From a virus: a stretch of 64,000 nucleotides of DNA. The stretch's first letter is position 1; each line of letters starts with the position of its first letter. The notes below the pieces were generated by a model. It was not told where the DNA came from and did not search any database. It worked only from the letters and a program-made list of their open reading frames with translations. The DNA is taken from IMG/VR virus record IMGVR_UViG_3300012954_000009, positions 1-64,000 of that record; one strand, given 5' to 3'. Shown in pieces: positions 1-64,000 of the stretch. The position numbers were made by a program, and so were the translations under genes.

Positions 1-114
1 GAGAAGAAACTGGATTATTCTGGGTTGAGGCTTTATAAGTCTCACCAGAAGCCTGCAATGCAGGTAATGTGTAGACACACTGAGTATTGTTACGCCACAG
101 ATTCCTACACATAA
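1..114 (+). CDS. Possible C-terminal end of a gene cut by the window edge
   Basis: Frame 1 is open from the first base and ends at TAA 112-114, giving 37 codons of mixed composition with four Tyr and two Cys. No function can be assigned. The same stretch contains small hairpins: GAGGCTT/AAGTCTC around 28-43, and CCTGC/GCAGG at 52-64. It could therefore be non-coding structured RNA instead. Sequence left of the window would settle this. Confidence 0.35.
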   Translation, partial: EKKLDYSGLRLYKSHQKPAMQVMCRHTEYCYATDSYT

Positions 115-467
115 TCCTATTCATTTACCAACTGTAAAGAGTTTTATAGAAGATTAGTTAGGTTGTGTACTGTTATTGCAAGATAACTACTACAACCTGG
201 CTAAATCTTTTATTTTTGCAGTAAAAATCTTTTTTTAATGTGTGTGTCACGCTATAAAGTAGGCCTCAAACACCACATATTACCACTTATTACCACATCC
301 AATAAAGTTACAGACAGTATAATATATACATAGCTACCATTAGCGTAATTGCACTAAACATAATAACACTAGTGACAATCACCATAGCTTATGTTGTATT
401 GTCTTCTCTCTCTATAGGATAAGAGTAATAGTACCCGCAATATTGCACATCACTTAATATAATAGTT
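115..467. other. Gene-poor leader before the first plus-strand genes
   Basis: I find no convincing gene in these 353 bases. The longest ATG-started frame is 31 codons (238-333) with no supporting features. AGGTTGT (160-166) can pair with ACAACCT (192-198), and T-rich sequence follows (206-217), which could be a weak terminator with a long loop. TATTTTTG at 211-218 fits the Bacteroidota -7 consensus TAnnTTTG, but I see no -33 TTTG box at the usual distance. The stretch plausibly separates an upstream unit from the plus-strand block. Confidence 0.4.
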
Positions 468-587
468 ATGAAAACTATAGTCAATAAGATCACAGACCGC
501 ATAACAAGTAGTTATGTAATATCAGTATTAATAATCCTAGGATGGTTTGTATGTATAACTGCATTAGCCACCTTCTTAACATCTTAA
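468..587 (+). CDS. Small single-pass membrane protein, 39 aa
   Basis: ATG at 468 opens a 39-codon frame ending TAA 585-587, two bases before the next gene's ATG at 590. A basic, polar N-terminus (KTIVNKITDR) is followed by a hydrophobic helix of about 20 residues (YVISVLIILGWFVCITALA). That is the pattern of a one-span membrane miniprotein. Spacing to the next gene suggests one operon. No family is recognised. Small early phage membrane proteins often act on the host envelope, but nothing here shows that directly. Confidence 0.5.
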   Translation: MKTIVNKITDRITSSYVISVLIILGWFVCITALATFLTS

Positions 588-589
588 TC

Positions 590-868
590 ATGAATATCAC
601 TATCAATAACCAAGATGCTTTCGTAAGCTATAAAAATGAAATAGGTATATCGTTATATCCTAATGATAACTGTATCCACTTCTTTAATGAAGATGGAGAT
701 CACTTGCGTATAAAGCATGAAGAAGTATCACCTGTTAGAAAAGAGTTCCTAATGGATGAACTAAAAGAAAATATAGAGCTCAGAGAATTAGCACACCATC
801 ATAACCTCATCAACGTATGTAGCTTTGATCGTGTAAGCTATCTTAACTATACTCTTAAACACTGTTAG
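590..868 (+). CDS. Unknown protein, 92 aa
   Basis: I start at ATG 590 (MNITINNQDAF) rather than the in-frame ATG at 542, because 542 would overlap most of the 39-aa gene in another frame. The protein is soluble and mixed-charge, with an acidic middle (FFNEDGDHLRIKHEE), a run of His (AHHHN) and a C-terminal Cys. No domain is recognised. It sits between two small membrane-protein genes at the start of the plus-strand block, so an early accessory role is likely but unproven. Confidence 0.6.
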   Translation: MNITINNQDAFVSYKNEIGISLYPNDNCIHFFNEDGDHLRIKHEEVSPVRKEFLMDELKENIELRELAHHHNLINVCSFDRVSYLNYTLKHC

Positions 869-894
869 TTAATAACCTTTTAATAATTAAGAAA

Positions 895-1227
895 ATGAAA
901 TCACTATTTAGACAAATAATAAAAATCACATACTGTATAGTATTACCGTTAGTAATGCTATTAGTATTAAGAACTGCAATCAAAGATTGGTCAGATGAAC
1001 TACCAGTAGTAGCTTATGGTATACTCATTGTAGCAACAATAGCTACATTGCTAAACGCTGTATTCTATTTAATCTTTATGCAGAACACTAGAATAATACC
1101 CAAGAAATTAATACCTAAACTATCTGTAGAGAAGTGGAAAGGTGTTGGTCTAGGATTTGGGTTTGAGAAAAGGGGAACAGGAGTACTGCTTGTTCTACCA
1201 TTAATAGTACTAGAACTGTCGTGGTAA
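895..1227 (+). CDS. Membrane protein with about three transmembrane helices, 110 aa
   Basis: ATG at 895 lies 26 bases after the previous stop. Hydrophobic segments fall near residues 9-26, 38-60 and 96-107. The connecting segments are basic or Trp-containing, and the region IIPKKLIPK is positively charged and likely cytoplasmic. The last seven bases overlap the next gene's ATG, implying translational coupling. No homologous family is recognised. A host-envelope or superinfection role is possible from context only. Confidence 0.6.
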   Translation: MKSLFRQIIKITYCIVLPLVMLLVLRTAIKDWSDELPVVAYGILIVATIATLLNAVFYLIFMQNTRIIPKKLIPKLSVEKWKGVGLGFGFEKRGTGVLLVLPLIVLELSW

Positions 1228-1853
1228 ACATAATACATGATATGGTTAGTGGTGCATGGGAGAGAATCGTTGAATGGTTCTCTCCTGCTGTACCTGCAAG
1301 AGAAGAGTTTAAGTCTAAAACTTTAATGAAGTTTGACAATCATAAACTATTTAAAGGCCATTCAGGTAGCATAGCAACATTCCAAGGTAATCTTTGTATA
1401 TATAATCAGTACTATGAAGCGTCAAGCCATCAAAGAGTAGATGGTAATAAGGTTCATATAAAAATACAACAAGAGTTTACCAATCCTAAATGGCTTGAAA
1501 ACAAGATATATAACTTACACAGACTGTTAATAACATTGCAATATGAGAATATGCCTGAAAACAGTAATGAGTTTGTAATGTATCATCAAGGCATGGAGTA
1601 TCATATTAAGCCTCATTATAGTCATGTATGTAAGAAGTATGTGACTGATGTAGATAATATGCTAGGTCATTGGGATAGTATCCAGATCTTTAGAAAGATG
1701 AAAAGACTATACCCAATACTAAGACAGACATTTAAAGACATGACAATAGAAAACTTAGCAGAAATGGTAAGTGAACTACATCATGAGAGTAATAAGACAT
1801 GGATAATACATCCAAATATTTTACATAGTGGTACCAATAATGGTACTACATAA
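1221..1853 (+). CDS. Unknown protein, 210 aa
   Basis: The frame starts at ATG 1221 inside the end of the upstream membrane-protein gene. It has a Trp-containing amphipathic N-terminus (GAWERIVEWF), then a mixed alpha/beta-looking body rich in His and Tyr, including HWDSIQIFRKMKRLYP near residue 150. No catalytic motif or transmembrane helix stands out. The overlap suggests it works with the upstream membrane protein, perhaps peripherally bound to it. Function unknown. Confidence 0.6.
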   Translation: MVNIIHDMVSGAWERIVEWFSPAVPAREEFKSKTLMKFDNHKLFKGHSGSIATFQGNLCIYNQYYEASSHQRVDGNKVHIKIQQEFTNPKWLENKIYNLHRLLITLQYENMPENSNEFVMYHQGMEYHIKPHYSHVCKKYVTDVDNMLGHWDSIQIFRKMKRLYPILRQTFKDMTIENLAEMVSELHHESNKTWIIHPNILHSGTNNGTT

Positions 1854-1914
1854 CAACACCAGTATCTAAAACCATATTATGTGCTAGCATTAAGGCTATG
1901 AAAAAATTTGTTTT

Positions 1915-2001
1915 GGTTAGGTAGTGGTAACCAGTTGATGGCAAAGGTATCAGTATGGGGTCAATTAGACGGGTAAACTATAGTTTACAACCTACTGATC
2001 C
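1915..2001 (+). promoter_or_regulatory. Structured leader upstream of a lipoprotein gene
   Basis: The 185-base gap before the lipoprotein gene contains two nested or adjacent hairpins. GGTTA (1915-1919) pairs with TAACC (1928-1932). GG-ATCAGTA-GG (1946-1957, with two single-T bulges) pairs with CCTACTGATCC (1991-2001). In the loop of the second sits a perfect 16-bp palindrome, GTAAACTA|TAGTTTAC, at 1973-1988. No U-run follows, so this is not a simple terminator. It could be a 5' UTR control element, a small RNA or an operator. Confidence 0.45.
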
Positions 2002-2038
2002 TTTGTCGTTGACTTTAACTTTTAAAACAAAAAAGAAA

Positions 2039-2197
2039 ATGAGAAAATTTATTTATTTATTAATTGCTGTATTCCTATTAGGACCAATTGTAACATCATG
2101 CTCATCCTCAAGAGGCATGTGTAAGAGTAAAAAGAAGTATTATAAACAATCACAAAAGTGTTGGAATGCAAAGAAGCAACGCTATACAAGATGTTAA
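2039..2197 (+). CDS. Small lipoprotein, 52 aa
   Basis: ATG 2039 is chosen over the upstream in-frame ATG at 1955 because it gives a textbook signal peptide. MRK is followed by a hydrophobic stretch (FIYLLIAVFLLGPIV) and a lipobox ending in Cys (VTSC) near residue 20. The mature part is short, Lys/Tyr-rich and has three further Cys. It should be lipid-anchored at the inner or outer membrane. Phages use such lipoproteins in lysis (o-spanin) or superinfection exclusion. The early position argues against lysis, but neither is proven. Confidence 0.65.
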   Translation: MRKFIYLLIAVFLLGPIVTSCSSSRGMCKSKKKYYKQSQKCWNAKKQRYTRC

Positions 2198-2209
2198 AAT
2201 CAAAAAACT

Positions 2210-2689
2210 ATGAGTAATAACGTATCAATATCAAGTACTACACTTAAAGAAATACTTAGAAATATTCTCAATCCAGATATAAATGCAACAAACCGTAATA
2301 TAATTATAGATCATTTGTTGTGTGAGTTATCATCAGACTCTGTAGATATGTTAGTATACTTACAATATATCAAGCATGCATTTCAGACATTTGATATAGG
2401 TGATACTGTATTAGTACCTTCTAGTTATCTAGACAGGTCCTCTTACAATATAGATATGCTAGTAGATCTTGGTATATATCATAGTGATCAGTTCTACTAT
2501 GGTATTGTAACCGGTGATTCTAGTTGGCGTAGTCAAGGACAGTACAATAAAGCATCATCAAAGCTAAAGATAGATGTGTATGTCCATGATGATGATGGTA
2601 ATATTGCAAAGAAAAGTGTAGATGTATTACAAACACAACTTTTTAAATCTAATAAACCAATAAACACTGTTATAAATGCCACTGATTAG
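2210..2689 (+). CDS. Unknown protein, 159 aa
   Basis: ATG at 2210 follows the lipoprotein stop by 12 bases. The N-terminal half is helical (TTLKEILRNILNPD). A middle segment, FDIGDTVLVPSSYLD near residues 61-75, resembles a small beta-barrel entry, and YGIVTGDSSWRSQGQY follows. The C-terminal half contains strand-like segments with DDDGN. No known family or catalytic motif is recognised. It overlaps the next gene by 14 bases, so the two are probably translated together. Confidence 0.6.
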   Translation: MSNNVSISSTTLKEILRNILNPDINATNRNIIIDHLLCELSSDSVDMLVYLQYIKHAFQTFDIGDTVLVPSSYLDRSSYNIDMLVDLGIYHSDQFYYGIVTGDSSWRSQGQYNKASSKLKIDVYVHDDDGNIAKKSVDVLQTQLFKSNKPINTVINATD

Positions 2690-2885
2690 TATAGAATTAT
2701 TAAATACCCATAGAGAAAGATGGGATGACCTATGTAAAATGTCACACTCTGACCTTGTAGCTCAAGGTTTTGGTGTTTATATGAATATGACTTATTGCTG
2801 GAAAGATGATAAGCTTGCATCAATTAAAGATACAGATAAAGCTTATGAGCACATCAAACAAAAACACGTCAAGAAAGAAGTATAG
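2676..2885 (+). CDS. Unknown protein, 69 aa
   Basis: The frame starts within the end of the upstream gene and ends 41 bases inside the HTH gene downstream. The protein is short and Trp/His/Lys-containing (RERWDDLCKMSHSDLV), with a basic tail (HIKQKHVKKEV). No domain is recognised. Its existence rests on frame continuity and overlap-style operon packing. It is a less secure call than its neighbours. Confidence 0.45.
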   Translation: MPLISIELLNTHRERWDDLCKMSHSDLVAQGFGVYMNMTYCWKDDKLASIKDTDKAYEHIKQKHVKKEV

Positions 2886-3117
2886 ATTTGGTATAGTATC
2901 ATATGATATTATATCTGATCCGGATACATCTCCTAAATGTAAAGCACTATATGCATTATTATCATGCTATGCTGACAAAGAAAGAGTATGTTTTCCAACT
3001 AAATCTAGACTAGCTGATGAACTAGGTGTATCAATTACTACATTAAAAAGATATTTAAAGGAGTTATATGCTAAAAATTATATCAAAAGAGATGGAGTAA
3101 AGATTAAACTTAAATAG
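2845..3117 (+). CDS. Winged-helix HTH protein, 90 aa
   Basis: I start at ATG 2845 (MSTSNKNTSR), giving 90 residues; an upstream in-frame ATG at 2806 would lengthen the overlap with the previous gene. Residues about 33-85 (ALYALLSCYADKERVCFPT, then RLADELGVSITTLKRYLKEL) match the HTH_36-type winged helix found in phage and plasmid replication-initiation or regulatory proteins. The Gly-Val-Ser turn and following recognition helix are clear. It likely binds DNA as a regulator or replication initiator; the two cannot be told apart here. Confidence 0.7.
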   Translation: MSTSNKNTSRKKYRFGIVSYDIISDPDTSPKCKALYALLSCYADKERVCFPTKSRLADELGVSITTLKRYLKELYAKNYIKRDGVKIKLK

Positions 3118-3213
3118 TGTTAGCTATATATATGCAATAAAACTGGTGAGCTATTAGAAATTCAAGAGTATAAAACTTTCAGGCTGTATAAAATAATGAT
3201 ACATTTGTTTATC

Positions 3214-3480
3214 ATGATTATACAACTAGCCAATGGAAGAATTATAGAATGTTCAGTAGAACAGTATCTTTCATTGACTGATCAAGAAGTCAAAGATCTT
3301 GAAGGCCTAAGCTCACATTATACAAAAGAGGTAGGTAATCCATATTATCACATGTTTCATAAAGGCCGCACAGCAGCTGAAAGAGATATGTTAGATGAAG
3401 AGGAGTATGAACCTCAACTTGATGAGATAACTGCAGTAGAAAAGATGGATGATCCATACTTTCGTGCTGATGATATCTAA
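3214..3480 (+). CDS. Acidic unknown protein, 88 aa
   Basis: ATG 3214 (MIIQLANGRIIE) gives a cleaner N-terminus than ATG 3196, which would add a hydrophobic MIHLFI. Residues 1-25 look like a beta-hairpin followed by a helix starting LTDQEVKDLEG. The C-terminal third is acidic (LDEEEYEPQLDEI), which could be disordered or partner-binding. No family is recognised. A 96-base gap with no visible signal separates it from the HTH gene. Confidence 0.6.
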   Translation: MIIQLANGRIIECSVEQYLSLTDQEVKDLEGLSSHYTKEVGNPYYHMFHKGRTAAERDMLDEEEYEPQLDEITAVEKMDDPYFRADDI

Positions 3481-3509
3481 ACTAAACAATAACTTTTAAA
3501 TTTTTTATT

Positions 3510-4085
3510 ATGAGCAAGGTTCAAATTATGCCTGATGAATTAGGCAATGTCGTTAGACAATCAAAAAATAACTCTGAGTATGGTTATGTAAGACTACAAC
3601 AAGATAGAGTTACTTATTCCAACGGAGGTTGGTTAAAGAGATCAAATGTAAGTACGTTACTACACGGTAAAGTAGAAGACTTTGATGCTATAGGTATTAA
3701 AGATCAAACAGAGCTTACAGGTAAGATCATTATTAAAGAACAAACAACACCATTTAGCAACAATGATCCAGATAGAGATCTAAAATATGCAGGTGATACT
3801 GGTATTATATGTTGTGCACATGGTGAACCTATTTATAGGAAAACATTCTTTGTAGCTGATTTAGAAGCTGAAGATGTATTTGTAGCACATACTAATGGTG
3901 ATGCTATTAGAGAAGCTAACGGTACAACTACTAAGACAAGTGCTAATGAAGCTTTAGATAAAGTTATGGCAGATAAAGAAGAGTCTAACCCAAACCAGGT
4001 AGATCTTGAAGATGCTATAGCTGCAGAAGAGTCTGAAGAAGTAATGGAAGAAGTAGATGAAGTAGAAGCAGACTTTGAATTATAA
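3510..4085 (+). CDS. Acidic-tailed protein, possible ssDNA-binding protein, 191 aa
   Basis: Residues about 20-125 form a strand-rich region (EYGYVRLQQDRVTYSNGG; GKIIIKEQTTPF) compatible with an OB-like fold. The C-terminal 35 residues are strongly acidic and end EVEADFEL, reminiscent of the partner-recruiting tail of bacterial SSB. The gene is followed directly by a strong intrinsic terminator, so it closes the first plus-strand unit. SSB is only a hypothesis; the better SSB candidate in this window is at 11092-11760. Confidence 0.5.
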   Translation: MSKVQIMPDELGNVVRQSKNNSEYGYVRLQQDRVTYSNGGWLKRSNVSTLLHGKVEDFDAIGIKDQTELTGKIIIKEQTTPFSNNDPDRDLKYAGDTGIICCAHGEPIYRKTFFVADLEAEDVFVAHTNGDAIREANGTTTKTSANEALDKVMADKEESNPNQVDLEDAIAAEESEEVMEEVDEVEADFEL

Positions 4086-4111
4086 GATATTAGCGTAAGC
4101 TAAGAGATAAT

Positions 4112-4142
4112 AAGGGACAGTGTAAAAGCTGTCCCTTTTTTT
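4112..4142 (+). terminator. Strong intrinsic terminator
   Basis: AAGGGACAG (4112-4120) pairs perfectly with CTGTCCCTT (4129-4137) across an eight-base loop, followed by an unbroken T-run to 4142. It lies 27 bases after the stop of the acidic-tailed gene and ends the first plus-strand unit. Confidence 0.9.
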
Positions 4143-4177
4143 ATCACCATATTATTAACCACTTAAATCAAAACATT

Positions 4178-4756
4178 ATGTTATCACTAAAACAACAAAA
4201 AATTCTAAAACAAGAACAAGATATACTAAAACTTAAATTAAGAGAAGAAAGATATGCATATATTGGGATATTATCTGAGTATCAGTTACACCCACCAAGT
4301 TTAATTCAACAATTGGATTACACTAAACTTAATCCTTATCAACATTTTTTGTTTAAACGTGTACTCCACGGTTTAAACATGTATGATAAGACTGAGATTG
4401 AGAAAATGCATTGGGATAAAAAGAGAAGAATAAAAAAAGTTTGGAGGAAAGGTCAAGAGACTATAAATGAGTTCAAACAATACATATGTTATAAGGATGC
4501 TAACAAAATTTTTAGTATCTTTAGCCATAGTCCTTTAGCTAAAGGTTTCCTGGATACACCTTTTGAATATGTACCAGGTATAAGAAACAAGATGACTCTC
4601 AAAGAAGTTAATCTTACCTATGAAGATGTTATCATTAAGTTTATGCAGAAGGGACTATTACCTAAAAACTTTTTATCAATAAAACCACATGGGAATCAGA
4701 AAAGTTTCACAAAAAATGGCCCAAAAAAACAGAGAGTACAGCAAGCTCAGGCGTAA
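4178..4756 (+). CDS. Unknown basic protein, 192 aa
   Basis: First gene after the terminator. The N-terminus is a long Lys/Gln/Glu helix (LKQQKILKQEQDILKLKLREE), probably a coiled coil. The middle is basic with several aromatics (HWDKKRRIKKVWRKGQETI), and the C-terminal tail is Lys/Gln-rich. No domain is recognised; a nucleic-acid-binding role would suit the charge. Its last 41 bases overlap the HNH gene in another frame. Confidence 0.6.
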   Translation: MLSLKQQKILKQEQDILKLKLREERYAYIGILSEYQLHPPSLIQQLDYTKLNPYQHFLFKRVLHGLNMYDKTEIEKMHWDKKRRIKKVWRKGQETINEFKQYICYKDANKIFSIFSHSPLAKGFLDTPFEYVPGIRNKMTLKEVNLTYEDVIIKFMQKGLLPKNFLSIKPHGNQKSFTKNGPKKQRVQQAQA

Positions 4757-4958
4757 GTACCTGACTGACAACTCTATATGTAGGGCAAAAATCAATAAAT
4801 GCACTGTCGTAGCTACTGACGTGCATCACATGAGAGGCCGTGGAATCTATCATTTAGATGTAGATACATGGCTTCCCGTGTGTAGAAATTGTCACACTTG
4901 GATTGAGAACAACCCAGTAGATGCTAAGGAATTAGGATACTCTATTAGTAGAGCATAA
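4716..4958 (+). CDS. Small HNH endonuclease-like protein, about 80 aa
   Basis: The core has Cys residues in the N-terminal half (SICRAKINKC), then DVHHMRGRG, then WLPVCRNCHTWIENNP. This is the order of a treble-clef HNH fold: a zinc-binding Cys pair, the His-His catalytic strand, and the C-x-x-C-H end. Such short phage HNH proteins nick DNA or help packaging. I prefer ATG 4716 over ATG 4689 because it shortens the overlap with the preceding gene. The tRNA begins six bases after the stop. Confidence 0.75.
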   Translation: MAQKNREYSKLRRKYLTDNSICRAKINKCTVVATDVHHMRGRGIYHLDVDTWLPVCRNCHTWIENNPVDAKELGYSISRA

Positions 4959-4963
4959 AACCT

Positions 4964-5037
4964 GGTCCCATAGCTCAACTGGATAGAGCAACAGCCTTCT
5001 AAGCTGTAGGTTCTAGGTTCAAATCCTAGTGGGATCA
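4964..5037 (+). tRNA. tRNA-Arg (anticodon UCU)
   Basis: All four arms fold. The acceptor GGTCCCA (4964-4970) pairs with TGGGATC (5030-5036, one G-T pair). The D arm is GCTC/GAGC. The anticodon stem ACAGC/GCTGT holds loop CTTCTAA with anticodon TCT. The T arm CTAGG/CCTAG holds loop TTCAAAT. The discriminator is A5037 and CCA is not encoded. UCU reads AGA/AGG, and AGA is visibly the preferred Arg codon across the window. Confidence 0.96.
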
Positions 5038-5050
5038 CAAAACCAATAAG

Positions 5051-6166
5051 ATGAATAGAGAAGAAGTTCAAAAAAAAGCATTAAGTATATTAGAAGCAAA
5101 TGATAGATGTGGTCTAAGTATATCTATGGGAGTTGGCAAAACTAGAATTGCAATAAAGCATATGCTTGGGCATTTATGTAGTATTGCTCAGTTCTTAGTA
5201 GTTGTACCAAAACATTCTGTGACCCAGTCATGGATAAATGAGTGTAATAAAATGGGCTGCACAGATTTATTAAATCATATAACGTTTGTTACATATAGAT
5301 CTATAAATAAAAAGAATCCAGATGATTATGATTCTGTTTATCTAGATGAGTGTCATAGCTTATTAAATAGCCATAGACCTTTTTTATCTAGATTCAAAGG
5401 TATTATTGTAGGTTTAACAGGCACACCACCTGCAAGAACAGGGAGTGAAAAAGAGATGATGGTTGAACAATTTTGTCCTATTAAATATGAGTTCTCTGTT
5501 GATGATGCAACTGATAGTAATATATTAAATGACTATAGAATAATTGTACATAAATTATCTTTATCAGGGATCAGAGATCTACCAAAGAAAAAGAAAGATG
5601 GTACATACTGGTATAGTTCTGAAAAGAAAGACTATGAGTATGTTACTAAGAGATTCATAGAAGCTATAAAACCAAAAGATAAACAGTTTACTTCTATAAT
5701 GAGGATGAGATCTGTTATGGAGTATAGAACTAAAGAATCTTATGTAAAGTCTTTGATACAAAATATGAAGAGTAAGTGTATTGTATTTGCTAATACACAA
5801 GCACAAGCTGATAGAATATGTACACACAGTTATCATTCTACTAATAATAATTCAGAACGTAATCTTGAATTATTTTCTGATGGTAGAATAGATAAGCTAT
5901 CATGTGTGTTACAATTATCAGAAGGTGTTACAATACCTGGTCTTAAGTCTGGTATCATTATGCATTCATATGCTAATGAAAGAAAGACATCTCAAAGAAT
6001 AGGAAGATTACTTAGACTCAACCCTGTAGAAACTGCTGTATGTCATATACTATGTTATAATGATACAGTAGATAAAAACTGGGTATCTCAAGCATTAAAG
6101 ACATTTGATCAATCTAAGATTAAATATTACAACCCTTTAATAAAGCAATATGAAATGGATATATAA
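5051..6166 (+). CDS. SF2 DEAD/SNF2-like helicase, 371 aa
   Basis: This is an ATP-driven DNA translocase or helicase of superfamily 2. Walker A is MGVGKT (26-31), the Walker B box is DECH (99-102), motif III is GLTGTPPA (121-128), motif IV is IVFANTQAQADR (244-255), and motif VI is QRIGRLLR (315-322). Both RecA lobes are present but compact, with no large accessory domain. SF2 helicases of this size sit in the replication modules of crAss-like and other phages, for fork unwinding or recombination. The start follows the tRNA by 13 bases. Confidence 0.88.
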   Translation: MNREEVQKKALSILEANDRCGLSISMGVGKTRIAIKHMLGHLCSIAQFLVVVPKHSVTQSWINECNKMGCTDLLNHITFVTYRSINKKNPDDYDSVYLDECHSLLNSHRPFLSRFKGIIVGLTGTPPARTGSEKEMMVEQFCPIKYEFSVDDATDSNILNDYRIIVHKLSLSGIRDLPKKKKDGTYWYSSEKKDYEYVTKRFIEAIKPKDKQFTSIMRMRSVMEYRTKESYVKSLIQNMKSKCIVFANTQAQADRICTHSYHSTNNNSERNLELFSDGRIDKLSCVLQLSEGVTIPGLKSGIIMHSYANERKTSQRIGRLLRLNPVETAVCHILCYNDTVDKNWVSQALKTFDQSKIKYYNPLIKQYEMDI

Positions 6167-6293
6167 ATTAAATAGATGGTTTGATCTTAACTATGGCTGG
6201 TTCTTTGTGAACGGCTATAAAAGAGAAGACTGGAATAAAGAACTAAAACAAAAGTATGGGAAAAATGAAAGAGATATTCATACAGATGCGTGA
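6150..6293 (+). CDS. Conserved-looking small aromatic protein, 47 aa
   Basis: ATG 6150 lies inside the helicase's end and the frame runs to TGA 6291-6293, overlapping both neighbours. The protein starts MKWIYKLNRWFDLNYGW and continues with FFVNGYKREDW and a Lys-rich end. I recall similar Trp/Tyr-rich miniproteins (LNRWFDLNYGWFFVNG style) in other phages, but cannot name a family. Without this gene the gap between helicase and zinc-ribbon genes would be unexplained. Confidence 0.6.
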   Translation: MKWIYKLNRWFDLNYGWFFVNGYKREDWNKELKQKYGKNERDIHTDA

Positions 6294-6495
6294 AGAAGAG
6301 TGGCAGGGAGATCCAAATGAATATTTAAAACAATATGTTAACAACCAAAAAAAGGATTATGAAATCCACATATCAGAGACGTTATGTCCAAACTGTTTTC
6401 GTACCAATCTACATCAAGTAGGTGAGCATGATTACCATTGTGAAGTTTGTGCATATGATTTTATAAAAGTAGAAAACTCAATTAGATTTAAATAA
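6256..6495 (+). CDS. Zinc-ribbon protein, 79 aa
   Basis: Two CxxC knuckles, CPNC near residue 45 and CEVC near residue 64, are spaced as in a zinc ribbon. They follow a helical N-terminus (MREEEWQGDPNEYLKQYV). An internal ATG at 6265 is an equally good start. The stop overlaps the next small gene's ATG (TAATG). Zinc ribbons of this kind bind nucleic acid or protein partners; the specific role is unknown. Confidence 0.65.
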   Translation: MGKMKEIFIQMREEEWQGDPNEYLKQYVNNQKKDYEIHISETLCPNCFRTNLHQVGEHDYHCEVCAYDFIKVENSIRFK

Positions 6496-6560
6496 TGGAA
6501 ATAATAATTAGTGATCCTGGTGATGAACAACCAGGATATCACATCAAAGTTAAGATATGA
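6495..6560 (+). CDS. Possible 21-aa miniprotein
   Basis: The ATG overlaps the preceding stop in TAATG, and the frame ends at TGA, which overlaps the next ATG (ATATGA). It therefore bridges two good genes by coupling overlaps on both sides. The peptide is MEIIISDPGDEQPG... with a KVKI end. It may be a real miniprotein, or simply a translated bridge that carries ribosomes to the zinc-ribbon gene at 6557. Confidence 0.35.
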   Translation: MEIIISDPGDEQPGYHIKVKI

Positions 6561-6703
6561 AGTGCTGTATTTGTGAGAAACCAATTACAGACTATGGAAA
6601 TAACCCACAACCTATAAAGAAAGAAGGTAGATGCTGTGATCAGTGTAATATGACAATAGTAATACCTTCTAGAATGAAATACTTACATGACTATGAAGGA
6701 TAA
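6557..6703 (+). CDS. Small phage zinc-binding protein, 48 aa
   Basis: The sequence begins MKCCICEKPITDYGNNPQPI and continues with GRCCDQCN: CxxC knuckles separated by about 22 residues, typical of the short C-C-I-C...CCxxC proteins found in many phages. It should bind one zinc. The ATG overlaps the upstream stop and the end overlaps the NinB-like gene start. Function is not known for this family as far as I recall. Confidence 0.7.
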   Translation: MKCCICEKPITDYGNNPQPIKKEGRCCDQCNMTIVIPSRMKYLHDYEG

Positions 6704-7076
6704 TTTTTTTGTAAACGCAAGTATAAAAGATGGTGAATTACATTTCCCTATAAAAGCACAGGAGACTAGATATAAGTCATTCTTAAAACAGTTTCCTGAT
6801 GATACCAGGATTGAATTATTTGTTAGTGCAAATAATCAAAAAGGTACTGCTGCTCAGTTAGCTAGAATTCATGCTATGTGTAGAGAAATAGCTAATGAAA
6901 TTGGTTATACTTTTGAAGAAGTAAAATTACAAGTAAAAAGAAAAGCAGGCTTATGCTTTACTAAGAATAATACAGAGTACTGTAAATCATTTGCTACTTG
7001 TGATAAAGAAGAATTAAATTTAGCTATTCAAGCAGCTATGGAAATAGGTGAATATGCAGGTATGCAATTAAGATGA
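6693..7076 (+). CDS. NinB-like recombination or replication accessory protein, about 127 aa
   Basis: The central block AAQLARIHAMCREIANEIGYTFEEVK followed by KRKAGLC resembles phage NinB/Orf-type recombination mediators. In lambda, NinB binds ssDNA and helps load Beta onto SSB-coated DNA. Two in-frame ATGs (6687 and 6693) are equally possible; I take the second. The N-terminus carries a short strand pair (GELHFPIKAQ). The gene converges on and overlaps a minus-strand gene by nine bases. The family assignment is by pattern only. Confidence 0.5.
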   Translation: MKDNFFVNASIKDGELHFPIKAQETRYKSFLKQFPDDTRIELFVSANNQKGTAAQLARIHAMCREIANEIGYTFEEVKLQVKRKAGLCFTKNNTEYCKSFATCDKEELNLAIQAAMEIGEYAGMQLR

Positions 7077-7508
7077 TTCATCTTTGAAGCCAAGCTTCTC
7101 ATTGATGCCTTTTAACATCTCTTGAGCTTTTGTTCTATCACCTGTAGTTATTTCAGTGATCCAATTCTCAACTTCTCCTTGAGTTACATTTGTTTCTTCA
7201 ACCTTTTCAAGACCTTGCTCTTTAGCTTTTTGTCTAAGAAGCATCATCATTGAATAGATTGTCCACATATGTGCCTCAATGGGATTTAATTCAACAGTAC
7301 CAGCTTTTTCATCATGCATTGCTTTATAAACCTTTTCAAATTTTTCAAATAAAGGTTTGATTTCTACAGGATTATCAAGAACTTCAGTAATAAAATATAG
7401 AAAAGTTGATTCAAGTAGTCTTATATATGATGGATGAAGTTCAATATTCTTGATTGGTTTGGTTTGATCATAAACCGGTCTAGTTTTAAGTAATCCTTTG
7501 TCTGACAT
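7068..7508 (-). CDS. Unknown protein, 146 aa, lone minus-strand gene
   Basis: The frame could begin at 7568, but ATG 7508 (MSDKGLLKTRPVYD) removes an AT-rich leader that overlaps the ung start. The protein is helical and Glu/Lys-rich, with HPSYIRLLESTFLYF and MWTIYSMMMLLRQKAKEQG. It is oriented against 20 kb of plus-strand genes and has its own TAnnTTTG-type box just upstream. No family is recognised. Its isolated orientation suggests independent timing, perhaps late or constitutive. Confidence 0.65.
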   Translation of the reverse strand: MSDKGLLKTRPVYDQTKPIKNIELHPSYIRLLESTFLYFITEVLDNPVEIKPLFEKFEKVYKAMHDEKAGTVELNPIEAHMWTIYSMMMLLRQKAKEQGLEKVEETNVTQGEVENWITEITTGDRTKAQEMLKGINEKLGFKDESS

Positions 7509-7525
7509 AATGATTATTTTAAATA

Positions 7526-7533
7526 CAAATATA
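7526..7533 (-). promoter_or_regulatory. Candidate -7 promoter box (TAnnTTTG)
   Basis: On the minus strand TATATTTG matches the Bacteroidota -7 consensus TAnnTTTG and lies 17 bases before the start codon at 7508, leaving a short leader. A TTG lies upstream but at shorter than usual spacing. It sits in the 33-base divergent gap between this gene and ung. Confidence 0.4.
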
Positions 7534-7541
7534 TTAAAATT

Positions 7542-8267
7542 ATGCCACAAGTTAAAATAAATATACAAGAAAAGAAAGATAGACTATCTCAAAAGCTAGA
7601 AGGATGGAAAGTTGTACAAGATTTTGTACAATCATCTGCTTTTGATTCTGTTATGCTTAACTTAATATCACAAGTTGAGAATGACAATAGATTTACACCT
7701 AAGTTTAAAGATATATTCAATGCATTTATACATTGTCCATATGATAAGCTTAAAGTTATTTTTGTAGGACAAGATCCTTATCCTCAGCTAGATGTTGCAG
7801 ATGGTATATCTTTTAGTTGTTCTAAAACAATGAAAGAGCAGCCATCATTAAGATATATTTTTGATGAGATTGAACGTACTGTTTATTCACCAAAAATAGA
7901 TAAAGATGAGTCAACTATACTTAGAGAAGGATATAATCCAGATCTAAAAAGATGGTCAAAACAAGGAGTTCTTATGCTTAATACAGCACTTACTGTAGCA
8001 ATAGGTAAGATTGGTTCTCATTATGATATATGGAAACCTTTTGCTTCATACTTATTTACTGAGTTAAATAAAAGAGATGACTTAGTATTTGTATGCTTAG
8101 GTAAAAAAGCAGAACAATGGGAAAGTTATATGAATAATAATCATGTTATAAAAGTAACACACCCAGCATCTGCTGCATATAAAGGTGGTAAGTGGAACTC
8201 ACAGGACCTATTTAATCAAGTCAATAATTACCTAGAATCTATAGACAAATCTTTGATAGTCTGGTAG
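7542..8267 (+). CDS. ung: Uracil-DNA glycosylase, family 1
   Basis: Removes uracil from DNA by cleaving the N-glycosidic bond. The catalytic loop GQDPY is at residues 76-80 with Asp78, followed by Pro where most family members have His. LNTALTV is at 146-152, and the HPASAAY loop (207-213) corresponds to HPSPLS with the catalytic His. The length of 241 aa is normal. UDG genes are common in crAss-like phage replication modules. The Pro after GQDPY is a mild oddity but the key residues are intact. Confidence 0.93.
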   Translation: MPQVKINIQEKKDRLSQKLEGWKVVQDFVQSSAFDSVMLNLISQVENDNRFTPKFKDIFNAFIHCPYDKLKVIFVGQDPYPQLDVADGISFSCSKTMKEQPSLRYIFDEIERTVYSPKIDKDESTILREGYNPDLKRWSKQGVLMLNTALTVAIGKIGSHYDIWKPFASYLFTELNKRDDLVFVCLGKKAEQWESYMNNNHVIKVTHPASAAYKGGKWNSQDLFNQVNNYLESIDKSLIVW

Positions 8268-8304
8268 ATTTTTTGTATTTTTAAAGGCTCAAAAACCAAT
8301 AAAT

Positions 8305-8883
8305 ATGTGGGAACTTTTTCAGAAAGTTTTGGCTCATGGTATATCACCAAATCAATGCTTTCTACTATTTAGTATACATAACAAAACTACTCCTAGTACA
8401 TACATAAAAGAAGATTATGATGAACTTGTAGAGCAGGGATATATAAAAGATAAAGAGCTCACACCAGATGCTCTTAAGATCATTACCCAATTAGATAATT
8501 ATTTTATTATAAACAAGAAGAAAACTACTAAGCAGTTGCTTGGTAAGTCTGGTACTTTAAATATAAAACAGTACCGTGAAATATTTCCACCTGGTAAATT
8601 ACCATCAGGTGTGCCATCAAGAAACAATGTAAAGATACTTACAGAAAATTTTAGATGGTTCTTTAGTGAATATGATTATACATGGGAAGAAATTATAAAG
8701 GCTACTAAAATGTATGTAAATGAATATAGAGATAATCAATATATGTATATGCAGAATAGTCAGTATTTTGTTTCTAAACAAGATAAGCATAGAGTGAAAA
8801 GATCACAACTAGCAGACTACTGTGATATGATCCGTGATGGAGTTACAGTAGAAGAGAAACACTTTAAAGAAAAAGTTGTATGA
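8305..8883 (+). CDS. Replisome-associated protein, possible helicase loader, 192 aa
   Basis: Located immediately upstream of the DnaB-like helicase gene, overlapping it by four bases (ATGA). The N-terminal 75 residues look like a winged-helix unit (SPNQCFLLFSIHNKTTPSTY, then LVEQGYIKDKELT). A Pro/Gly linker (FPPGKLPSGVPSR) leads to a helical C-terminal half with YTWEEIIKATKMYV. This plan resembles phage replication-initiator or helicase-loader proteins such as DnaD-like ones. I see no ATPase motif. The role rests on architecture and position. Confidence 0.5.
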   Translation: MWELFQKVLAHGISPNQCFLLFSIHNKTTPSTYIKEDYDELVEQGYIKDKELTPDALKIITQLDNYFIINKKKTTKQLLGKSGTLNIKQYREIFPPGKLPSGVPSRNNVKILTENFRWFFSEYDYTWEEIIKATKMYVNEYRDNQYMYMQNSQYFVSKQDKHRVKRSQLADYCDMIRDGVTVEEKHFKEKVV

Positions 8884-9833
8884 GTAAAAAACCAGCCTGG
8901 AATGGACAACATGAGTCATTTAATGAGGCACTTAAATATATGTTTCAAAGACAATCCGGTGAGGAGAAGTCTATATATACACCGTGGCCTAAATTTAATG
9001 ATGCAACAACTGATGGGCTAGAATGGAATACACTTACAGTTATAGGTGGTAGACCTGGTTCAGGTAAAACACTTATAAAGGATCAGATTATTAGAGAATC
9101 TTTTATATTGAATCCTGAAGATAAGTTTAGAGTTTTAGAGTTTCAGTTTGAAATGGTTGGTAGAACCTCAGCAATTAGAGAGTTTAGTTCTATAACAGGT
9201 AAGACGTATAAAGAATTATGTTCTGCTGGGAGTGTTGTACACTCTGATGTTTTAAATCAGTGTCATCAATATGCAAAAGAAAGAGTAAAGTATCCGGTTG
9301 ATATTATTGGTACACCAATGACTGTTAACCAGATGCGTGATCAGATAGATATGTATATGAATGAACATAAGGGTATGAAAACTATCATTACTCTAGACCA
9401 CACAATTCTTGTAAAGCGTGCACCTTATCAAAATAATAGATTAGATATGTTATTTGAACTAGGTGAGTTCTTTACACAAGTTAAACGTGAGTATCCAGTT
9501 ATGTTTCTAGCCTTGTCACAACTCAATAGGAATATAGATAATCCTGATAGAGCTGTTGATGGTAAGTATGGTAACTATATTTTAGAGTCAGATATATTTG
9601 GTTCAGATGCAATGCTCCAACATGCTGATACCTTGATAGGTATTAACAGACCGGCAAAGCAAAAGATTAGATTCTATGGGCCAGATAGATATATAATAGC
9701 TGATGATAAGACATTAGTACTACACTTCTTAAAAGCAAGAAATGGTGATACAAGGATGAGTTTTTTCAAAGCTCAGTTTGAGAAGATGGAAATAATAGAA
9801 ATGGAAACTCCTGAAACACAACAAAGAAGATGA
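8880..9833 (+). CDS. DnaB-like replicative helicase (RecA domain), 317 aa
   Basis: Walker A is GGRPGSGKT (56-64), the Walker B Asp is D173 in IITLDH, and the DnaB-type sensor SQLNR is at 213-217. These define the C-terminal RecA-like motor of DnaB/RadA helicases. The N-terminal primase-interaction domain of cellular DnaB is missing, which is common in phage versions. It should form a hexamer that unwinds DNA ahead of the polymerase. It overlaps genes on both sides by four bases. Confidence 0.88.
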   Translation: MSKKPAWNGQHESFNEALKYMFQRQSGEEKSIYTPWPKFNDATTDGLEWNTLTVIGGRPGSGKTLIKDQIIRESFILNPEDKFRVLEFQFEMVGRTSAIREFSSITGKTYKELCSAGSVVHSDVLNQCHQYAKERVKYPVDIIGTPMTVNQMRDQIDMYMNEHKGMKTIITLDHTILVKRAPYQNNRLDMLFELGEFFTQVKREYPVMFLALSQLNRNIDNPDRAVDGKYGNYILESDIFGSDAMLQHADTLIGINRPAKQKIRFYGPDRYIIADDKTLVLHFLKARNGDTRMSFFKAQFEKMEIIEMETPETQQRR

Positions 9834-10372
9834 TAACAACAAGTACAATAGATAAGAGTATAAATAAAAAATTAAATATGACACCAGCTGAGCGTAAAGC
9901 AAAAATAAATAAGTTAATGGAGGAGCATAAGGAATTCTTTGATAAATTCCCAAAGCGTGCTCTATATATACCAAAGATGGCTTATAGACCACCCGGTAAA
10001 GATGACCTACATGTATCTTTCTTTCCAAGTGAGATGAAAAAAGGTCAAGGTAATACTATATATACAGAGTTTGTAAGTATAGATTATGATGCAGAAGATC
10101 CTAAAAGAACACTATATGCATTTAAAGTACCAAGTAACTGGGTAGATAAGTATGAGCTTGTAACATCTAATTCAGGTTTTGAGAGACATCTTATACCTGT
10201 CAGTGAATTGACAGCTGTTAGTGATGTAACTTCTAAGATTAAAAATCTTGAAGAAAAGATTAAAGATGTACCTGACTATAGTATCCCAAATCCAGAAACG
10301 GAAAGAGATATAGTTGATGTGCTAAAAGGAATAGAAAAAGCATTGTTAAGTATTAATTCAAAATTAAAGTAA
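9830..10372 (+). CDS. Unknown protein, 180 aa, helicase operon
   Basis: The start overlaps the helicase stop (ATGA). The N-terminal 40 residues are Lys-rich and helical (TPAERKAKINKLMEEHKEF). The middle has strand-like segments (DDLHVSFFPSEM; TIYTEFVSIDYD). Residues 130-180 are predicted coiled coil (SKIKNLEEKI, LKGIEKALLSINSKLK). No catalytic motif is visible. Its place between helicase and Sak4-like genes suggests a replication or recombination accessory. Confidence 0.6.
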   Translation: MITTSTIDKSINKKLNMTPAERKAKINKLMEEHKEFFDKFPKRALYIPKMAYRPPGKDDLHVSFFPSEMKKGQGNTIYTEFVSIDYDAEDPKRTLYAFKVPSNWVDKYELVTSNSGFERHLIPVSELTAVSDVTSKIKNLEEKIKDVPDYSIPNPETERDIVDVLKGIEKALLSINSKLK

Positions 10373-10375
10373 AAA

Positions 10376-11059
10376 ATGGCACAAAGTGTATTAGTAATTG
10401 CAGACTCCGGTTCAGGTAAGTCTACATCAATTAGGAATTTACTTCCTAAAGAAACATTTATTGTTAATATTGCAAACAAACCATTACCTTTCAAAGGATG
10501 GAAGAGTAAGTATACTCAGATATCTAAAGATAATCCTAAAGGTAATATGACTTCAGCATCTAGTGCTGCAGGAATTGTTAAAGCAATGAAGCATGTAAAT
10601 GATAATATGCCACACGTAACTAACTTAGTTATAGATGACTGGCAGTATATGAGTTCATTTGAATATTTTGATAGAGCAAATGAAAAAGGATATGATAAGT
10701 TCACTCAAATAGCTTCTAACCTGGCACAGGTTGCAAAGATGCCAAAAGATTTGAGGGATGATTTATATGTATTTTTCTTAACTCATTCAGAAGAATCAAC
10801 TGATATCAACGGTAACCGTAGGGTTAAAGCAAAGACTATAGGTAAAATGATAGACAATGCATTAACACTAGAAGGTTTATTTTCAATTGTATTATTTGGT
10901 AAAGTAAAGAAGACTGAAGATGATACACTAGAGTATGTATTTGAAACCAAAAATAATGGTGAGAATACATGCAAATCACCAATGGGTATGTTTGAAGATG
11001 ATAACATTCCTAATGATCTTAGCTATGTAAGAGATTGTATAGTTAAATATGAAGAGTAA
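10376..11059 (+). CDS. Sak4-like RecA-fold ATPase, 227 aa
   Basis: Walker A is DSGSGKS (10-16), Walker B is NLVIDDW (83-89), and a sensor-like FFLTHSEE follows. This pattern, with a compact RecA core and no DNA-binding extension, fits the AAA_24/Sak4 group of phage single-strand annealing ATPases. Those work with an SSB, and an SSB-like gene follows directly. It likely promotes strand annealing or recombination. Assignment is from motifs and context; generic P-loop NTPase is the fallback. Confidence 0.7.
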   Translation: MAQSVLVIADSGSGKSTSIRNLLPKETFIVNIANKPLPFKGWKSKYTQISKDNPKGNMTSASSAAGIVKAMKHVNDNMPHVTNLVIDDWQYMSSFEYFDRANEKGYDKFTQIASNLAQVAKMPKDLRDDLYVFFLTHSEESTDINGNRRVKAKTIGKMIDNALTLEGLFSIVLFGKVKKTEDDTLEYVFETKNNGENTCKSPMGMFEDDNIPNDLSYVRDCIVKYEE

Positions 11060-11091
11060 ATTAATTAATAATCATTTAAAAAAAGAAAAGT

Positions 11092-11760
11092 ATGTTAAGT
11101 ACAAAAGACATGTCAGCCGGATCAGGTAAGGCAAAACCAGTAATTGGAGTTGGTAATCAAGTAATTAGAATTAATTCTATTAGTTTTGATGTTACTCCTT
11201 ATGACAGTGAAGCACATAATATTGTGTTACACGTAGAAAGTGAGCCTGTTAAAGGTGAGTTTCAAGGTTTCTTGAAAGATGTAAATAAACCAGATGGCCC
11301 AAGATATGAAGGGCAGGTAGGTAGAATTAGATTTTCTCCTTACCCTTATAAAGATGCTACTTTACCTTCAGGTAGAGAGATTCAAAAAGATACTGAAGTA
11401 TTAAAAGCTATGGTATATCTAAGTGAAGTTCTTAATAAAAGGAAAGAGCTAGATATGATTGAGGCTCAGACTATTGAAGATTTTATGGTTTCATGTAATG
11501 AGTTATTTAGTAACAGTGGATTCTTCAATGCATGTGTAGGCGGTAGAGAATGGGAAAATAAAGAAGGTTATGTTAACTATGATCTATATTTACCAAGGAT
11601 GTCTAAAGATGGTATCCCTCTAGAAGCTTTAAATGCTGAGAGCTCTAGACTATTAGAGTTTAATAAGAAAGATCATGTTAGAGAGCTTCAGAAGAAGCAA
11701 GAGTCAAATCAAACTTTTGAACCTGTTAATGCAAGTGCAGGAGATGATTTTGATCTCTAA
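11092..11760 (+). CDS. SSB-like single-stranded DNA-binding protein, 222 aa
   Basis: An N-terminal strand-rich region (GNQVIRINSISFDV; HNIVLHVESEPV) is followed by FQGFLKDVNKPDGP and a C-terminal tail ending SAGDDFDL. The acidic tail with a terminal hydrophobic residue parallels the partner-binding tip of bacterial SSB (DDDIPF). Placement next to a Sak4-like ATPase supports an SSB role. It is longer than typical SSBs and has a helical segment around 100-150. A structured RNA starts eight bases after the stop. Confidence 0.6.
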   Translation: MLSTKDMSAGSGKAKPVIGVGNQVIRINSISFDVTPYDSEAHNIVLHVESEPVKGEFQGFLKDVNKPDGPRYEGQVGRIRFSPYPYKDATLPSGREIQKDTEVLKAMVYLSEVLNKRKELDMIEAQTIEDFMVSCNELFSNSGFFNACVGGREWENKEGYVNYDLYLPRMSKDGIPLEALNAESSRLLEFNKKDHVRELQKKQESNQTFEPVNASAGDDFDL

Positions 11761-11768
11761 TATAAACT

Positions 11769-11889
11769 AGTAGATTGGGGAGCTGCAACAGGGTGTTAGA
11801 CCAGACGTGGCAACGAGTGCATAAGGATGTCAAATTACAATAGCTATTGTGCGCAATAGTGTGACCAGGGCTCCAGCTCCCAAACTACT
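11769..11889 (+). ncRNA. Structured RNA element between SSB-like and primase genes
   Basis: The 133-base intergenic region is closed by a 15-bp helix. AGTAG-A-TTGGG-G-AGCTG (11769-11785) pairs with CAGCT-CCCAA-A-CTACT (11874-11889), with one A-A mismatch and one bulged G. Inside are small hairpins AACA/TGTT (11787-11797), CCA/TGG (11801-11810) and GCA/TGC (11810-11820). A fourth, GTCA/TGAC (11829-11832 with 11862-11865), encloses CTATTG-TGCG-CAATAG (11844-11859). CAATAG also occurs at 11838-11843, so two pairings compete. The helix ends five bases before ATG 11894. I match it to no known RNA family. Confidence 0.7.
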
Positions 11890-11893
11890 TTAA

Positions 11894-12901
11894 ATGTACA
11901 ATATGATAAATACTAAAAAACTTGTAGTAAATATATCAGATGTACCAAGCTATTGGGTTTTCCAATACTATTTAAATCTTAGTGAGAAGTTAACTGGACA
12001 GGATGTAAAGATTAAATCAATCTTTAATCCATCAGAAAGAACACCAAGCATGTGTTTATATGTAGATAAGGCCGCTAATATAGATGGCTCAAAAGCAAAA
12101 CAATATGTCTACAAGGATTTCTCAACAGGTAAATATGGTAATAAGATACATTTAGTTATGTATCTTTTTGATATACAGTTTGCTTATGCTGTGGATAAAA
12201 TAGTGAATGATTACAATAAATTTATACAGAGTGAAAGCTTTGAAGATATTGTATTAAAACCACAAGCACGGTGGAAAGTAGATTATATAAAGAAAAGACA
12301 ATGGACAAAAGCTGATGCAAACTTTTGGTTACCCTTCAATATAGGTGTTAGTATGCTAACATATTATAATGTCTATCCAATAGAATATTATAATTTAATT
12401 CTTGAGGAGGATGGTAATTCAAAGAGTAGTAAAATAAGCGGTCCAGGTATTTATGGATACTTTGATAAAGATGATAATGTATATAAGATTTATAAACCTT
12501 ATAGTAAAAAGCATAAATTCTTCAAAGTTAAACCTCATCTGCAGGGATTAGATCAACTAAAGTATAACCAACCGTATCTAGTTATATGCTCATCTTTAAA
12601 AGATGCTATGTGTATAAAGAGTATGGGTTATAATATAGAAGTTCTTGCACCTGATAGTGAGAATACTGTTATTAAACCTTATGTGCTTGAGAATTTAAAG
12701 ACAAAGTATAAGAAGATAATTACTTTGTTTGATAATGATGAAGCAGGTAAAGCAGCAGTAGATAAATACAATAAGTTATATAACATAACAGGGATAGTAT
12801 CCCCTTTATGTAAGGATATATCAGATGCTATGAAAGAACATGGCTTTGACATCCTTCATAAAGGACTTAAACCTTTACTAAAAAATGTAATAAATGGCTA
12901 A
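11894..12901 (+). CDS. DnaG-type primase with Toprim domain, 335 aa
   Basis: Synthesises RNA primers for replication. The Toprim signature is visible around residues 228-300: ICSSLKDAMCIKSMG in the acidic-motif position and FDNDEAGKAA (DxDxxG) near 277-286. The N-terminal part (PSERTPSMCLYVD) matches the strand region after the zinc finger in DnaG, but no zinc-binding Cys/His set is present. A second ATG at 11903 is less constrained by the upstream RNA helix and may be the true start. It overlaps the RusA gene by eight bases. Confidence 0.78.
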   Translation: MYNMINTKKLVVNISDVPSYWVFQYYLNLSEKLTGQDVKIKSIFNPSERTPSMCLYVDKAANIDGSKAKQYVYKDFSTGKYGNKIHLVMYLFDIQFAYAVDKIVNDYNKFIQSESFEDIVLKPQARWKVDYIKKRQWTKADANFWLPFNIGVSMLTYYNVYPIEYYNLILEEDGNSKSSKISGPGIYGYFDKDDNVYKIYKPYSKKHKFFKVKPHLQGLDQLKYNQPYLVICSSLKDAMCIKSMGYNIEVLAPDSENTVIKPYVLENLKTKYKKIITLFDNDEAGKAAVDKYNKLYNITGIVSPLCKDISDAMKEHGFDILHKGLKPLLKNVING

Positions 12902-13313
12902 AAGAAAATGGTTCATACCTTTTAATGTGCCTAGCAGTAAGAACGGTAGACGGTGGACTGGTAAGTATTTTATATCTAGTAAGACAGTAATGACTTATAG
13001 AAAGAATACAAAGTCTATTTATGCTAAGTATGCAAAGGCATTTAGAAAAGAGTTTGATAAATATGAAACACCGGTCAAGATTGGCTTTACTTTTATTAGA
13101 GGTACAAGACATAAGTTTGACTACATAAATCCAGCACAGACTGTACAAGATGATATGGTTAAGAATGGTTGGATAGAAGATGATAACGCTGAGTTTATAA
13201 TACCTGTTTTTGAGCGTTATACATATGATAAAAATAAACCGGGTGTAATTATTGAAATTATTAAAGATGGAAATAAAAGACATGAAGATCCTAGCAATAG
13301 CAAATCAGTTTAG
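12894..13313 (+). CDS. RusA-like Holliday junction resolvase, 139 aa
   Basis: Cleaves four-way DNA junctions. The family pattern is clear: IPFNVPSSKNGRRW near the N-terminus, then DYINPAQTVQDDMVKNGW with Asp residues, then IEDDNAEFIIP holding the DD pair. These provide the acidic metal site of RusA. Length is normal for the family. ATG overlaps the primase stop. The last 32 bases overlap the next gene. Position in a replication and recombination operon fits. Confidence 0.85.
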   Translation: MAKRKWFIPFNVPSSKNGRRWTGKYFISSKTVMTYRKNTKSIYAKYAKAFRKEFDKYETPVKIGFTFIRGTRHKFDYINPAQTVQDDMVKNGWIEDDNAEFIIPVFERYTYDKNKPGVIIEIIKDGNKRHEDPSNSKSV

Positions 13314-13638
13314 AGATGCAGGTGCTACATGGTTAAGAGTAGAATTTGATGGTAGTGGAGATGATGGTGATATAGGTGATATTATTATGACTGCGGATAA
13401 AGAAGATTGGAATGCAGAGATACCTGGTAATCCTTTAGATTCACAGGCTGATAATATTCTCAGAGACTTTCTTTACTATAAAGTTAGTGATGGTGTTGGG
13501 ATGCACGGTGATTGGATAAATAATCAAGGTGGGTATGGTACTCTTTGGTGGGACTTATCAAGTAATAAATTCAGTATTGAATATTATCAAAGAACTACTG
13601 AAGACATTGAGATACCTGAGAAACCAATGTTTGCCTAA
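13282..13638 (+). CDS. DUF6878-like protein, 118 aa
   Basis: ATG 13282 (MKILAIANQFRDAG) is preferred to 13252 because it reduces overlap with the resolvase gene. The motif RVEFDGSGDDGDIGDI followed by a Trp-containing HGDWINNQGGYGTLWWD pattern resembles the DUF6878 family seen in phages and mobile elements, by recall. The protein is acidic and Gly-rich, with a compact alpha/beta look. No function is known to me for that family. Confidence 0.55.
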   Translation: MKILAIANQFRDAGATWLRVEFDGSGDDGDIGDIIMTADKEDWNAEIPGNPLDSQADNILRDFLYYKVSDGVGMHGDWINNQGGYGTLWWDLSSNKFSIEYYQRTTEDIEIPEKPMFA

Positions 13639-13985
13639 TGGCTCATCCAAACATTCATTCAAAAAGTTCTGTAAGAAAATGGGGTGGTGTTTTAGAAGAT
13701 TATCAAAAGATACATGAGTGGTTTGATGAAACTAAGCAGTGGCTTGGTCACTCAAATCATAGATTGTGGAGGCATCACTCAGAAGGAATATTTGAATGTG
13801 AAAGAATATTCGGTAAGAGTTTTACCAATTCAGATGGTAGAACAGTATACACAAGATATGTTGGTGAGCAACATGTAAAAGAAGATTGTAATAACTATAT
13901 ACCCTCAGCAAAGGAATGGATATTACATATAACAAATAAAAGTAGACCATTATGGATGCAAAAATCAGCAAAGATTCAAGATTAA
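13638..13985 (+). CDS. DUF6915-like protein, 115 aa
   Basis: The pattern MAHPNIHSKSSVRKWGG, then HEWFDETKQWLGHSNHR, then GEQHVKED and IPSAKEWI matches my recollection of the DUF6915 family of phage and mobile-element proteins. The many His (HHSEGIF, GEQHV) could bind metal. The ATG overlaps the upstream stop by one base (TAATGG), and the end overlaps the next gene by 34 bases. It is likely functionally paired with the DUF6878-like gene. Biochemical role unknown. Confidence 0.65.
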   Translation: MAHPNIHSKSSVRKWGGVLEDYQKIHEWFDETKQWLGHSNHRLWRHHSEGIFECERIFGKSFTNSDGRTVYTRYVGEQHVKEDCNNYIPSAKEWILHITNKSRPLWMQKSAKIQD

Positions 13986-14359
13986 AATCAAGATTAAATA
14001 ATAAAGATTTCCATGCTTTGGCAACTATGATCAGATCACAGGAAGATGATTTAACAGTAGCTGTATCTAATATTAAAAATCTTAAATACAGTTTCTTGGA
14101 TATAAAGCTATTGTGTAAAACAATAGCAGGTACTAAAAGATTAGTTATGAGAAATGCCTTAGCAGAGGCAGGATACCCTGACTTTTTTCAAGATGAAGAT
14201 TTAAAATTTAAGAACCTTCATACAGAAATAAAAATGGAAGGAACTAAAGAGCAACAGTCAATATTTGAATTTTTAGTAAATAAGAATATTCAAATTAGCT
14301 ATAGCCAAATAGAAAGCTTTTCTTTTATAGATAATATAAAAACTAAGATAAGATGGTAG
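13952..14359 (+). CDS. Unknown protein, 135 aa
   Basis: The start lies inside the DUF6915-like gene's end and the last seven bases overlap the VWA gene's ATG. The protein is helical and basic, with KDFHALATMIRSQEDDL near the N-terminus and a Phe/Ile-rich end (QIESFSFIDNIKTKIRW). No family is recognised. The double overlaps indicate that it is translated as part of the operon feeding into the VWA/MoxR genes. Confidence 0.55.
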   Translation: MDAKISKDSRLKSRLNNKDFHALATMIRSQEDDLTVAVSNIKNLKYSFLDIKLLCKTIAGTKRLVMRNALAEAGYPDFFQDEDLKFKNLHTEIKMEGTKEQQSIFEFLVNKNIQISYSQIESFSFIDNIKTKIRW

Positions 14360-15513
14360 ATGTACAAAACCAGGTAGCTAAAGCTGCCAAAACTTTAATA
14401 TTTGAGGAGCCCTTTTACGGGCTCTTTTTAGTAGGTCTTAATAAGACATATAGAAAAGATATACCTACTGCAGGTGTATCTAAGAATGGTATTGGAGTAC
14501 AGCTAAGTGTGAACCCTGAATACTTTACTGGACTTACAGTAGAGCAAAGGATAGGTTTATTGAAACATGAGTTGTTACACATATCATTTGGACATTTAAT
14601 AAGCAGGGATTTGTATTCAGATAAAAAGCTATTTAATGTAGCGGCAGATCTAGAAATAAATCAATACATAGATGCTAATGCATTACCTCCTGGAGGTTTA
14701 GTATTAGATATGTTTCCTGAATTAAATCTTCCAAAGAAAGTAGGTACTGATAAATACTATGAGCTATTAGAACAAGCTCAGCAGGATGGTACTTGCCCTT
14801 CACTTGATGATCTTATGGATAGGATGGATGGTTCTTCTCAATATGATCATATGACCTGGGATGAGTTCAATGAATTACCAGAAGCTGAAAAGAAACTGAT
14901 ACAAAAGCAAATTGAGCATCAGCTAAAAGAAACAGCAGAGCAGACTGAGAAGAGGCGTGGTAATATACCCGGTGAGCTTGCTGATTTAATTAGAAAGCTA
15001 AGGTATGTTGAACCTCCTAAGTTTGATTGGAAAGGATATCTTAAAAGATTTATAGGTAATTCTACTGTTGTATATACTAAGAAGCTTAGGCGTAAGTATA
15101 ACAAGAGATACGTAGAGAACCCTGGTCTTAAGATAAAGTTCAAAAATAATATCTGTGTTGGTGTAGATACATCAGGTTCAGTATCTAATGATGAACTAAG
15201 AGAATTTATGGGTGAATTAGTACATATGCATAAGACTGGTCATAAGATCACTGTTGTGCAGTGTGATACACAAATAAATTCTGTAGAAGAATTCAATCCA
15301 AAAAAAGATTGGGAAATAAAAGGTAGAGGTGGTACATCATTTCAACCAGTTATAGATCATTATAATCAGAATGGGCGTTATACAGCTCTTATATACTTAA
15401 CAGATGGTGAAGCTTATGCTCCAGAGAACTGTCCACATAATACTTTGTGGGTACACAGTAGTCGCTGTAACATAAATGAAGATTTACCAGGTAAAAAAAT
15501 ACAATTAAATTAA
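14353..15513 (+). CDS. VWA-domain protein with putative metallopeptidase N-domain, 386 aa
   Basis: The N-terminal half matches the DUF2201-type putative metallopeptidase: EEPFYGL near 18-24, then IPTAGV, then KHELLH with HExxH at 72-76. The C-terminal half is a von Willebrand A domain with MIDAS motif DTSGS at 272-276, and GGTSF and YLTDGE further on. Such proteins pair with MoxR AAA+ ATPases, and one follows five bases downstream. Known MoxR-VWA pairs remodel or insert metals into target proteins; the target here is unknown. An intrinsic-terminator-like hairpin lies inside its first 25 codons. Confidence 0.82.
   Translation: MVDVQNQVAKAAKTLIFEEPFYGLFLVGLNKTYRKDIPTAGVSKNGIGVQLSVNPEYFTGLTVEQRIGLLKHELLHISFGHLISRDLYSDKKLFNVAADLEINQYIDANALPPGGLVLDMFPELNLPKKVGTDKYYELLEQAQQDGTCPSLDDLMDRMDGSSQYDHMTWDEFNELPEAEKKLIQKQIEHQLKETAEQTEKRRGNIPGELADLIRKLRYVEPPKFDWKGYLKRFIGNSTVVYTKKLRRKYNKRYVENPGLKIKFKNNICVGVDTSGSVSNDELREFMGELVHMHKTGHKITVVQCDTQINSVEEFNPKKDWEIKGRGGTSFQPVIDHYNQNGRYTALIYLTDGEAYAPENCPHNTLWVHSSRCNINEDLPGKKIQLN
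14407..14429 (+). terminator. Terminator-like hairpin inside the VWA gene
   Basis: GAGCCC (14407-14412) pairs with GGGCTC (14419-14424) across loop TTTTAC and is followed immediately by five T. This has the form of an intrinsic terminator. It lies about 55 bases after the VWA start codon and encodes the conserved EEPFYGLFL peptide, so it is coding as well. It could attenuate transcription of the MoxR-VWA segment. Confidence 0.5.
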
Positions 15514-15518
15514 ATAAA

Positions 15519-16784
15519 ATGGCAGAAGTACAATTAAACATTGATGAGCTAAAAGGATTTGTAAACCACATAATCCAGAATAATAGATTCCTTCAAAAGC
15601 AAGGAAAGAACCCAGTATCTACAGAAGTTGTAGGTGAATCAGGGATTGGTAAAACATCTACTATTATTGAGCTAGCTAAAGATAACAATCTAAATTTTGT
15701 TAAGCTTAATCTAGCACAGATAGAGGAGTTAGGTGACCTAGTTGGTTTTCCTGTACGTCAGTTTCAGATGTATAAAGAAAAAAAGGTACAACCTAAACAA
15801 ATAGATGACTTATCATATACAGCAGCCCAAAGAGCTGCAGCTGCTGCACAAGTTGGTAATGCAGCTGTTACTAAAAAAGTTGGCCAATGGGTTGATGAGC
15901 TTGCAGTGGAAGAATATATGAGACAAGGTTGGAAGGTTACCGGTAAGAATAGAATGTCTTACTGTGCACCAGAGTGGATTGCAGATAAAAAAGAAGGAGG
16001 TATATTGCTTCTTGATGACTGGAACCGTGCAGATGTAAGATTTATACAGGCTGTGATGGAATTAGTTGACAGACAAACTTATATCTCTTGGTCCCTTCCA
16101 CAGGATTGGCATATTATATTAACGGCTAACCCGGATAATGGGGACTATATGGTAAACTCTGTTGATGCTGCACAAAAGACCAGATATATTACAGCAAACC
16201 TAAAGTTTGATGTAGAAGTATGGGCTCGTTGGGCAGAAGAGGCAGGAATAGATACAAGATGTATTAACTTTATGCTATTACATCCTGAACTTGTAACTCA
16301 AGAAACAAATGCTAGATCAATTACTACATTCTTCAATGCAATATCTAGCTTTGAAGACTTTGAAAAAAGTTTATCTATGATACAACTTATTGGTGAAGGA
16401 TCAGTAGGTGATGAGTTTGCATCTATGTTTACCACATTTATTAATAATAAACTAGATAAGTTAGTTACACCTAAAGATCTATTGACTCATGATAATGAGC
16501 AGTATATCCTTGGTGAGTTGACCTCATGTGTTGGAAAAGGAGATGCATATCGTGCAGACATTGCTTCAACACTTGCAACAAGACTTGCTAACTTCTCTGT
16601 TGTGTATTCTAAGGAGAATACAATTTCTCAGAAAATAACTGAGAGACTAGAGACACTGTGTACTAAAGATTATTTTACTAATGATCTTAAGTATTTAGTT
16701 GTCAGAACTATATTCAATGGTAACAAGAGTAAGTTTAATAAACTTATGATGAAGCCGGAGATTATTAAAATGACTATGAAATAA
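15519..16784 (+). CDS. MoxR-family AAA+ ATPase, 421 aa
   Basis: Walker A is GESGIGKT (39-46). The Walker B region ILLLDDWNRAD lies near residue 165, with Asp-Asp in place of Asp-Glu. The sensor-1 Asn lies in LTANPDNGDY. The pattern VDRQTYISW between these is typical of MoxR ATPases. They form hexamers that act as chaperones with a VWA partner, which is encoded directly upstream. The C-terminal third is helical. Its stop overlaps the next ATG (TAATG), so the downstream paralogous genes are likely partners. Confidence 0.8.
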   Translation: MAEVQLNIDELKGFVNHIIQNNRFLQKQGKNPVSTEVVGESGIGKTSTIIELAKDNNLNFVKLNLAQIEELGDLVGFPVRQFQMYKEKKVQPKQIDDLSYTAAQRAAAAAQVGNAAVTKKVGQWVDELAVEEYMRQGWKVTGKNRMSYCAPEWIADKKEGGILLLDDWNRADVRFIQAVMELVDRQTYISWSLPQDWHIILTANPDNGDYMVNSVDAAQKTRYITANLKFDVEVWARWAEEAGIDTRCINFMLLHPELVTQETNARSITTFFNAISSFEDFEKSLSMIQLIGEGSVGDEFASMFTTFINNKLDKLVTPKDLLTHDNEQYILGELTSCVGKGDAYRADIASTLATRLANFSVVYSKENTISQKITERLETLCTKDYFTNDLKYLVVRTIFNGNKSKFNKLMMKPEIIKMTMK

Positions 16785-17821
16785 TGAGTAAAAAAGCGGT
16801 ACATCAAAAATTTAATAATGATGCACTGAAACACTTTGGTTTGATTGATGAGCCCTTCTATGGGCTCGTCACATCACACCAGGTTGATGAGGTGCTTATA
16901 ACACAAGATGAAAGTACATTTGAGAAGATTAGAAATATTATTACTAAATCTTCATATAACTTTACTAATACACCAGCTCCTGGAGTATTAAAAGGAATGA
17001 AGCGTGCATTTGTTTTACCAAGATGTGGGGTATCATTAGATAGAGTTAAGGCTGCATGTAAAGAGCATTCAATAACAGTCACTAATGATTATACAAAAGC
17101 AGACTTTATAATATCACATAATGATATATATGATAGATTTGAGAATGGTGAAAGAATCAAGACAACATCTATGATGTTTAGGCTTTGGAACTATGAAGCA
17201 TATGATCAGGTTGGTCTTAGTTATGTTGATAGTTTTGTGCATCCTGTTATATGGGATGAGAAGCTTATTGATAAAGGTATACAGAGTTATAATCTTGATG
17301 ATGGAGATTCTTTATATGATGAATGGGCTATAAGCGGTCTAGCTATGAACTTAGCTTATCTAGTAGACACTGGTGAGCTTACTGTTATAGATGTTAATGA
17401 TGTACTAAGTGCATCTGCTAATATTACAGAGTTAACACCTGAGCTTATAAATGATATGAGTAAATGGTTAGACTCCTATGATGATGATAACATTGCTGTA
17501 GCAGGAAAGATACTTCCTACAATTGATTATACAAAGAAGAAACATCTTGTGTGGGAGTTAGCTCAAAGTCTATATCATAAGAGTCATAAGTTTAGTAGAG
17601 ACAAAGATGTCAATTATTGGATAGAACAATCCCGTATAGAAGAGTTCTACCATATGACTGCTCAAGATATGATACTTCATCTTGAAAAAGTGGAAGAGCT
17701 AAGTAAAGAGAGCTTTAGATATTTAGAACCTATTGTCAGAAAAGAAATTAGAATTGATAATAGAGACTTATATGTATTTAAAGTAAGTGTTAAAAAAGAA
17801 TATAAAAAATATTTACAATGA
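16784..17821 (+). CDS. Unknown protein A of a paralogous pair, 345 aa
   Basis: The ATG overlaps the MoxR gene stop. Near residues 75-107 it contains LPRCGVSLDRVKAACKEH then VTNDYTKADFIIS. The next gene has a corresponding RFPKLSLPRQKVDHLKE then RNKDSADYHIIS, so the two are probable paralogues. The N-terminus carries DEPFYGL, the same peptide as the VWA protein. The C-terminal two thirds are helical and acidic. No known domain. Operon position suggests it is a substrate or adaptor of the MoxR-VWA machine. Confidence 0.65.
   Translation: MSKKAVHQKFNNDALKHFGLIDEPFYGLVTSHQVDEVLITQDESTFEKIRNIITKSSYNFTNTPAPGVLKGMKRAFVLPRCGVSLDRVKAACKEHSITVTNDYTKADFIISHNDIYDRFENGERIKTTSMMFRLWNYEAYDQVGLSYVDSFVHPVIWDEKLIDKGIQSYNLDDGDSLYDEWAISGLAMNLAYLVDTGELTVIDVNDVLSASANITELTPELINDMSKWLDSYDDDNIAVAGKILPTIDYTKKKHLVWELAQSLYHKSHKFSRDKDVNYWIEQSRIEEFYHMTAQDMILHLEKVEELSKESFRYLEPIVRKEIRIDNRDLYVFKVSVKKEYKKYLQ
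16847..16870 (+). promoter_or_regulatory. Strong hairpin inside the start of unknown gene A
   Basis: GATGAGCCC (16847-16855) pairs with GGGCTCGTC (16862-16870) with one T-G pair and loop TTCTAT, about 63 bases after the start codon. There is no T-run, so it should not terminate by itself. Its position and the shared coded peptide (DEPFYGL) mirror the hairpin in the VWA gene. Confidence 0.4.
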
Positions 17822-18981
17822 AAATAAAATATATAAAAATAGAATTTGCTGATCATAATGGTTTAGTTAAAACTGATATGATAATGGCAGCAGAATATGG
17901 TTTATTTATTGGCAAGTCAAAAGGTTATTATAGTCATGGTAGTAGTTATGTTAAAGATCTTATAGATCAAAGCATACTTAATAGACCAACTATGATGCAG
18001 ATAAAAGACACAACTATATATAGATTTCCAAAACTTAGTTTACCAAGGCAGAAGGTTGATCATTTAAAAGAAACAGCTAATGTATCTGTAACTAGAAATA
18101 AAGATAGTGCAGACTATCATATTATTTCTGAGAAGCTGTTAGATAGTTTCTTTGAATCATCATGGAATAATTTTAGTACTAGTGATGAAGCAAAAGATTT
18201 CTTACAGTCATGTCAGAATTGTTTTACTAATGATGCATATATAATGCTTCGTGATATGATTGAGGATGATATGTTATATCACTATGAGATAAATGCAGAT
18301 TGGAGAAATCAGAATCCTCATAAAGATAAACTATCAGAGGTTTATCATAAATTAAGTAGAAACAAGGAAGGTTATGATATATATGTTCCTAGTAAAAATG
18401 TTAATGATTATACGTCTATTACAAGTAATCCAAAACTAGTTCTTGATCAACATATCAAAGAACTATGTGATGAAGGGCTACATATTCTTACAGAAGAAGA
18501 GACTCTTAACATTGAAAAGATACTAGGTACTCATGATGTTGAGAATCTAACATTAGCTTTAGAGATGATGTCTAATTGTAATCTTGATAAGTCATTTGAT
18601 TATGTTAGTTATCTATATTATTTTAACTTTGAGAATCTTAAGATGGCTAGTAATTGGAATAATATTAATGCAAAAACTCTAAGAAAAGCATTAGATAAGT
18701 TCACACCTTACTCTAATAACAGTGCTATATATTATGAGGCCTATCTCAAGAAGCTTATAGAAGCTGATAAACTTACAGAGTGGGCTTTTAAAGCCACAGC
18801 TAAAAGGCTATTTGATGGAGGTATGAAAAGCTTTGGTCTTAATAGAGATGTATTTAGTATTTCACTAGATGATATCAAATTGAATCCAAAGTATGCTGAT
18901 GTCATGAAGAAAGCTGAGTCAGCTGAGGAGATTATTAAAGAACTAACAGGAGATCCTGCCTTTGATGATTTACCTTTCTAA
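17818..18981 (+). CDS. Unknown protein B of a paralogous pair, 387 aa
   Basis: The start overlaps gene A's stop by four bases (ATGA). It shares with A the segment pattern LPRxxV...VTxxxxxADxxIIS, here near residues 65-100, suggesting duplication and divergence. Long helical stretches fill the rest, and the C-terminus is acidic (DPAFDDLPF), similar to SSB-type recruiting tails. No catalytic motif is seen. It ends in TAATG, coupling it to the radical SAM gene. Function unknown. Confidence 0.65.
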   Translation: MKIKYIKIEFADHNGLVKTDMIMAAEYGLFIGKSKGYYSHGSSYVKDLIDQSILNRPTMMQIKDTTIYRFPKLSLPRQKVDHLKETANVSVTRNKDSADYHIISEKLLDSFFESSWNNFSTSDEAKDFLQSCQNCFTNDAYIMLRDMIEDDMLYHYEINADWRNQNPHKDKLSEVYHKLSRNKEGYDIYVPSKNVNDYTSITSNPKLVLDQHIKELCDEGLHILTEEETLNIEKILGTHDVENLTLALEMMSNCNLDKSFDYVSYLYYFNFENLKMASNWNNINAKTLRKALDKFTPYSNNSAIYYEAYLKKLIEADKLTEWAFKATAKRLFDGGMKSFGLNRDVFSISLDDIKLNPKYADVMKKAESAEEIIKELTGDPAFDDLPF

Positions 18982-19814
18982 TGATCAAGGTTCAAAGAAC
19001 AAGAACATTAGATACCAAAGACAATAACAATAGTGCCAACTGCATTGCACCAAATCTAGTCTACGGATGTTTTGGTAGATGCGTTGACACTTATTGTTAT
19101 ATGTCCAGGTACAATGGTCATAGAGTTTTTGTAAATGAAAACGTTGATGAGATATTTCAGTCTGTTGTTGAATGGGAAAAAAGTTTTACTAAAACACCAG
19201 ATCAACAAGACCCTATATATACTATGGTAGATATAGCATGCAATACTGATTTAGTTCTGATGCAAAAACATTTACCAGAGAAACTTCATGATTATTTAAA
19301 GAGATATGATGAGCATCCTAGACTCAATACTACTATGGCTACTAAGTATCCTAGGTTATTGAAGCTGGATGTAAATCATTTTAAAAAATCACCAAGAGTT
19401 CGTGTTAGTCTTATGCCTCAAGTTTATTCTAATATATTAGAACCTAAGATGCAAAAGATTGAATCAAGAATTCATGATGTGAATAGATTGAAAGGTTTAG
19501 GATGGCAAGTTCATTTAAATTATAGTCCTTTAATATTTCATGAAGGATGGCCAGAACTATATGATGAGCTATTTACTATGGTAAAAAGCATAGCAGGTGA
19601 AAATAAATGTGAAGTTATAGCATTAACTAATCACCATAGGCAAATGATGAAGGCATCTCCAGAAGCAAGAGAGTTAATGAAACACTCTTATGAGATTAAA
19701 AATGGTACAGGTATTATGAGGTATCCTCTTAAGTATAAATCCATATGGATTAATAACTGGAAGAAGATATATTCAAAACACTTTAATACAGAAACAATTA
19801 GATATATATTTTAA
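18981..19814 (+). CDS. Radical SAM protein, spore photoproduct lyase-like, 277 aa
   Basis: An N-terminal cluster motif YGCFGRCVDTYCYMSRYN (Cys30, Cys34, Cys39) is followed by IACNTDLVLMQ, LNYSPLIFHEGW and a C-terminal IRYIF. This resembles phage SPL-family radical SAM proteins, which in bacteria repair UV-induced spore photoproduct in DNA. The Cys spacing is C-x3-C-x4-C rather than the usual C-x3-C-x2-C, which is notable. Downstream genes are an exonuclease and a polymerase, so DNA repair or modification is plausible. Confidence 0.62.
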   Translation: MIKVQRTRTLDTKDNNNSANCIAPNLVYGCFGRCVDTYCYMSRYNGHRVFVNENVDEIFQSVVEWEKSFTKTPDQQDPIYTMVDIACNTDLVLMQKHLPEKLHDYLKRYDEHPRLNTTMATKYPRLLKLDVNHFKKSPRVRVSLMPQVYSNILEPKMQKIESRIHDVNRLKGLGWQVHLNYSPLIFHEGWPELYDELFTMVKSIAGENKCEVIALTNHHRQMMKASPEARELMKHSYEIKNGTGIMRYPLKYKSIWINNWKKIYSKHFNTETIRYIF

Positions 19815-19816
19815 CT

Positions 19817-20800
19817 ATGAAAGATATTCAAAAAGAAAAAGAATTTTATGACAAAGAGTTTAGCTTTAGCTACTCCTCTTTAAATAAATTATTATTTTCA
19901 CCATCCCTGTTTTACAAGGATTATATATTACAAGAAAGAGAAATAAGAACAGATAGACACCTTATTGAAGGTAAGTTAATACACTGTTTATTATTTGAAC
20001 CTGAGAACTTAAAAGAGAAGTTTAATGTTGTCCCTGGTAAAACGCCAAGTGATAATATTAGAAAAGTTCTTAAAGATATGACACTATACACTGATGAGAA
20101 GAATCTAGATAAGGTGGAAGACCATATTATATTAGACTCTCTTAAGCATATGAACCTTTATCAGTCATTAAAAGCTGATGAAGCAAGAATTGCAAAAGTC
20201 AGAACAGAAGATCATAAACCTTATTGGGAGTTCCTAAGCAACCCGGTTGTGGATGTAGTAGATAATGATACCTTAGTAAGATGTCAAGAACAAGTAGAAA
20301 TAGTTAAATCTAATAAAGATGTTATGGAACTTCTACAAATTGTTGAGACAGACTTTGAATTAGATCCAGTATCATCTTATACAGAGCAGTACTTAGAAAC
20401 TAAATTAAACAATTATAAGTTTGGCCTTAAAGGTTTCATTGACTATTATAAAATAGATACAGAGAGTAAGACCATTACTATTTGTGACCTAAAAACTACA
20501 AGCAAAAGCATTGCTGAGTTTGGAGAAACTGTAGAATTCTACAATTACTGGTTACAAGCTGCTATTTATAGTACTCTAGTTATCAATAATGTTGATGATG
20601 AGTACAAAGATTACCAAATTTTATTTAAATTTGTAGTAATAGATAAGTATGACCAAGTTTACGTATTTGATGTTCAAGACTCAACACTTGAACAATGGGG
20701 ATTATCTCTCAAGGAAACACTAGATCAAGCAAATTATCATTATACTGAAAAGAACTACTCACTCCCTTATCAATTTCTAACCGGTCAGGTTATATTATAA
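19817..20800 (+). CDS. PD-(D/E)XK exonuclease, 327 aa
   Basis: Family features are an N-terminal SYSSLNKLLFSP motif, His56 in GKLIHCLLFEPE, the catalytic GFIDYY...TICDLKTT pair (Asp near 210 and D-x-K near 224), and QAAIYS after it. This order is typical of RecB/Cas4/YqaJ-like phage nucleases. It probably processes DNA ends for recombination together with the Sak4-like and SSB-like proteins. The start is two bases after the radical SAM stop. Confidence 0.83.
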   Translation: MKDIQKEKEFYDKEFSFSYSSLNKLLFSPSLFYKDYILQEREIRTDRHLIEGKLIHCLLFEPENLKEKFNVVPGKTPSDNIRKVLKDMTLYTDEKNLDKVEDHIILDSLKHMNLYQSLKADEARIAKVRTEDHKPYWEFLSNPVVDVVDNDTLVRCQEQVEIVKSNKDVMELLQIVETDFELDPVSSYTEQYLETKLNNYKFGLKGFIDYYKIDTESKTITICDLKTTSKSIAEFGETVEFYNYWLQAAIYSTLVINNVDDEYKDYQILFKFVVIDKYDQVYVFDVQDSTLEQWGLSLKETLDQANYHYTEKNYSLPYQFLTGQVIL

Positions 20801-20802
20801 GT

Positions 20803-21402
20803 ATGAGATCAGTATATACACAGTATTTTCAAAAGAGTAAAGTGTTTCTTTACCCTTTGCTTAAGTTAAAAAGAGGAATATCACATGTTCCAGTAGAGAC
20901 ATATATCTGCTGGGACAATGTGTACTCTACAGATGACTTTAAATTTTTATGTGTATATCATTGTGAACGGGATGATAAATTTCAAAAATTTGAAAGTAAG
21001 TACCTGATAGATCATAAGATGCTAGAGAATATAATTGAGTTGTCAGAAGATAAACGTGTTTACATTTTTAATCTGTATGACTATAAATATGACTTCAAGC
21101 GTTTTATAGAAGGTAAGTATTCAAAGTTTTCTTTGGGTACTAAAAATTTAATTCTAAATTTCTTTGGTAGTATTGGTAATATATCAGAGTATATAAGTTC
21201 ATTTTTAGATCCAGAACCATATCATGAAAAGTATGCTGAGGCATTGCAGGTTTCAGTAGAATCTATTCAAGATGTGTATGAGGTATGTAGTATACCTGAC
21301 CTGGAAAAAGAAACATTAGTGACAGATATTCCTTTAGAAAGTGAACTATTAAAAAATAAATACATATATTTGTCTAATAATAAAAAATCAATACATGAGT
21401 GA
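20803..21402 (+). CDS. Unknown protein, 199 aa
   Basis: Two bases separate it from the exonuclease stop. The protein is rich in Tyr, Phe and Lys, with strand-like segments at the N-terminus (KVFLYPLLKLKRG; VETYICWDNVY) and FKFLCVYHCERDDKFQKFE. The middle includes VYIFNLYDYKYDF. The C-terminal 50 residues are acidic and helical. No family is recognised. The last eight bases overlap the next gene. Confidence 0.6.
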   Translation: MRSVYTQYFQKSKVFLYPLLKLKRGISHVPVETYICWDNVYSTDDFKFLCVYHCERDDKFQKFESKYLIDHKMLENIIELSEDKRVYIFNLYDYKYDFKRFIEGKYSKFSLGTKNLILNFFGSIGNISEYISSFLDPEPYHEKYAEALQVSVESIQDVYEVCSIPDLEKETLVTDIPLESELLKNKYIYLSNNKKSIHE

Positions 21403-21808
21403 GATAGGAAAAAATATGATGATAATCTCATCACCATTTAGAAATGCTGAGTCATTTGCACTTGTTCCAGTAACAAATGACACTCCATACGTAGAGGCTA
21501 TGTTTGACCCAGCGTCAGGCATCTTAGCCGTTATCAGTAAAGTAAGTAAACAATCTTTTCATATGGTACCAAGATTGGATGACAATGGTCAACCACAAAG
21601 ATTAAAGGTTCCTAATAAAGCTACAGGTAAGACTGTAAAAGAACAAAGAGTATCTATGGAAACATTCTCTGAATTTTATATTACTGATAAAAAAGAGATC
21701 AAAGATTTTATAAATATATTTGCTATTAATTCAGAGTCATTTGACTTTGATAAATATGTAGATGTAGATATTAAAAAGACCGAGAAAAAACCTCTCATAA
21801 TTACATAA
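21395..21808 (+). CDS. Unknown protein, 137 aa, end of the polymerase-proximal unit
   Basis: ATG 21395 or the internal ATGs at 21416/21419 could start translation; the first overlaps the upstream gene. The body is strand-rich (SFALVPVTNDTPYVEAMFD; ILAVISKVSKQSFHM) with a basic middle (NKATGKTVKEQRVS). It ends just before an intrinsic terminator, so it closes the long replication unit upstream of the polymerase gene. No family is recognised. Confidence 0.6.
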   Translation: MSEIGKNMMIISSPFRNAESFALVPVTNDTPYVEAMFDPASGILAVISKVSKQSFHMVPRLDDNGQPQRLKVPNKATGKTVKEQRVSMETFSEFYITDKKEIKDFINIFAINSESFDFDKYVDVDIKKTEKKPLIIT

Positions 21809-21843
21809 TTATTTGAGTTAGTTTAGTTTAGTTTTTAAATTAG

Positions 21844-21875
21844 AGGGATATGTCTATTGATGTATCCCTTTTTTT
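21844..21875 (+). terminator. Intrinsic terminator before the polymerase gene
   Basis: AGGGATA (21844-21850) pairs with TATCCCT (21863-21869) across a 12-base loop, and a T-run extends to 21875. It separates the 21395-21808 gene from the DNA polymerase gene starting at 21890. Confidence 0.8.
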
Positions 21876-21889
21876 AACCAAAAAAGAAT

Positions 21890-23881
21890 ATGAATCATTG
21901 GGTAATGGACTATGAAACATTATCTAATTGTTTTGTTGCAGTGTTTGAGCATTATAAAACATCTGAAAGGAAAGTTTTTGTGATACATGACAATCAAAAT
22001 GATTTAGTAAGTTTTGTAGACTTTTTAAGACAAAATACAGAAAATAAAGAGTGGCATATATCATACAATGGTTTAGCATTTGATGCACAAGTAACCCATT
22101 TTGTAATTGAAAATCACAGTGAGTGGTTAGATCTTCACGGATCAGATGTGGCTAGCATAATATATAACTATGCTGCTGAATGCATCATAAAAAGTAATAA
22201 GAAAGAGTTCCAGCAGTATCCTTTATGGAGAATGTGTATTGGACAAATTGATTTATTTAAGTTACATCATTGGGATAACCCGGCTAAGAGATCTAGTTTA
22301 AAGTGGATTCAGTATAGTATGGATTGGGATAACATGTTAGATATGCCCATACACCATGAAACTATTATTAAAACACAAGAAGAAATAGATCTTATAATTG
22401 AGTATTGTATAAATGATGTAGAATCTACTAAAGAGATTTATAAAAAATCACAGTCCCAGATTGCTTTGAGGAAAGAGTTGACAAAGAAATATAATATAAA
22501 TCTTTTCTCAGCTTCAGAGCCTAGGATTAGTAAAGAGCTTTTTGCATATTACTTATCTAAGATGCTTAATATATCTAAACCAGAGATCAAAAGGATGCGT
22601 ACTTATAGAGATACTATAAAGGTTAAAGATATTCTATTACCGTATATAAGTTTTAAGTCATTAGAGTTTAAAAACTTATTGGACCGGTTTAAGATGCTTG
22701 AATTAAATCCTGATAGTTTAAAAGGTAGCTTTAAGTATTCAGTAAACTATAAAAATGTAAAGACTGACTTTGGTCTAGGTGGTGTACACGGTGCAATATC
22801 TAGTGGAGTATACAAATCTGATGATGATTATGTTATTATGTCTTCAGATGTTACTAGTTTTTATCCAAATCTTGTTATTAAGAACAAGTGGGCTCCTGGA
22901 CATTTCCCAGAAGAAGAGTTTTGTAATCAGTATGAGTGGTTCTTTGAGGAGAGGAAGAAGATTCCAAAGAGTAATCCTATGAACTATGTGTATAAGATTA
23001 TACTTAATTCAACATTTGGTCTTAGTAATGATATCAATAGTTTCTTTTATGATCCTGAACTGTGTATGCGTATTACAGTTAATGGACAGTTGACACTTAT
23101 GATGTTGTATGAAATGATTATGGAAGAAATACCAGATGCTGTATCTCTTATGCAGAACACTGATGGTATTGAGATAAGAATACCTAGGGATCAAACTGAT
23201 AAGTATATGGAAATATGTTCAAGATGGGAAGATATTACAAATCTAAATCTAGAACATGATACATATCAAAGGATCATAGTTGGAGATGTCAATAATTATA
23301 TTGGTGTTAATGACTTTAAGCAGATTGATCTCAAGAGCTGGAGAGATATTAAACATGATAATCCTCATTATTTATTTAAAGTGAATAATGATAAATTTTA
23401 TTATGCTCCTACCAAGATGAAGGGTAGATTTGATTTCCACAATTTAGCTCTGCACAAGAATAAGTCAAAGCTTATAATTAAGAAAGCTATATTTTATTAT
23501 TTTGTACATGATATATTACCAGAGGATTATCTTGCTAAGAATAGAAACATCCTTGATTATTGTATAGGTGGTAAGTCTAAAGGCAACTGGAAACAGTTTG
23601 CAAGAGGTCTCAACAAGGGTGAGTTCTTTCAAGAAGAGTTACAAAAGATAAATAGATACTATATTAGTAAAAGCGGTGTTAAGATTGTCAAGATTAATAG
23701 TCAAGATGATAGAGAAATACAACTTGAATCAGGTCGTTGGTTACAAAGTGTCTTTAATAAGATGGAATTGAAACCAAGATGGGATGATTATGATATAGAT
23801 AATGCTTATTATATGAAAGCAATTGAGTCTGAAATTGACAACATTCTTGAAGTCAGCATCAATCAATTAAAATTATTCTAA
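21890..23881 (+). CDS. Family B DNA polymerase with 3'-5' exonuclease, 663 aa
   Basis: The replicative polymerase. Exonuclease motifs are DYETL (7-11), YNGLAFDA (59-66) and YCIND (172-176). Polymerase motifs are GLGGVHGA (296-302), SSDVTSFYP (318-326), KIILNSTFG (369-377) and NTDG with catalytic Asp425. All catalytic acidic residues are present. The interval between DxxSFYP and Kx3N is only about 49 residues. That is too short for a TPR1 insertion, so the protein-primed phi29 type is not indicated. A terminator overlaps the stop codon. Confidence 0.92.
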   Translation: MNHWVMDYETLSNCFVAVFEHYKTSERKVFVIHDNQNDLVSFVDFLRQNTENKEWHISYNGLAFDAQVTHFVIENHSEWLDLHGSDVASIIYNYAAECIIKSNKKEFQQYPLWRMCIGQIDLFKLHHWDNPAKRSSLKWIQYSMDWDNMLDMPIHHETIIKTQEEIDLIIEYCINDVESTKEIYKKSQSQIALRKELTKKYNINLFSASEPRISKELFAYYLSKMLNISKPEIKRMRTYRDTIKVKDILLPYISFKSLEFKNLLDRFKMLELNPDSLKGSFKYSVNYKNVKTDFGLGGVHGAISSGVYKSDDDYVIMSSDVTSFYPNLVIKNKWAPGHFPEEEFCNQYEWFFEERKKIPKSNPMNYVYKIILNSTFGLSNDINSFFYDPELCMRITVNGQLTLMMLYEMIMEEIPDAVSLMQNTDGIEIRIPRDQTDKYMEICSRWEDITNLNLEHDTYQRIIVGDVNNYIGVNDFKQIDLKSWRDIKHDNPHYLFKVNNDKFYYAPTKMKGRFDFHNLALHKNKSKLIIKKAIFYYFVHDILPEDYLAKNRNILDYCIGGKSKGNWKQFARGLNKGEFFQEELQKINRYYISKSGVKIVKINSQDDREIQLESGRWLQSVFNKMELKPRWDDYDIDNAYYMKAIESEIDNILEVSINQLKLF

Positions 23882-23917
23882 TAGGGTCAAAAAATAGGCC
23901 CTATTAGTTTTACTTTA
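23878..23917 (+). terminator. Intrinsic terminator overlapping the polymerase stop
   Basis: CTAATAGGG (23878-23886) pairs with CCCTATTAG (23899-23907) over a 12-base loop, then TTTTACTTT follows. The stem includes the polymerase stop codon, so translation termination and hairpin formation are linked. Confidence 0.8.
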
Positions 23918-23930
23918 TCAAATATTATAT

Positions 23931-23938
23931 TATATTTG
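23931..23938 (+). promoter_or_regulatory. Candidate -7 promoter box (TAnnTTTG)
   Basis: TATATTTG matches the Bacteroidota -7 consensus and lies 26 bases before ATG 23964, right after the polymerase terminator. A -33 TTTG is not evident. It would drive the DUF932-like gene as a separate transcript. Confidence 0.4.
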
Positions 23939-23963
23939 TTTAAACTTTAAATGTTTATATATT

Positions 23964-24869
23964 ATGGGTTATAAAAAACCAACAGAAACAACAAAGGCAT
24001 ACTTAGAAAATGCCCCTCTTCCAAACCACGGTAAGAGTTATACAGTCATATCTCATAAGCAGGTAATTGACAATACTCTCCAGATGTTAAATCAGAGTGG
24101 ATTTACAGTGGAGAAAGAATTATATAGAGCAAATAACAATGCACAAGTTGCTCAAGGTATATTCCATATTAAACCAAATAACACATCTGATACTCAGATA
24201 CTTGAAGAAGAAGAGTTAGGGATGATGTTTGCTTGGACTAATAGTTATGACAAGTCAGTAAGGTTCCAATGTGCTATTGGAGGATATGTGCAAGTATGTT
24301 ATAACGGTATGGTGTGTGGAGATATGATGACTTTTGCAAGAAAGCATACAGGATCTGCAGATCATGAAATCAAAATGCAAATCTCTAATCAAATTAAGAA
24401 TGCTGAGAAGTATTTTAAAAGAATTCTAGATGATAGAGATGCACTTAGAGGCCTACCTTTAAATAAAAGACAACAGTCTGAACTATTAGGTAGATTATAT
24501 TTTGATGAAAATGTATTAGAAGCTAGTCAACTTACTTGTATAAAGAGTGAGATGGAGGAGCCTTCTTATGATTACAAGTGTGATCAGGAGAATGCCTGGG
24601 CTTTTTATAATCATGTAACACATGGATTAAAAAAGGCACACCCTAGAAATTGGCTAAGTGATACTAAAAACTTCCATGATTTTATTGCTGCAGACTTATT
24701 GGGCAATATGGGTATTCATAAAACAGATAATATAGATCTCAGTAAGTATGAGACATCTAATGATTCTACTATGATAGAAGTAGATTTTGAAGATGCTCAT
24801 GTTGAAACAGTAGATGAAGTTCTAACTAGTTCTATGGAACACCAGTTAAGTTATCTTGGAAGATCCTAA
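23964..24869 (+). CDS. DUF932-like protein, 301 aa
   Basis: The order TVISHKQVIDNTLQMLNQSGF, MFAWTNSYDKSVRF, GYVQVCYNGMVCG and FARKHTGSADH matches my memory of the DUF932 (phage/plasmid-like TIGR03299) family. Members occur widely in phages and plasmids and may interact with DNA, but their role is not established. The C-terminus is acidic (IEVDFEDAHVETVDE). It lies between two terminators with its own candidate promoter, so it is probably a single-gene transcript. Confidence 0.7.
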   Translation: MGYKKPTETTKAYLENAPLPNHGKSYTVISHKQVIDNTLQMLNQSGFTVEKELYRANNNAQVAQGIFHIKPNNTSDTQILEEEELGMMFAWTNSYDKSVRFQCAIGGYVQVCYNGMVCGDMMTFARKHTGSADHEIKMQISNQIKNAEKYFKRILDDRDALRGLPLNKRQQSELLGRLYFDENVLEASQLTCIKSEMEEPSYDYKCDQENAWAFYNHVTHGLKKAHPRNWLSDTKNFHDFIAADLLGNMGIHKTDNIDLSKYETSNDSTMIEVDFEDAHVETVDEVLTSSMEHQLSYLGRS

Positions 24870-24948
24870 TTTCATAAGACCGGCTATATTGTTAGTAGTA
24901 GGACTAGCAATAATATACCTGTGCTATGTAAGACAGGATGAAGATTAA
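24856..24948 (+). CDS. Possible 30-aa membrane peptide
   Basis: A TTG-started frame overlaps the end of the DUF932-like gene and encodes one hydrophobic helix (PAILLVVGLAIIYLCYV) followed by RQDED. The charge pattern suits a single-span membrane peptide. A non-ATG start and absence of a clear ribosome-binding site make it uncertain. It could be expressed by coupling to the upstream stop at 24867-24869. Confidence 0.3.
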   Translation: MEDPNFIRPAILLVVGLAIIYLCYVRQDED

Positions 24949-24974
24949 ATAAATTCTGTGATATAATTTGATTA

Positions 24975-25025
24975 AGAAGGAAAACCAGCCAGCAGGTTTT
25001 TAAGAATTTCCCTGCTGTTCCTTCT
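24975..25025. terminator. Bidirectional terminator between convergent blocks
   Basis: AGAAGGAA (24975-24982) pairs with TTCCTTCT (25018-25025), and inside it CAGCAGG pairs with CCTGCTG. The two stems share one large interrupted hairpin with A- and T-rich flanks on both sides. It lies where the plus-strand block meets the minus-strand small-gene block and covers the stop of the fibre-like gene. Confidence 0.75.
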
Positions 25026-26157
25026 ATTTAGCATCTGGAGGAGTATTACAGAATGCTATCATGTTTTCTCTGAATTTAGCATAGTCACTAGAATTATTTA
25101 ATACAGTTACAAGATCTTCACATGAAATTGAGGGGCTTGTTTCTATTACATCACCACTTGAATCAACAGATAAATTGTATGCAGCTGTTCCTGTAAGATT
25201 GCCATCACCATATTGAGGTAATCTTACTTCACCGGTCTGACCAACTAACTCCATCACTCGTTGTAAATTGTTAGCACTATTAACTGCTTTAAAAGCTAAT
25301 ACTTGACCAGCTTGTGTAGCATTATAAAATGTATCTATACTTGCTGCATCTATATTATTTTGATTCTGAGCATTACCTTGAAACAAAATTCTAGCACTTC
25401 CTTGTGCTGAAGAACCAACAATAACAGGTCTTATAATTAAAGCATTGTTAGGTATACCAAAAAATCCATCTTTATAACCTACTGTTAGGCTGCTATTTGT
25501 AATGTCAACATTGTTATTTATAGTTACTGTAGTTGCTGCTGCATCTTGAGTAATTTTACTATCACCTAATATACCACTTGGTCCATCTGTCCAAATTGGT
25601 ACAGTGTCTGTTGTACCAGTTCCAGCTCCACCACTATCACCAGCAGCTAAGTCTATTTCATTACCATCTTCTGATTCTGTTATAGTAACTGAACCATTAT
25701 TTGATGTAAGAGTTCTAAAGTTTAATGTCTCTCCTGTCTTATCTTTAAAGATACCTTGACCAAGACCAACATTATCTGCTTGATTCTCTTCTGCTGTAGT
25801 ATCAAATTCTACATAAGGTCCGTTTTCTACTATAGTAAGATTTAAATTAAGTGATTTAAGTCTTCTAAAAGCATAATAACATGATGACTCCTGAGTTGGG
25901 TCTTCTGCCGGTATAATCTCTTTACCAAGAAATACACCTGCTTCTAATCCTTCTAGAGGCCAATTAACACGCTCACATGGATCTCTAAGATCTTTTACAG
26001 TTATAAGCCTTGCATCTTTAGGGGGTATAGGAGAAGCAACACCTGTCATATCAGGTTTATCATGTACACCTATAACAAGTACATCATGATCTTTAGGTGC
26101 TGTCTCATACTTCTTCTTTTTGAAGAAGCCCATTATATCAGTAAGAATATTGCTCAT
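25024..26157 (-). CDS. Tail-fibre or appendage-like protein, 377 aa
   Basis: The N-terminal 120 residues are unique. From about 120 on, the sequence has phage-fibre style repeats: GLGQGIFKDKTGETLNFRTL, SNNGSVTITESEDGNEIDLAA, then a Gly/Thr linker (GDSGGAGTGTTD) and PIWTDGPSGILGDSKITQ. These Asn/Gly/Thr-rich beta segments are typical of trimeric appendage proteins. A role in receptor binding or virion decoration is likely. It is the last gene of its minus-strand unit and ends in a terminator. Confidence 0.65.
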   Translation of the reverse strand: MSNILTDIMGFFKKKKYETAPKDHDVLVIGVHDKPDMTGVASPIPPKDARLITVKDLRDPCERVNWPLEGLEAGVFLGKEIIPAEDPTQESSCYYAFRRLKSLNLNLTIVENGPYVEFDTTAEENQADNVGLGQGIFKDKTGETLNFRTLTSNNGSVTITESEDGNEIDLAAGDSGGAGTGTTDTVPIWTDGPSGILGDSKITQDAAATTVTINNNVDITNSSLTVGYKDGFFGIPNNALIIRPVIVGSSAQGSARILFQGNAQNQNNIDAASIDTFYNATQAGQVLAFKAVNSANNLQRVMELVGQTGEVRLPQYGDGNLTGTAAYNLSVDSSGDVIETSPSISCEDLVTVLNNSSDYAKFRENMIAFCNTPPDAK

Positions 26158-26478
26158 TTATTTTTTTCTTTTCTTTTTCTTCTTACCTGAGTAAGTACTA
26201 GCCTGACCATATGAACCTCCACGGCCATAGTTATACTTTTCTCCTCCTGCTTCCATCATAGACTTCCCAGATCCTTGAATAAGCATATCCACCATATCAG
26301 CACCACCGCCAGCTCCACCATAAGTCATTGTAACTAGTGGTTTAGTTTCTAGACCAGCTTGAGCTTTAATTCCTTTTTTTGCTAAAGCTTGTACTAATGC
26401 TTTTGCGCCTGATAAGTTTTTTTCTCCGTTTCCTTTTCCTGCTTTAAAAGCACCTTTATATCCTGCATTTGTTGGCAT
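26158..26478 (-). CDS. Small Gly-rich protein with Lys tail, 106 aa
   Basis: The protein has repeated Gly/Ala/Lys segments (AGYKGAFKAGKGNG; YGGAGGGADMVDMLIQGSG) and a Tyr/Gly stretch before a terminal run of Lys and Arg. Its stop directly abuts the fibre-like gene start. Low complexity makes homology hard to judge. A virion-associated or nucleic-acid-binding role is plausible given position among late small genes. Confidence 0.55.
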   Translation of the reverse strand: MPTNAGYKGAFKAGKGNGEKNLSGAKALVQALAKKGIKAQAGLETKPLVTMTYGGAGGGADMVDMLIQGSGKSMMEAGGEKYNYGRGGSYGQASTYSGKKKKKRKK

Positions 26479-26490
26479 AATTTCTAATTT

Positions 26491-26637
26491 TTAATTGTTT
26501 ATATCTAATTCTAATGTTGCTATTAATAAATAAAGCTTATAAGTTGAATAGTCACAGTTATCATCTGGTCCTATGTACTCATAACCTAAAGCAAACCTAT
26601 TATGAGGCCAGTGAAATGTTATTGTTAAATGCCACAT
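26491..26637 (-). CDS. Small protein MWHLTITFHW..., 48 aa
   Basis: The ATG at 26637 overlaps the stop of the upstream 40-aa gene (TAATG). The peptide has alternating hydrophobics (MWHLTITFHWPHNRFALGY), an acidic DDNCDYS turn, and a hydrophobic helix LYLLIATLELDI. I recall similar short proteins in Bacteroidota phages but cannot name a family. Coupled start and clean spacing to the next gene support it as real. Confidence 0.55.
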   Translation of the reverse strand: MWHLTITFHWPHNRFALGYEYIGPDDNCDYSTYKLYLLIATLELDINN

Positions 26638-26759
26638 TATCTTCCTTGTCCTCTATATTTCTTTTTAAATCCTTTCTGACCCTTGCTTGCATTTTTTGAA
26701 TGCACACCTGGTCTTTTAGTATTCACTTTGAAGCTGTAATCAACCTTCTTTAGTCTCAT
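26637..26759 (-). CDS. Small basic protein, 40 aa
   Basis: Starts inside the end of the membrane-protein gene at 26740-26985 and ends in TAATG. Sequence pattern MRLKKVDYSFKVNTKRPG then HSKNASKGQKGFKKKYRGQGR: about one third Lys/Arg, no acidic stretch. It could bind DNA, RNA or the membrane. Overlap coupling on both ends supports translation. Function unknown. Confidence 0.55.
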   Translation of the reverse strand: MRLKKVDYSFKVNTKRPGVHSKNASKGQKGFKKKYRGQGR

Positions 26760-26985
26760 CTTTTTTACTTCTAAAAACTTTACCAGCTTCCGCTATACCA
26801 AAACTTCCTAATGTAATGATAACAAAAGAATTATATATGTATTCTTGTATCTGGAGTTCTTTTCCCCATAAACCGGTAGCAATATCTACTACACCAAATA
26901 TAACCATCATTGTAAATGCTGCAAATCCTACCACATTCTTTTCGTTAATGTCATTATCATCCTTAAATATATCACTAAACGCCAT
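26740..26985 (-). CDS. Two-span membrane protein, holin candidate, 81 aa
   Basis: Two hydrophobic helices, near residues 19-40 (VVGFAAFTMMVIFGVVDIATG) and 50-70 (YNSFVIITLGSFGIAEAG), are separated by a short polar loop with KELQIQ. Both ends are charged. The size and topology fit phage holins, which permeabilise the inner membrane for lysis, but no endolysin gene is recognised nearby. Its ATG overlaps the upstream stop (TAATG). Confidence 0.55.
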   Translation of the reverse strand: MAFSDIFKDDNDINEKNVVGFAAFTMMVIFGVVDIATGLWGKELQIQEYIYNSFVIITLGSFGIAEAGKVFRSKKDETKEG

Positions 26986-27194
26986 TATTTTTTCTTTTTC
27001 TTGCTTAATTTTCTTAGTGTTAATGCAAATCTTGCACGCTGTGCAGTTTTACTATCTCCACCCTTTGCTTTTTCACGCAACCAAGAAACTTTTATAGTAC
27101 CATCCTTCTTTATAGCTCCTGCACGTTTAGCAGTTGCAGTTAAAGAGCCTGGTTTTTTAATGGCCTTCTTTATATTAAGCTTCTTTTTTGCCAC
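26985..27194 (-). CDS. Small basic protein, about 69 aa
   Basis: An ATG at 27245 would overlap the previous gene by 71 bases. A GTG at 27194 gives MAKKKLNIKKAIKKPGSL and only a 20-base overlap, so I use it. The core KPGSLTATAKRAGAIKKDGTIKVSW followed by AQRARFALTLRKL ends in Lys repeats. It reminds me of small virion or DNA-condensing proteins of the DUF5872 type, by pattern only. Confidence 0.5.
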   Translation of the reverse strand: MAKKKLNIKKAIKKPGSLTATAKRAGAIKKDGTIKVSWLREKAKGGDSKTAQRARFALTLRKLSKKKKK

Positions 27195-27489
27195 TTTTCT
27201 TTGGTCTTCCTCTACGTTTTTTACCTTTAGCTGCTTCAACAACATCGTCTACCTGATTAACAACTTCTTTAGCTGCATCAGCAACATCTTTAAGTTCTTT
27301 TTTTACAGCTTTAACTCTTCTTTTAGTTTCTTCAACTACTTCTTTAACGTCTTCTACTACTTCTTCTACTTCATCAGGAATATAATCTCCATCACTATCA
27401 TTGATTTTACCAGTTTTGTAAAAACCAAAATAGTAGACAGCAACTCCTACAACAGAGAGAACTACAATAAGACCTATAATTTGTAACAT
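27175..27489 (-). CDS. Membrane-anchored coiled-coil protein with calcium-like motif, 104 aa
   Basis: I start at ATG 27489 (MLQIIGLIVVLSVVG), because 27528 adds an AT-coded leader with no support. One transmembrane helix at residues 1-22 is followed by DSDGDYIPDEVEE, which resembles a calcium-binding thrombospondin type 3 loop. A Val/Lys/Glu coiled coil of about 50 residues follows, then a basic tail with GRPKK. It probably projects from the inner membrane. A recurring AT-rich motif lies just upstream. Confidence 0.55.
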   Translation of the reverse strand: MLQIIGLIVVLSVVGVAVYYFGFYKTGKINDSDGDYIPDEVEEVVEDVKEVVEETKRRVKAVKKELKDVADAAKEVVNQVDDVVEAAKGKKRRGRPKKSGKKEA

Positions 27490-27507
27490 GATTTTTTTAT
27501 TATTAAT

Positions 27508-27528
27508 TGTTATAATAATAATATACAA
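27508..27528 (-). promoter_or_regulatory. Candidate promoter motif (copy 1)
   Basis: On the minus strand this reads TTTGTATATTAT then TATTATAAC. It is about 80 percent identical to the motif at 29168-29188 and shares TATATTAT with one at 34409-34424. It lies 19 bases before the start codon at 27489, so it may be a promoter for the downstream small-gene group. Confidence 0.45.
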
Positions 27529-27554
27529 AAAATATGTGAAGAATACAAAGAGAT

Positions 27555-27935
27555 TTAATCTTTGTCAAAGACACCTGTGTTATCCCAGAACTCTTTAGTA
27601 GGTTTAAAGTTAAAGTTATAAGGGTTTACAGTATAAGGATTTGTTTTAGGTTTTCTACTGATAGGTTTTTGTTTTAATCTAACGTTGACATTAGTTCTTT
27701 GAGCAGGAGGTGTATAATAATAGTTTATACCGGCTCTATCATATCTAGCATTAAAACTATTTAGATCTGTATTTATTGGATAAGATATTACATATCTATT
27801 ACCTACCCAGTCTGTACCTTGTACATAAACAGTTTGACCAAAGGCTGTACTGAAACCTAACAAGAAGACTATTACAATTATTAAGATAGTTAAAGCTTTA
27901 ATTGAATGGCTTTCAACTTTTTCTTTTCTATTCAT
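27555..27935 (-). CDS. Exported protein with signal peptide, 126 aa
   Basis: ATG 27935 (MNRKEKVESHS) places a signal-type hydrophobic segment (LTILIIVIVFLLGFSTAFG) at residues 14-33 with a likely cleavage after AFG. The mature part has VYVQGTDWVGNRYVISY and many Asn/Tyr/Pro (YYYTPPAQR; NPYTVNPYNFNF). It should be periplasmic or surface-exposed. No domain is recognised. Upstream ATG 27971 would overlap the Rossmann-like gene. Confidence 0.55.
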   Translation of the reverse strand: MNRKEKVESHSIKALTILIIVIVFLLGFSTAFGQTVYVQGTDWVGNRYVISYPINTDLNSFNARYDRAGINYYYTPPAQRTNVNVRLKQKPISRKPKTNPYTVNPYNFNFKPTKEFWDNTGVFDKD

Positions 27936-27954
27936 AGATGTAAATATAAGAAAA

Positions 27955-28827
27955 TTATCTGAGTCTACCACACTTTACTAAAAACTTAAAGTAGTTCATA
28001 CTTGTAAAGTAGTGCAGGTTTCTATATTTATTAGGATTGAAGTTCTGCAGTCTAGTCTGGGTATATGTATCTTCTTCTAAAACTCTTATGTTCAGATCTT
28101 TAGCTGTCATATTATTATTAATTAAATAATTTTTGAAGTCTTTTACAAAATCATCTGTCTTTACTCTACAAGAAAAGTATTGAGTGTTAGGTTTAGAAGG
28201 ATAGAGGCTTGTTACATTTAGTAAGAAGAATAAAGAATTTAAAAGTTTATCTGTGGTTCTTGATTTATAATAAGACACCTCAGCTATAAGAACATCTAGA
28301 GGATCAATTCTAGATGATGTTACTTCTATAAATAAATGTTTGTATGTTTTGTCAACATTAGTGTAGTTGTCTAAGGAAATATTATTGGTTAAGTATAACT
28401 CTTTAAACTTGTATGCATGCATACCATATACATTAGAGTTGTCTATAGTTTTTATAGTATCTTTTATGATCCGGATGTTGGGGCGTAATCTTATCTTATT
28501 TATTAAATCCTGAATAAAAACATTAGAGCCTGTATTAATATGATAAATAGAATAGTCTGTATACTTTTTATTATCTAAAGTCTTTATGTGCTTTAGCGGG
28601 CCCTGCAGCTGATACTTTGCATCAACAAAAGAAAGATCTTTATTTATAGAGTCTATGTAGTTTTTATTGTTAACCCACTGCATGTGAACTCTAGCATCTG
28701 ATACTTGCCAGGCACCACCTAAATTAGATTCTTTATCTATTATACAAAGTTGTAGATCTCTATATGAATTTATATAGCAGTCTAACAGAAAAGATATATT
28801 TGATGATAAGTATATCTTATCATACAT
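27955..28827 (-). CDS. Rossmann/FAD-type oxidoreductase-like protein, 290 aa
   Basis: Residues 1-42 mimic the FAD-binding start of flavin monooxygenases and amine oxidases: YDKIYLSSNISF in place of the GxGxxG loop, then LQLCIIDKESNLGGAWQV, which keeps the dinucleotide-type acidic residue and the GGAW motif. The Gly-rich loop is therefore degenerate. The rest is unlike known oxidoreductases. It may bind a nucleotide cofactor weakly or serve a structural role. It overlaps the upstream coiled-coil gene by eight bases. Confidence 0.5.
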   Translation of the reverse strand: MYDKIYLSSNISFLLDCYINSYRDLQLCIIDKESNLGGAWQVSDARVHMQWVNNKNYIDSINKDLSFVDAKYQLQGPLKHIKTLDNKKYTDYSIYHINTGSNVFIQDLINKIRLRPNIRIIKDTIKTIDNSNVYGMHAYKFKELYLTNNISLDNYTNVDKTYKHLFIEVTSSRIDPLDVLIAEVSYYKSRTTDKLLNSLFFLLNVTSLYPSKPNTQYFSCRVKTDDFVKDFKNYLINNNMTAKDLNIRVLEEDTYTQTRLQNFNPNKYRNLHYFTSMNYFKFLVKCGRLR

Positions 28828-29131
28828 TCTTTAATCTCTCATTTTCTTTTTCAAGGAATGCAACTTTAGTGCGCAGTTCACTAACTTCTTGTGTTAGAGA
28901 TAAGATTTGACCTCTCATGACATCTTTTTCTTGTGAGCTGTCTGCTAAGAGGCTCTCAAGTCTTTTTACTCTACCTCTAAGGTCATCTCTATATAAGTTT
29001 TGATCATTTTTTTCAGCCATATTTTTTCTTGCGTTTAGTTTCATTCTATTCTCGTAGAATCTCCAAGCACCAGCTGAGAATAAAACAGTAATGAGAGTTA
29101 TAATTATTGTTACTAAGCTTTCTTCAATCAT
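28820..29131 (-). CDS. Membrane-anchored coiled-coil protein, spanin-like, 103 aa
   Basis: One N-terminal transmembrane helix (LVTIIITLITVLFSAGAW, residues 6-23) is followed by a coiled coil from about 50 to 100 (RVKRLESLLADSS; LTQEVSELRTKVAFLEKEN). This topology matches i-spanins or Rz-type lysis proteins, though no paired lipoprotein overlaps it. It is the first gene of this minus-strand unit, preceded by a motif that may be its promoter. Confidence 0.5.
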   Translation of the reverse strand: MIEESLVTIIITLITVLFSAGAWRFYENRMKLNARKNMAEKNDQNLYRDDLRGRVKRLESLLADSSQEKDVMRGQILSLTQEVSELRTKVAFLEKENERLKNV

Positions 29132-29167
29132 AATAAATATATATATTTACAATACTTTATAAGATGT

Positions 29168-29188
29168 CTTACTATTATAATATACAAA
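29168..29188 (-). promoter_or_regulatory. Candidate promoter motif (copy 2)
   Basis: Minus strand TTTGTATATTAT then AATAGTAAG, 37 bases upstream of the start at 29131. It matches the motif at 27508-27528 in 17 of 21 positions by eye. The core TATTATAATA is itself a palindrome. As it sits in the divergent gap to the gene at 29232, it could serve both directions. Confidence 0.45.
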
Positions 29189-29231
29189 GAAAATTTAACT
29201 ACTAAAAATTTTAAACATAAAACCAACTGAT

Positions 29232-29426
29232 ATGGATCAAATAAATCAAAATACTTTTAATAACAGATTTAGTTTAGAACTCCTTCCTACAGAAATGTTA
29301 CTAGGAATTAAAACTGTAAACTGTGAAGTCAAATGTGAAGATGAAATATATAGACAAGTAAACGGTGTTGAGCTTGGCTTTTTATTTTTTAAATTTACAT
29401 ATGCACATATGAAATGGGAAAATTAA
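29232..29426 (+). CDS. Unknown protein, 64 aa, upstream of nrdB
   Basis: ATG 29232 opens a frame with FNNRFSLELLPTEMLLGIK, then NCEVKCEDEIYRQVNGVELG and FLFFKFTYAHMKW. It is Cys-containing and mostly strand-like. No family is recognised. It is the first plus-strand frame after the divergent gap, and a hairpin with T-rich tail separates it from nrdB. Moderate confidence that it is expressed. Confidence 0.5.
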   Translation: MDQINQNTFNNRFSLELLPTEMLLGIKTVNCEVKCEDEIYRQVNGVELGFLFFKFTYAHMKWEN

Positions 29427-29475
29427 GAAAATCCTTTTCTCTCTGATAATTTTTCAGTAAATTAAATAGTGACGG

Positions 29476-29504
29476 AGCTGCACCAAGGTGTGGCTTTATT
29501 TTTC
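29476..29504 (+). terminator. Hairpin with U-rich tail upstream of nrdB
   Basis: AGCTGCACC (29476-29484) pairs with GGTGTGGCT (29487-29495), with two G-T pairs and a very short loop, then TTATTTTTC follows. It looks like an intrinsic terminator or attenuator 23 bases before the nrdB start. Confidence 0.55.
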
Positions 29505-29526
29505 TTAAACTTTTAAAATAACAATT

Positions 29527-30507
29527 ATGAACGGAAACATCTTTAGTTCAAGGGTAAATATTATGCCTTATGAATATCCACAACTACTGAAATATAAAGA
29601 CGCAATCAGACATTCCTACTGGATTGATACTGAATATAATTTTACAGAAGATATATCTGACTTTAGATCTAAGATAACTGATGAAGAAAAAGAAGTTATT
29701 AAAAGAACTATGCTAGCAATAGCCCAGATAGAAGTTAATGTTAAAACCTTTTGGGCAGACATGTACAAGAGAATGCCTATCACAGAAATAGGTGACGTAG
29801 GTATGACATTTGCTGAATCAGAAGTAAGACATAAAGATGCTTATGCAAGACTGTTGAGGATCCTTGGACTAGAAGATGAGTTTAAAACAGTTGTTGAACA
29901 ACCTGCAATTAAGAATAGACTTAAGTATCTAAAGAAATACTTAGATGGTACAAGATCTAAAGACAATAAGATGTATACTAAATCTGTATTACTATTCTCT
30001 CTGTTTATAGAGCACGTAAGTTTATTTAGTCAATTCTTGATTATGATGAGTTTTAACAAAGACAGGAATGTACTTAAAGGTATATCTAATGTTGTTGAAG
30101 CTACATCAAAAGAAGAAGATATACACGGTAACTTTGGTGCTGAAATTATAAACATTATAAAAAAAGAAAACCCGGATTGGTTTGATGAAGAGTTTAATAA
30201 ACTAGTATACTCTGCATGTGTTAAAGCATATGAAGCTGAGTGTGGTATTCTTGATTGGATTTTTGAGAAAGGTGAACTTTCCTTTATTCCCAAAGACACT
30301 ATACAAGAGTTTATTAAAAATAGATTTAATAACTCTTTACAGAAGATTGGTATGAGTAATTTATTTGATATCAACCAGGATCTTCTAGAGTCAACTAAGT
30401 GGTTTGATGTAGAGATTACTTCTACTAAAGAAGGAGACTTCTTCTACAAAAAACAGATAGACTATAATAAGAAAAGTAAAAGTATAACCGCAGATGATAT
30501 ATTCTAA
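29527..30507 (+). CDS. nrdB: Ribonucleotide reductase small subunit (class I)
   Basis: Houses the metal/radical cofactor that activates NrdA. By position the metal ligands are Glu69 (AQIEVN), Glu99 and His102 (SEVRH), Glu162 (FIEHVS), and Glu197 and His200 (EEDIH). The radical-site Tyr is Tyr106, seven after Glu99 as in E. coli Y122. The first ligand is Glu where E. coli has Asp84. At 326 aa it is a compact NrdB. It is followed four bases later by nrdA; together they make deoxynucleotides for phage DNA. Confidence 0.92.
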   Translation: MNGNIFSSRVNIMPYEYPQLLKYKDAIRHSYWIDTEYNFTEDISDFRSKITDEEKEVIKRTMLAIAQIEVNVKTFWADMYKRMPITEIGDVGMTFAESEVRHKDAYARLLRILGLEDEFKTVVEQPAIKNRLKYLKKYLDGTRSKDNKMYTKSVLLFSLFIEHVSLFSQFLIMMSFNKDRNVLKGISNVVEATSKEEDIHGNFGAEIINIIKKENPDWFDEEFNKLVYSACVKAYEAECGILDWIFEKGELSFIPKDTIQEFIKNRFNNSLQKIGMSNLFDINQDLLESTKWFDVEITSTKEGDFFYKKQIDYNKKSKSITADDIF

Positions 30508-30511
30508 AAAA

Positions 30512-32137
30512 ATGAAATACTCTAAATACTATTGGCTGAATGAAAATAGCCGCACCTTTTTATCAAGAGGATATATAACAGAAACACCAGAACAAAGAAT
30601 AAAAGACATAGCAAACACTGCAGAGAAGAATCTTAACATTGAGGGATTTGCACAGAAGTTTGAGGAGTATATGGCTAGAGGCTATTACTCCTTCTCTACT
30701 CCTGTGTGGATTAACTATGGTAAAGAAAAGGGACTTCCTATTAGTTGCTATGGGTCCAACGTTGATGATAACATGGACAGTATTCTAAATGCTGGTAGAG
30801 AAATAGGTATGATGTCAAAGTACGGGGGAGGTACTAGTATTTATCTAGGTAACATACGTCCTAGAGGTAGTAGTATATCAACCGGAGGGACTGCAGATGG
30901 TCCAGTACATTACGCTAAGATTTATGACACTGTGGTAGATGTATGTAAGCAATCAGAGGCTAGGCGTGGAGCATGTGCTGTATGGCTGCCCATAGATCAC
31001 ACTGACATTGGTGAGTTCTTAGATATAGGTTCAGAAGGTAATCCAATACAAAACCTTCAATACGGTGTAACTGTTACTGATGAGTGGCTTAAAGATATGG
31101 AAGCAGGTGATCCTGACAAGCGTAAAGTTTGGGCCAAGATAATCCAGAGACGTAATGAGTTTGGATTTCCTTACATCATGTATAAAGATAACTCCAACAA
31201 TAATTCACCTTATCAAGAATTGGGCTTGGAGATTACTGCATCTAATTTATGTTCTGAGATACAGCTGCCAACGGATAGCTTTAACTCGTTCGTATGTTGT
31301 CTAGGTTCAATCAACCTATTGCACTGGGATGAGTTAAAAGAAACGGACGCAATAGAAACATATGTATTGTTTCTCAATGCTGTTATGAATGAGTTCATTA
31401 CAAAGTCTCGTAATCTAACCGGTCTTAAAAGGGCATACAGATTTGCAAAAGATCATAGAGCTATAGGTCTTGGTGTACTCGGATATCACTCTTTATTTCA
31501 ATCTAAGCTTATTGAATTTGATTCGTTAGAAGCTAAACAGCTGAATCATGAAATATTCAAAACGTTAAATGAAAGAAGTAATGAAGCGTCTAAATGGCTT
31601 CATGATGCAAAAGGATATGAGTCTTTGAGAGATGGTTATGCAAATACTACACTACTTGCAGTAGCCCCTACAAAGTCTAGTTCTTTTATTCATGGTGCTG
31701 TATCTATGGGTATAGAGCCTATTAAATCTAATTACTTTATTAAAGACTTAGCAAAGTCTAAGACTGTATATAAAAATCCTTTTCTAGAGTGTGAACTAGA
31801 AAAGCATGGACTAAATACTCCTGAAGTATGGGAAGACATTCTTAAAAAAGATGGTTCCGTTCAACATCTTGACTTTCCTACAAAAGGAGTATTTAAGTCC
31901 TTTATAGAGATCTCACCAAAAGAGATCATTCTTCAAGCCGCACAAAGGCAAAAGTTTATTGATCAATCACAATCATTAAACTTAATGATTCATCCAAGTG
32001 TTCCTGCAAAAGATATAAATCAATTATATCTTTACGCTTGGAAAGAAGGAGTTAAGACTTTATACTATCAATTTAGTCAAAGCTCAGCCCAGGCTTTCTC
32101 AAGAAATATACTTGAGTGTTCTAGCTGTGAAGGTTAG
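30512..32137 (+). CDS. nrdA: Ribonucleotide reductase large subunit (class I)
   Basis: Reduces ribonucleotides with NrdB. The disulphide Cys lies in PISCYGSN (Cys79). The active-site Asn-x-Cys-x-Glu is NLCSE (Asn245, Cys247, Glu249). The partner Cys is in CCLGSIN. The radical-path Tyr pair is in TLYYQFS. The C-terminal Cys pair is in ECSSCEG. At 541 aa it lacks the N-terminal ATP cone, as many phage versions do. I start at ATG 30512 after the nrdB stop; an ATG at 30494 overlaps nrdB. The stop overlaps the convergent gene's stop. Confidence 0.93.
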   Translation: MKYSKYYWLNENSRTFLSRGYITETPEQRIKDIANTAEKNLNIEGFAQKFEEYMARGYYSFSTPVWINYGKEKGLPISCYGSNVDDNMDSILNAGREIGMMSKYGGGTSIYLGNIRPRGSSISTGGTADGPVHYAKIYDTVVDVCKQSEARRGACAVWLPIDHTDIGEFLDIGSEGNPIQNLQYGVTVTDEWLKDMEAGDPDKRKVWAKIIQRRNEFGFPYIMYKDNSNNNSPYQELGLEITASNLCSEIQLPTDSFNSFVCCLGSINLLHWDELKETDAIETYVLFLNAVMNEFITKSRNLTGLKRAYRFAKDHRAIGLGVLGYHSLFQSKLIEFDSLEAKQLNHEIFKTLNERSNEASKWLHDAKGYESLRDGYANTTLLAVAPTKSSSFIHGAVSMGIEPIKSNYFIKDLAKSKTVYKNPFLECELEKHGLNTPEVWEDILKKDGSVQHLDFPTKGVFKSFIEISPKEIILQAAQRQKFIDQSQSLNLMIHPSVPAKDINQLYLYAWKEGVKTLYYQFSQSSAQAFSRNILECSSCEG

Positions 32138-32532
32138 AATTGTGAAGACTTTTGTGCTTGTTGGATTGCCTCATTTAATTCAGGCAATTCAACAGGACAC
32201 AATAAGTCCAAACCTGCTTTAAATGTTTCTTCTTTTACTCCATCAACAAATATTATAATTGTAGGAGCCATTCTAATACGGAATTCTTTTTTAGATTTAG
32301 GTGACTTAGCTACATCACATCTATAATACTGTACACCCTGTAGTTTTTTCCAGTCTTTAAAAGCATTGTCTTTATTAAACTCAGCCCAGAATTCTATAAC
32401 TACTACAGAATTACCATCATCAAACTGACTCTGACTACTTATCTTGCTATGTATATCTTTATCTGTAACCCAGCTTTGACTATATAATGTAGTTGAAAAT
32501 AAAATAAGTATAAATAAGAAAAGTGTTTTCAT
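32134..32532 (-). CDS. Exported thioredoxin-fold protein lacking CxxC, 132 aa
   Basis: A signal peptide (MKTLFLFILILFSTTLYS) precedes a thioredoxin-like fold: VVVIEFWAEFNKDN in place of the FWAxWCGPC active-site segment, and MAPTIIIFVDG with the cis-Pro. Both active-site Cys are absent, so it cannot do dithiol exchange. It likely binds a partner in the periplasm. Its stop overlaps the nrdA stop convergently, and it overlaps its upstream neighbour by four bases. Redox help to NrdA is ruled out by location and residues. Confidence 0.7.
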   Translation of the reverse strand: MKTLFLFILILFSTTLYSQSWVTDKDIHSKISSQSQFDDGNSVVVIEFWAEFNKDNAFKDWKKLQGVQYYRCDVAKSPKSKKEFRIRMAPTIIIFVDGVKEETFKAGLDLLCPVELPELNEAIQQAQKSSQF

Positions 32533-32813
32533 CTTTGTTTTTGTATTTCATAGAGTCTCTCATCTATCTTATCAAGTTTATCCTTGATATCATCAACATC
32601 TTCTTGAGTATCCATGATAGTTTGTCTAATAAGCTCATCTTTTAGATCATATTCTGTTCTATCTATAACCGGTTTGGGAAGTTCTTTTGCTTCTTCTATA
32701 TCAGACTGTAAAGCAAACCACATACCTACAATAGTTGCTACTCCTGCCAGAATCATACCTATTGTTTTTAAGTCTAGTGTTACTTTTGTTTCTTCTCCTA
32801 TTTGCTTTGCCAT
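32529..32813 (-). CDS. Membrane-anchored coiled-coil protein, 94 aa
   Basis: A transmembrane segment (KTIGMILAGVATIVGMWFAL, about 16-35) is followed by an acidic linker and a coiled coil (EDVDDIKDKLDKIDERLYEIQKQ). This resembles the gene at 28820-29131 in layout and may be another inner-membrane spanin- or holin-associated protein. It overlaps the thioredoxin-like gene by four bases and follows the beta-barrel gene by one. No family is named with confidence. Confidence 0.55.
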   Translation of the reverse strand: MAKQIGEETKVTLDLKTIGMILAGVATIVGMWFALQSDIEEAKELPKPVIDRTEYDLKDELIRQTIMDTQEDVDDIKDKLDKIDERLYEIQKQR

Positions 32814-32814
32814 C

Positions 32815-34047
32815 TTATTTAAATGTATAATTAATACCTACTGATGAGTTAAATAGTTTACTATCCCATAGTTTTGCATATTCACCTTCTAAAAACACAC
32901 CAACGCTCTTGCCTATTTTCCAACCAAAGTTTACACCTGCTGAATAATCTGACCACTGTTCTGGTTTAGCATCTTCAGCAATACCACCTTGACCCCAGTT
33001 GTTTCTATTAAGATAACTAAAAGTCTCATCTCCGGCTATATACTTATGATACGGTAGTATCCAATTTGCATAAGCATGAACCCAAAAATTTCTTTTATAA
33101 TGATAAAAATCAAAACCAACTATAGGAGCAATCTCTGCAAAAGGATCTAGCTCTGCCCATCTTTCTCTGTTATATCTGTTCATCAGCTGTGTAAATACTG
33201 TCTCTCTAAACTCTAGATCTGTATCAGCAATTCTATTACCTTGTGGATCTATCCAGTACCAGTCACTTACTTCATTGCCAAACTCATCTTGTTCTGTATA
33301 GTATATATCATCATACCCATATTCAAATCCTAGAGTATACCATGGATTTATTGGATACTCTACTACAGTACCATCTGGAGCTGTAAAGGTTTCTGTTTCA
33401 TTTAACCATATCTCAATTGGATTATATCCATAAGCACGTTGATGAGTTCTTGCTATTGCACCGGCTGATATGCTAAACTTTTTACCTATTGGTAATCTTG
33501 CTCTTATTTCAGCTGATTGAAAGTTTAAGTTTATTCTACCAACTTCTCTAACCTCAGCTTTTACAATATGATATTTACCAGTATGTTTTAAAAAATATCT
33601 ATGATTATCATAGTTCTCTCCTCTAAATCTTTCTTTCTCATAGTGAAACTGATACTCTAAACCTTTAAATGCTGATGTTGGTGCAGAGAATGCTAGTTGA
33701 TTTTCTGTACCATCATAGTAGTTTCTTGGTTTTCTTTCATAATCAAATCTTGCTAGCTTACGTATACCAACGCCTATTCTATAGTCAAAAGGAAAGTCAG
33801 GTGTATTATCCTCTACTCTTGGTATGTCATAAATAGAACCGTTTGGATTAGTTCTCACAAAGTAAATGGGGTCTTTTGCTTCAATAGAATTACGTGCATC
33901 TCCTGCTGCATATACAGTACCATACTGTAAGAAGTCTTCATATATACCTTTAAAAAATCCTGGTTTTTCCTCTTGACCAAATGCAAATACACACATACAT
34001 AAAGCTAGAACTAACAGGATATACTCTTTACTTAAAATTCTTTTCAT
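32815..34047 (-). CDS. Predicted outer-membrane beta-barrel protein, 410 aa
   Basis: A clear signal peptide (MKRILSKEYILLVLALCMCVFAFG) is followed by many alternating amphipathic strands (FSISAGAIARTH; HVKAEVREVGRIN style) and a C-terminus GVNFGWKIGK, VGVFLEGEYAKLW, then SSVGINYTFK. Ending on an aromatic strand is typical of outer-membrane barrels recognised by BamA. A phage gene of this kind is unusual; it may modify the host surface, block superinfection or aid release. It overlaps its upstream neighbour by four bases. Confidence 0.65.
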   Translation of the reverse strand: MKRILSKEYILLVLALCMCVFAFGQEEKPGFFKGIYEDFLQYGTVYAAGDARNSIEAKDPIYFVRTNPNGSIYDIPRVEDNTPDFPFDYRIGVGIRKLARFDYERKPRNYYDGTENQLAFSAPTSAFKGLEYQFHYEKERFRGENYDNHRYFLKHTGKYHIVKAEVREVGRINLNFQSAEIRARLPIGKKFSISAGAIARTHQRAYGYNPIEIWLNETETFTAPDGTVVEYPINPWYTLGFEYGYDDIYYTEQDEFGNEVSDWYWIDPQGNRIADTDLEFRETVFTQLMNRYNRERWAELDPFAEIAPIVGFDFYHYKRNFWVHAYANWILPYHKYIAGDETFSYLNRNNWGQGGIAEDAKPEQWSDYSAGVNFGWKIGKSVGVFLEGEYAKLWDSKLFNSSVGINYTFK

Positions 34048-34388
34048 AATTTTTTCTTTTTAATTCCTTTCTTTTTTTTTCTGTTAAATAAACTAATAGT
34101 AATATTAATACTCAAACCACCTAGAACAGTTGCTGCTAAATCTTTTTTATCAAATCTATTTTTAGGGTCTGTGCTATCTAAATATTCTTTTCCAACACCG
34201 GCTAGTACAGATGTTAATACACCACCTATAAAAGCTTTCTTCTTGTCACCAGTTTCATGTAAAATGATAGCATAACCAAGACCACCTGTTATAACTCCTG
34301 CACCATAATGCAGTTTTTTATCATCAGGAATTTGTTGACCTATCATAAGGCCAGAGCATAAGAACAACAGAATTTGTATTATCTTCAT
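34044..34388 (-). CDS. Membrane protein, YfiM/DUF2279-like, 114 aa
   Basis: An N-terminal signal-like segment (IIQILLFLCSGLMIG) precedes DDKKLHYGAGVITGGLGYAI, AFIGGVLTSVLAGVGKEYLDS and LAATVLGGLSINI. The D-K-x-x-H-x-x-A/G-G pattern recalls the YfiM (DUF2279) family of putative envelope proteins. Glycine zippers suggest membrane-embedded helices. The Lys-rich tail (RKKKKGIKKKK) would be cytoplasmic or DNA-facing. It overlaps the beta-barrel gene by four bases, suggesting joint function. Confidence 0.55.
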   Translation of the reverse strand: MKIIQILLFLCSGLMIGQQIPDDKKLHYGAGVITGGLGYAIILHETGDKKKAFIGGVLTSVLAGVGKEYLDSTDPKNRFDKKDLAATVLGGLSINITISLFNRKKKKGIKKKKL

Positions 34389-34408
34389 GATACACGGTTT
34401 TCCGTTGG

Positions 34409-34424
34409 CTTATACTATAATATA
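34409..34424 (-). promoter_or_regulatory. Candidate promoter motif (copy 3)
   Basis: Minus strand TATATTATAGTATAAG shares TATATTAT and the following AT pattern with motifs at 27508-27528 and 29168-29188. It lies in an 87-base gap, 21 bases upstream of the start at 34388. A minor hairpin ATACAG/CTGTAT lies just upstream, perhaps ending the previous unit. Confidence 0.4.
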
Positions 34425-34475
34425 ACCAATATTGTACAAATGTAAAAGTAATACAGGGAGAATTTTCTGTATATT

Positions 34476-34559
34476 CTACTTAGAGTTGGACCATTTATCA
34501 TCTAGTCCATCCCAGTAAATATAAACTGAATCATCAGATGACTCTTCGGGATCTGTCAT
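34476..34559 (-). CDS. Possible 27-aa acidic miniprotein
   Basis: ATG 34559 overlaps the previous stop in TAATG and the frame ends at TAG. The peptide is MTDPEESSDDSVYIYWDGL plus DDKWSNSK: acidic with Trp and Tyr. The coupling overlap is the main support. No function is known. Confidence 0.4.
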   Translation of the reverse strand: MTDPEESSDDSVYIYWDGLDDKWSNSK

Positions 34560-35314
34560 TACCACTGAAATATTTTGGGTGTATATTGTATTCCTATACC
34601 TATGTAGGGTCTTATTCTATCTGAGTACCCAATTCCAAGCTGTAGTCCAACACCAAACTCTTTTCTCTGTGATCTAGAAAAAGCTTTGAATTCATCATCT
34701 CTTTTGATTAATATTCCTTTGGCACTGTTAAACTGTAGACCAGGATAGTCAGTTTTTAAATTTACAAAAACTTCTTTAGATTTCAAATTTTGAGAAAGGC
34801 TTGCCTCTAACCATATGTCTTGTGTTAAGTTAAGACTACCAGCACCTGTTGTTATTAAAGTGTCTTTACTAAAAATAGGCATCTTAAAATCTATAACTCT
34901 TGAGCTCTTCCCAAACTTTATAGAATCAGTAAAACTTACAGGATGTATATATGTACCGTCTAGCTGTGCTATACTTGGGTCAACAACTGCCTGGAACACT
35001 ATACTATCACGTACTTCAGTTATATATTCAACAACCGTTACAGGAGGTTTATTTTTTTCATACTCTACTTCATCTCCTAACTCACTAACTTTGAGATGTA
35101 ACCCTCTTATCTCACCGTTAAGTATACCGTTCTCATCAACATAATTCTTGATTGTATCTGTTAAAGCAAGATTGTTATTAGTTATTCTTGTTACTTCCTC
35201 TTTTGCAACCCTTGTAGAATTACATTGACGCATCAATAACATAAATAATATTACAATACCTATCCCCATTACTAATTTTATATTCTTTAGTAATTGTTCT
35301 ATCACTCCCATCAT
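34559..35314 (-). CDS. Membrane-anchored protein with C-terminal beta region, 251 aa
   Basis: A transmembrane helix (LVMGIGIVILFMLLM, about 14-28) ends in RQC. A coiled-coil-like segment follows (VAKEEVTRITNNNLALTDTI; IRGLHLKVSELGDEVE), and then strand-rich sequence ends in GVGLQLGIGYSDRIRPYIGIGIQYTP. The end resembles a small beta-barrel or outer-leaflet hairpin. It could span the envelope, compatible with a spanin-type or ejection-related protein. It sits four bases after the 1881-aa gene. Confidence 0.55.
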   Translation of the reverse strand: MMGVIEQLLKNIKLVMGIGIVILFMLLMRQCNSTRVAKEEVTRITNNNLALTDTIKNYVDENGILNGEIRGLHLKVSELGDEVEYEKNKPPVTVVEYITEVRDSIVFQAVVDPSIAQLDGTYIHPVSFTDSIKFGKSSRVIDFKMPIFSKDTLITTGAGSLNLTQDIWLEASLSQNLKSKEVFVNLKTDYPGLQFNSAKGILIKRDDEFKAFSRSQRKEFGVGLQLGIGYSDRIRPYIGIGIQYTPKIFQW

Positions 35315-35318
35315 ATCT

Positions 35319-38300
35319 TTATTTTATAAAGAAGTTGCTTTCATTGATATAATTATCCCACTTCTGAAGAGTATACAGAATTGGAATAGCATCCTTCCAG
35401 TTTTTATTAATCTTGAGCTCTCCTGCTCTTATCCCTCTTTGATACACATACTTAGAATCACTGTAAAACTCATCTTCACTTTTTGTAAGCATTGCTAAAG
35501 GTGTTCTTACAGTTAATGACATAGCTTCACCAAACTCTCCAAGAGTTCTTGTTGCTGCTATAGGTGACTTCATCATTTGATACATTTGTGTCCATGCATC
35601 TGGTGCTATTGGTACAAACAGTATAAGTTCTTTATAAGTTCTATCAGTTTGATATCTTAAATAGTTCTCTAATCTCTTTTCAAAATCTGAATCATCTTCA
35701 TCATCTGCAAACAGTGCAGATAATATTTGTGATATTGCTATAGTTGAAAGTATAATTCCTATCTCACCTAAAGTTCTATATGTATTTAATAATTTATTCT
35801 CTGCTCTTTGATCATTTTGAGAACCATCACCTTTAAAACCATATGCTTCTTTAAAACCTTTACCATATTCAGTAAATGCTAACTCACCTTTTCTAATCTC
35901 ACCAAGAGAATATTTAAGAAAACTCATAAAAGATTTATATCTACCTTCCATCCATCCTAAGTTCTCATCATAGTACTCTCTACGGAATCTAGCCTTTATA
36001 GCTGGTGCAACCCATTTATGGAACTGTGCAGCTAATCTACCAACAGCATGTGATTGCATTACCATTCTATCTTCTCTAGCATAGTTACCGTGTATCTGTT
36101 TATTTACTTCACGTATTTTGTTTCTAAGATCAAATCTAAAGTCATCATTATAATCTACTTCATTACCGTTCTTAAGAACAATTTTTGTAAAGCCTTTCTT
36201 TAAAACATTTGTTTGTGTTTCACCATCAAAATCAAATGCATCAAATAGAGATAGCTCTTCACCGGTTGTTGGATTCTTAATTATTGTATCCATTAACATA
36301 GCCATACCTACTTTAGTTTGTACGTTATATTCTGCAGCATCCTGGAGTATATAACCAAACTCTGTGGCTTTCTGGTACCAGGATGAATATGCTTTCTCTC
36401 CTTGTCTGCCTGATTCACGTATATCTGTTTTGTCATCCATCATTCTGAATAAGTCAACAAACGCTTCATATTTACTTAGTGGTCTCTGTGGATCATAAGC
36501 AGATCCTTTTGAAAAACTAAATGCATTTCCTGTAGCAATATCTGCTAGATTGTTTAGTGTATTGCTTTGTGCTGTTCTTTGTATTAGATCTGAAAGACCT
36601 CGTCTGTTAAACTCATATACTGCTCTATGGTATGCTTTCTTACTAAAGAACCTACCACCTAACATTTCTATATTATTGTTTAACTTACCTAGAACATAGT
36701 TATTAAAGTTACCAAACGGGTTAAATGCTACATATGATAAAGATGAATAACTAATAAGACCATCAGAAAGTTTTTCTAAAAATCCTCTTGTCATTTGTTC
36801 ATTGTCATAGTATACCATACTCATCCACTTCTTAGCTCTCCTAACTATATTAGACTCAATATCTTTTTTCTGGCCTGTCTTAACCCTCTTTCCATTTATA
36901 TACTTATATAGCTTTGTATCACCTGAAGGTTGATATTCTCTTTTTTCTAATACTTTAATCATAGCCTTCAAAGTATTTTCTACCTGACCCATAGTCTCAT
37001 AGTGCTCTGCCATGGAATTAAACTTAATTAAGGCTGTTCCTAGATCTAGATTAAGTTCACCAAGTGTAGGTGCATTTTGTAATGAAGCCCTCCTACCTTT
37101 TAAAATCTTCATTTCTTCAGTATACCTTGTAAGATTTATCTGACCTTTCTTTTTCTTTTCATTTAAAGCATCTATCTGCGCTTGTACATCAGCTATATCT
37201 TTTTCTGTAATAGGTTTTCCTGTATAGAATATAGGTAACTGATCTACAAGGTTACCACGTTCATCAGTAAGTACAACTTTTTGTTGTGCAGTCTCAGTAA
37301 ATAAATTTTCTACACTCCTTGACATTTTAGACCAAAGTCTTGTAACTAGATTAGGTTTTTCTTTTAAGTTTTGATATAACCTTGCCTTTATCAATGGGAC
37401 TCTTCCAAGCATCTGACCTCTCTGACCCATAGGAAGTTTTGCTAGCAACTCTTTCTCATACAACCTTACAAATGTTTCATAAAAATCTTTTTGTGCTCTA
37501 CCTAATTCATCAGTAGGATTCATTATAGCTTGGTATTTTTCACTAGTCAGAAGCTTACCATCACTACGTCTTGATTCTCTTGCAACTTTAAATTCTGGTT
37601 TTACTACAGATATTGTTTGTCCATATATGACCTGCCCTGTAGGTACACCATCTTTTCTTACAGCCTTTGTATATTCTCTTTTATCAAAGTACTTAGCCTG
37701 GTATTGTGCGTATGCTCTTGCAGATACACTAGATCTTTTCTTCCAATATCCGTGCTGGCCAGTTGGGACATAGTATTCAAACTTTTTTCTTTCCCTTTTA
37801 AATTCTTCTGTGTATTGATGATACTCACCACTTATAGGAGAGTTACCTAAACCTCTTGTTTCCGCTCTCCAAAAGTTAGCATAAGCAGCTTTATCCTCTG
37901 CAAGTTGTTTATTCCAAGCAATATCCTCTGCAGTTGCTGATGTGATATCTGTTACATCTCTATACTCTTTCCACTGTCCATTATCATCCATAAGCTTATC
38001 TCTAAGCATCTGCTCTTCATTACTATAAGCTTGACCTAATTTACTAACATATCTACCTGTAGGTTCACCATTCTCATCAAACTCCAACATAAAGTGATAT
38101 AACTTCTGAGGATCGGTCTCAGGAGATAGTCTCTGTAACTTAGACGCTTTAGATCTGATTAAAGTATCTCTTTCTTCCAGCCTATCAAGAAGTTCTTGCT
38201 TTTTTGCTTTATAGATTTTATCCATAACAGCAAGTATAGTATCACCAGATGTTGCCAAATCACCGGTCAAGTATTCAGTCATACTAATATCTTGCCCCAT

Positions 38301-40964
38301 AGTCATTAGGTCATCAAGATCTTCTTTTGTAAAATCTCTGCTTGATCTACTTTTTATAACTTCTCTTGTATAGTTTGTTATAGCTTCATCTACTAAACCT
38401 TCAGTAGCTTGATCACCAACCAACGTATTAAGTAATGTTTGAAATTCTAATACAAGAGATCTTTGAGTAGCATTTAAATCTTTTGATTGTTGTATAGTAA
38501 AAAGTCCACGGTATGTTTCTATAAATCTATTAAAGTTAAGAACATAACCAATATACTCTGGTTTACCAAAGTTTGCAGGATCTTGTATATACTCAGAAAA
38601 CTTTCTTGTTTGTTTTAAACCATCTCGTAGTAGTCTAGTATATAATGTACTTCTAGCTTTAGGGCCTTCTTCTTTAGCAACAGCAATAGCTGCAAGTGTG
38701 TGTTGTATATTTTCTTTAGTTGCTTTAGCAGTCCTATCCATGAAAATGCTACTTTCTATTTTATCAATAGCATCCTCTTTTTTAATTAGTGCAATCTCAT
38801 ATGAATCTAATGCACCGCTTATTGTTGCATACTCTGTAAGACCGTTAGCATCTAATGTATCTTCTGACATCTGATCAACTGGATCTAGTATATCATCAGG
38901 TGTTATTCTTGCATCATCTGATAACTCATCTGCTGCATCTATTTGATCCTTGGCAACTGGGTCTACAAATGATGGTATTAACGTGTTTACCATGTTAATG
39001 TTTTGGCTGACAGGATGAGGCATCCAAGTGTCAAACTCAAAATCACCATTAAACTTTTGCTTCTTTCCTTTACCGGTTATATCAACCTTTATATGAAATG
39101 TAGAAGTAGAGAACTCACTCTGGTCAACTTCATAACCCATATTCTCTAGCATTCTTCTGTATAGATTTACTTGGAGATTATGTTGTTGTCTTGTAGATAG
39201 TCTGTCTACACCTTTTTGTTTTAAGAAACTATCATTCTTGAGATCCCAACCTTCATCATACTCTTCATTATTTCTAACAAAGTTTTTACTAGTCTTTAAA
39301 TCTATAACTCTTAAAGCACCACTGCGTGTTACAATAACTAAATCAGCTGTACCAGCAATCCCGGTCTCTTTATCATAAAGAACAACTTGAGGTATTGCTA
39401 TTGCACCATCTGTTGTAAGCATTCTTACATTAGCCTCCATAGTTTTGTAGGCTGCTTCTGCTTTAACAGGGTCTAAGAATTTAATATTATCTTTTATTTC
39501 GTCAAAAGTTTTGTCAGATACAATAGCATCTAATATCATATCAAACTCATTACCAATATCTAAGTTAAGCTGATTCTCTGCTTGTTGCTTTGGAGTCATC
39601 TTACCTTTGATAACTTGAGTGGCTGACAAATAATCTTTACCGTTAACTATATCTAGGTATGTATGGTCTTTCTCATTTAGAACTACAAGCGTATCTGCAC
39701 CTTCTTTTGCACTGGCAGATAGTGTATCAACCTCTTGATCAGAAGTCTGTGCTAAGTTAAATAACCTCTTTATTACTTCTTCTTGTTTTGAGTTTACAGC
39801 TTGTCCTAAAGCATAATCTATAATGGATTGCTTCTCTGGAGTAAGATTATATCTAACCTTTGTATCAGCTACTCTTTCTAATTTAAACTCTATGTCTGAA
39901 GTATTAAGAAGTCTTGCAATATCAGATAGTTTGGCATTAGTAGTTAAAGATGATGCTTTAAATTGTAATGGACGCCCTGTTAAATACTGACTAAAGTTTT
40001 TAATTATCTCAGAAAACCACTGTAAAAATTGTTTTATAACATCTTTGAATGATCTTGTTGGATTTGTTTCATACTCATTATTAAAATGTCTAGACAGTGC
40101 TTGAGTAACAAGTTCTAGGTTTCTATGTCTTTGATTAAAACCTCTAGCGTCTGTATAGGAGTCTTCTATTTCTTGATTTAATACAGGAAAGTTTTGTTTA
40201 GCTTCTGCTAGTAATTTGTTAAACAATTCTGTATTATCTACAAGTAACCCATCTACAAATGGGTGTAGTATTTCTTCTATTGCTGTTTCATTGCTTACTC
40301 TTCCTTTTATTAAGACAGCATTGCCATTTACATAGAAAGATCTAATCTTATCAAAAGGCACCTTAGCTTTTTGTGATTCAGGTAAAGAATCATAGTACCG
40401 CTTTGCTTGAGCAACTGTGACAACCTCAACATTAATCTGCGGGAATATATTTGCTAAGTGTTGTACTAATTGTACAGAGTGTGTAGATTTATTATTTGTT
40501 GTAGCATCAATTAGATCTTTAGGAGTAAATACATTTTGCTTAACTATTACTTCAAAAGCTTTTTCTGTTCTCCTAAATGTTACAGCTTCTTCAGGTATAT
40601 TATTTATCCTTAAATATCTTTTAGTAAGAGTTAGATTCTTCTGTAATACTGATTCATTGTATGTCCAAGTGTTTTGATCCCATGTTGTTCTCTCTGAGTT
40701 ATTAATATAGAACCTACCTTTGTACATGCTACCATAACCAAGCCTACTAAGATTACCTAATAAAGCATCACCAAACTCTCTTCTTTTCAAAGAAAACAAA
40801 GCTTGTTGATCTTTCTTAAGCTGCATTGCTTGTTGTAGTGTTGGCAACTCTTCTGATCTGTTTAGCTTCTGCCAAGTATTAATAACATTTTCTGTTTTAA
40901 GATCAGTTTTAAATTGTTGCTTTAATGCTTGAAACTCACTTGTATTTCTATTTATACACGCCAT
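35319..40964 (-). CDS. Giant virion-type protein with PD-(D/E)XK nuclease domain, 1881 aa
   Basis: Around residues 530-600 a nuclease motif is visible: GTADLV with Asp541, then RVIDLKTSK with Asp555 and Lys557, then QVNLYRRML. These match RecB/Cas4-like PD-(D/E)XK nucleases. At 230-234 EEILH resembles a zincin HExxH site with the first His lost. The C-terminal region contains IIGILSTIAISQIL-like hydrophobic sequence near 1740. It is directly downstream of the 4943-aa polymerase gene and is probably packaged with it, for host DNA degradation or genome entry. Confidence 0.65.
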   Translation of the reverse strand: MACINRNTSEFQALKQQFKTDLKTENVINTWQKLNRSEELPTLQQAMQLKKDQQALFSLKRREFGDALLGNLSRLGYGSMYKGRFYINNSERTTWDQNTWTYNESVLQKNLTLTKRYLRINNIPEEAVTFRRTEKAFEVIVKQNVFTPKDLIDATTNNKSTHSVQLVQHLANIFPQINVEVVTVAQAKRYYDSLPESQKAKVPFDKIRSFYVNGNAVLIKGRVSNETAIEEILHPFVDGLLVDNTELFNKLLAEAKQNFPVLNQEIEDSYTDARGFNQRHRNLELVTQALSRHFNNEYETNPTRSFKDVIKQFLQWFSEIIKNFSQYLTGRPLQFKASSLTTNAKLSDIARLLNTSDIEFKLERVADTKVRYNLTPEKQSIIDYALGQAVNSKQEEVIKRLFNLAQTSDQEVDTLSASAKEGADTLVVLNEKDHTYLDIVNGKDYLSATQVIKGKMTPKQQAENQLNLDIGNEFDMILDAIVSDKTFDEIKDNIKFLDPVKAEAAYKTMEANVRMLTTDGAIAIPQVVLYDKETGIAGTADLVIVTRSGALRVIDLKTSKNFVRNNEEYDEGWDLKNDSFLKQKGVDRLSTRQQHNLQVNLYRRMLENMGYEVDQSEFSTSTFHIKVDITGKGKKQKFNGDFEFDTWMPHPVSQNINMVNTLIPSFVDPVAKDQIDAADELSDDARITPDDILDPVDQMSEDTLDANGLTEYATISGALDSYEIALIKKEDAIDKIESSIFMDRTAKATKENIQHTLAAIAVAKEEGPKARSTLYTRLLRDGLKQTRKFSEYIQDPANFGKPEYIGYVLNFNRFIETYRGLFTIQQSKDLNATQRSLVLEFQTLLNTLVGDQATEGLVDEAITNYTREVIKSRSSRDFTKEDLDDLMTMGQDISMTEYLTGDLATSGDTILAVMDKIYKAKKQELLDRLEERDTLIRSKASKLQRLSPETDPQKLYHFMLEFDENGEPTGRYVSKLGQAYSNEEQMLRDKLMDDNGQWKEYRDVTDITSATAEDIAWNKQLAEDKAAYANFWRAETRGLGNSPISGEYHQYTEEFKRERKKFEYYVPTGQHGYWKKRSSVSARAYAQYQAKYFDKREYTKAVRKDGVPTGQVIYGQTISVVKPEFKVARESRRSDGKLLTSEKYQAIMNPTDELGRAQKDFYETFVRLYEKELLAKLPMGQRGQMLGRVPLIKARLYQNLKEKPNLVTRLWSKMSRSVENLFTETAQQKVVLTDERGNLVDQLPIFYTGKPITEKDIADVQAQIDALNEKKKKGQINLTRYTEEMKILKGRRASLQNAPTLGELNLDLGTALIKFNSMAEHYETMGQVENTLKAMIKVLEKREYQPSGDTKLYKYINGKRVKTGQKKDIESNIVRRAKKWMSMVYYDNEQMTRGFLEKLSDGLISYSSLSYVAFNPFGNFNNYVLGKLNNNIEMLGGRFFSKKAYHRAVYEFNRRGLSDLIQRTAQSNTLNNLADIATGNAFSFSKGSAYDPQRPLSKYEAFVDLFRMMDDKTDIRESGRQGEKAYSSWYQKATEFGYILQDAAEYNVQTKVGMAMLMDTIIKNPTTGEELSLFDAFDFDGETQTNVLKKGFTKIVLKNGNEVDYNDDFRFDLRNKIREVNKQIHGNYAREDRMVMQSHAVGRLAAQFHKWVAPAIKARFRREYYDENLGWMEGRYKSFMSFLKYSLGEIRKGELAFTEYGKGFKEAYGFKGDGSQNDQRAENKLLNTYRTLGEIGIILSTIAISQILSALFADDEDDSDFEKRLENYLRYQTDRTYKELILFVPIAPDAWTQMYQMMKSPIAATRTLGEFGEAMSLTVRTPLAMLTKSEDEFYSDSKYVYQRGIRAGELKINKNWKDAIPILYTLQKWDNYINESNFFIK

Positions 40965-40966
40965 AC

Positions 40967-43900
40967 TTATATATTATAACATTCTTTTAATTTGTCTAAG
41001 AACTCTTGCTCACTTGCATATGTACCTGTCTCATACTCATTTATAAAGTCCTCTAAGCTATTTATACCATTCTCTGCTAAGGTAGCTTTTTTCTTGCTAT
41101 CTTGTTGTATATTATCATCCCAATATTCAGTAAGCTCAGGATTTGTAGTTTCATTTGTACTACTTGAAGTGTTACCTAATAAAGCAGCTATTGCTTGATT
41201 ATCATTTTGTATATCATCTTCTGTAACTTCTCTTTCTACAAGCTCAGCTTGTGGTACTTCACCAACTGTAGTATTCTTACCATCATACTCTACTGGTGCA
41301 CCTTGTGCAATTTTTTGTGCACTATCTGTTGGTCCATCACCAATATTAATCTTATCAATCTCATCTAGCACATCTCCATAATTATCTGCAGTATCCTGAC
41401 CAGTTGTATTACGTACATACTTTCTAACTTCTATCATAGTTGGTCTTTCACCAAACATAAACCCTATTGGATTTTGTGAATCTGATCCCATTGGCTCTAC
41501 CTCAACATATTCAGCATAGTTTCCACTAACTAAGTTAGCTGCTGTTATAGGTTGTGGATTTACACTTTGTACTTTTGATAACTCAAAGTATCTATATCTT
41601 GGTTGATCCTGAGTTCCAACATTTACTTTAATTACATAAGGTAATAATGCTTCCATATAACTTCTATCCCCAGACTTCTCAAGAGTAGTTGATATATTCT
41701 TTCTGGCTAGTGTATTCTCAGCATTACCACTCTTAGAATTACTAGGTTTTCTTACTGACAAGAAATCGTCTGACTGAGTTATCCTTTGCCCTGGATATAC
41801 ATTAACTATTAACTTTGATGTCTCTGTTGTTTCATCTATGTATGCTACTTGTTTATTTGCATTTTGAGAACTCTTACTAACAGCCTTCTTGCCATCTGCA
41901 ATATTATAACCAAACCTATTATTTAAACTATCCTTAATATACTTAAATACCTCTGGACTATTCTTCTGTAAAGCTTTTAGTTCTGACCTTGGTATTAAAT
42001 ACTTAGGGAACTTAACATTTTCATACTGACCTATTAAACTATCTAATGCATCCAGTTGAGCTTCAAAGTTTGCAACAAAAGTATCTAGCTCTTCATTTGT
42101 ATAGTAGTTAGACTCAATATCAGCTAGTCCTTTCTTATATATAACTCCAAAACTATTACCATTGTCTCTAACAGAACGGTTGCCATCTTTTCCTAAAGCA
42201 GAAGCATTATCACCAAACACATACAATGTATTCTCATTAATACTTACAGTATGTGGTTTATAAGGTGAACTTTGGATTTCTATCTTTGTTGGATTAGGAT
42301 TATATGTTGCAATATTATATGTGTTTCTTAAGTCTCTTCTATTACTAGCACTAGTTAAGTAACCCTTTAAGAAGTCTTCTACAAGATCATTATAGTTCAT
42401 TCCAAATGTAGACTCAAAGAATCTATTACTACCATCTCTTAGTGCTGATTCTACATTATTTACTTGCTCTAAATAAGTGTCATAAGTAAATGGTGTGACT
42501 GCATCAAGTAATGATTGATAGCCGTATCTAAAACCATCCTTAACCATCATGTAGTGTATAATTTTTACAGCATCATTTCTGGTCTCTAGATTACCATACA
42601 ATCTTGCAAATGATGATTGCAAGTTTACTTTTTGACTATCACTAATTCTATTAAAAGTATTTGCTGCTGCTTTATCAATACCATCTTTATTTCCTTCTTG
42701 ATTTGCATTCTCTAATATTACAAAACTGTCTAAGAAGAAATTATTATTATCTATACTTCTAAGTCTTTCTACTACATCTGTAATTTTCTCACCCTCTAAT
42801 TGTGGATATATTAAACTATTGCTCAATGATCCGGCTTTTACAGGATCATTATCCACTAATTTTTTATCATAAGCTTTAATGGTAAGGTATGCTAATATAT
42901 CTATCCTAATGTTTTCCTTAACTTCATCAGTAAGCATTCTGCTGTTCATATTAGTCATAACCTTATTATAAAGATCTTTGAACAGCGGTGTTTGAGTTAA
43001 GAATACTTTTGGTAATATCTTAGATTCAATCTCATTAAATATTTTTATGTATTGACCTTGCCATGTATTCTTAAACATAGGTCGTACATCAATCAATGGT
43101 TGCTTGGCAGCAATTCTTTTTTCTCTATAGACTTTGTATGCTTTATCAGATAAACCAATACCTAAGTCTTTTAGATCTTGCTTTCTAGAAGCTATATCTG
43201 TAACTGTTGCACCAAGACCATTAGTAAGATTCATAACAGAACTTAGTTTTCCAAGATAAGTCTTAATACTATGTGCTGTTTGAAATTGTTTCAGTGTTGA
43301 GTATTCTTTTATTGCTTGATCTCTTGTAAACTCATCATCTTTTACTTTCTTTGCTAACCCAGCTTTTGACATACTAATCTTATAGTTAGCATCAATCTCA
43401 TCTATAAGTAATGCATCTGTTACCTCTACCTCTGAAAGATCACCAAACTCTTCTTCAAGATTTGCAAGCCTTTCTCTCACAAGTGTTGCAATACCAGCAT
43501 CAAATTGATCATCTTTATTTGTGGCTTGATAGTAAAGTTGTCTTAGTGATGGGTGGTTTATTAATAATATAGATGTCTTGATAGGTACACCTAATGCTGT
43601 CATTGAAGCAACAGTTGCTAATGCATCTCTATTTAAACCTAACTTACCTGACAATCTTAACTTTCCGTTATCAGTCATTGCTGTAATAAGAGCAGATAAA
43701 ACATATTGGTTTCTATAATTACCATTGCTATCTTGTGTTTCTGAAAAACTATTATATTCTTTACCTCCTAATTCAAGTTGTGTAGTTGTACGTTGTTTAC
43801 CCGCTGTAATTTGCTCTATAGTAATACCATACTCCTGTAGCAAGTTCAAGTATAAGTTAGGTAATACTACAGCACCAATAGATTTAGCTCCTGCTTTATT

Positions 43901-46900
43901 TGCTTCAAAGCTTAATAGTTGACCTAATGGGCTATCAACATCTATATCCTCATTATCTAGCATTTGCTTGAAGTAAGGAACTTCTGCTGCTAACTCCTGT
44001 AACAAGTCTTCAAGAGGCTGTGTAACTGCAGGTTGATAAGTAATAGGAACATCCTCACCAGGTGTATTAGTAACATGCTCATTACCCATTAAGGTAGACT
44101 TATAATCAACAATCTCATTGCTTATTGCTTCTATATATGGTTCATGCCCTGTCTTTTCTTTATACTCTGTGTATTGTTCAAATGTTATAGGTAATCCTAA
44201 AGCACTTAATGCTTTCATTGCATCCTCATTAAAACCTGCATCTGATCCTTGATCAAAGTCCACAGTAACTTCAGCACCGCTATTTCTAAATTTAAGTAAT
44301 GCTTCATTTATACCAGTGCCTGGTTTTTTAACAGAGTTGTTTATTGCTCTTATATAATCTGAATACTTACCATCTTCTGTCTTAGCTTTTCCATACTCAA
44401 AGAACTCACCATCTTCTTCATAAAAGTCTTTTGATTGTACATATACCTTATCAATATCAAAGTCAGCACCTGATATCTCAATCAACTCTCTAGCAAACAC
44501 TGCACTAGAACCATAGTATGTTGGCATAAAGTCAACCATTCTAATGTTTACTGTAGAGTGATTATCCTGTGATGGTATTCTAACACCAAACATTTTACTT
44601 ACAGCTTCTGGCATAGCTTTATCAGTGTCTTTGATAAGATTACCTACATCTGCATGATGCGCTGGCATAATAGATTCTGTATATCTTTCTTGTTGATATT
44701 GACCTTGATCATTATAAACCTTCATGTTAGATCTTAAACGGTCTATTATAACAACACCTTCTGATCCTGCATTTTCTACAAGTCCTGCAAGACCATCAAG
44801 ATTTTTATCATTACCTTCTTGGTATCCGCCTTCATCAATGTTTGCTACAATCTCTGGCTTTGATCCCATTCTTTCCCAAACATCTTCTCTTATAACCTCA
44901 TGCTTATCTGGCATTCCGTTTTCATCTACTGAAAGAACTCTTCTATATATTCTTACACCATAGTCAGACACTAGAGCTAATGACATACCTGTAGTCTTTT
45001 CTGCAAGTACACCCTTAGAAAAGAATGAAAGGAATAACTCTTCAAACTTCTTAACTGTTTGCGGGTTATTTAAGTTATACTTTTGTTGTCCTGTTTCATC
45101 AAGTGAGAACATTTCAAGTGTATTACTTGTAGCATTAGATGCTTCTAAACTTGATTGTGCATACTTAAGATATATATAGAGATCTGGTTTGATTTCACCT
45201 TCAGCAATACTTTCTTTTAATAATTCATTTGCATATTCAATATCAAAATTAAATAAGGAGTTTCTTCTATTTAGGTACTTGAGAGTTACTCTATCACTAA
45301 CAGCTTTATTATAGTTTTCTCTTATCTTACCAACAGTAGTCTTCTCACCATTTAAAATTACAGGAGTATTATCGTTCTGCTCAGATGTTACAAGAGTTTT
45401 AACCTGTGTAGGATCTGTAACTAAAAGCTTATTAGATGGATTTACTGTCTGTAGACCCATAAAGTTTGCATCAAGAACCATAGATTGGTCTTCTTTAAAC
45501 GCATTTGTATTATCTAATTCTGATAGTGGATTAACATTCTCCTTCAGCATCTTAAGTGCTGATACAGGTGCAGCTAAGGCAATAGTTTCTTTACCTTTCT
45601 CAAACTCCTCCAACTTAACTCTTAAGTTATGTAGTCTTACTTTATTTGCTTTTGGTTCTGTAAATCCAGATTCTTTTGTTGATGTATATTCAGGAGTTAA
45701 AACAAAAGCTGACATCTTAACAAAAGTTTTACCATCAGCATAGACAAACTTCTTAGAGTTTATCATTTCACTTGCTTTAGCATAGCTTTCATTTGTCTGA
45801 TCAGCATTTCCAACTAACTCTTCATATGCTATATCTTCTCCTTTTTCAATTCTATTTAATAAGTCTGCTTGCTTAGCACTTAGCTTACCAAGACCAAACC
45901 ACATATATCTAAACGCCTTGGTTGTCATCCAAAGTTGTGCATCAGCATTATCAGTCTTACCATCATTAAATGTATTATCTACACTTGGTTCTGTAAAAGC
46001 AAATAGATTCATCTTTTGCAGAGGATGATTGATACCATACTCTTCTGCTTTTATTATTGATGCAACACTATCGTATGCTGCATTCTGTGCCTTAGCTCTT
46101 TTGACCTCATCAGTAGGATCTTTAAGAGTCATAGCAACATCACCTAGTAATACTTTATTTAACTCAGAAGCATTAATCCAGTTGTTAAAGAAAATCTGCC
46201 TTAAGTTGTAGTTAATATCATCTGTTAAATTTAACAACCTATTAGACAGTCTAACTTCTGGAGTTACTGATCCATTTGCATTTTGCAATCCGTTTCTAAT
46301 ATATGTACTAAGATCTGATTCATTAGCAACAGAGTCTAGCTTTCTTCTAAAGTTGAGATACTCTTGCTCTAATCTATCTCTTAAGAAGTTGTCAAATGCA
46401 GCTTGATCACCTATAGCATCTTCAAATGATATGTCTTCTCCATTTCTGTAAGCTTCATTAATCTTAGACTCTAGGTAAGTTTCATAGTTATTAATAACTT
46501 CTGATGCACCATCTGTATCTTCTGTAGCATTGTCTTCTGTTCTAACCACTTCATATAGGAACATTTCTTTTGTACCCTTTAAGAACTGTCTCATGTCACC
46601 AGACTCAACCCAGTATTGTGCCTCACCTATACGTACAGGATTTGTGTGCGTATCTGTCTTTTCATTGCTAACAGCTGCACCAAGTAGATTAATTATTCTA
46701 TCTCTGTTTTCTGAGTTAACTCTCGTCTTACCTAAACTCTTTATAGGGCCTTCAAAACTATTTGTTGCTTTATCAAACTGCTGGATTAATACATTACGTA
46801 CTTCGTTGTCAGCAGTAAACTTAATAACATTTTTTGCATTCTTTTCATTATATACAAATGCATTCTGATCACCCTCTTTAATTCTATTTACCTGTACTTC

Positions 46901-49900
46901 TGAAGTTTTAGCTCTTACAGTTTTAGTAAAAGTATCTGTTTCCTTTGCTTCTCTAAGTATATAACCAGTCTTTGTAAACTTAATATTTCTCTTCTTACCA
47001 CTATTATAGTCTACTATGTTTCTTTCAGTTGCTGTATCAGGATTTGTTTCTTTTTTTATTCTTTCAAACTCTGCTTTAATTTGATTTTTAAATACATTAA
47101 GAGCTTGATCAGTCAATACTATTTCACCTTTCTTATTTTCAACAGCTTTGATGATTGGAAGTTTTGCCATATCACCAGTATTAGAAGCCTCAATAACTCT
47201 TATCAATACAGGAGCTAAAGCTGTTTCTACAAGCTCACCTGTCACAGGATCTTCTGTAATAATTACTTGATCCATTCTACCTGTATTATTTCTAAATAAA
47301 TAAGTATATGAGTTAACTAAGTTTGTAATAAAATCCTTTGGAGTAAAGTCACCATACGTTGTACCTGTACTTCTTGATTCATCTACACCATCTTCTGTAA
47401 TATCTATGTTACCTGTTTTACCACCTGATATTCTAGTAATCCCTATCATACCAGCAGAAGCCATGCTTATAAACGCATCATTATTTAGTAACCAGTTATT
47501 AATTAAGAAGTCATCATCCTTTGTTTTAAGATCTTCTAACAGCTCAGGATTATTTAATGCAGCCATTCTTTTTAAATGATATGTAGGCTTTTGATGTGCG
47601 TATACTAAGTCACCGTTTGCATTTTTAAATACTGATGCACCAATTGTTTCATCAAATGGAGCGTTTGTCATAGACATTTTTTTAAGCACTCCCTGCATAC
47701 CTACCTCAGATGTACTAAATACATATACATTATTTTTTATGGTACCTTTTAAATTACTAAGGTCTTCTGAGTCTAATGGTTCTGCGTTTTGATAAGCATC
47801 TAATAGTAGTTTTTCATCTGCAGAAAGATTCTCAGGTTTTACTCTTTGTAGTATGCTATACTTAATAAATGTAGGACTTATAGTAATACCAACTGTTCTA
47901 GATAAGTTCTTTGATAGTCTTGTAAATAGATCATTACCGTTCTCATCTTCCTTATACATATTCTCTTTAGTCTTTTTACCTAAAGGTTTATTTGGTGAAA
48001 CTGCACTCTGTAAAACATTTAGTACGCTAACAGCTTCATCTCTTGCTGTTTTATCTACTGATAAACTATTTCTGTAAAGGAAGCTATAAGCTTGACCCCA
48101 CTTATCTATCTGTGAACTTGCATCATCTCTATTTGCTGCAGAATACGTTAATACTCTTCCGTTCTTATTTCTATGTATAAAGATGTAGTCAACTCTAAAG
48201 TTTTCCATACCCTTGATAAGAGCATTAAAAAACAGAGGATTCTCAACACCTTCTGTCCATTGATTATTATTTATTTTATCCTGAGTGATCCCAAGGTCAT
48301 TAAAAAATCTATTAACAACAGCTCCTGTTTGTGGATTTGTTTGACCAAATACATATAACTGTTTTAGTATTTGTGTTGGATCTGTGGTATTCTTTACAGC
48401 TTTTAGCATACCATTATATACTTCTGCAAAATCTACAGGAACAATAAGTTTTTCTCCAGGTGTTAATTCTGTATTTCCAAAGATGTCTTGCTGTTCTAGC
48501 GTAGTAGTCATTATATAACGTCTAAGCTTTGCAGATAAAGAATTAAATCCACCAATTAATGATGCATCTACATCCCAATTATCAACGTTTCTTAAACCTT
48601 GACTATCTTCTTTTTGCTCTGCCACAAATATTTGATCTTCTAAATTTATATCTACAAGATTTAAAAACTTAGATACAGAGTTTTTAATTTCTTCAGGGAA
48701 GTTTTCTAATGCATCACTATAGTCATTCATTAGTAGTAGCCTCTCGGTAGTTTGATTTTCATTAGCAGGACTACCTACATCATATAGCTTTTTAAAATCT
48801 TTTAAGACATCATCTAATAACTCTTCTCTTGTTATATTTGCATTAGTATTAGCCTCTTCTCTTTGTATATAAATAGCAGCCATGCTTCTGACCATTGCAT
48901 TAGCATTGTCAGAATCTAAATATTGAAAACCAACCTTATCTCCTACCTCTATCTTTTCAAAAGGCACTAGAGCATTTGCTTCTATTGTTAACCCCTGTAA
49001 CGCAGCTTGTGTAAAGCGGTTTTCAACCGGTTGTGCTGACTTATACTTACCAGAATCAATATTTTTAAATAGCTCTGTAAGCTCATTCTTACTGTATACA
49101 CCCAGTACAGATTTAATCCATTCAAGGATTCTAGTGAATAAAGACTTAACCTCACTACTTGTGTTAGTGTCTTTTGGGCTCGTCTTGAATTTCTCAAATT
49201 CATCTGCCAAATACTCTTCATAATACTCTTCTATCAAACGTGCTTCTGACATATTCTGATATGTGTCAGCAGAGTTTCTAAATTTATTTAATTCTTCTTT
49301 AAAGTTTTTACCCTCAGCTCTTAGCTTAGCTCTTACTTCTCTTCTTGCTATACCTAGATATTTAGTTATCTCTTGATCAGTAAGTAGCATTCTAAATACA
49401 CCGTGGAATGCTTCATGATATTTAAATGGGCTTGTTGCTCCTGTATATATAGTACCTTTAACATTAAGACCACCAGCTAAACTGTTAAGACCTAAAACAA
49501 ATGCACCAACTCTAACACCACCTGCTTTCTGATTATTAGCTAATGTTCTTATATCTTGTACAGTAATATATGCTGGTAAGTTAGCAATAGCCCACGCTTC
49601 AAACTCATCTATACTTGTAACATCTGTAACTGATAGCTCAGGACTTATTACTTTATTAGCAATAAGATTATTTAATTCTGCATTTAATCTTTTTAATTCA
49701 GCATCTTGTTTAAGTGCTTTCTTTAAATTCTTTAATTGCTTTGCAGCTTTTAACTCTTCTGTAATCTGAGCTTTTCTAGCTTTAATATCTTCTTTTAACT
49801 TAGCTTTTTGAATTTCTAAATTAGCTTGTGGATTATTAGAAGCAAGTTCTTTAATCTTTTTGTTAACCTGTGCTGTTTTATCAGACATTATTGCAGTCTC

Positions 49901-52900
49901 TCTATCTGATAAAGTTTCTCCTGTCATTACTTTTCTTGCAATGTTCTCTATTCTTTCATTGCTAACTTTACCATTATCAATAAAGGCTTGATACTCTTGA
50001 TCAGAAATTTGTCCAATAGGTGCATCTTCTTCACTCATTTGAGCAACCATGTCTTCTAGAGTCCTAGTATTCTGTTTTTCTTGCTCAGTCTTTTTCTCTT
50101 CTACGTTAGCTGCATCTTCACTAGCTTGCATGCTAGCAGAATCTTGCGTAAGATCCAATCTTATATTGCTTCTAACTCTACCATCTAGTGTTGTAGTAGT
50201 AAGGTCAACCAAGTTTCTAACACCTTTATCTGAAGAAGTAACAGGTATTTTCATATCAAAGCTCTCCTTCATATTCTTTGTGGTGACTTTGATACCTTTT
50301 TCTTTGGCTACTTCTGTTTCATTCAATAAATCAAATAGTTCTGCTACATCCCCATAGCTTTCTGACTCTGCTATTTTTGCTACACCCTCTTGAGATATTA
50401 CAATAGGATTTGGTTTACCTTTTAGTTTACCCTTAGTGTGTAGTATAATAGGCTTACCCGTCTCTTTATCTATAATATTTGCTTCTATTCTACCTCCTGG
50501 ATCTACTCTTAACTGTATCTTATAACCAGGAATTGTAGAGATAAAAATATCTTTAGTAAAGTCTTCATTCCATTTCTTATTATAAACTAAGTCTTTTCTT
50601 TTTGACTGGCTTACATTTTCTGGATCAGATAAGTTTTCTTGTCTTGTTTTAACTGCTCTATCTATAAGTTGCTTAAACTTGTCATTGACAGCTGCTGGTG
50701 TAAGTTCTGCTGGGTTTAGTTGTGCTAAAGTATAAACACCCATAGGAGACTTTATGATTGCAACATATGCTCCCATATTTCTTGCTGTCTTATATAATCC
50801 TTGTGATGTTAAATCTTGTTTTATTTTTTCTACAACTGCTGCCTCTTCTTCAGCATCTTCTATATTAGTCTTAAAGTCTTCCCTTCTTGTTACTTTTGTT
50901 TTACCATTCTCATCTACATCAGTCTGGTATCTGTTATCTAGAATAACAATATTACCATCAACAGTATAGTAGTCTAATTCCGTTAGAGACTTAGGTGCAT
51001 CAAAGCTAAATGATCCTTCATTATATGTAAATCCAAAACCAGTACCTAAGAAATCACTAAGTTTTACAGTAACTGTGCTATTCTTACCTAACTTCTTTTC
51101 AACAAACTCTAAGAAGTTAGCTGATATAGTAAAGTTATCTCTAATTTTAGAAAGTGCATTTACTTGATTACCAAAGAATGTATTTTGCGCAGTATCTTTA
51201 TCTATTGTTCTAGGATCAATAGCTTGACCTTGTTTATTGTAAATAACAACATTGTCATTTGGTACATATCCAAATATACCACTTGCACTATCAGACGGTT
51301 TAATACCTTTTGATTTTAAAATACTATTTATTTTTTTAGCAACTTTTGGGTTTCCTATCTTAAGAGCAATAGTATATTTCTCTGACTTTCTCTTTATATA
51401 TGGGTTTGAAGATTTACCTTCATATGCATAGTTCTCTCCTATAACCCCTCCATTAGGATTTACAGTTATAACTAGTTCTATAGTAGCTCTTTCTTCTGGA
51501 GTAAGCTCAGTCATAATCACATCATATCTTCTCTGAGCTTCTTCTCTTGATTCTCCTTTGTTTTGATGAGCATATGTTTTAGTTGGTTCACTAATTTGTA
51601 ATCTACTTACATCAGTTGGTACCGTGCTAAAGTCTAGTGTATCTATTATTGTATATGCATTAGCAAACTCACCCGGTTTGATTACTTTTGTAGCATCTTT
51701 TCTTTCTTGACCTTTTGTATCTACTTTATCAACAGGAAGCAAGGAAAGATTTCCAAACTTTTCTAGAGATGTAGGAGATGTAGTTACTATAAATTTGTTA
51801 CCGTCTGCATCTTCTACTTCTGTACCATATGATAACATTATATCATTTCCGTTTACATCTTTATCAAATGCAAACGTATCTGATGTAGGTACTTTTTCTG
51901 CTAAAGTATTTAAACCTTTTACTGCTGCCCCTACTTTGCTATATACTCCATTTGGTGTTAATTCAGCTGCTTGTAAAAGTTCTTCTGATACATCTTTATT
52001 ATCAACAGTTCTAATTTGCCAGTACTTTGTGGCATCTCCTGAGTCTGGATCTATAGTAGAAAACTCTACAACAACATAACCACCTCTTGGTTTTCCAATA
52101 ACTTTACCACCATACTCTACTTCTTGAACACCGTCTCCTAAATCTTCTGCTTGTTCTACTGTATAGAAGTCATTGTATGTCAATCCACCTGCCTCAAGAA
52201 TATCTTTTACATCTGGATTTGTTTCTTGATTTACTAACCATGATGTAAAACCTTGATCAGTATTATAGGCTTCCATTAGATCTTTCTGTGATTTATACTC
52301 TTCTTTTAAACCACCTTTGTCATACCAATACTTTTTAAGAGCTTCATAAGCTTTTACTGCCAACACAGCTTCTTGTGAATTTAACCAAGCTGCTTGACTC
52401 TTAGCTTTCTTACCAAGAGATTGCTGATCTCTCTTATGCTTTCTATATAATTTATTTAGCAGTGCTTTAATTGTAGGATTCTGTGTAGTATCAGTACCAA
52501 ACGTTTGACTTTCTGGAGCATTTATTTCTGCATTATCTAACACACTATCAATCTTATCCTCTGACTCTTTAGTTTCTTTAGCTCTTGTTTCTGCAGCTTG
52601 TGGATCTTGTTGTACATCTTCTGTATCAGATATGTCCATACTATCATTATAATTATCAATGGCTGCACGGACTTTTAGATATAAATCTTTATCCATTTTA
52701 GGATCAACAACACCTTGTTCATTAAAGAATAATTGTAGGTATCTTGCATCTCCTGTTTTTAGGAACATCTCAGCTTGATCAGCATCAGGGTATACACCTA
52801 AATCATTTAATTTATTGAGTAATAAATTTGCTTCAATCTTGTTAATATACTTCTTTACTCTCTTTTCAAAATCAGTCTTGTTCTTTTTAAATAGCTCTTT

Positions 52901-55798
52901 GTTGATAGCATACTGTCTCGCAACAATTTTATCTAATTGTTCAGGATTGCTTAAATATTGTATTGCTTTATCATATGTTTTTGCTCTACCTTTTAGTGCT
53001 TTGTAGTCTACAATTTTCTTCAATACCTCATCTATTCTTGCATTATCTACAAACCCATCTTTACTCTCTGCTAGGAACTGGACATAGTTTTGAAATACAC
53101 TTCTTACTTTACCTATCTTTCTTCTATCAAAAGAACCATCTTTAGTAAGATTCTTTGGATCATTTAATATTTTTCTAATAGCATCTAAACGTTTTGCTTT
53201 GTCTACTAGTTTTTTCTTCTGTTCTTTATTTCCTTCTATGTCATCTAGAACTGCAGCTTCAGTCATTAAAGTCTGAATCTCTTTTGTAAGAGTGTCCTTA
53301 TCTAATAACACTGTTAAATCAGAAGCCTCTAACTTTGATAAGATAGGATCTGCAGCTAGTTCATTATATATTTTATTTGATCTTTCAAGTGCTCTGTTGA
53401 AACCATCTTCAGTAAACATTTGCAAGAACCTAGCATGTTCAAATGCTATTTCTTTTAATGCCTCATCATTATACTCTCTTGTTCCTTTTTCAAACTTACT
53501 TCTATCAAAAGGATTTACATACTTATCTTTATTTCTATTATATCTATCTTCATAAGTATCTATCTGACCAAGCATGTCTGTTATCCTTTCTCTAAGCTTA
53601 CCTGATTTAATTTCTTTTTTAGATGCAGGAAATGCTTCTGATAGTTCTTGATCTGTCAAGTTTAAAAAGTCTTGAAGTTGGTTTCTAAATAAACCTGCTG
53701 TTCCATTTTGGAATATGGTGTGATACTGATGAAACTTACCAAAGTCTTTTGCATCTGTAAAACCAAATTGATCTTGGTCATATAGATTTTTCTTCATTTC
53801 ATTTGCAACTTCTTTTTGCACCATGAAGTTCATCTTCTGTGGATCAAATAATGCGCTAGGATCTTCTGCTTGTTTATTCCATGCTTCATTATGTGTGTCT
53901 ACAAGAGACTTAATAAAATTTTCTCTCTTCTGTTTTATATCAGCCATACCTTTAGGATCAGTAACCCTTTGGTACACATAAGGTAAAGCTTGGAAATATA
54001 GCTTTTGCGGTCCTTGCACAATACCACCCATCAAGAAACCAGACATAAATGTTTCAAAACCTTGTGCACTAAACTGACTACCAACTGCTGATGCAACAAC
54101 ATTACTATGTAGATCAATACCTCCTTGCGTTGGATCATTCAATACTGCAGAATAGTAGTCTTTAGTTCCTTTTGATATAGCTTCTTGAGCAACTTCTTGA
54201 ATACCCTCCGCAAGATTTTGTGAAAAGTATCTTAGACTGGCACCAGCCGCCATAGACAGTGATCCTTTTACACCTGCAGCTTTTAATCTATTAAAATAAC
54301 CTTTGATTCCCGTTCCTGCATCTTTAAATACATTCTTTGCAATTTTACCATCAGCACCAATTGTCTTAGTTCCTTGTATAATTCTTCTACCAAATCCCGT
54401 TATTCTATCATTCATTAATCTACCAAGTGACTTATTAAAACCACCCATTGCATTACCTAAGACAAACTGATTTGATAAGTATATAAGAGGAGCATTCCTC
54501 ATGATTGTTCCAAATGCTGCTTTCTCTGCATTCTCAGCAATACCTTCCATTTGTTCAGGTGATATATTCTCATTACCACTCTTGGCTCTTTCTATAAGCA
54601 TACCATTAGATATCTGCTGTTGGTACACCATACCCCCTTCAAGTTTAGACTCAGCCATAGCAAGGTTTAGTGATCTTGCATCTCTATAGAATCCTCCCAT
54701 AAATTTACTGGCCTTAGCCATATTGGTAAGATTCTGAGCACCATTCTTAGCTGTATGTAAACCTTTAACAGCAGCCATAGTCTCAGGAACAAACAATGTA
54801 CCTATTGCACCCCACTCACCAGCTTTAGTTGCTTTCCAAAAATCTCTTGCTTTATCAACATTATTTATCGTCTTAAGCATATTCCTTGTAGCCTTAGCCA
54901 TTCTAGTAATAGCAAAACTATTTGCAATAGCTTTTCCAATTCTACCAAAATTCCACGCTGTTCTTGCAGCTGCCGGTCCTCCTGCAGCACCACCTGTAGC
55001 TAATGTTGCACCTGCTAATAATAATTCTTCTACTGCAATAGATGATATAATACCTACAGTATATCCACTATTTAAAAGCATGTTATTTGCAAAGCCACCA
55101 AAACCACCTCTAGAAGACATACCTATAGCCATTGCATCCTCAAACTCTCCAGCTGTTTTAAGATCTGGTGCACTAAAATAAGGGTCTGCATCAAATAAGT
55201 CACCTACAGATCTATATACACTTGTAAATCCAGAACCTACAAGTCTTCCAAATTGACCCCACATTCTAGACATATCATCATATATATCTGAATTAGCATT
55301 ATAAAATTCTTCATTATTTGCATATGGATGAAAACCTAATTCAGCAAACTTAGGATGCTCGTAATATCTATCAAAACCAGATGCTTTTCTACTAGCATAT
55401 ATAGGATCTTCTATAAAAGGTTTTTCTGGACCTAAATCAACTCTGCCTGGATTGTCTATTAAGTTCTGTAGATTACGCATAACACCCTCTTCAGTACTTA
55501 TATCAGCGGGAAGTTGTTGTAATCTTGGATTGTACTGACCTACACTATTTTCAGGATAAGGTGTATTCATATTAGCCAATGAAGTTGGTGCATAACTATT
55601 TATGACCGGCTTATAAGAGTCCAGCATTTTTACATAGTCAGCATCTAAGCTTGGATCAAACTCTTCTGTATTAGGTCCTTCCCACCACTGATCTGTAGGT
55701 ATAAACTCAAATCTATCAGTAGGAACCGATGCAGGTACTGTACTAGCACCTAGCCCTGCTGATTCAGCATTTATTTTTGGTTCATTTGGTAAGCTCAT
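40967..55798 (-). CDS. Giant crAss-like virion RNA polymerase with zincin domain, 4943 aa
   Basis: One uninterrupted frame. At 3740-3783 RIPSQ, VDFMP and GADFDIDKVY match the catalytic double-psi barrel of crAss-like virion RNA polymerases (D3779-F-D-I-D3783). NADAQLW near 3283 and NKAGAKSIG downstream fit other conserved blocks as I recall them. HEAFH (2128-2132) with EEYYEEYLADE (about 2190) indicates a zinc metalloprotease. Hydrophobic, Gly/Ala-rich sequence near residues 240-290 suggests a membrane-interacting part. Near 4515-4630, LYVFGDN...GNRSVRDN resembles DUF7831. It is likely packaged, injected and needed to begin transcription. Confidence 0.8.
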   Translation of the reverse strand: MSLPNEPKINAESAGLGASTVPASVPTDRFEFIPTDQWWEGPNTEEFDPSLDADYVKMLDSYKPVINSYAPTSLANMNTPYPENSVGQYNPRLQQLPADISTEEGVMRNLQNLIDNPGRVDLGPEKPFIEDPIYASRKASGFDRYYEHPKFAELGFHPYANNEEFYNANSDIYDDMSRMWGQFGRLVGSGFTSVYRSVGDLFDADPYFSAPDLKTAGEFEDAMAIGMSSRGGFGGFANNMLLNSGYTVGIISSIAVEELLLAGATLATGGAAGGPAAARTAWNFGRIGKAIANSFAITRMAKATRNMLKTINNVDKARDFWKATKAGEWGAIGTLFVPETMAAVKGLHTAKNGAQNLTNMAKASKFMGGFYRDARSLNLAMAESKLEGGMVYQQQISNGMLIERAKSGNENISPEQMEGIAENAEKAAFGTIMRNAPLIYLSNQFVLGNAMGGFNKSLGRLMNDRITGFGRRIIQGTKTIGADGKIAKNVFKDAGTGIKGYFNRLKAAGVKGSLSMAAGASLRYFSQNLAEGIQEVAQEAISKGTKDYYSAVLNDPTQGGIDLHSNVVASAVGSQFSAQGFETFMSGFLMGGIVQGPQKLYFQALPYVYQRVTDPKGMADIKQKRENFIKSLVDTHNEAWNKQAEDPSALFDPQKMNFMVQKEVANEMKKNLYDQDQFGFTDAKDFGKFHQYHTIFQNGTAGLFRNQLQDFLNLTDQELSEAFPASKKEIKSGKLRERITDMLGQIDTYEDRYNRNKDKYVNPFDRSKFEKGTREYNDEALKEIAFEHARFLQMFTEDGFNRALERSNKIYNELAADPILSKLEASDLTVLLDKDTLTKEIQTLMTEAAVLDDIEGNKEQKKKLVDKAKRLDAIRKILNDPKNLTKDGSFDRRKIGKVRSVFQNYVQFLAESKDGFVDNARIDEVLKKIVDYKALKGRAKTYDKAIQYLSNPEQLDKIVARQYAINKELFKKNKTDFEKRVKKYINKIEANLLLNKLNDLGVYPDADQAEMFLKTGDARYLQLFFNEQGVVDPKMDKDLYLKVRAAIDNYNDSMDISDTEDVQQDPQAAETRAKETKESEDKIDSVLDNAEINAPESQTFGTDTTQNPTIKALLNKLYRKHKRDQQSLGKKAKSQAAWLNSQEAVLAVKAYEALKKYWYDKGGLKEEYKSQKDLMEAYNTDQGFTSWLVNQETNPDVKDILEAGGLTYNDFYTVEQAEDLGDGVQEVEYGGKVIGKPRGGYVVVEFSTIDPDSGDATKYWQIRTVDNKDVSEELLQAAELTPNGVYSKVGAAVKGLNTLAEKVPTSDTFAFDKDVNGNDIMLSYGTEVEDADGNKFIVTTSPTSLEKFGNLSLLPVDKVDTKGQERKDATKVIKPGEFANAYTIIDTLDFSTVPTDVSRLQISEPTKTYAHQNKGESREEAQRRYDVIMTELTPEERATIELVITVNPNGGVIGENYAYEGKSSNPYIKRKSEKYTIALKIGNPKVAKKINSILKSKGIKPSDSASGIFGYVPNDNVVIYNKQGQAIDPRTIDKDTAQNTFFGNQVNALSKIRDNFTISANFLEFVEKKLGKNSTVTVKLSDFLGTGFGFTYNEGSFSFDAPKSLTELDYYTVDGNIVILDNRYQTDVDENGKTKVTRREDFKTNIEDAEEEAAVVEKIKQDLTSQGLYKTARNMGAYVAIIKSPMGVYTLAQLNPAELTPAAVNDKFKQLIDRAVKTRQENLSDPENVSQSKRKDLVYNKKWNEDFTKDIFISTIPGYKIQLRVDPGGRIEANIIDKETGKPIILHTKGKLKGKPNPIVISQEGVAKIAESESYGDVAELFDLLNETEVAKEKGIKVTTKNMKESFDMKIPVTSSDKGVRNLVDLTTTTLDGRVRSNIRLDLTQDSASMQASEDAANVEEKKTEQEKQNTRTLEDMVAQMSEEDAPIGQISDQEYQAFIDNGKVSNERIENIARKVMTGETLSDRETAIMSDKTAQVNKKIKELASNNPQANLEIQKAKLKEDIKARKAQITEELKAAKQLKNLKKALKQDAELKRLNAELNNLIANKVISPELSVTDVTSIDEFEAWAIANLPAYITVQDIRTLANNQKAGGVRVGAFVLGLNSLAGGLNVKGTIYTGATSPFKYHEAFHGVFRMLLTDQEITKYLGIARREVRAKLRAEGKNFKEELNKFRNSADTYQNMSEARLIEEYYEEYLADEFEKFKTSPKDTNTSSEVKSLFTRILEWIKSVLGVYSKNELTELFKNIDSGKYKSAQPVENRFTQAALQGLTIEANALVPFEKIEVGDKVGFQYLDSDNANAMVRSMAAIYIQREEANTNANITREELLDDVLKDFKKLYDVGSPANENQTTERLLLMNDYSDALENFPEEIKNSVSKFLNLVDINLEDQIFVAEQKEDSQGLRNVDNWDVDASLIGGFNSLSAKLRRYIMTTTLEQQDIFGNTELTPGEKLIVPVDFAEVYNGMLKAVKNTTDPTQILKQLYVFGQTNPQTGAVVNRFFNDLGITQDKINNNQWTEGVENPLFFNALIKGMENFRVDYIFIHRNKNGRVLTYSAANRDDASSQIDKWGQAYSFLYRNSLSVDKTARDEAVSVLNVLQSAVSPNKPLGKKTKENMYKEDENGNDLFTRLSKNLSRTVGITISPTFIKYSILQRVKPENLSADEKLLLDAYQNAEPLDSEDLSNLKGTIKNNVYVFSTSEVGMQGVLKKMSMTNAPFDETIGASVFKNANGDLVYAHQKPTYHLKRMAALNNPELLEDLKTKDDDFLINNWLLNNDAFISMASAGMIGITRISGGKTGNIDITEDGVDESRSTGTTYGDFTPKDFITNLVNSYTYLFRNNTGRMDQVIITEDPVTGELVETALAPVLIRVIEASNTGDMAKLPIIKAVENKKGEIVLTDQALNVFKNQIKAEFERIKKETNPDTATERNIVDYNSGKKRNIKFTKTGYILREAKETDTFTKTVRAKTSEVQVNRIKEGDQNAFVYNEKNAKNVIKFTADNEVRNVLIQQFDKATNSFEGPIKSLGKTRVNSENRDRIINLLGAAVSNEKTDTHTNPVRIGEAQYWVESGDMRQFLKGTKEMFLYEVVRTEDNATEDTDGASEVINNYETYLESKINEAYRNGEDISFEDAIGDQAAFDNFLRDRLEQEYLNFRRKLDSVANESDLSTYIRNGLQNANGSVTPEVRLSNRLLNLTDDINYNLRQIFFNNWINASELNKVLLGDVAMTLKDPTDEVKRAKAQNAAYDSVASIIKAEEYGINHPLQKMNLFAFTEPSVDNTFNDGKTDNADAQLWMTTKAFRYMWFGLGKLSAKQADLLNRIEKGEDIAYEELVGNADQTNESYAKASEMINSKKFVYADGKTFVKMSAFVLTPEYTSTKESGFTEPKANKVRLHNLRVKLEEFEKGKETIALAAPVSALKMLKENVNPLSELDNTNAFKEDQSMVLDANFMGLQTVNPSNKLLVTDPTQVKTLVTSEQNDNTPVILNGEKTTVGKIRENYNKAVSDRVTLKYLNRRNSLFNFDIEYANELLKESIAEGEIKPDLYIYLKYAQSSLEASNATSNTLEMFSLDETGQQKYNLNNPQTVKKFEELFLSFFSKGVLAEKTTGMSLALVSDYGVRIYRRVLSVDENGMPDKHEVIREDVWERMGSKPEIVANIDEGGYQEGNDKNLDGLAGLVENAGSEGVVIIDRLRSNMKVYNDQGQYQQERYTESIMPAHHADVGNLIKDTDKAMPEAVSKMFGVRIPSQDNHSTVNIRMVDFMPTYYGSSAVFARELIEISGADFDIDKVYVQSKDFYEEDGEFFEYGKAKTEDGKYSDYIRAINNSVKKPGTGINEALLKFRNSGAEVTVDFDQGSDAGFNEDAMKALSALGLPITFEQYTEYKEKTGHEPYIEAISNEIVDYKSTLMGNEHVTNTPGEDVPITYQPAVTQPLEDLLQELAAEVPYFKQMLDNEDIDVDSPLGQLLSFEANKAGAKSIGAVVLPNLYLNLLQEYGITIEQITAGKQRTTTQLELGGKEYNSFSETQDSNGNYRNQYVLSALITAMTDNGKLRLSGKLGLNRDALATVASMTALGVPIKTSILLINHPSLRQLYYQATNKDDQFDAGIATLVRERLANLEEEFGDLSEVEVTDALLIDEIDANYKISMSKAGLAKKVKDDEFTRDQAIKEYSTLKQFQTAHSIKTYLGKLSSVMNLTNGLGATVTDIASRKQDLKDLGIGLSDKAYKVYREKRIAAKQPLIDVRPMFKNTWQGQYIKIFNEIESKILPKVFLTQTPLFKDLYNKVMTNMNSRMLTDEVKENIRIDILAYLTIKAYDKKLVDNDPVKAGSLSNSLIYPQLEGEKITDVVERLRSIDNNNFFLDSFVILENANQEGNKDGIDKAAANTFNRISDSQKVNLQSSFARLYGNLETRNDAVKIIHYMMVKDGFRYGYQSLLDAVTPFTYDTYLEQVNNVESALRDGSNRFFESTFGMNYNDLVEDFLKGYLTSASNRRDLRNTYNIATYNPNPTKIEIQSSPYKPHTVSINENTLYVFGDNASALGKDGNRSVRDNGNSFGVIYKKGLADIESNYYTNEELDTFVANFEAQLDALDSLIGQYENVKFPKYLIPRSELKALQKNSPEVFKYIKDSLNNRFGYNIADGKKAVSKSSQNANKQVAYIDETTETSKLIVNVYPGQRITQSDDFLSVRKPSNSKSGNAENTLARKNISTTLEKSGDRSYMEALLPYVIKVNVGTQDQPRYRYFELSKVQSVNPQPITAANLVSGNYAEYVEVEPMGSDSQNPIGFMFGERPTMIEVRKYVRNTTGQDTADNYGDVLDEIDKINIGDGPTDSAQKIAQGAPVEYDGKNTTVGEVPQAELVEREVTEDDIQNDNQAIAALLGNTSSSTNETTNPELTEYWDDNIQQDSKKKATLAENGINSLEDFINEYETGTYASEQEFLDKLKECYNI

Positions 55799-55803
55799 AT
55801 TAT

Positions 55804-58800
55804 TTATTTTGTACCGTTTTGTTTTGCATCTGCATCATACAGAGTGTTATTAGAGTTCATTTTATCTTCAAGAGTTATCTCAAAATATTTAACAGCATTA
55901 TCTAAATGACTTTCTACTGTTCCGCCTTTATATGTACTAGCTATCCATTCATTTAAATTAAATGCTGGTGTTGCTATATCTACAAAATTACCTTCTTCTG
56001 AAGGTTTATATTGTTTGTAAGTAATCTGTGCCATATGTGCTCCATTAACATCTTGAAATACTTGAATTGAACCTCCGTTTGTAACCGAGTTAAAATATTG
56101 TTTATTATCAGAAGTGTTTATTTTATCTTGTACATATGAATAATTATACATACCATCTCTTCTTATACTTATATCCATTTCTTTATCAAACGCAAATGTT
56201 AATGTACTATATGATGCTAAGTCTGCATTACTTATCATTGCAGGATTAGTTCCTGTTGTTTTACCTGCTTTAATCAAAGGTAGTGTTTTTTTAACCCATT
56301 CCTGATCAAAATTAATAACATATGCTGCATGAGTCTTATCACCAACCTCTGGGTTACCATATACATTATTATAGGTTATTGTTGCTTGTGGTCTACCCGT
56401 TTGTGGTTGATCTGGATTTTGACTCCAAGATTTCATATCTCTAATGTATGATCTAAATAAGTCCATTGCTATTGTATTACTTACAGCATTAAAGTCTGCT
56501 CTAGTATTTCTACCCATATCACCAGGCTGTATAGTCATCTTTTGAGTAGGAGTCTCATTAAATTGAGTAATTATATCCATAACTATTGATGCACCGTTTG
56601 CATCCTGATTAATCATTGCAGGATCTATATCAATATCATATTGAGGATTAATTATTAAATCACCTACACTGCCTAAATATTCTCTACCACGCATAAACTG
56701 TGTAAAATTAAATGTGGTAAAGTCATCAGTTGGGTTACCACTTACAGTAACTTGTTCTGGTGTACCGCCTTTAGTCAAAACTTCTGTAATATCTGGTGCT
56801 ATAATTGAACCCTGTGATTTATTTAATGCACCATACATTAAATCATAAAGCATTGATGCATCTTTTTTAGCCTCATCTGTCATAAAGTATTTCTCTGTAC
56901 CCGCTAATATTTTGGTACCATCTTTTATACTACCACTTCCATAGTATACATTTCTTTCACCAATATAGTTTTCATCATGCCCTGAATCAGGACCAAACCA
57001 AGTATGTTGTGACCACCATCCTCGGTTACCATCAGTAAGTTTCTTTTGTCTAGCAAGGGTTACATATTCATTTACAAACTCCTCTTTAGTTTTTAAATGA
57101 TGGTTGCCATCACCTAAGTTAGTAAATAAGAAGTCTAATGGAAGTGCACCACTACCGTCTTTATTTAATGTACCCTTATCAGGGTTTGTAAACTCTTTAA
57201 CTTCACTGCTACCTTCAAATAAATCACCAGCTGCTGCCATCAAGTTATACTGATTAAAGTAGTGATTATGCAATCTCTGATTACCTTCAATTAGTTTTGC
57301 TTCATATTGATTTACATTTTCAAACTGAGATTTAAGTTTTAGATAATCAATTCTTTTTGCTCTAGCTACTGCATCAGATGGATCTGCATCTACTGCTGTA
57401 TTATCATAAGCTAAATGCGGATACTTTTCAGCTAAAGCATTTTGATTTTCACTATTTGGTACTAGTATGCTATTAAACTCTGCATATATTCTATCTATAT
57501 CACCTTTATATTTAAAAACACCATCCGCACTTGTATTTAATAATTGATAGAAATTCTGTCCATCTGTTGAATTGACGCCACCTATAGGTAATTTTTTCTC
57601 TTCACCATCAATTGTAAGTGTGTATAAATTATCTGTAACACCCGGTTGCATAGATCTAAGGGCTGTTGTAATAGCTTTTATTTTTTGTTCTGTATTTACA
57701 TTATCAAACTCTGCAACTTTGTTTAAGTTATATTTTACAATATCATATTTTCCTTCTCCATCATCTACAAAGGTAATATTACCAGGACCACCAGGTTTAG
57801 CGTTTAATGATGAATTGCTTAAAACTCCCGGTTGATTCTTAGGATCTAATGATGCCTTTAATACTTCAAGATCAATTCTGTTTTGTTGTCTTATAGCTTC
57901 TAATGCTTTAGAATATTGAAACTTTCTTTGTCTACCATACTCTGGGTTTTCCATTTTAATAGTAGTAGAAGCGTTCATCTTACCAAAAGATCTAGCAGCA
58001 GCAATCATATCATCTTTGATATTAAACTGCATTTGCATATTATAAGCTCTATTAAGAAGATCTTGTGTAGATGAACTAGTAGTAGGCATAACTCCTTCAG
58101 AAATAATATTATTGCTAGTTTCTATTCCAGCCTTTAAAGACTGATATACTTCAAACTGTTGACGCATTTGTCTTTCCTGTACAGAACCAGCAACTATACC
58201 TTTTTGTTTTTTAAATAAATCCCAACTTGCATTACTATTTGTAGATTGATTTAACTCTGTTTGCTGATTGATTTTTCTTTCACCAGCCTGTGTAGTAAAC
58301 TGATTTATTGTTTTAAGAGCCCATTGTCTTTGACCCTCTTGTACAGAGTTAACAGCACCTGAATCAATCATTTTTTGTGCCGTGTTTCTACCATCAACAT
58401 AGCTCTGAGTAAAATAAGCTTGTTGTACTCTTGGGTCACCAGTCAAAGTTCTTTGTAGCATTTCTAAAGCCGGACCTGTTACAAGATCACCGTTCTCTCT
58501 TGTAATAATCCATTGACCATCAGGACTTAATTCATCCATTTTTACATTTAAACCAGACTCTTTTAATACATCTAATGACATTTGATATAAGTTAGCATTA
58601 GGTATATACTTAGGTATAGCCATGTTTAGTGCATCATCTTTTGGTGCATTAACAAAATCTTGCATCTGGTAGTCCATTGCTTGTAGTCCTGTCTGCCACC
58701 ACATCTGCCTTCTATCTTTATCAGGATCGTTCATCAATCTATTAGCATAAGCTCTTTCATTTTGATATGCTTTAGTTCTAACCATATCACCTACAATTAT

Positions 58801-59109
58801 ATCTTCTTCAAAGAAAGGTTTAAATACAGCCTTAGCTGCATCAACATTTTGGATTAATGATAAATCCATTCCTGATATTTTTTGTAGTTTATCAGCAAGA
58901 CCAGCTGTGTACTGATCTCTCATTGTCTGTGTGTCTTCTCTAGATAGTGGTGCATAGACAATCTTACTATACATATCATTTAATTGCTGATAGTTAGTAT
59001 TATATCTATTTGTTTTTATATCTAATACACTAGACAAAAACTTGTAGTCCGGAGTAAATGGTTTAAACTCCGGCATATATGATTTAGAACCTGGTATATA
59101 TGTTGCCAT
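55804..59109 (-). CDS. Large virion-associated protein, 1101 aa
   Basis: Starts MATYIPGSKSYMPEFKPFTP and continues with YKFLSSVLDIKTNRYNTNYQ: a pattern I recall from proteins next to virion RNA polymerases in Bacteroidota phages. The sequence is Gln/Asn/Lys-rich and mostly helical in its first half, with strand-like segments and Asp/Asn turns later. No enzyme motif is seen. It lies five bases upstream of the polymerase gene, so it is probably a capsid-cargo or ejection protein. Specific function unknown. Confidence 0.65.
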   Translation of the reverse strand: MATYIPGSKSYMPEFKPFTPDYKFLSSVLDIKTNRYNTNYQQLNDMYSKIVYAPLSREDTQTMRDQYTAGLADKLQKISGMDLSLIQNVDAAKAVFKPFFEEDIIVGDMVRTKAYQNERAYANRLMNDPDKDRRQMWWQTGLQAMDYQMQDFVNAPKDDALNMAIPKYIPNANLYQMSLDVLKESGLNVKMDELSPDGQWIITRENGDLVTGPALEMLQRTLTGDPRVQQAYFTQSYVDGRNTAQKMIDSGAVNSVQEGQRQWALKTINQFTTQAGERKINQQTELNQSTNSNASWDLFKKQKGIVAGSVQERQMRQQFEVYQSLKAGIETSNNIISEGVMPTTSSSTQDLLNRAYNMQMQFNIKDDMIAAARSFGKMNASTTIKMENPEYGRQRKFQYSKALEAIRQQNRIDLEVLKASLDPKNQPGVLSNSSLNAKPGGPGNITFVDDGEGKYDIVKYNLNKVAEFDNVNTEQKIKAITTALRSMQPGVTDNLYTLTIDGEEKKLPIGGVNSTDGQNFYQLLNTSADGVFKYKGDIDRIYAEFNSILVPNSENQNALAEKYPHLAYDNTAVDADPSDAVARAKRIDYLKLKSQFENVNQYEAKLIEGNQRLHNHYFNQYNLMAAAGDLFEGSSEVKEFTNPDKGTLNKDGSGALPLDFLFTNLGDGNHHLKTKEEFVNEYVTLARQKKLTDGNRGWWSQHTWFGPDSGHDENYIGERNVYYGSGSIKDGTKILAGTEKYFMTDEAKKDASMLYDLMYGALNKSQGSIIAPDITEVLTKGGTPEQVTVSGNPTDDFTTFNFTQFMRGREYLGSVGDLIINPQYDIDIDPAMINQDANGASIVMDIITQFNETPTQKMTIQPGDMGRNTRADFNAVSNTIAMDLFRSYIRDMKSWSQNPDQPQTGRPQATITYNNVYGNPEVGDKTHAAYVINFDQEWVKKTLPLIKAGKTTGTNPAMISNADLASYSTLTFAFDKEMDISIRRDGMYNYSYVQDKINTSDNKQYFNSVTNGGSIQVFQDVNGAHMAQITYKQYKPSEEGNFVDIATPAFNLNEWIASTYKGGTVESHLDNAVKYFEITLEDKMNSNNTLYDADAKQNGTK

Positions 59110-59120
59110 AATTTGTTTAT

Positions 59121-61877
59121 TTACGGTAGCATTGACCCACTATAAAATGGGACAGCCATTCTTTTTAATTTTTTTGTTTGTCTTCCTTTCCTTTCTCCAC
59201 CTCTTGCTTGTACATATCCTGGAGTTTGTGTTGACATATTAGTATTATTACCTGGATATCCAAATGGATTTGTATATGGATTCATCATTGCATTTTGATA
59301 TTCTCTTTGGATATTAGTTTGTTGAGGTGTTGAATTATTATTTAGACCCATAAACATTGTAAGCATCTCAGGTGATACCTTGGTATCTGCTGGCAACTCT
59401 CTTCTTAATTTTGCATAACTGTTTAAGAATGCCTGTTGCTGATCAACCGGTTGTACTGCATCAAATGCTCTTGCATCCACTTGTCCTATCATACCGCCTG
59501 TCATAGGATCTATATTAAAGTAATCTTGTGTAAGATTCATATTATATGTATTGGCTCTGTTAGTTAAAGCATTAGCATATGCATCAGCGTATTGCTCTCT
59601 ATCAAAGTTCTTTTCATCCATATAAGTTTGTAATGCATTAACTGTATCATCATACTCTTTAACATTTCTATCTCTTCTCTCACGGTTAATCTTCATGTCA
59701 ATCATTGCATTCTGATACTCACCTCTATTTACAATACCTACATTCTTGGCTTGTATATCATTTACTGCATCTGCAACAGCTTTCATTGTTTTACCAACTG
59801 CAGCACTATTTCTTGCTGATCCTGCAGACGCTCCTGAATACATATTATTTGCATTCATCAATATAGAGTTCTGCTCATTAACTGCAGCAATAGTTCTTGT
59901 TGGATCTATTACATCATAACCAACAGATACATCTTCTACTTCAGGTTGCCATGGTAAAAATAAATCTCTTTCTCTATTAGCAATAGCATCCATCTTTAGT
60001 AAGTCCTGTACCCAAAAATCTGCATTAGGTAAAGGTTTAGGTCGTGCTACATCTGGTGGTGTAAATGGATCTTTTTCTTCTTCTACTACAACTTCACTAG
60101 GTTTATATGTCTTAGTAATATTAAGCTGATCTTTCTGACCTAAAGTTGTATTACCATACCATGTATCTGCTTTAGATACACTTTTCATGTATTTAAATTC
60201 AGGATCATCCCCTTCTTTCCATGCTGGGTTTAATACTACATCACCTTGATCATCAACACCCTCTGTGAAATAGCTACCAAGTATTTCTTCATCAAACTTT
60301 TCACCATTGATCATCTTTTTATACTCCTCAATTCCTTGCTGTTGTAAGTTATTGATATAACCTTGTTGGAAGGTTAGAGTTTCTTGTTTACTAGGTACAG
60401 TTAATGGAATATAGCCAGGTTGACCTTCCATCTTTGTATTATAAAGATCAATAATACCTCTTAATTCTTTTGTTGCATATCCTCCAGCTTTATCTAAAGA
60501 AAATCCTTTATCTAATCCTTTTGATCTTATATCAAAACCATTATCTTCTAAAAGCCCTGGGTGTTCTTGAGCAAACTTATATATCTCAAAGTTTCTTCTT
60601 TGAGCTTCTTTATAAAATTTATGATAGTCATCTTCTGATACTGGTTTCCTACCTGCACCTTCAGTACCTTGAACATAAGCTTCATACCTAAGCTTTCTAG
60701 CATCAGCAAACTGATCTGAGTCATAATATTCTAGATACTCTGGAGAACCACCAGTCAATGATGTTTCTATAGGATCTGTTCCTTCTTCTGGTTGAATGGT
60801 TGTTGTAGTTGTAGATACATTATTAGTATTATTGGTATTGTTAGTATTGCTAACATTAGGATTACCCATACCGTTATAAGGATCAAGAGGATATCTATCT
60901 TGGAAATTAGGAATACCGTCTCCATCTGTATCTTGTTTTCTAGCTCTTCTGTTGCCAAAGAAACCATACTGTGCTTCAGGTAATTGTTCTCCCATCATTG
61001 AAGGATCACCCATAGGCATTGGAGCAGCCATTCCAGGCTGAGGCATCAACTGTGCTTGTGCTAAATCAACTTGACCTTCAGGTGAAGGTGGCATTTGACC
61101 TTCTCCTTGTTGTTGAGCTTGTGCCATCAACTGCTGCATCATCATTATTTTCTGTTGCTGCTCTGCTGGTAAAGCTTGAAATGCTTTCTCTTGAGCTTTT
61201 TGCATATTTATCTGCTCTATTTTTGCAGTAAATTCTATTGGGTCTTCACCTATAGACATTAGATAAGGGTGAGATGCTACTGGTACACCTTCTTCAAAAT
61301 CTTTTTTAAGTTCTTGACCAAAGGCTAATGTAGATAAACCTAACTTATTTTTCTTCAGCATAAGTTCTGCAGATTTAACTTGAATGTCATCTGCATATTC
61401 ATCTTCAATGGCTCCGTAAAATTTATTTAATTGATATTTTTTAGATACATCAGCAGGTGTCTTAGACTTTCTGCTAGTAATTCCAAACTCTTTAAGCTCT
61501 TCACCTTTCATCTTCAACGCTTTGGTATCAGAAAAGATAAAGGACTGTTCTGGTAAAAACATAGGGACTCCACCACTACTATGTCTTGGACCAGTAATAT
61601 TATATAAACCAAAGTTACCGTCATTATTTAAATCAGTTAAAACAGTTTCTCCTCCTTCAGCTTCTATATTAGCTTCTTCTCTTGGTACAGATGATAAGCT
61701 GAATCTTACATCTTTATCATTATCATCATTTATCTGAGAACCTGATACAGTTGTAGGTATAGTTGTTAAACCAAAATTTAATTGATCTCCTGTAGTAGGT
61801 CCACCTTCTTGCATAGGTATCAACTCTCCGTCTTTCATAGACATTCCTTCCGGTAGACTGTTAATTTTTATTTTCAT
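59121..61877 (-). CDS. Large virion cargo-like protein with calcium-type motif, 918 aa
   Basis: The N-terminal 120 residues hold GGETVLTDLNNDGNFGLYN then GPRHSSGGVPMFLPEQSFIFSD, which resemble a conserved crAss-like virion protein segment (GG...HSxGG...LPxxSFIFSD). Residues 240-320 are Gln/Met/Pro-rich low complexity. DTDGDGIPNFQDRYPLDP (about 320) is a thrombospondin type 3-like calcium motif, followed by Asn/Thr repeats. The rest is helical. It is probably packaged or structural and cotranscribed with the polymerase gene. Confidence 0.65.
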   Translation of the reverse strand: MKIKINSLPEGMSMKDGELIPMQEGGPTTGDQLNFGLTTIPTTVSGSQINDDNDKDVRFSLSSVPREEANIEAEGGETVLTDLNNDGNFGLYNITGPRHSSGGVPMFLPEQSFIFSDTKALKMKGEELKEFGITSRKSKTPADVSKKYQLNKFYGAIEDEYADDIQVKSAELMLKKNKLGLSTLAFGQELKKDFEEGVPVASHPYLMSIGEDPIEFTAKIEQINMQKAQEKAFQALPAEQQQKIMMMQQLMAQAQQQGEGQMPPSPEGQVDLAQAQLMPQPGMAAPMPMGDPSMMGEQLPEAQYGFFGNRRARKQDTDGDGIPNFQDRYPLDPYNGMGNPNVSNTNNTNNTNNVSTTTTTIQPEEGTDPIETSLTGGSPEYLEYYDSDQFADARKLRYEAYVQGTEGAGRKPVSEDDYHKFYKEAQRRNFEIYKFAQEHPGLLEDNGFDIRSKGLDKGFSLDKAGGYATKELRGIIDLYNTKMEGQPGYIPLTVPSKQETLTFQQGYINNLQQQGIEEYKKMINGEKFDEEILGSYFTEGVDDQGDVVLNPAWKEGDDPEFKYMKSVSKADTWYGNTTLGQKDQLNITKTYKPSEVVVEEEKDPFTPPDVARPKPLPNADFWVQDLLKMDAIANRERDLFLPWQPEVEDVSVGYDVIDPTRTIAAVNEQNSILMNANNMYSGASAGSARNSAAVGKTMKAVADAVNDIQAKNVGIVNRGEYQNAMIDMKINRERRDRNVKEYDDTVNALQTYMDEKNFDREQYADAYANALTNRANTYNMNLTQDYFNIDPMTGGMIGQVDARAFDAVQPVDQQQAFLNSYAKLRRELPADTKVSPEMLTMFMGLNNNSTPQQTNIQREYQNAMMNPYTNPFGYPGNNTNMSTQTPGYVQARGGERKGRQTKKLKRMAVPFYSGSMLP
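60821..60852 (+). repeat. Short imperfect 9-bp tandem repeat within the 918-aa gene
   Basis: On the plus strand, units close to TTAGTATTA / TTGGTATTG / TTAGTATTG follow each other. On the coding strand they encode Asn-Thr-Asn triplets linking the calcium-like motif to an acidic region. It is likely a flexible linker that changes length by slippage. Confidence 0.5.
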
Positions 61878-61879
61878 AA

Positions 61880-64000
61880 TTATAGTATTTCTATATCAGC
61901 TCCAGCTGAAATTAATTTAGCAACTGTTTTATAATCTAAATCAACAATATTTTCTTCTTGTTTCATTGGAGGCATCATAAAGGTTTCTTTACCCATTCTT
62001 GCCTCATAAGCTCTTATGTTATCTGGTTGTATTATACCAGTATTCTCATCTGTTAAACCTCTATCTCCTTCTCTTGATTCAACCATTCCATATGCCTTAT
62101 CAGCCATACCAGAATAAACTAAATCTTCTTCTGCTTTACGTGCCTTCCTGTTCTTAAACATTTCATTTATAACTCCTGCTCCTGCTACAAGAAAGTTAGA
62201 CACATCTCCAAACTTTTCAACAAATCTACTATCCTTAATACGGTTGACTGTTCCCATCAACTTATTCTTTCTTTTTATCTTTGGATCTTGCATAGCTGTA
62301 GGATCTTCAGTTTGTGTTGCTGCAGGATCTCCAGTTTGTGCTATATTTAAACCTCTAAGTTGCATGTCCGGAGGATCAACTTCAAGTGGTTGTATACCAA
62401 TTGGTTCTAGTCTAGGAAAATCTCCAGCAGGTGCAGTTACTGTAAATTCATCAAGTTCTATATTCTGTTGAATTTCATCATCTGGTATTGTTGCATTTGC
62501 AGGATCTTGCAAATATTGTAATAACTGTGTATTTTGTGCTGCAGTTCCACTATACTGCTGACCTAAATTAGCATCTTGATAGATAGCACCTCTTTCAGGT
62601 ATGCTGGGTAAATCTTGACCCATACCTGAATAATACTCATAAAGTGTATTAGCACCACCATCTTGTTTTTCATCAAGTGGTTTTTTAGCGTTTAACAAAG
62701 ATTTAATTGTATGTAAGTAGCCACCATCATCATTATACCAAGTTTTTTCGTCCATGTTATATGAGTTACCATCATCATCAACAGGACCTGTATTAAATGG
62801 TATTCTATCTTTATATGTTACTGTAGTTTGACCACCATCAGGATTTATTTCATTTGCTATATGTTGAAGTAAATCAAAATTAGCCATTCTTTTAGCCATG
62901 CCCAAATTCTGACTGCTACCTAAAAGTAAAGTATCAGCACCAGTAACACCCATCTGAGACATAATATCTTTTACAGCTGTCTCATCACCTTTGTTATTTA
63001 ATCCAAACTGCTCTATATATTGCTGCAAGTAAGGATGATCATAATCTTTAATTCTTTTCTTTCTTTCTTTATTAGTTTCACCTGCATTTTGCCTCATGTC
63101 AAGTTCAGGTGGATCTGCCATTTGATCATTTAGAATCAGCTGCATAGGATCATTAGGATCATCTACTTTACCAGTTGTGTAATCACCATCTCTGACACCT
63201 TGTATAACTCTACTTACAACATCTTTATCACTATCAGATCCTACTGAAGTTAAACTTCCTAAGAAATTATTATACATATCTTTACCAGACTCTTTAATTT
63301 GAGTAAGTAAAGTTCTATCTGAATCTTTGCCATAATCCATATAAGCTGATACCTCATGACCTAATCCCAAAGCATTAGCACCTATAATTCCAGCCATGTC
63401 ATCCGCTCCAACAAAATCTAAAAGTCCTCCTATGTATGGTGTACTTTTTATTTTATCACTAATAGCTCTAGCAGTAAGACCACTTGTAGTTCCATGACGT
63501 AATGGATCTGCATTTTCTGTATAGAATTTTCTAATTACTTCACCTTTTCTACCAATATCACTATCCCTAAATTTTTTCTCTAAGTTATCTAATTCTCTAT
63601 AAAGGTTTTGTTCTTGCACATGATCTAGCTGACCTTCTTTCATGTACAAGCTATTTAATTGATCAACAACATTTTGATATTCATCACTTTGATAAAATGC
63701 AATTTCTGCTTCTTCAAACTGTTTGTATCCCGGAATATCTTCTAATCCGGCTTCTTTATCCATAACACCACCTAAAGATTCATTAACCTTTCTTTCTATG
63801 CCTGGGATATCACCTTTCCTTACTAAATCATAAACACTACTTTCATCTCTAGTATTATTTAAATTTATAGTCTCAATTCTTTGCTTTTGGAGTTCTCTTA
63901 ATTGCTGCATTCCAGCTTCTAAGTCTAATTTTTGTTGTTCTGTAGTAGGTATGCCTCCTGCATTTTGATATACAGGTAATTCCGTACCTCTAGATGCTTT
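61880..64000 (-). CDS. Large virion-associated protein, N-terminus beyond the window
   Basis: The frame is open through the window's right edge; ATG 63910 is only an internal Met, as upstream in-frame codons (LPVYQNAGGIPTTEQQ) continue to 64000. The visible 707 codons are Gln/Asp/Lys-rich, with Pro-rich stretches (PRLEPIGIQPLEVDPPD), a helical MANFDLLQHIANEI, and a repetitive GDPAATQTEDPTAMQDP segment. No enzyme motif. It is likely another cargo or ejection protein in the same unit as the 918-, 1101- and 4943-aa proteins. Confidence 0.6.
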   Translation of the reverse strand, partial: KASRGTELPVYQNAGGIPTTEQQKLDLEAGMQQLRELQKQRIETINLNNTRDESSVYDLVRKGDIPGIERKVNESLGGVMDKEAGLEDIPGYKQFEEAEIAFYQSDEYQNVVDQLNSLYMKEGQLDHVQEQNLYRELDNLEKKFRDSDIGRKGEVIRKFYTENADPLRHGTTSGLTARAISDKIKSTPYIGGLLDFVGADDMAGIIGANALGLGHEVSAYMDYGKDSDRTLLTQIKESGKDMYNNFLGSLTSVGSDSDKDVVSRVIQGVRDGDYTTGKVDDPNDPMQLILNDQMADPPELDMRQNAGETNKERKKRIKDYDHPYLQQYIEQFGLNNKGDETAVKDIMSQMGVTGADTLLLGSSQNLGMAKRMANFDLLQHIANEINPDGGQTTVTYKDRIPFNTGPVDDDGNSYNMDEKTWYNDDGGYLHTIKSLLNAKKPLDEKQDGGANTLYEYYSGMGQDLPSIPERGAIYQDANLGQQYSGTAAQNTQLLQYLQDPANATIPDDEIQQNIELDEFTVTAPAGDFPRLEPIGIQPLEVDPPDMQLRGLNIAQTGDPAATQTEDPTAMQDPKIKRKNKLMGTVNRIKDSRFVEKFGDVSNFLVAGAGVINEMFKNRKARKAEEDLVYSGMADKAYGMVESREGDRGLTDENTGIIQPDNIRAYEARMGKETFMMPPMKQEENIVDLDYKTVAKLISAGADIEIL

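Follow-up and report, generated by a model that had tools for sequence, protein, structure and literature searches.

The boundary between the genes for an SSB-like protein and a DNA primase in a virus record from IMG/VR raises the question of whether the DNA lying there encodes a structured RNA and, if so, what this RNA might do. The stretch of DNA analysed (64,000 nucleotides, hereafter the window) is derived from a record of 102,473 bases (IMGVR_UViG_3300012954_000009) and is part of a crAss-like phage genome of ca. 102 kb. An initial annotation, made from the sequence alone, placed a structured RNA at 11769–11889, and its presence is borne out by covariation, detection with a model blind to the window, and strong conservation.

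Genome context and flanking genes

The primase encoded in the window shows ca. 30% identity to Crassvirales primases, and the gene order Sak4-like protein, SSB-like protein, primase is common to the window and the crAss-like phage cr6_1. The product of the upstream gene (Table 1) matches no family in Pfam or PHROG. Its AlphaFold model (pLDDT 84.7), compared with the PDB by Foldseek, gives PrgE and many bacterial SSBs as top matches, the best E-value being a weak 3e-3; the designation SSB-like is supported by this predicted structure, with modest E-values. The initial annotation put the element just before a start codon, and ATG 11894 indeed lies 4 nt past its end; however, ATG 11903 is the likelier start of the primase gene, because the primases of relatives begin at the residue which it encodes. 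The primase genes of L017 and L018 contain one in-frame TAG stop each in an otherwise intact primase, and these codons may represent recoding, a sequencing error, or a pseudogene.

Fold of the window element

The element folds into a three-way junction of stems P1, P2, and P3 (Table 1) and not into the four small independent hairpins described earlier. The closing helix is present together with its mismatch and bulge, but instead of the 15 bp originally counted it comprises 14 pairs plus the mismatch: the outer pairs AGTAG/CTACT (11769–73/11885–89), an A·A mismatch (11774/11884), TT/AA (11775–76/11882–83), a single bulged G at 11777, and the inner pairs GGGAGCT/AGCTCCC (11778–84/11875–81). The base of P2 shows a double change, being GCA/UGC in the window and GCU/AGC in L097, L112, and L118, and so does its tip (A-U to U-A in relatives), and the support for the middle helix consists of one-sided changes only. 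P3 occurs in close relatives as GGA/UCC, GGG/CCC, or UGG/CCA. In the window its hexaloop is enlarged by the inserted hairpin CTATTG-TGCG-CAATAG, found only in the window, L001, and L002 and absent from L097, L112, and L118. At positions 11791 and 11800 the window and L001 both differ, jointly, from L002; an alternative hairpin of 3 bp, if it forms, is thereby displaced by one register, from UGG/CCA to GGU/ACC.

Table 1. Features of the SSB–primase gene boundary and of the RNA element located there
Feature	Position	Strand	Basis
Upstream gene, SSB-like OB-fold protein, 222 aa	11092..11760	+	ORF, AlphaFold model, and Foldseek
Structured RNA element, whole	11769..11889	+	Blind match of model R2 at 11772–11889, 26.9 bits, E 2e-5
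P1 closing stem, 5' strand	11769..11784	+	Sequence; P1 covariation across relatives
P2 base, 5' strand GCA	11785..11787	+	Pairs with 11818–11820
P2 middle helix, 5' strand UGUU	11794..11797	+	Pairs with AACG 11812–11815
P2 tip, hairpin CCA-GACG-UGG	11801..11810	+	GACG invariant
P2 middle helix, 3' strand AACG	11812..11815	+	Pairs with UGUU 11794–11797
P2 base, 3' strand UGC	11818..11820	+	Pairs with 11785–11787
Single-stranded UAA joining P2 and P3	11822..11824	+	UAA invariant in the alignment
P3, 5' strand GGA-U-GUC	11825..11831	+	Pair changes in close relatives
P3 apical helix, 5' strand UAC	11836..11838	+	Pairs with 11861–11863; counterpart helix of relatives covaries
Insertion hairpin CTATTG-TGCG-CAATAG in P3 loop	11844..11859	+	Comparison with relatives
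P3 apical helix, 3' strand GUG	11861..11863	+	Pairs with 11836–11838; counterpart helix of relatives covaries
P3, 3' strand GGC-UCC, contains first GCTCC	11869..11874	+	Pair changes in close relatives
P1 closing stem, 3' strand, contains second GCTCC	11875..11889	+	Sequence; P1 covariation across relatives
Downstream gene, Toprim DNA primase	11894..12901	+	Pfam Toprim_2; PHROG 12622 DNA primase

The repeats from which alternative foldings had been deduced are present (CAATAG at 11838 and 11854, CTATTG at 11844, GCTCC at 11870 and 11876), but the foldings themselves do not hold. A competition of the two CAATAG copies for CTATTG fails on steric grounds, as 11838–43 abuts 11844–49 and the missing loop makes a local hairpin impossible; moreover, L097, L112, and L118 are entirely devoid of CTATTG. 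The GCTCC copies, proposed to allow a register shift in the closing helix, are each conserved in a role of their own: the first belongs to the 3' strand of P3 and the second to P1.

The RNA family, covariation, and conservation

The common three-way junction is found in a family of 27 distinct sequences, the larger subgroup of which was recovered through a second motif search. In the family layout P1 closes the structure, the P2 arm ends in the tip CCW-GACG-WGG, and a single-stranded UAA(U) leads to P3 with its conserved hexaloop; the base of P2 consists of G-C, Y-R, and then U-A (A-U in the window), and P3 of an internal loop and an apical helix. Two separate RNAalifold runs, one with 17 members of the large subgroup and the other with six window-type sequences, gave layouts that agree, and GTTAGNCCAGACGTGGCAAC is identical in the window type and in L097, L101, and L112. 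A member with a ca. 45-nt insertion in the P2 arm lies at 2726–2874 of L284, where a second large structure of the terminator type is located just upstream of it.

Double changes are seen at 14 of the 22 pairs (matched by 0 of 500 shuffles) and 93% of pair cells are standard, compared with 31–47% when the partner is slid by 1–3 columns, these counts being inflated by the fitting of the 27-sequence alignment to a covariance model. A MAFFT alignment made without such a fit points the same way, with 92.3% of cells paired, double changes at 14 pairs, and a match by none of 500 shuffles, for a structure drawn up by the analyst with that alignment in view. The search for compensatory changes, named at the outset as a way to refute the structured RNA, thus yielded double changes, and the structured RNA survives.

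Covariance models, whose E-values the tool itself describes as rough, were used to link the two subgroups. The model R1, built from the large subgroup alone, finds L118 at an E-value of 2e-15 and L097 at 5e-14, and the large and window-type subgroups therefore constitute one family. Its score on the window is 18.7 bits, barely above the 17.1 bits of a chance match in a coding region, and for this reason a second model, R2, was built; its training set additionally comprises L097, L112, and L118 and leaves out the window and its near-identical relatives L001 and L002. The blind match of R2 to the window (Table 1) stands well above the best background score of 17.6 bits, and no spurious matches at an E-value of 0.1 were found in 0.86 Mb of related phage DNA. 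Two further matches of R1/R2 were discarded: one at G000 83828–83907 (17 bits), antisense to a long ORF, was considered a chance match and used as the background level, and another in G028 (L301; 16–18 bits) lies at that level. In the cultured or annotated crAss-like phages cr6_1, Lbo-JY46, and bajarodcaudo virus 1 R2 gave no match. The family, of structured RNAs of ca. 80–120 nt from marine crAss-like phages, is unlisted, and the window element belongs to it as a divergent member.

The information content is 1.43 bits in the unpaired core, 1.31 in the paired core, and 0.69 in the flanks. The window and L002 show 3 differences in the 124 bases of the element, compared with 23 of 69 and 21 of 91 four-fold sites in the flanking genes; the element is thus near-invariant against a fast synonymous clock. 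The minimum free energy of the window element is not above chance (z −1.2; 27 of 200 shuffles are as good), and so folding energy alone could not carry the claim of a structured RNA. The same value, together with a position typical of plain terminators, would suit an explanation in which the RNA is only an elaborated terminator hairpin with a core devoid of function. This is very improbable in view of the invariant loops, whose conservation disfavours it, the near-zero divergence against fast synonymous sites, the retention of the RNA at unrelated sites, and the weak U-tract in the window.

Comparison with catalogued RNAs

The family is new relative to Rfam 15 and the open-access papers searched. 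Rfam 15 (4227 models) gave nothing for the window, either at the gathering threshold or at E-values up to 10, and nothing for the relatives up to 5. The earlier opinion that the element is not a tRNA or tmRNA is upheld both by this lack of an Rfam family and by ARAGORN, which finds in the window only a tRNA-Arg at 4964. A blastn comparison of the elements of the window, L019, L097, and L208 with 50,697 phage records returned only short chance matches, and a 19-nt motif searched for in 84,980 bacterial and archaeal genomes was met once, by chance, inside a Reyranella coding sequence. No paper describing an RNA at the SSB–primase gap was found in the open-access literature.

Several more specific candidates were rejected. 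The hammerhead core CUGANGA ... GAAA is not present: most members have CCAGACGUGG and no counterpart of GAAA, and CUGACGA is confined to the CCU-GACG-AGG sublineage and is not conserved. A pseudoknot between UUGC in the P3 loop and the GCAA next to the P2 hairpin, compatible with some members, is broken in L200, L215, L017, and L029, while the pairing of GUUG with CCAAC instead of CARC is broken in L200, L221, and L275.

Other RNAs in the SSB–primase gap

A second, unrelated RNA located in this gap in some phages (L024, L207, L211, L212, L222–L224, L233, L234, L236, L239, L241, L249, and L250) comprises an H-type pseudoknot that includes an AGUAAG hairpin and has a terminator behind it. In this RNA 97.5% of pair cells are standard and 12 of 23 pairs show double changes (0 of 500 shuffles); its copies in L024, L207, L212, and L223 had no match in Rfam, and the pseudoknot-plus-terminator layout looks riboswitch-like. 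In cr6_1 (L305 3789–3913) the gap contains a terminator-like hairpin, and the stretch after it (AGCCTG..GTAGTTCGATTCTAC..CAGGCT) is reminiscent of the acceptor stem and T-arm of a tRNA from which the D and anticodon arms are missing. The gaps of L056, L054, L057/L069, L205, L203/L206, L062, and L026 are larger and structured-looking and belong to neither RNA family; GTTAATACACTTGT is common to those of L026 and L205, and that of L062 comprises a small lipoprotein-like ORF (MKKLFLSLSLVAMCGLYSCDTKDA...) flanked by two structured stretches.

Occurrence and genome positions

The SSB–primase gaps were collected by primase searches of IMG/VR. Among 154 distinct primase-plus-gap combinations, 99 have short gaps (up to 84 nt, mostly with a simple hairpin), 25 contain the three-way-junction RNA, 15 the pseudoknotted RNA, and 15 other sequences. 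The plain hairpins look like intrinsic terminators, because they typically have a T-run behind them; the longest run has a mean of 4.9 there and of 3.1 in the element set. On the primase tree (a quick, approximate FastTree) there are at least 10 switches between presence and absence of the RNA in the gap, and L200 and L201, with flanks alike, have the element in one gap and a short hairpin in the other.

The RNA occupies six or more different gene boundaries. It follows a gene for a 217-aa protein in L026 and L030, two different small genes, before the same gene, in L279 and L283, a gene for a 199-aa protein in L286, and a DNA polymerase gene in L288, while in L316 it lies 5 nt before a tRNA-Arg gene; related genes adjoin it in L288 and L316, on one side in the former and on the other in the latter. 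The copy of G003 is located 9 kb from the primase gene, whose gap contains a plain hairpin with a T-run (a terminator), and that of G048 12 kb from it, with the different, pseudoknotted RNA in the primase gap. Most copies are at the SSB–primase gap, but this share is biased, as the loci come mostly from primase-centred searches. The RNA is always co-directional with the upstream gene, usually close behind its stop codon, and never exceeds one copy per searched record (about 60 records, some of them fragments). It is dispensable, given the many long related records without a copy.

The location just behind a stop codon in every context, the compact fold with highly conserved unpaired bases, and the exchange for stable structures of other kinds (e.g., the H-type pseudoknot) could point to an element for RNA processing or protection of the 3' end, perhaps a ribozyme that cleaves itself, separating or stabilizing the SSB mRNA. 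Such a role is improbable: no Rfam ribozyme family was matched, and a mere protection element would need no invariant loops, nor is there reason to expect that it would occur only once in a genome.

Terminator features and possible cis-acting regulation

Behind the window stem there is only TTTAAATG, the tail being TTTAAATGTA with a longest T-run of 3, and no terminator is called at the element; since there is no U-tract behind it, this stem probably does not make an efficient intrinsic terminator on its own. L279 and L283, in contrast, have a perfect U-tract immediately after the stem and resemble intrinsic terminators in full. The element might, with a rather low probability, be a cis-acting attenuator, in which a binding core within a terminator-like stem senses a ligand or protein and sets the read-through into the next gene, here that of primase. 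Consistent with this are the U-tracts of L279 and L283, the replacement by the element of a plain hairpin plus T-run occupying the same site in most relatives, the L200/L201 pair with its common flanks, and the existence of riboswitches embedding an aptamer in a terminator, described in PMC6478431. The attenuator is opposed by the diversity of downstream genes (a tRNA gene in L316), the absence of a called terminator in the window, the shorter T-runs of the element set, and the abundance of primases without the element. A riboswitch would be expected to have a conserved core, which is present, and a constant downstream gene, which is not, and this absence disfavours a primase-specific switch; the reading as a primase switch is also weakened because relatives carry the RNA elsewhere while the primase gap holds something else. 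A cis-acting regulator serving different genes may nevertheless be compatible with the varying downstream gene.

A proposed free-standing small-RNA gene

The initial annotation left a choice between a riboswitch, an attenuator, and a stable phage RNA; the last is favoured here, and the first two, as regulators of primase, have lost ground. The tentatively preferred explanation is that the element is a small-RNA gene of the phage in its own right. The RNA would be transcribed as the 3' tail of the mRNA of the preceding early gene (here the SSB-like gene), would fold so that the long P1 stem holds its two ends together, and would be kept, or presumably processed, as a stable RNA. Its conserved unpaired parts, i.e., the GACG loop, the UAA(U) junction, the P3 hexaloop, and the CC of the internal loop, could then bind a protein, a ligand, or an RNA, and the RNA would probably act in trans, independently of its neighbours. 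The single copy per record and the several genomic sites are consistent with such a small-RNA gene. On the other hand, the co-orientation close behind a stop codon also fits a cis-acting mRNA 3' end, and a cis-regulator could likewise be single-copy and move between genes.

A bolder proposal, itself unlikely, is that the RNA represents a new phage-encoded trans-acting family which moves between gene boundaries of crAss-like phages, settles in terminator-type stems, and serves counter-defence or host takeover, the SSB–primase gap being a swap site for unrelated modules (the three-way junction, the H-type pseudoknot, and others).

Little is recorded on non-coding RNA of crAss-like phages in the papers searched, and the present analysis adds a defined RNA family whose pairs covary, along with a covariance model that works, and so opens the way to targeted small-RNA sequencing and searches for binding partners. 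The RNA moves between gene boundaries yet stays at most single-copy in the searched records, and the SSB–primase gap is a place of exchange of whole RNA modules.

Comparison with known systems

The element resembles intrinsic (Rho-independent) terminators in its location after a stop codon, in a stem sometimes provided with a U-tract, and in replacing plain terminators at the same site; it differs from them in its large conserved three-way-junction core and, in the window copy, in the lack of a clear U-tract. The HMP-PP (thiS) riboswitch, a terminator-embedded aptamer according to PMC6478431, likewise has a conserved core inside a terminator-like stem; the element differs from it in having no sequence or Rfam match and no constant downstream gene, and its upstream gene varies. 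The general three-way-junction layout is common to the element, the purine riboswitch, and the hammerhead ribozyme, but the element has no Rfam match and lacks the hammerhead core. Finally, the element is like phage-encoded stable or small RNAs in general in being a single-copy accessory RNA of the early or replication region, but no described family was found that it matches in sequence or structure.
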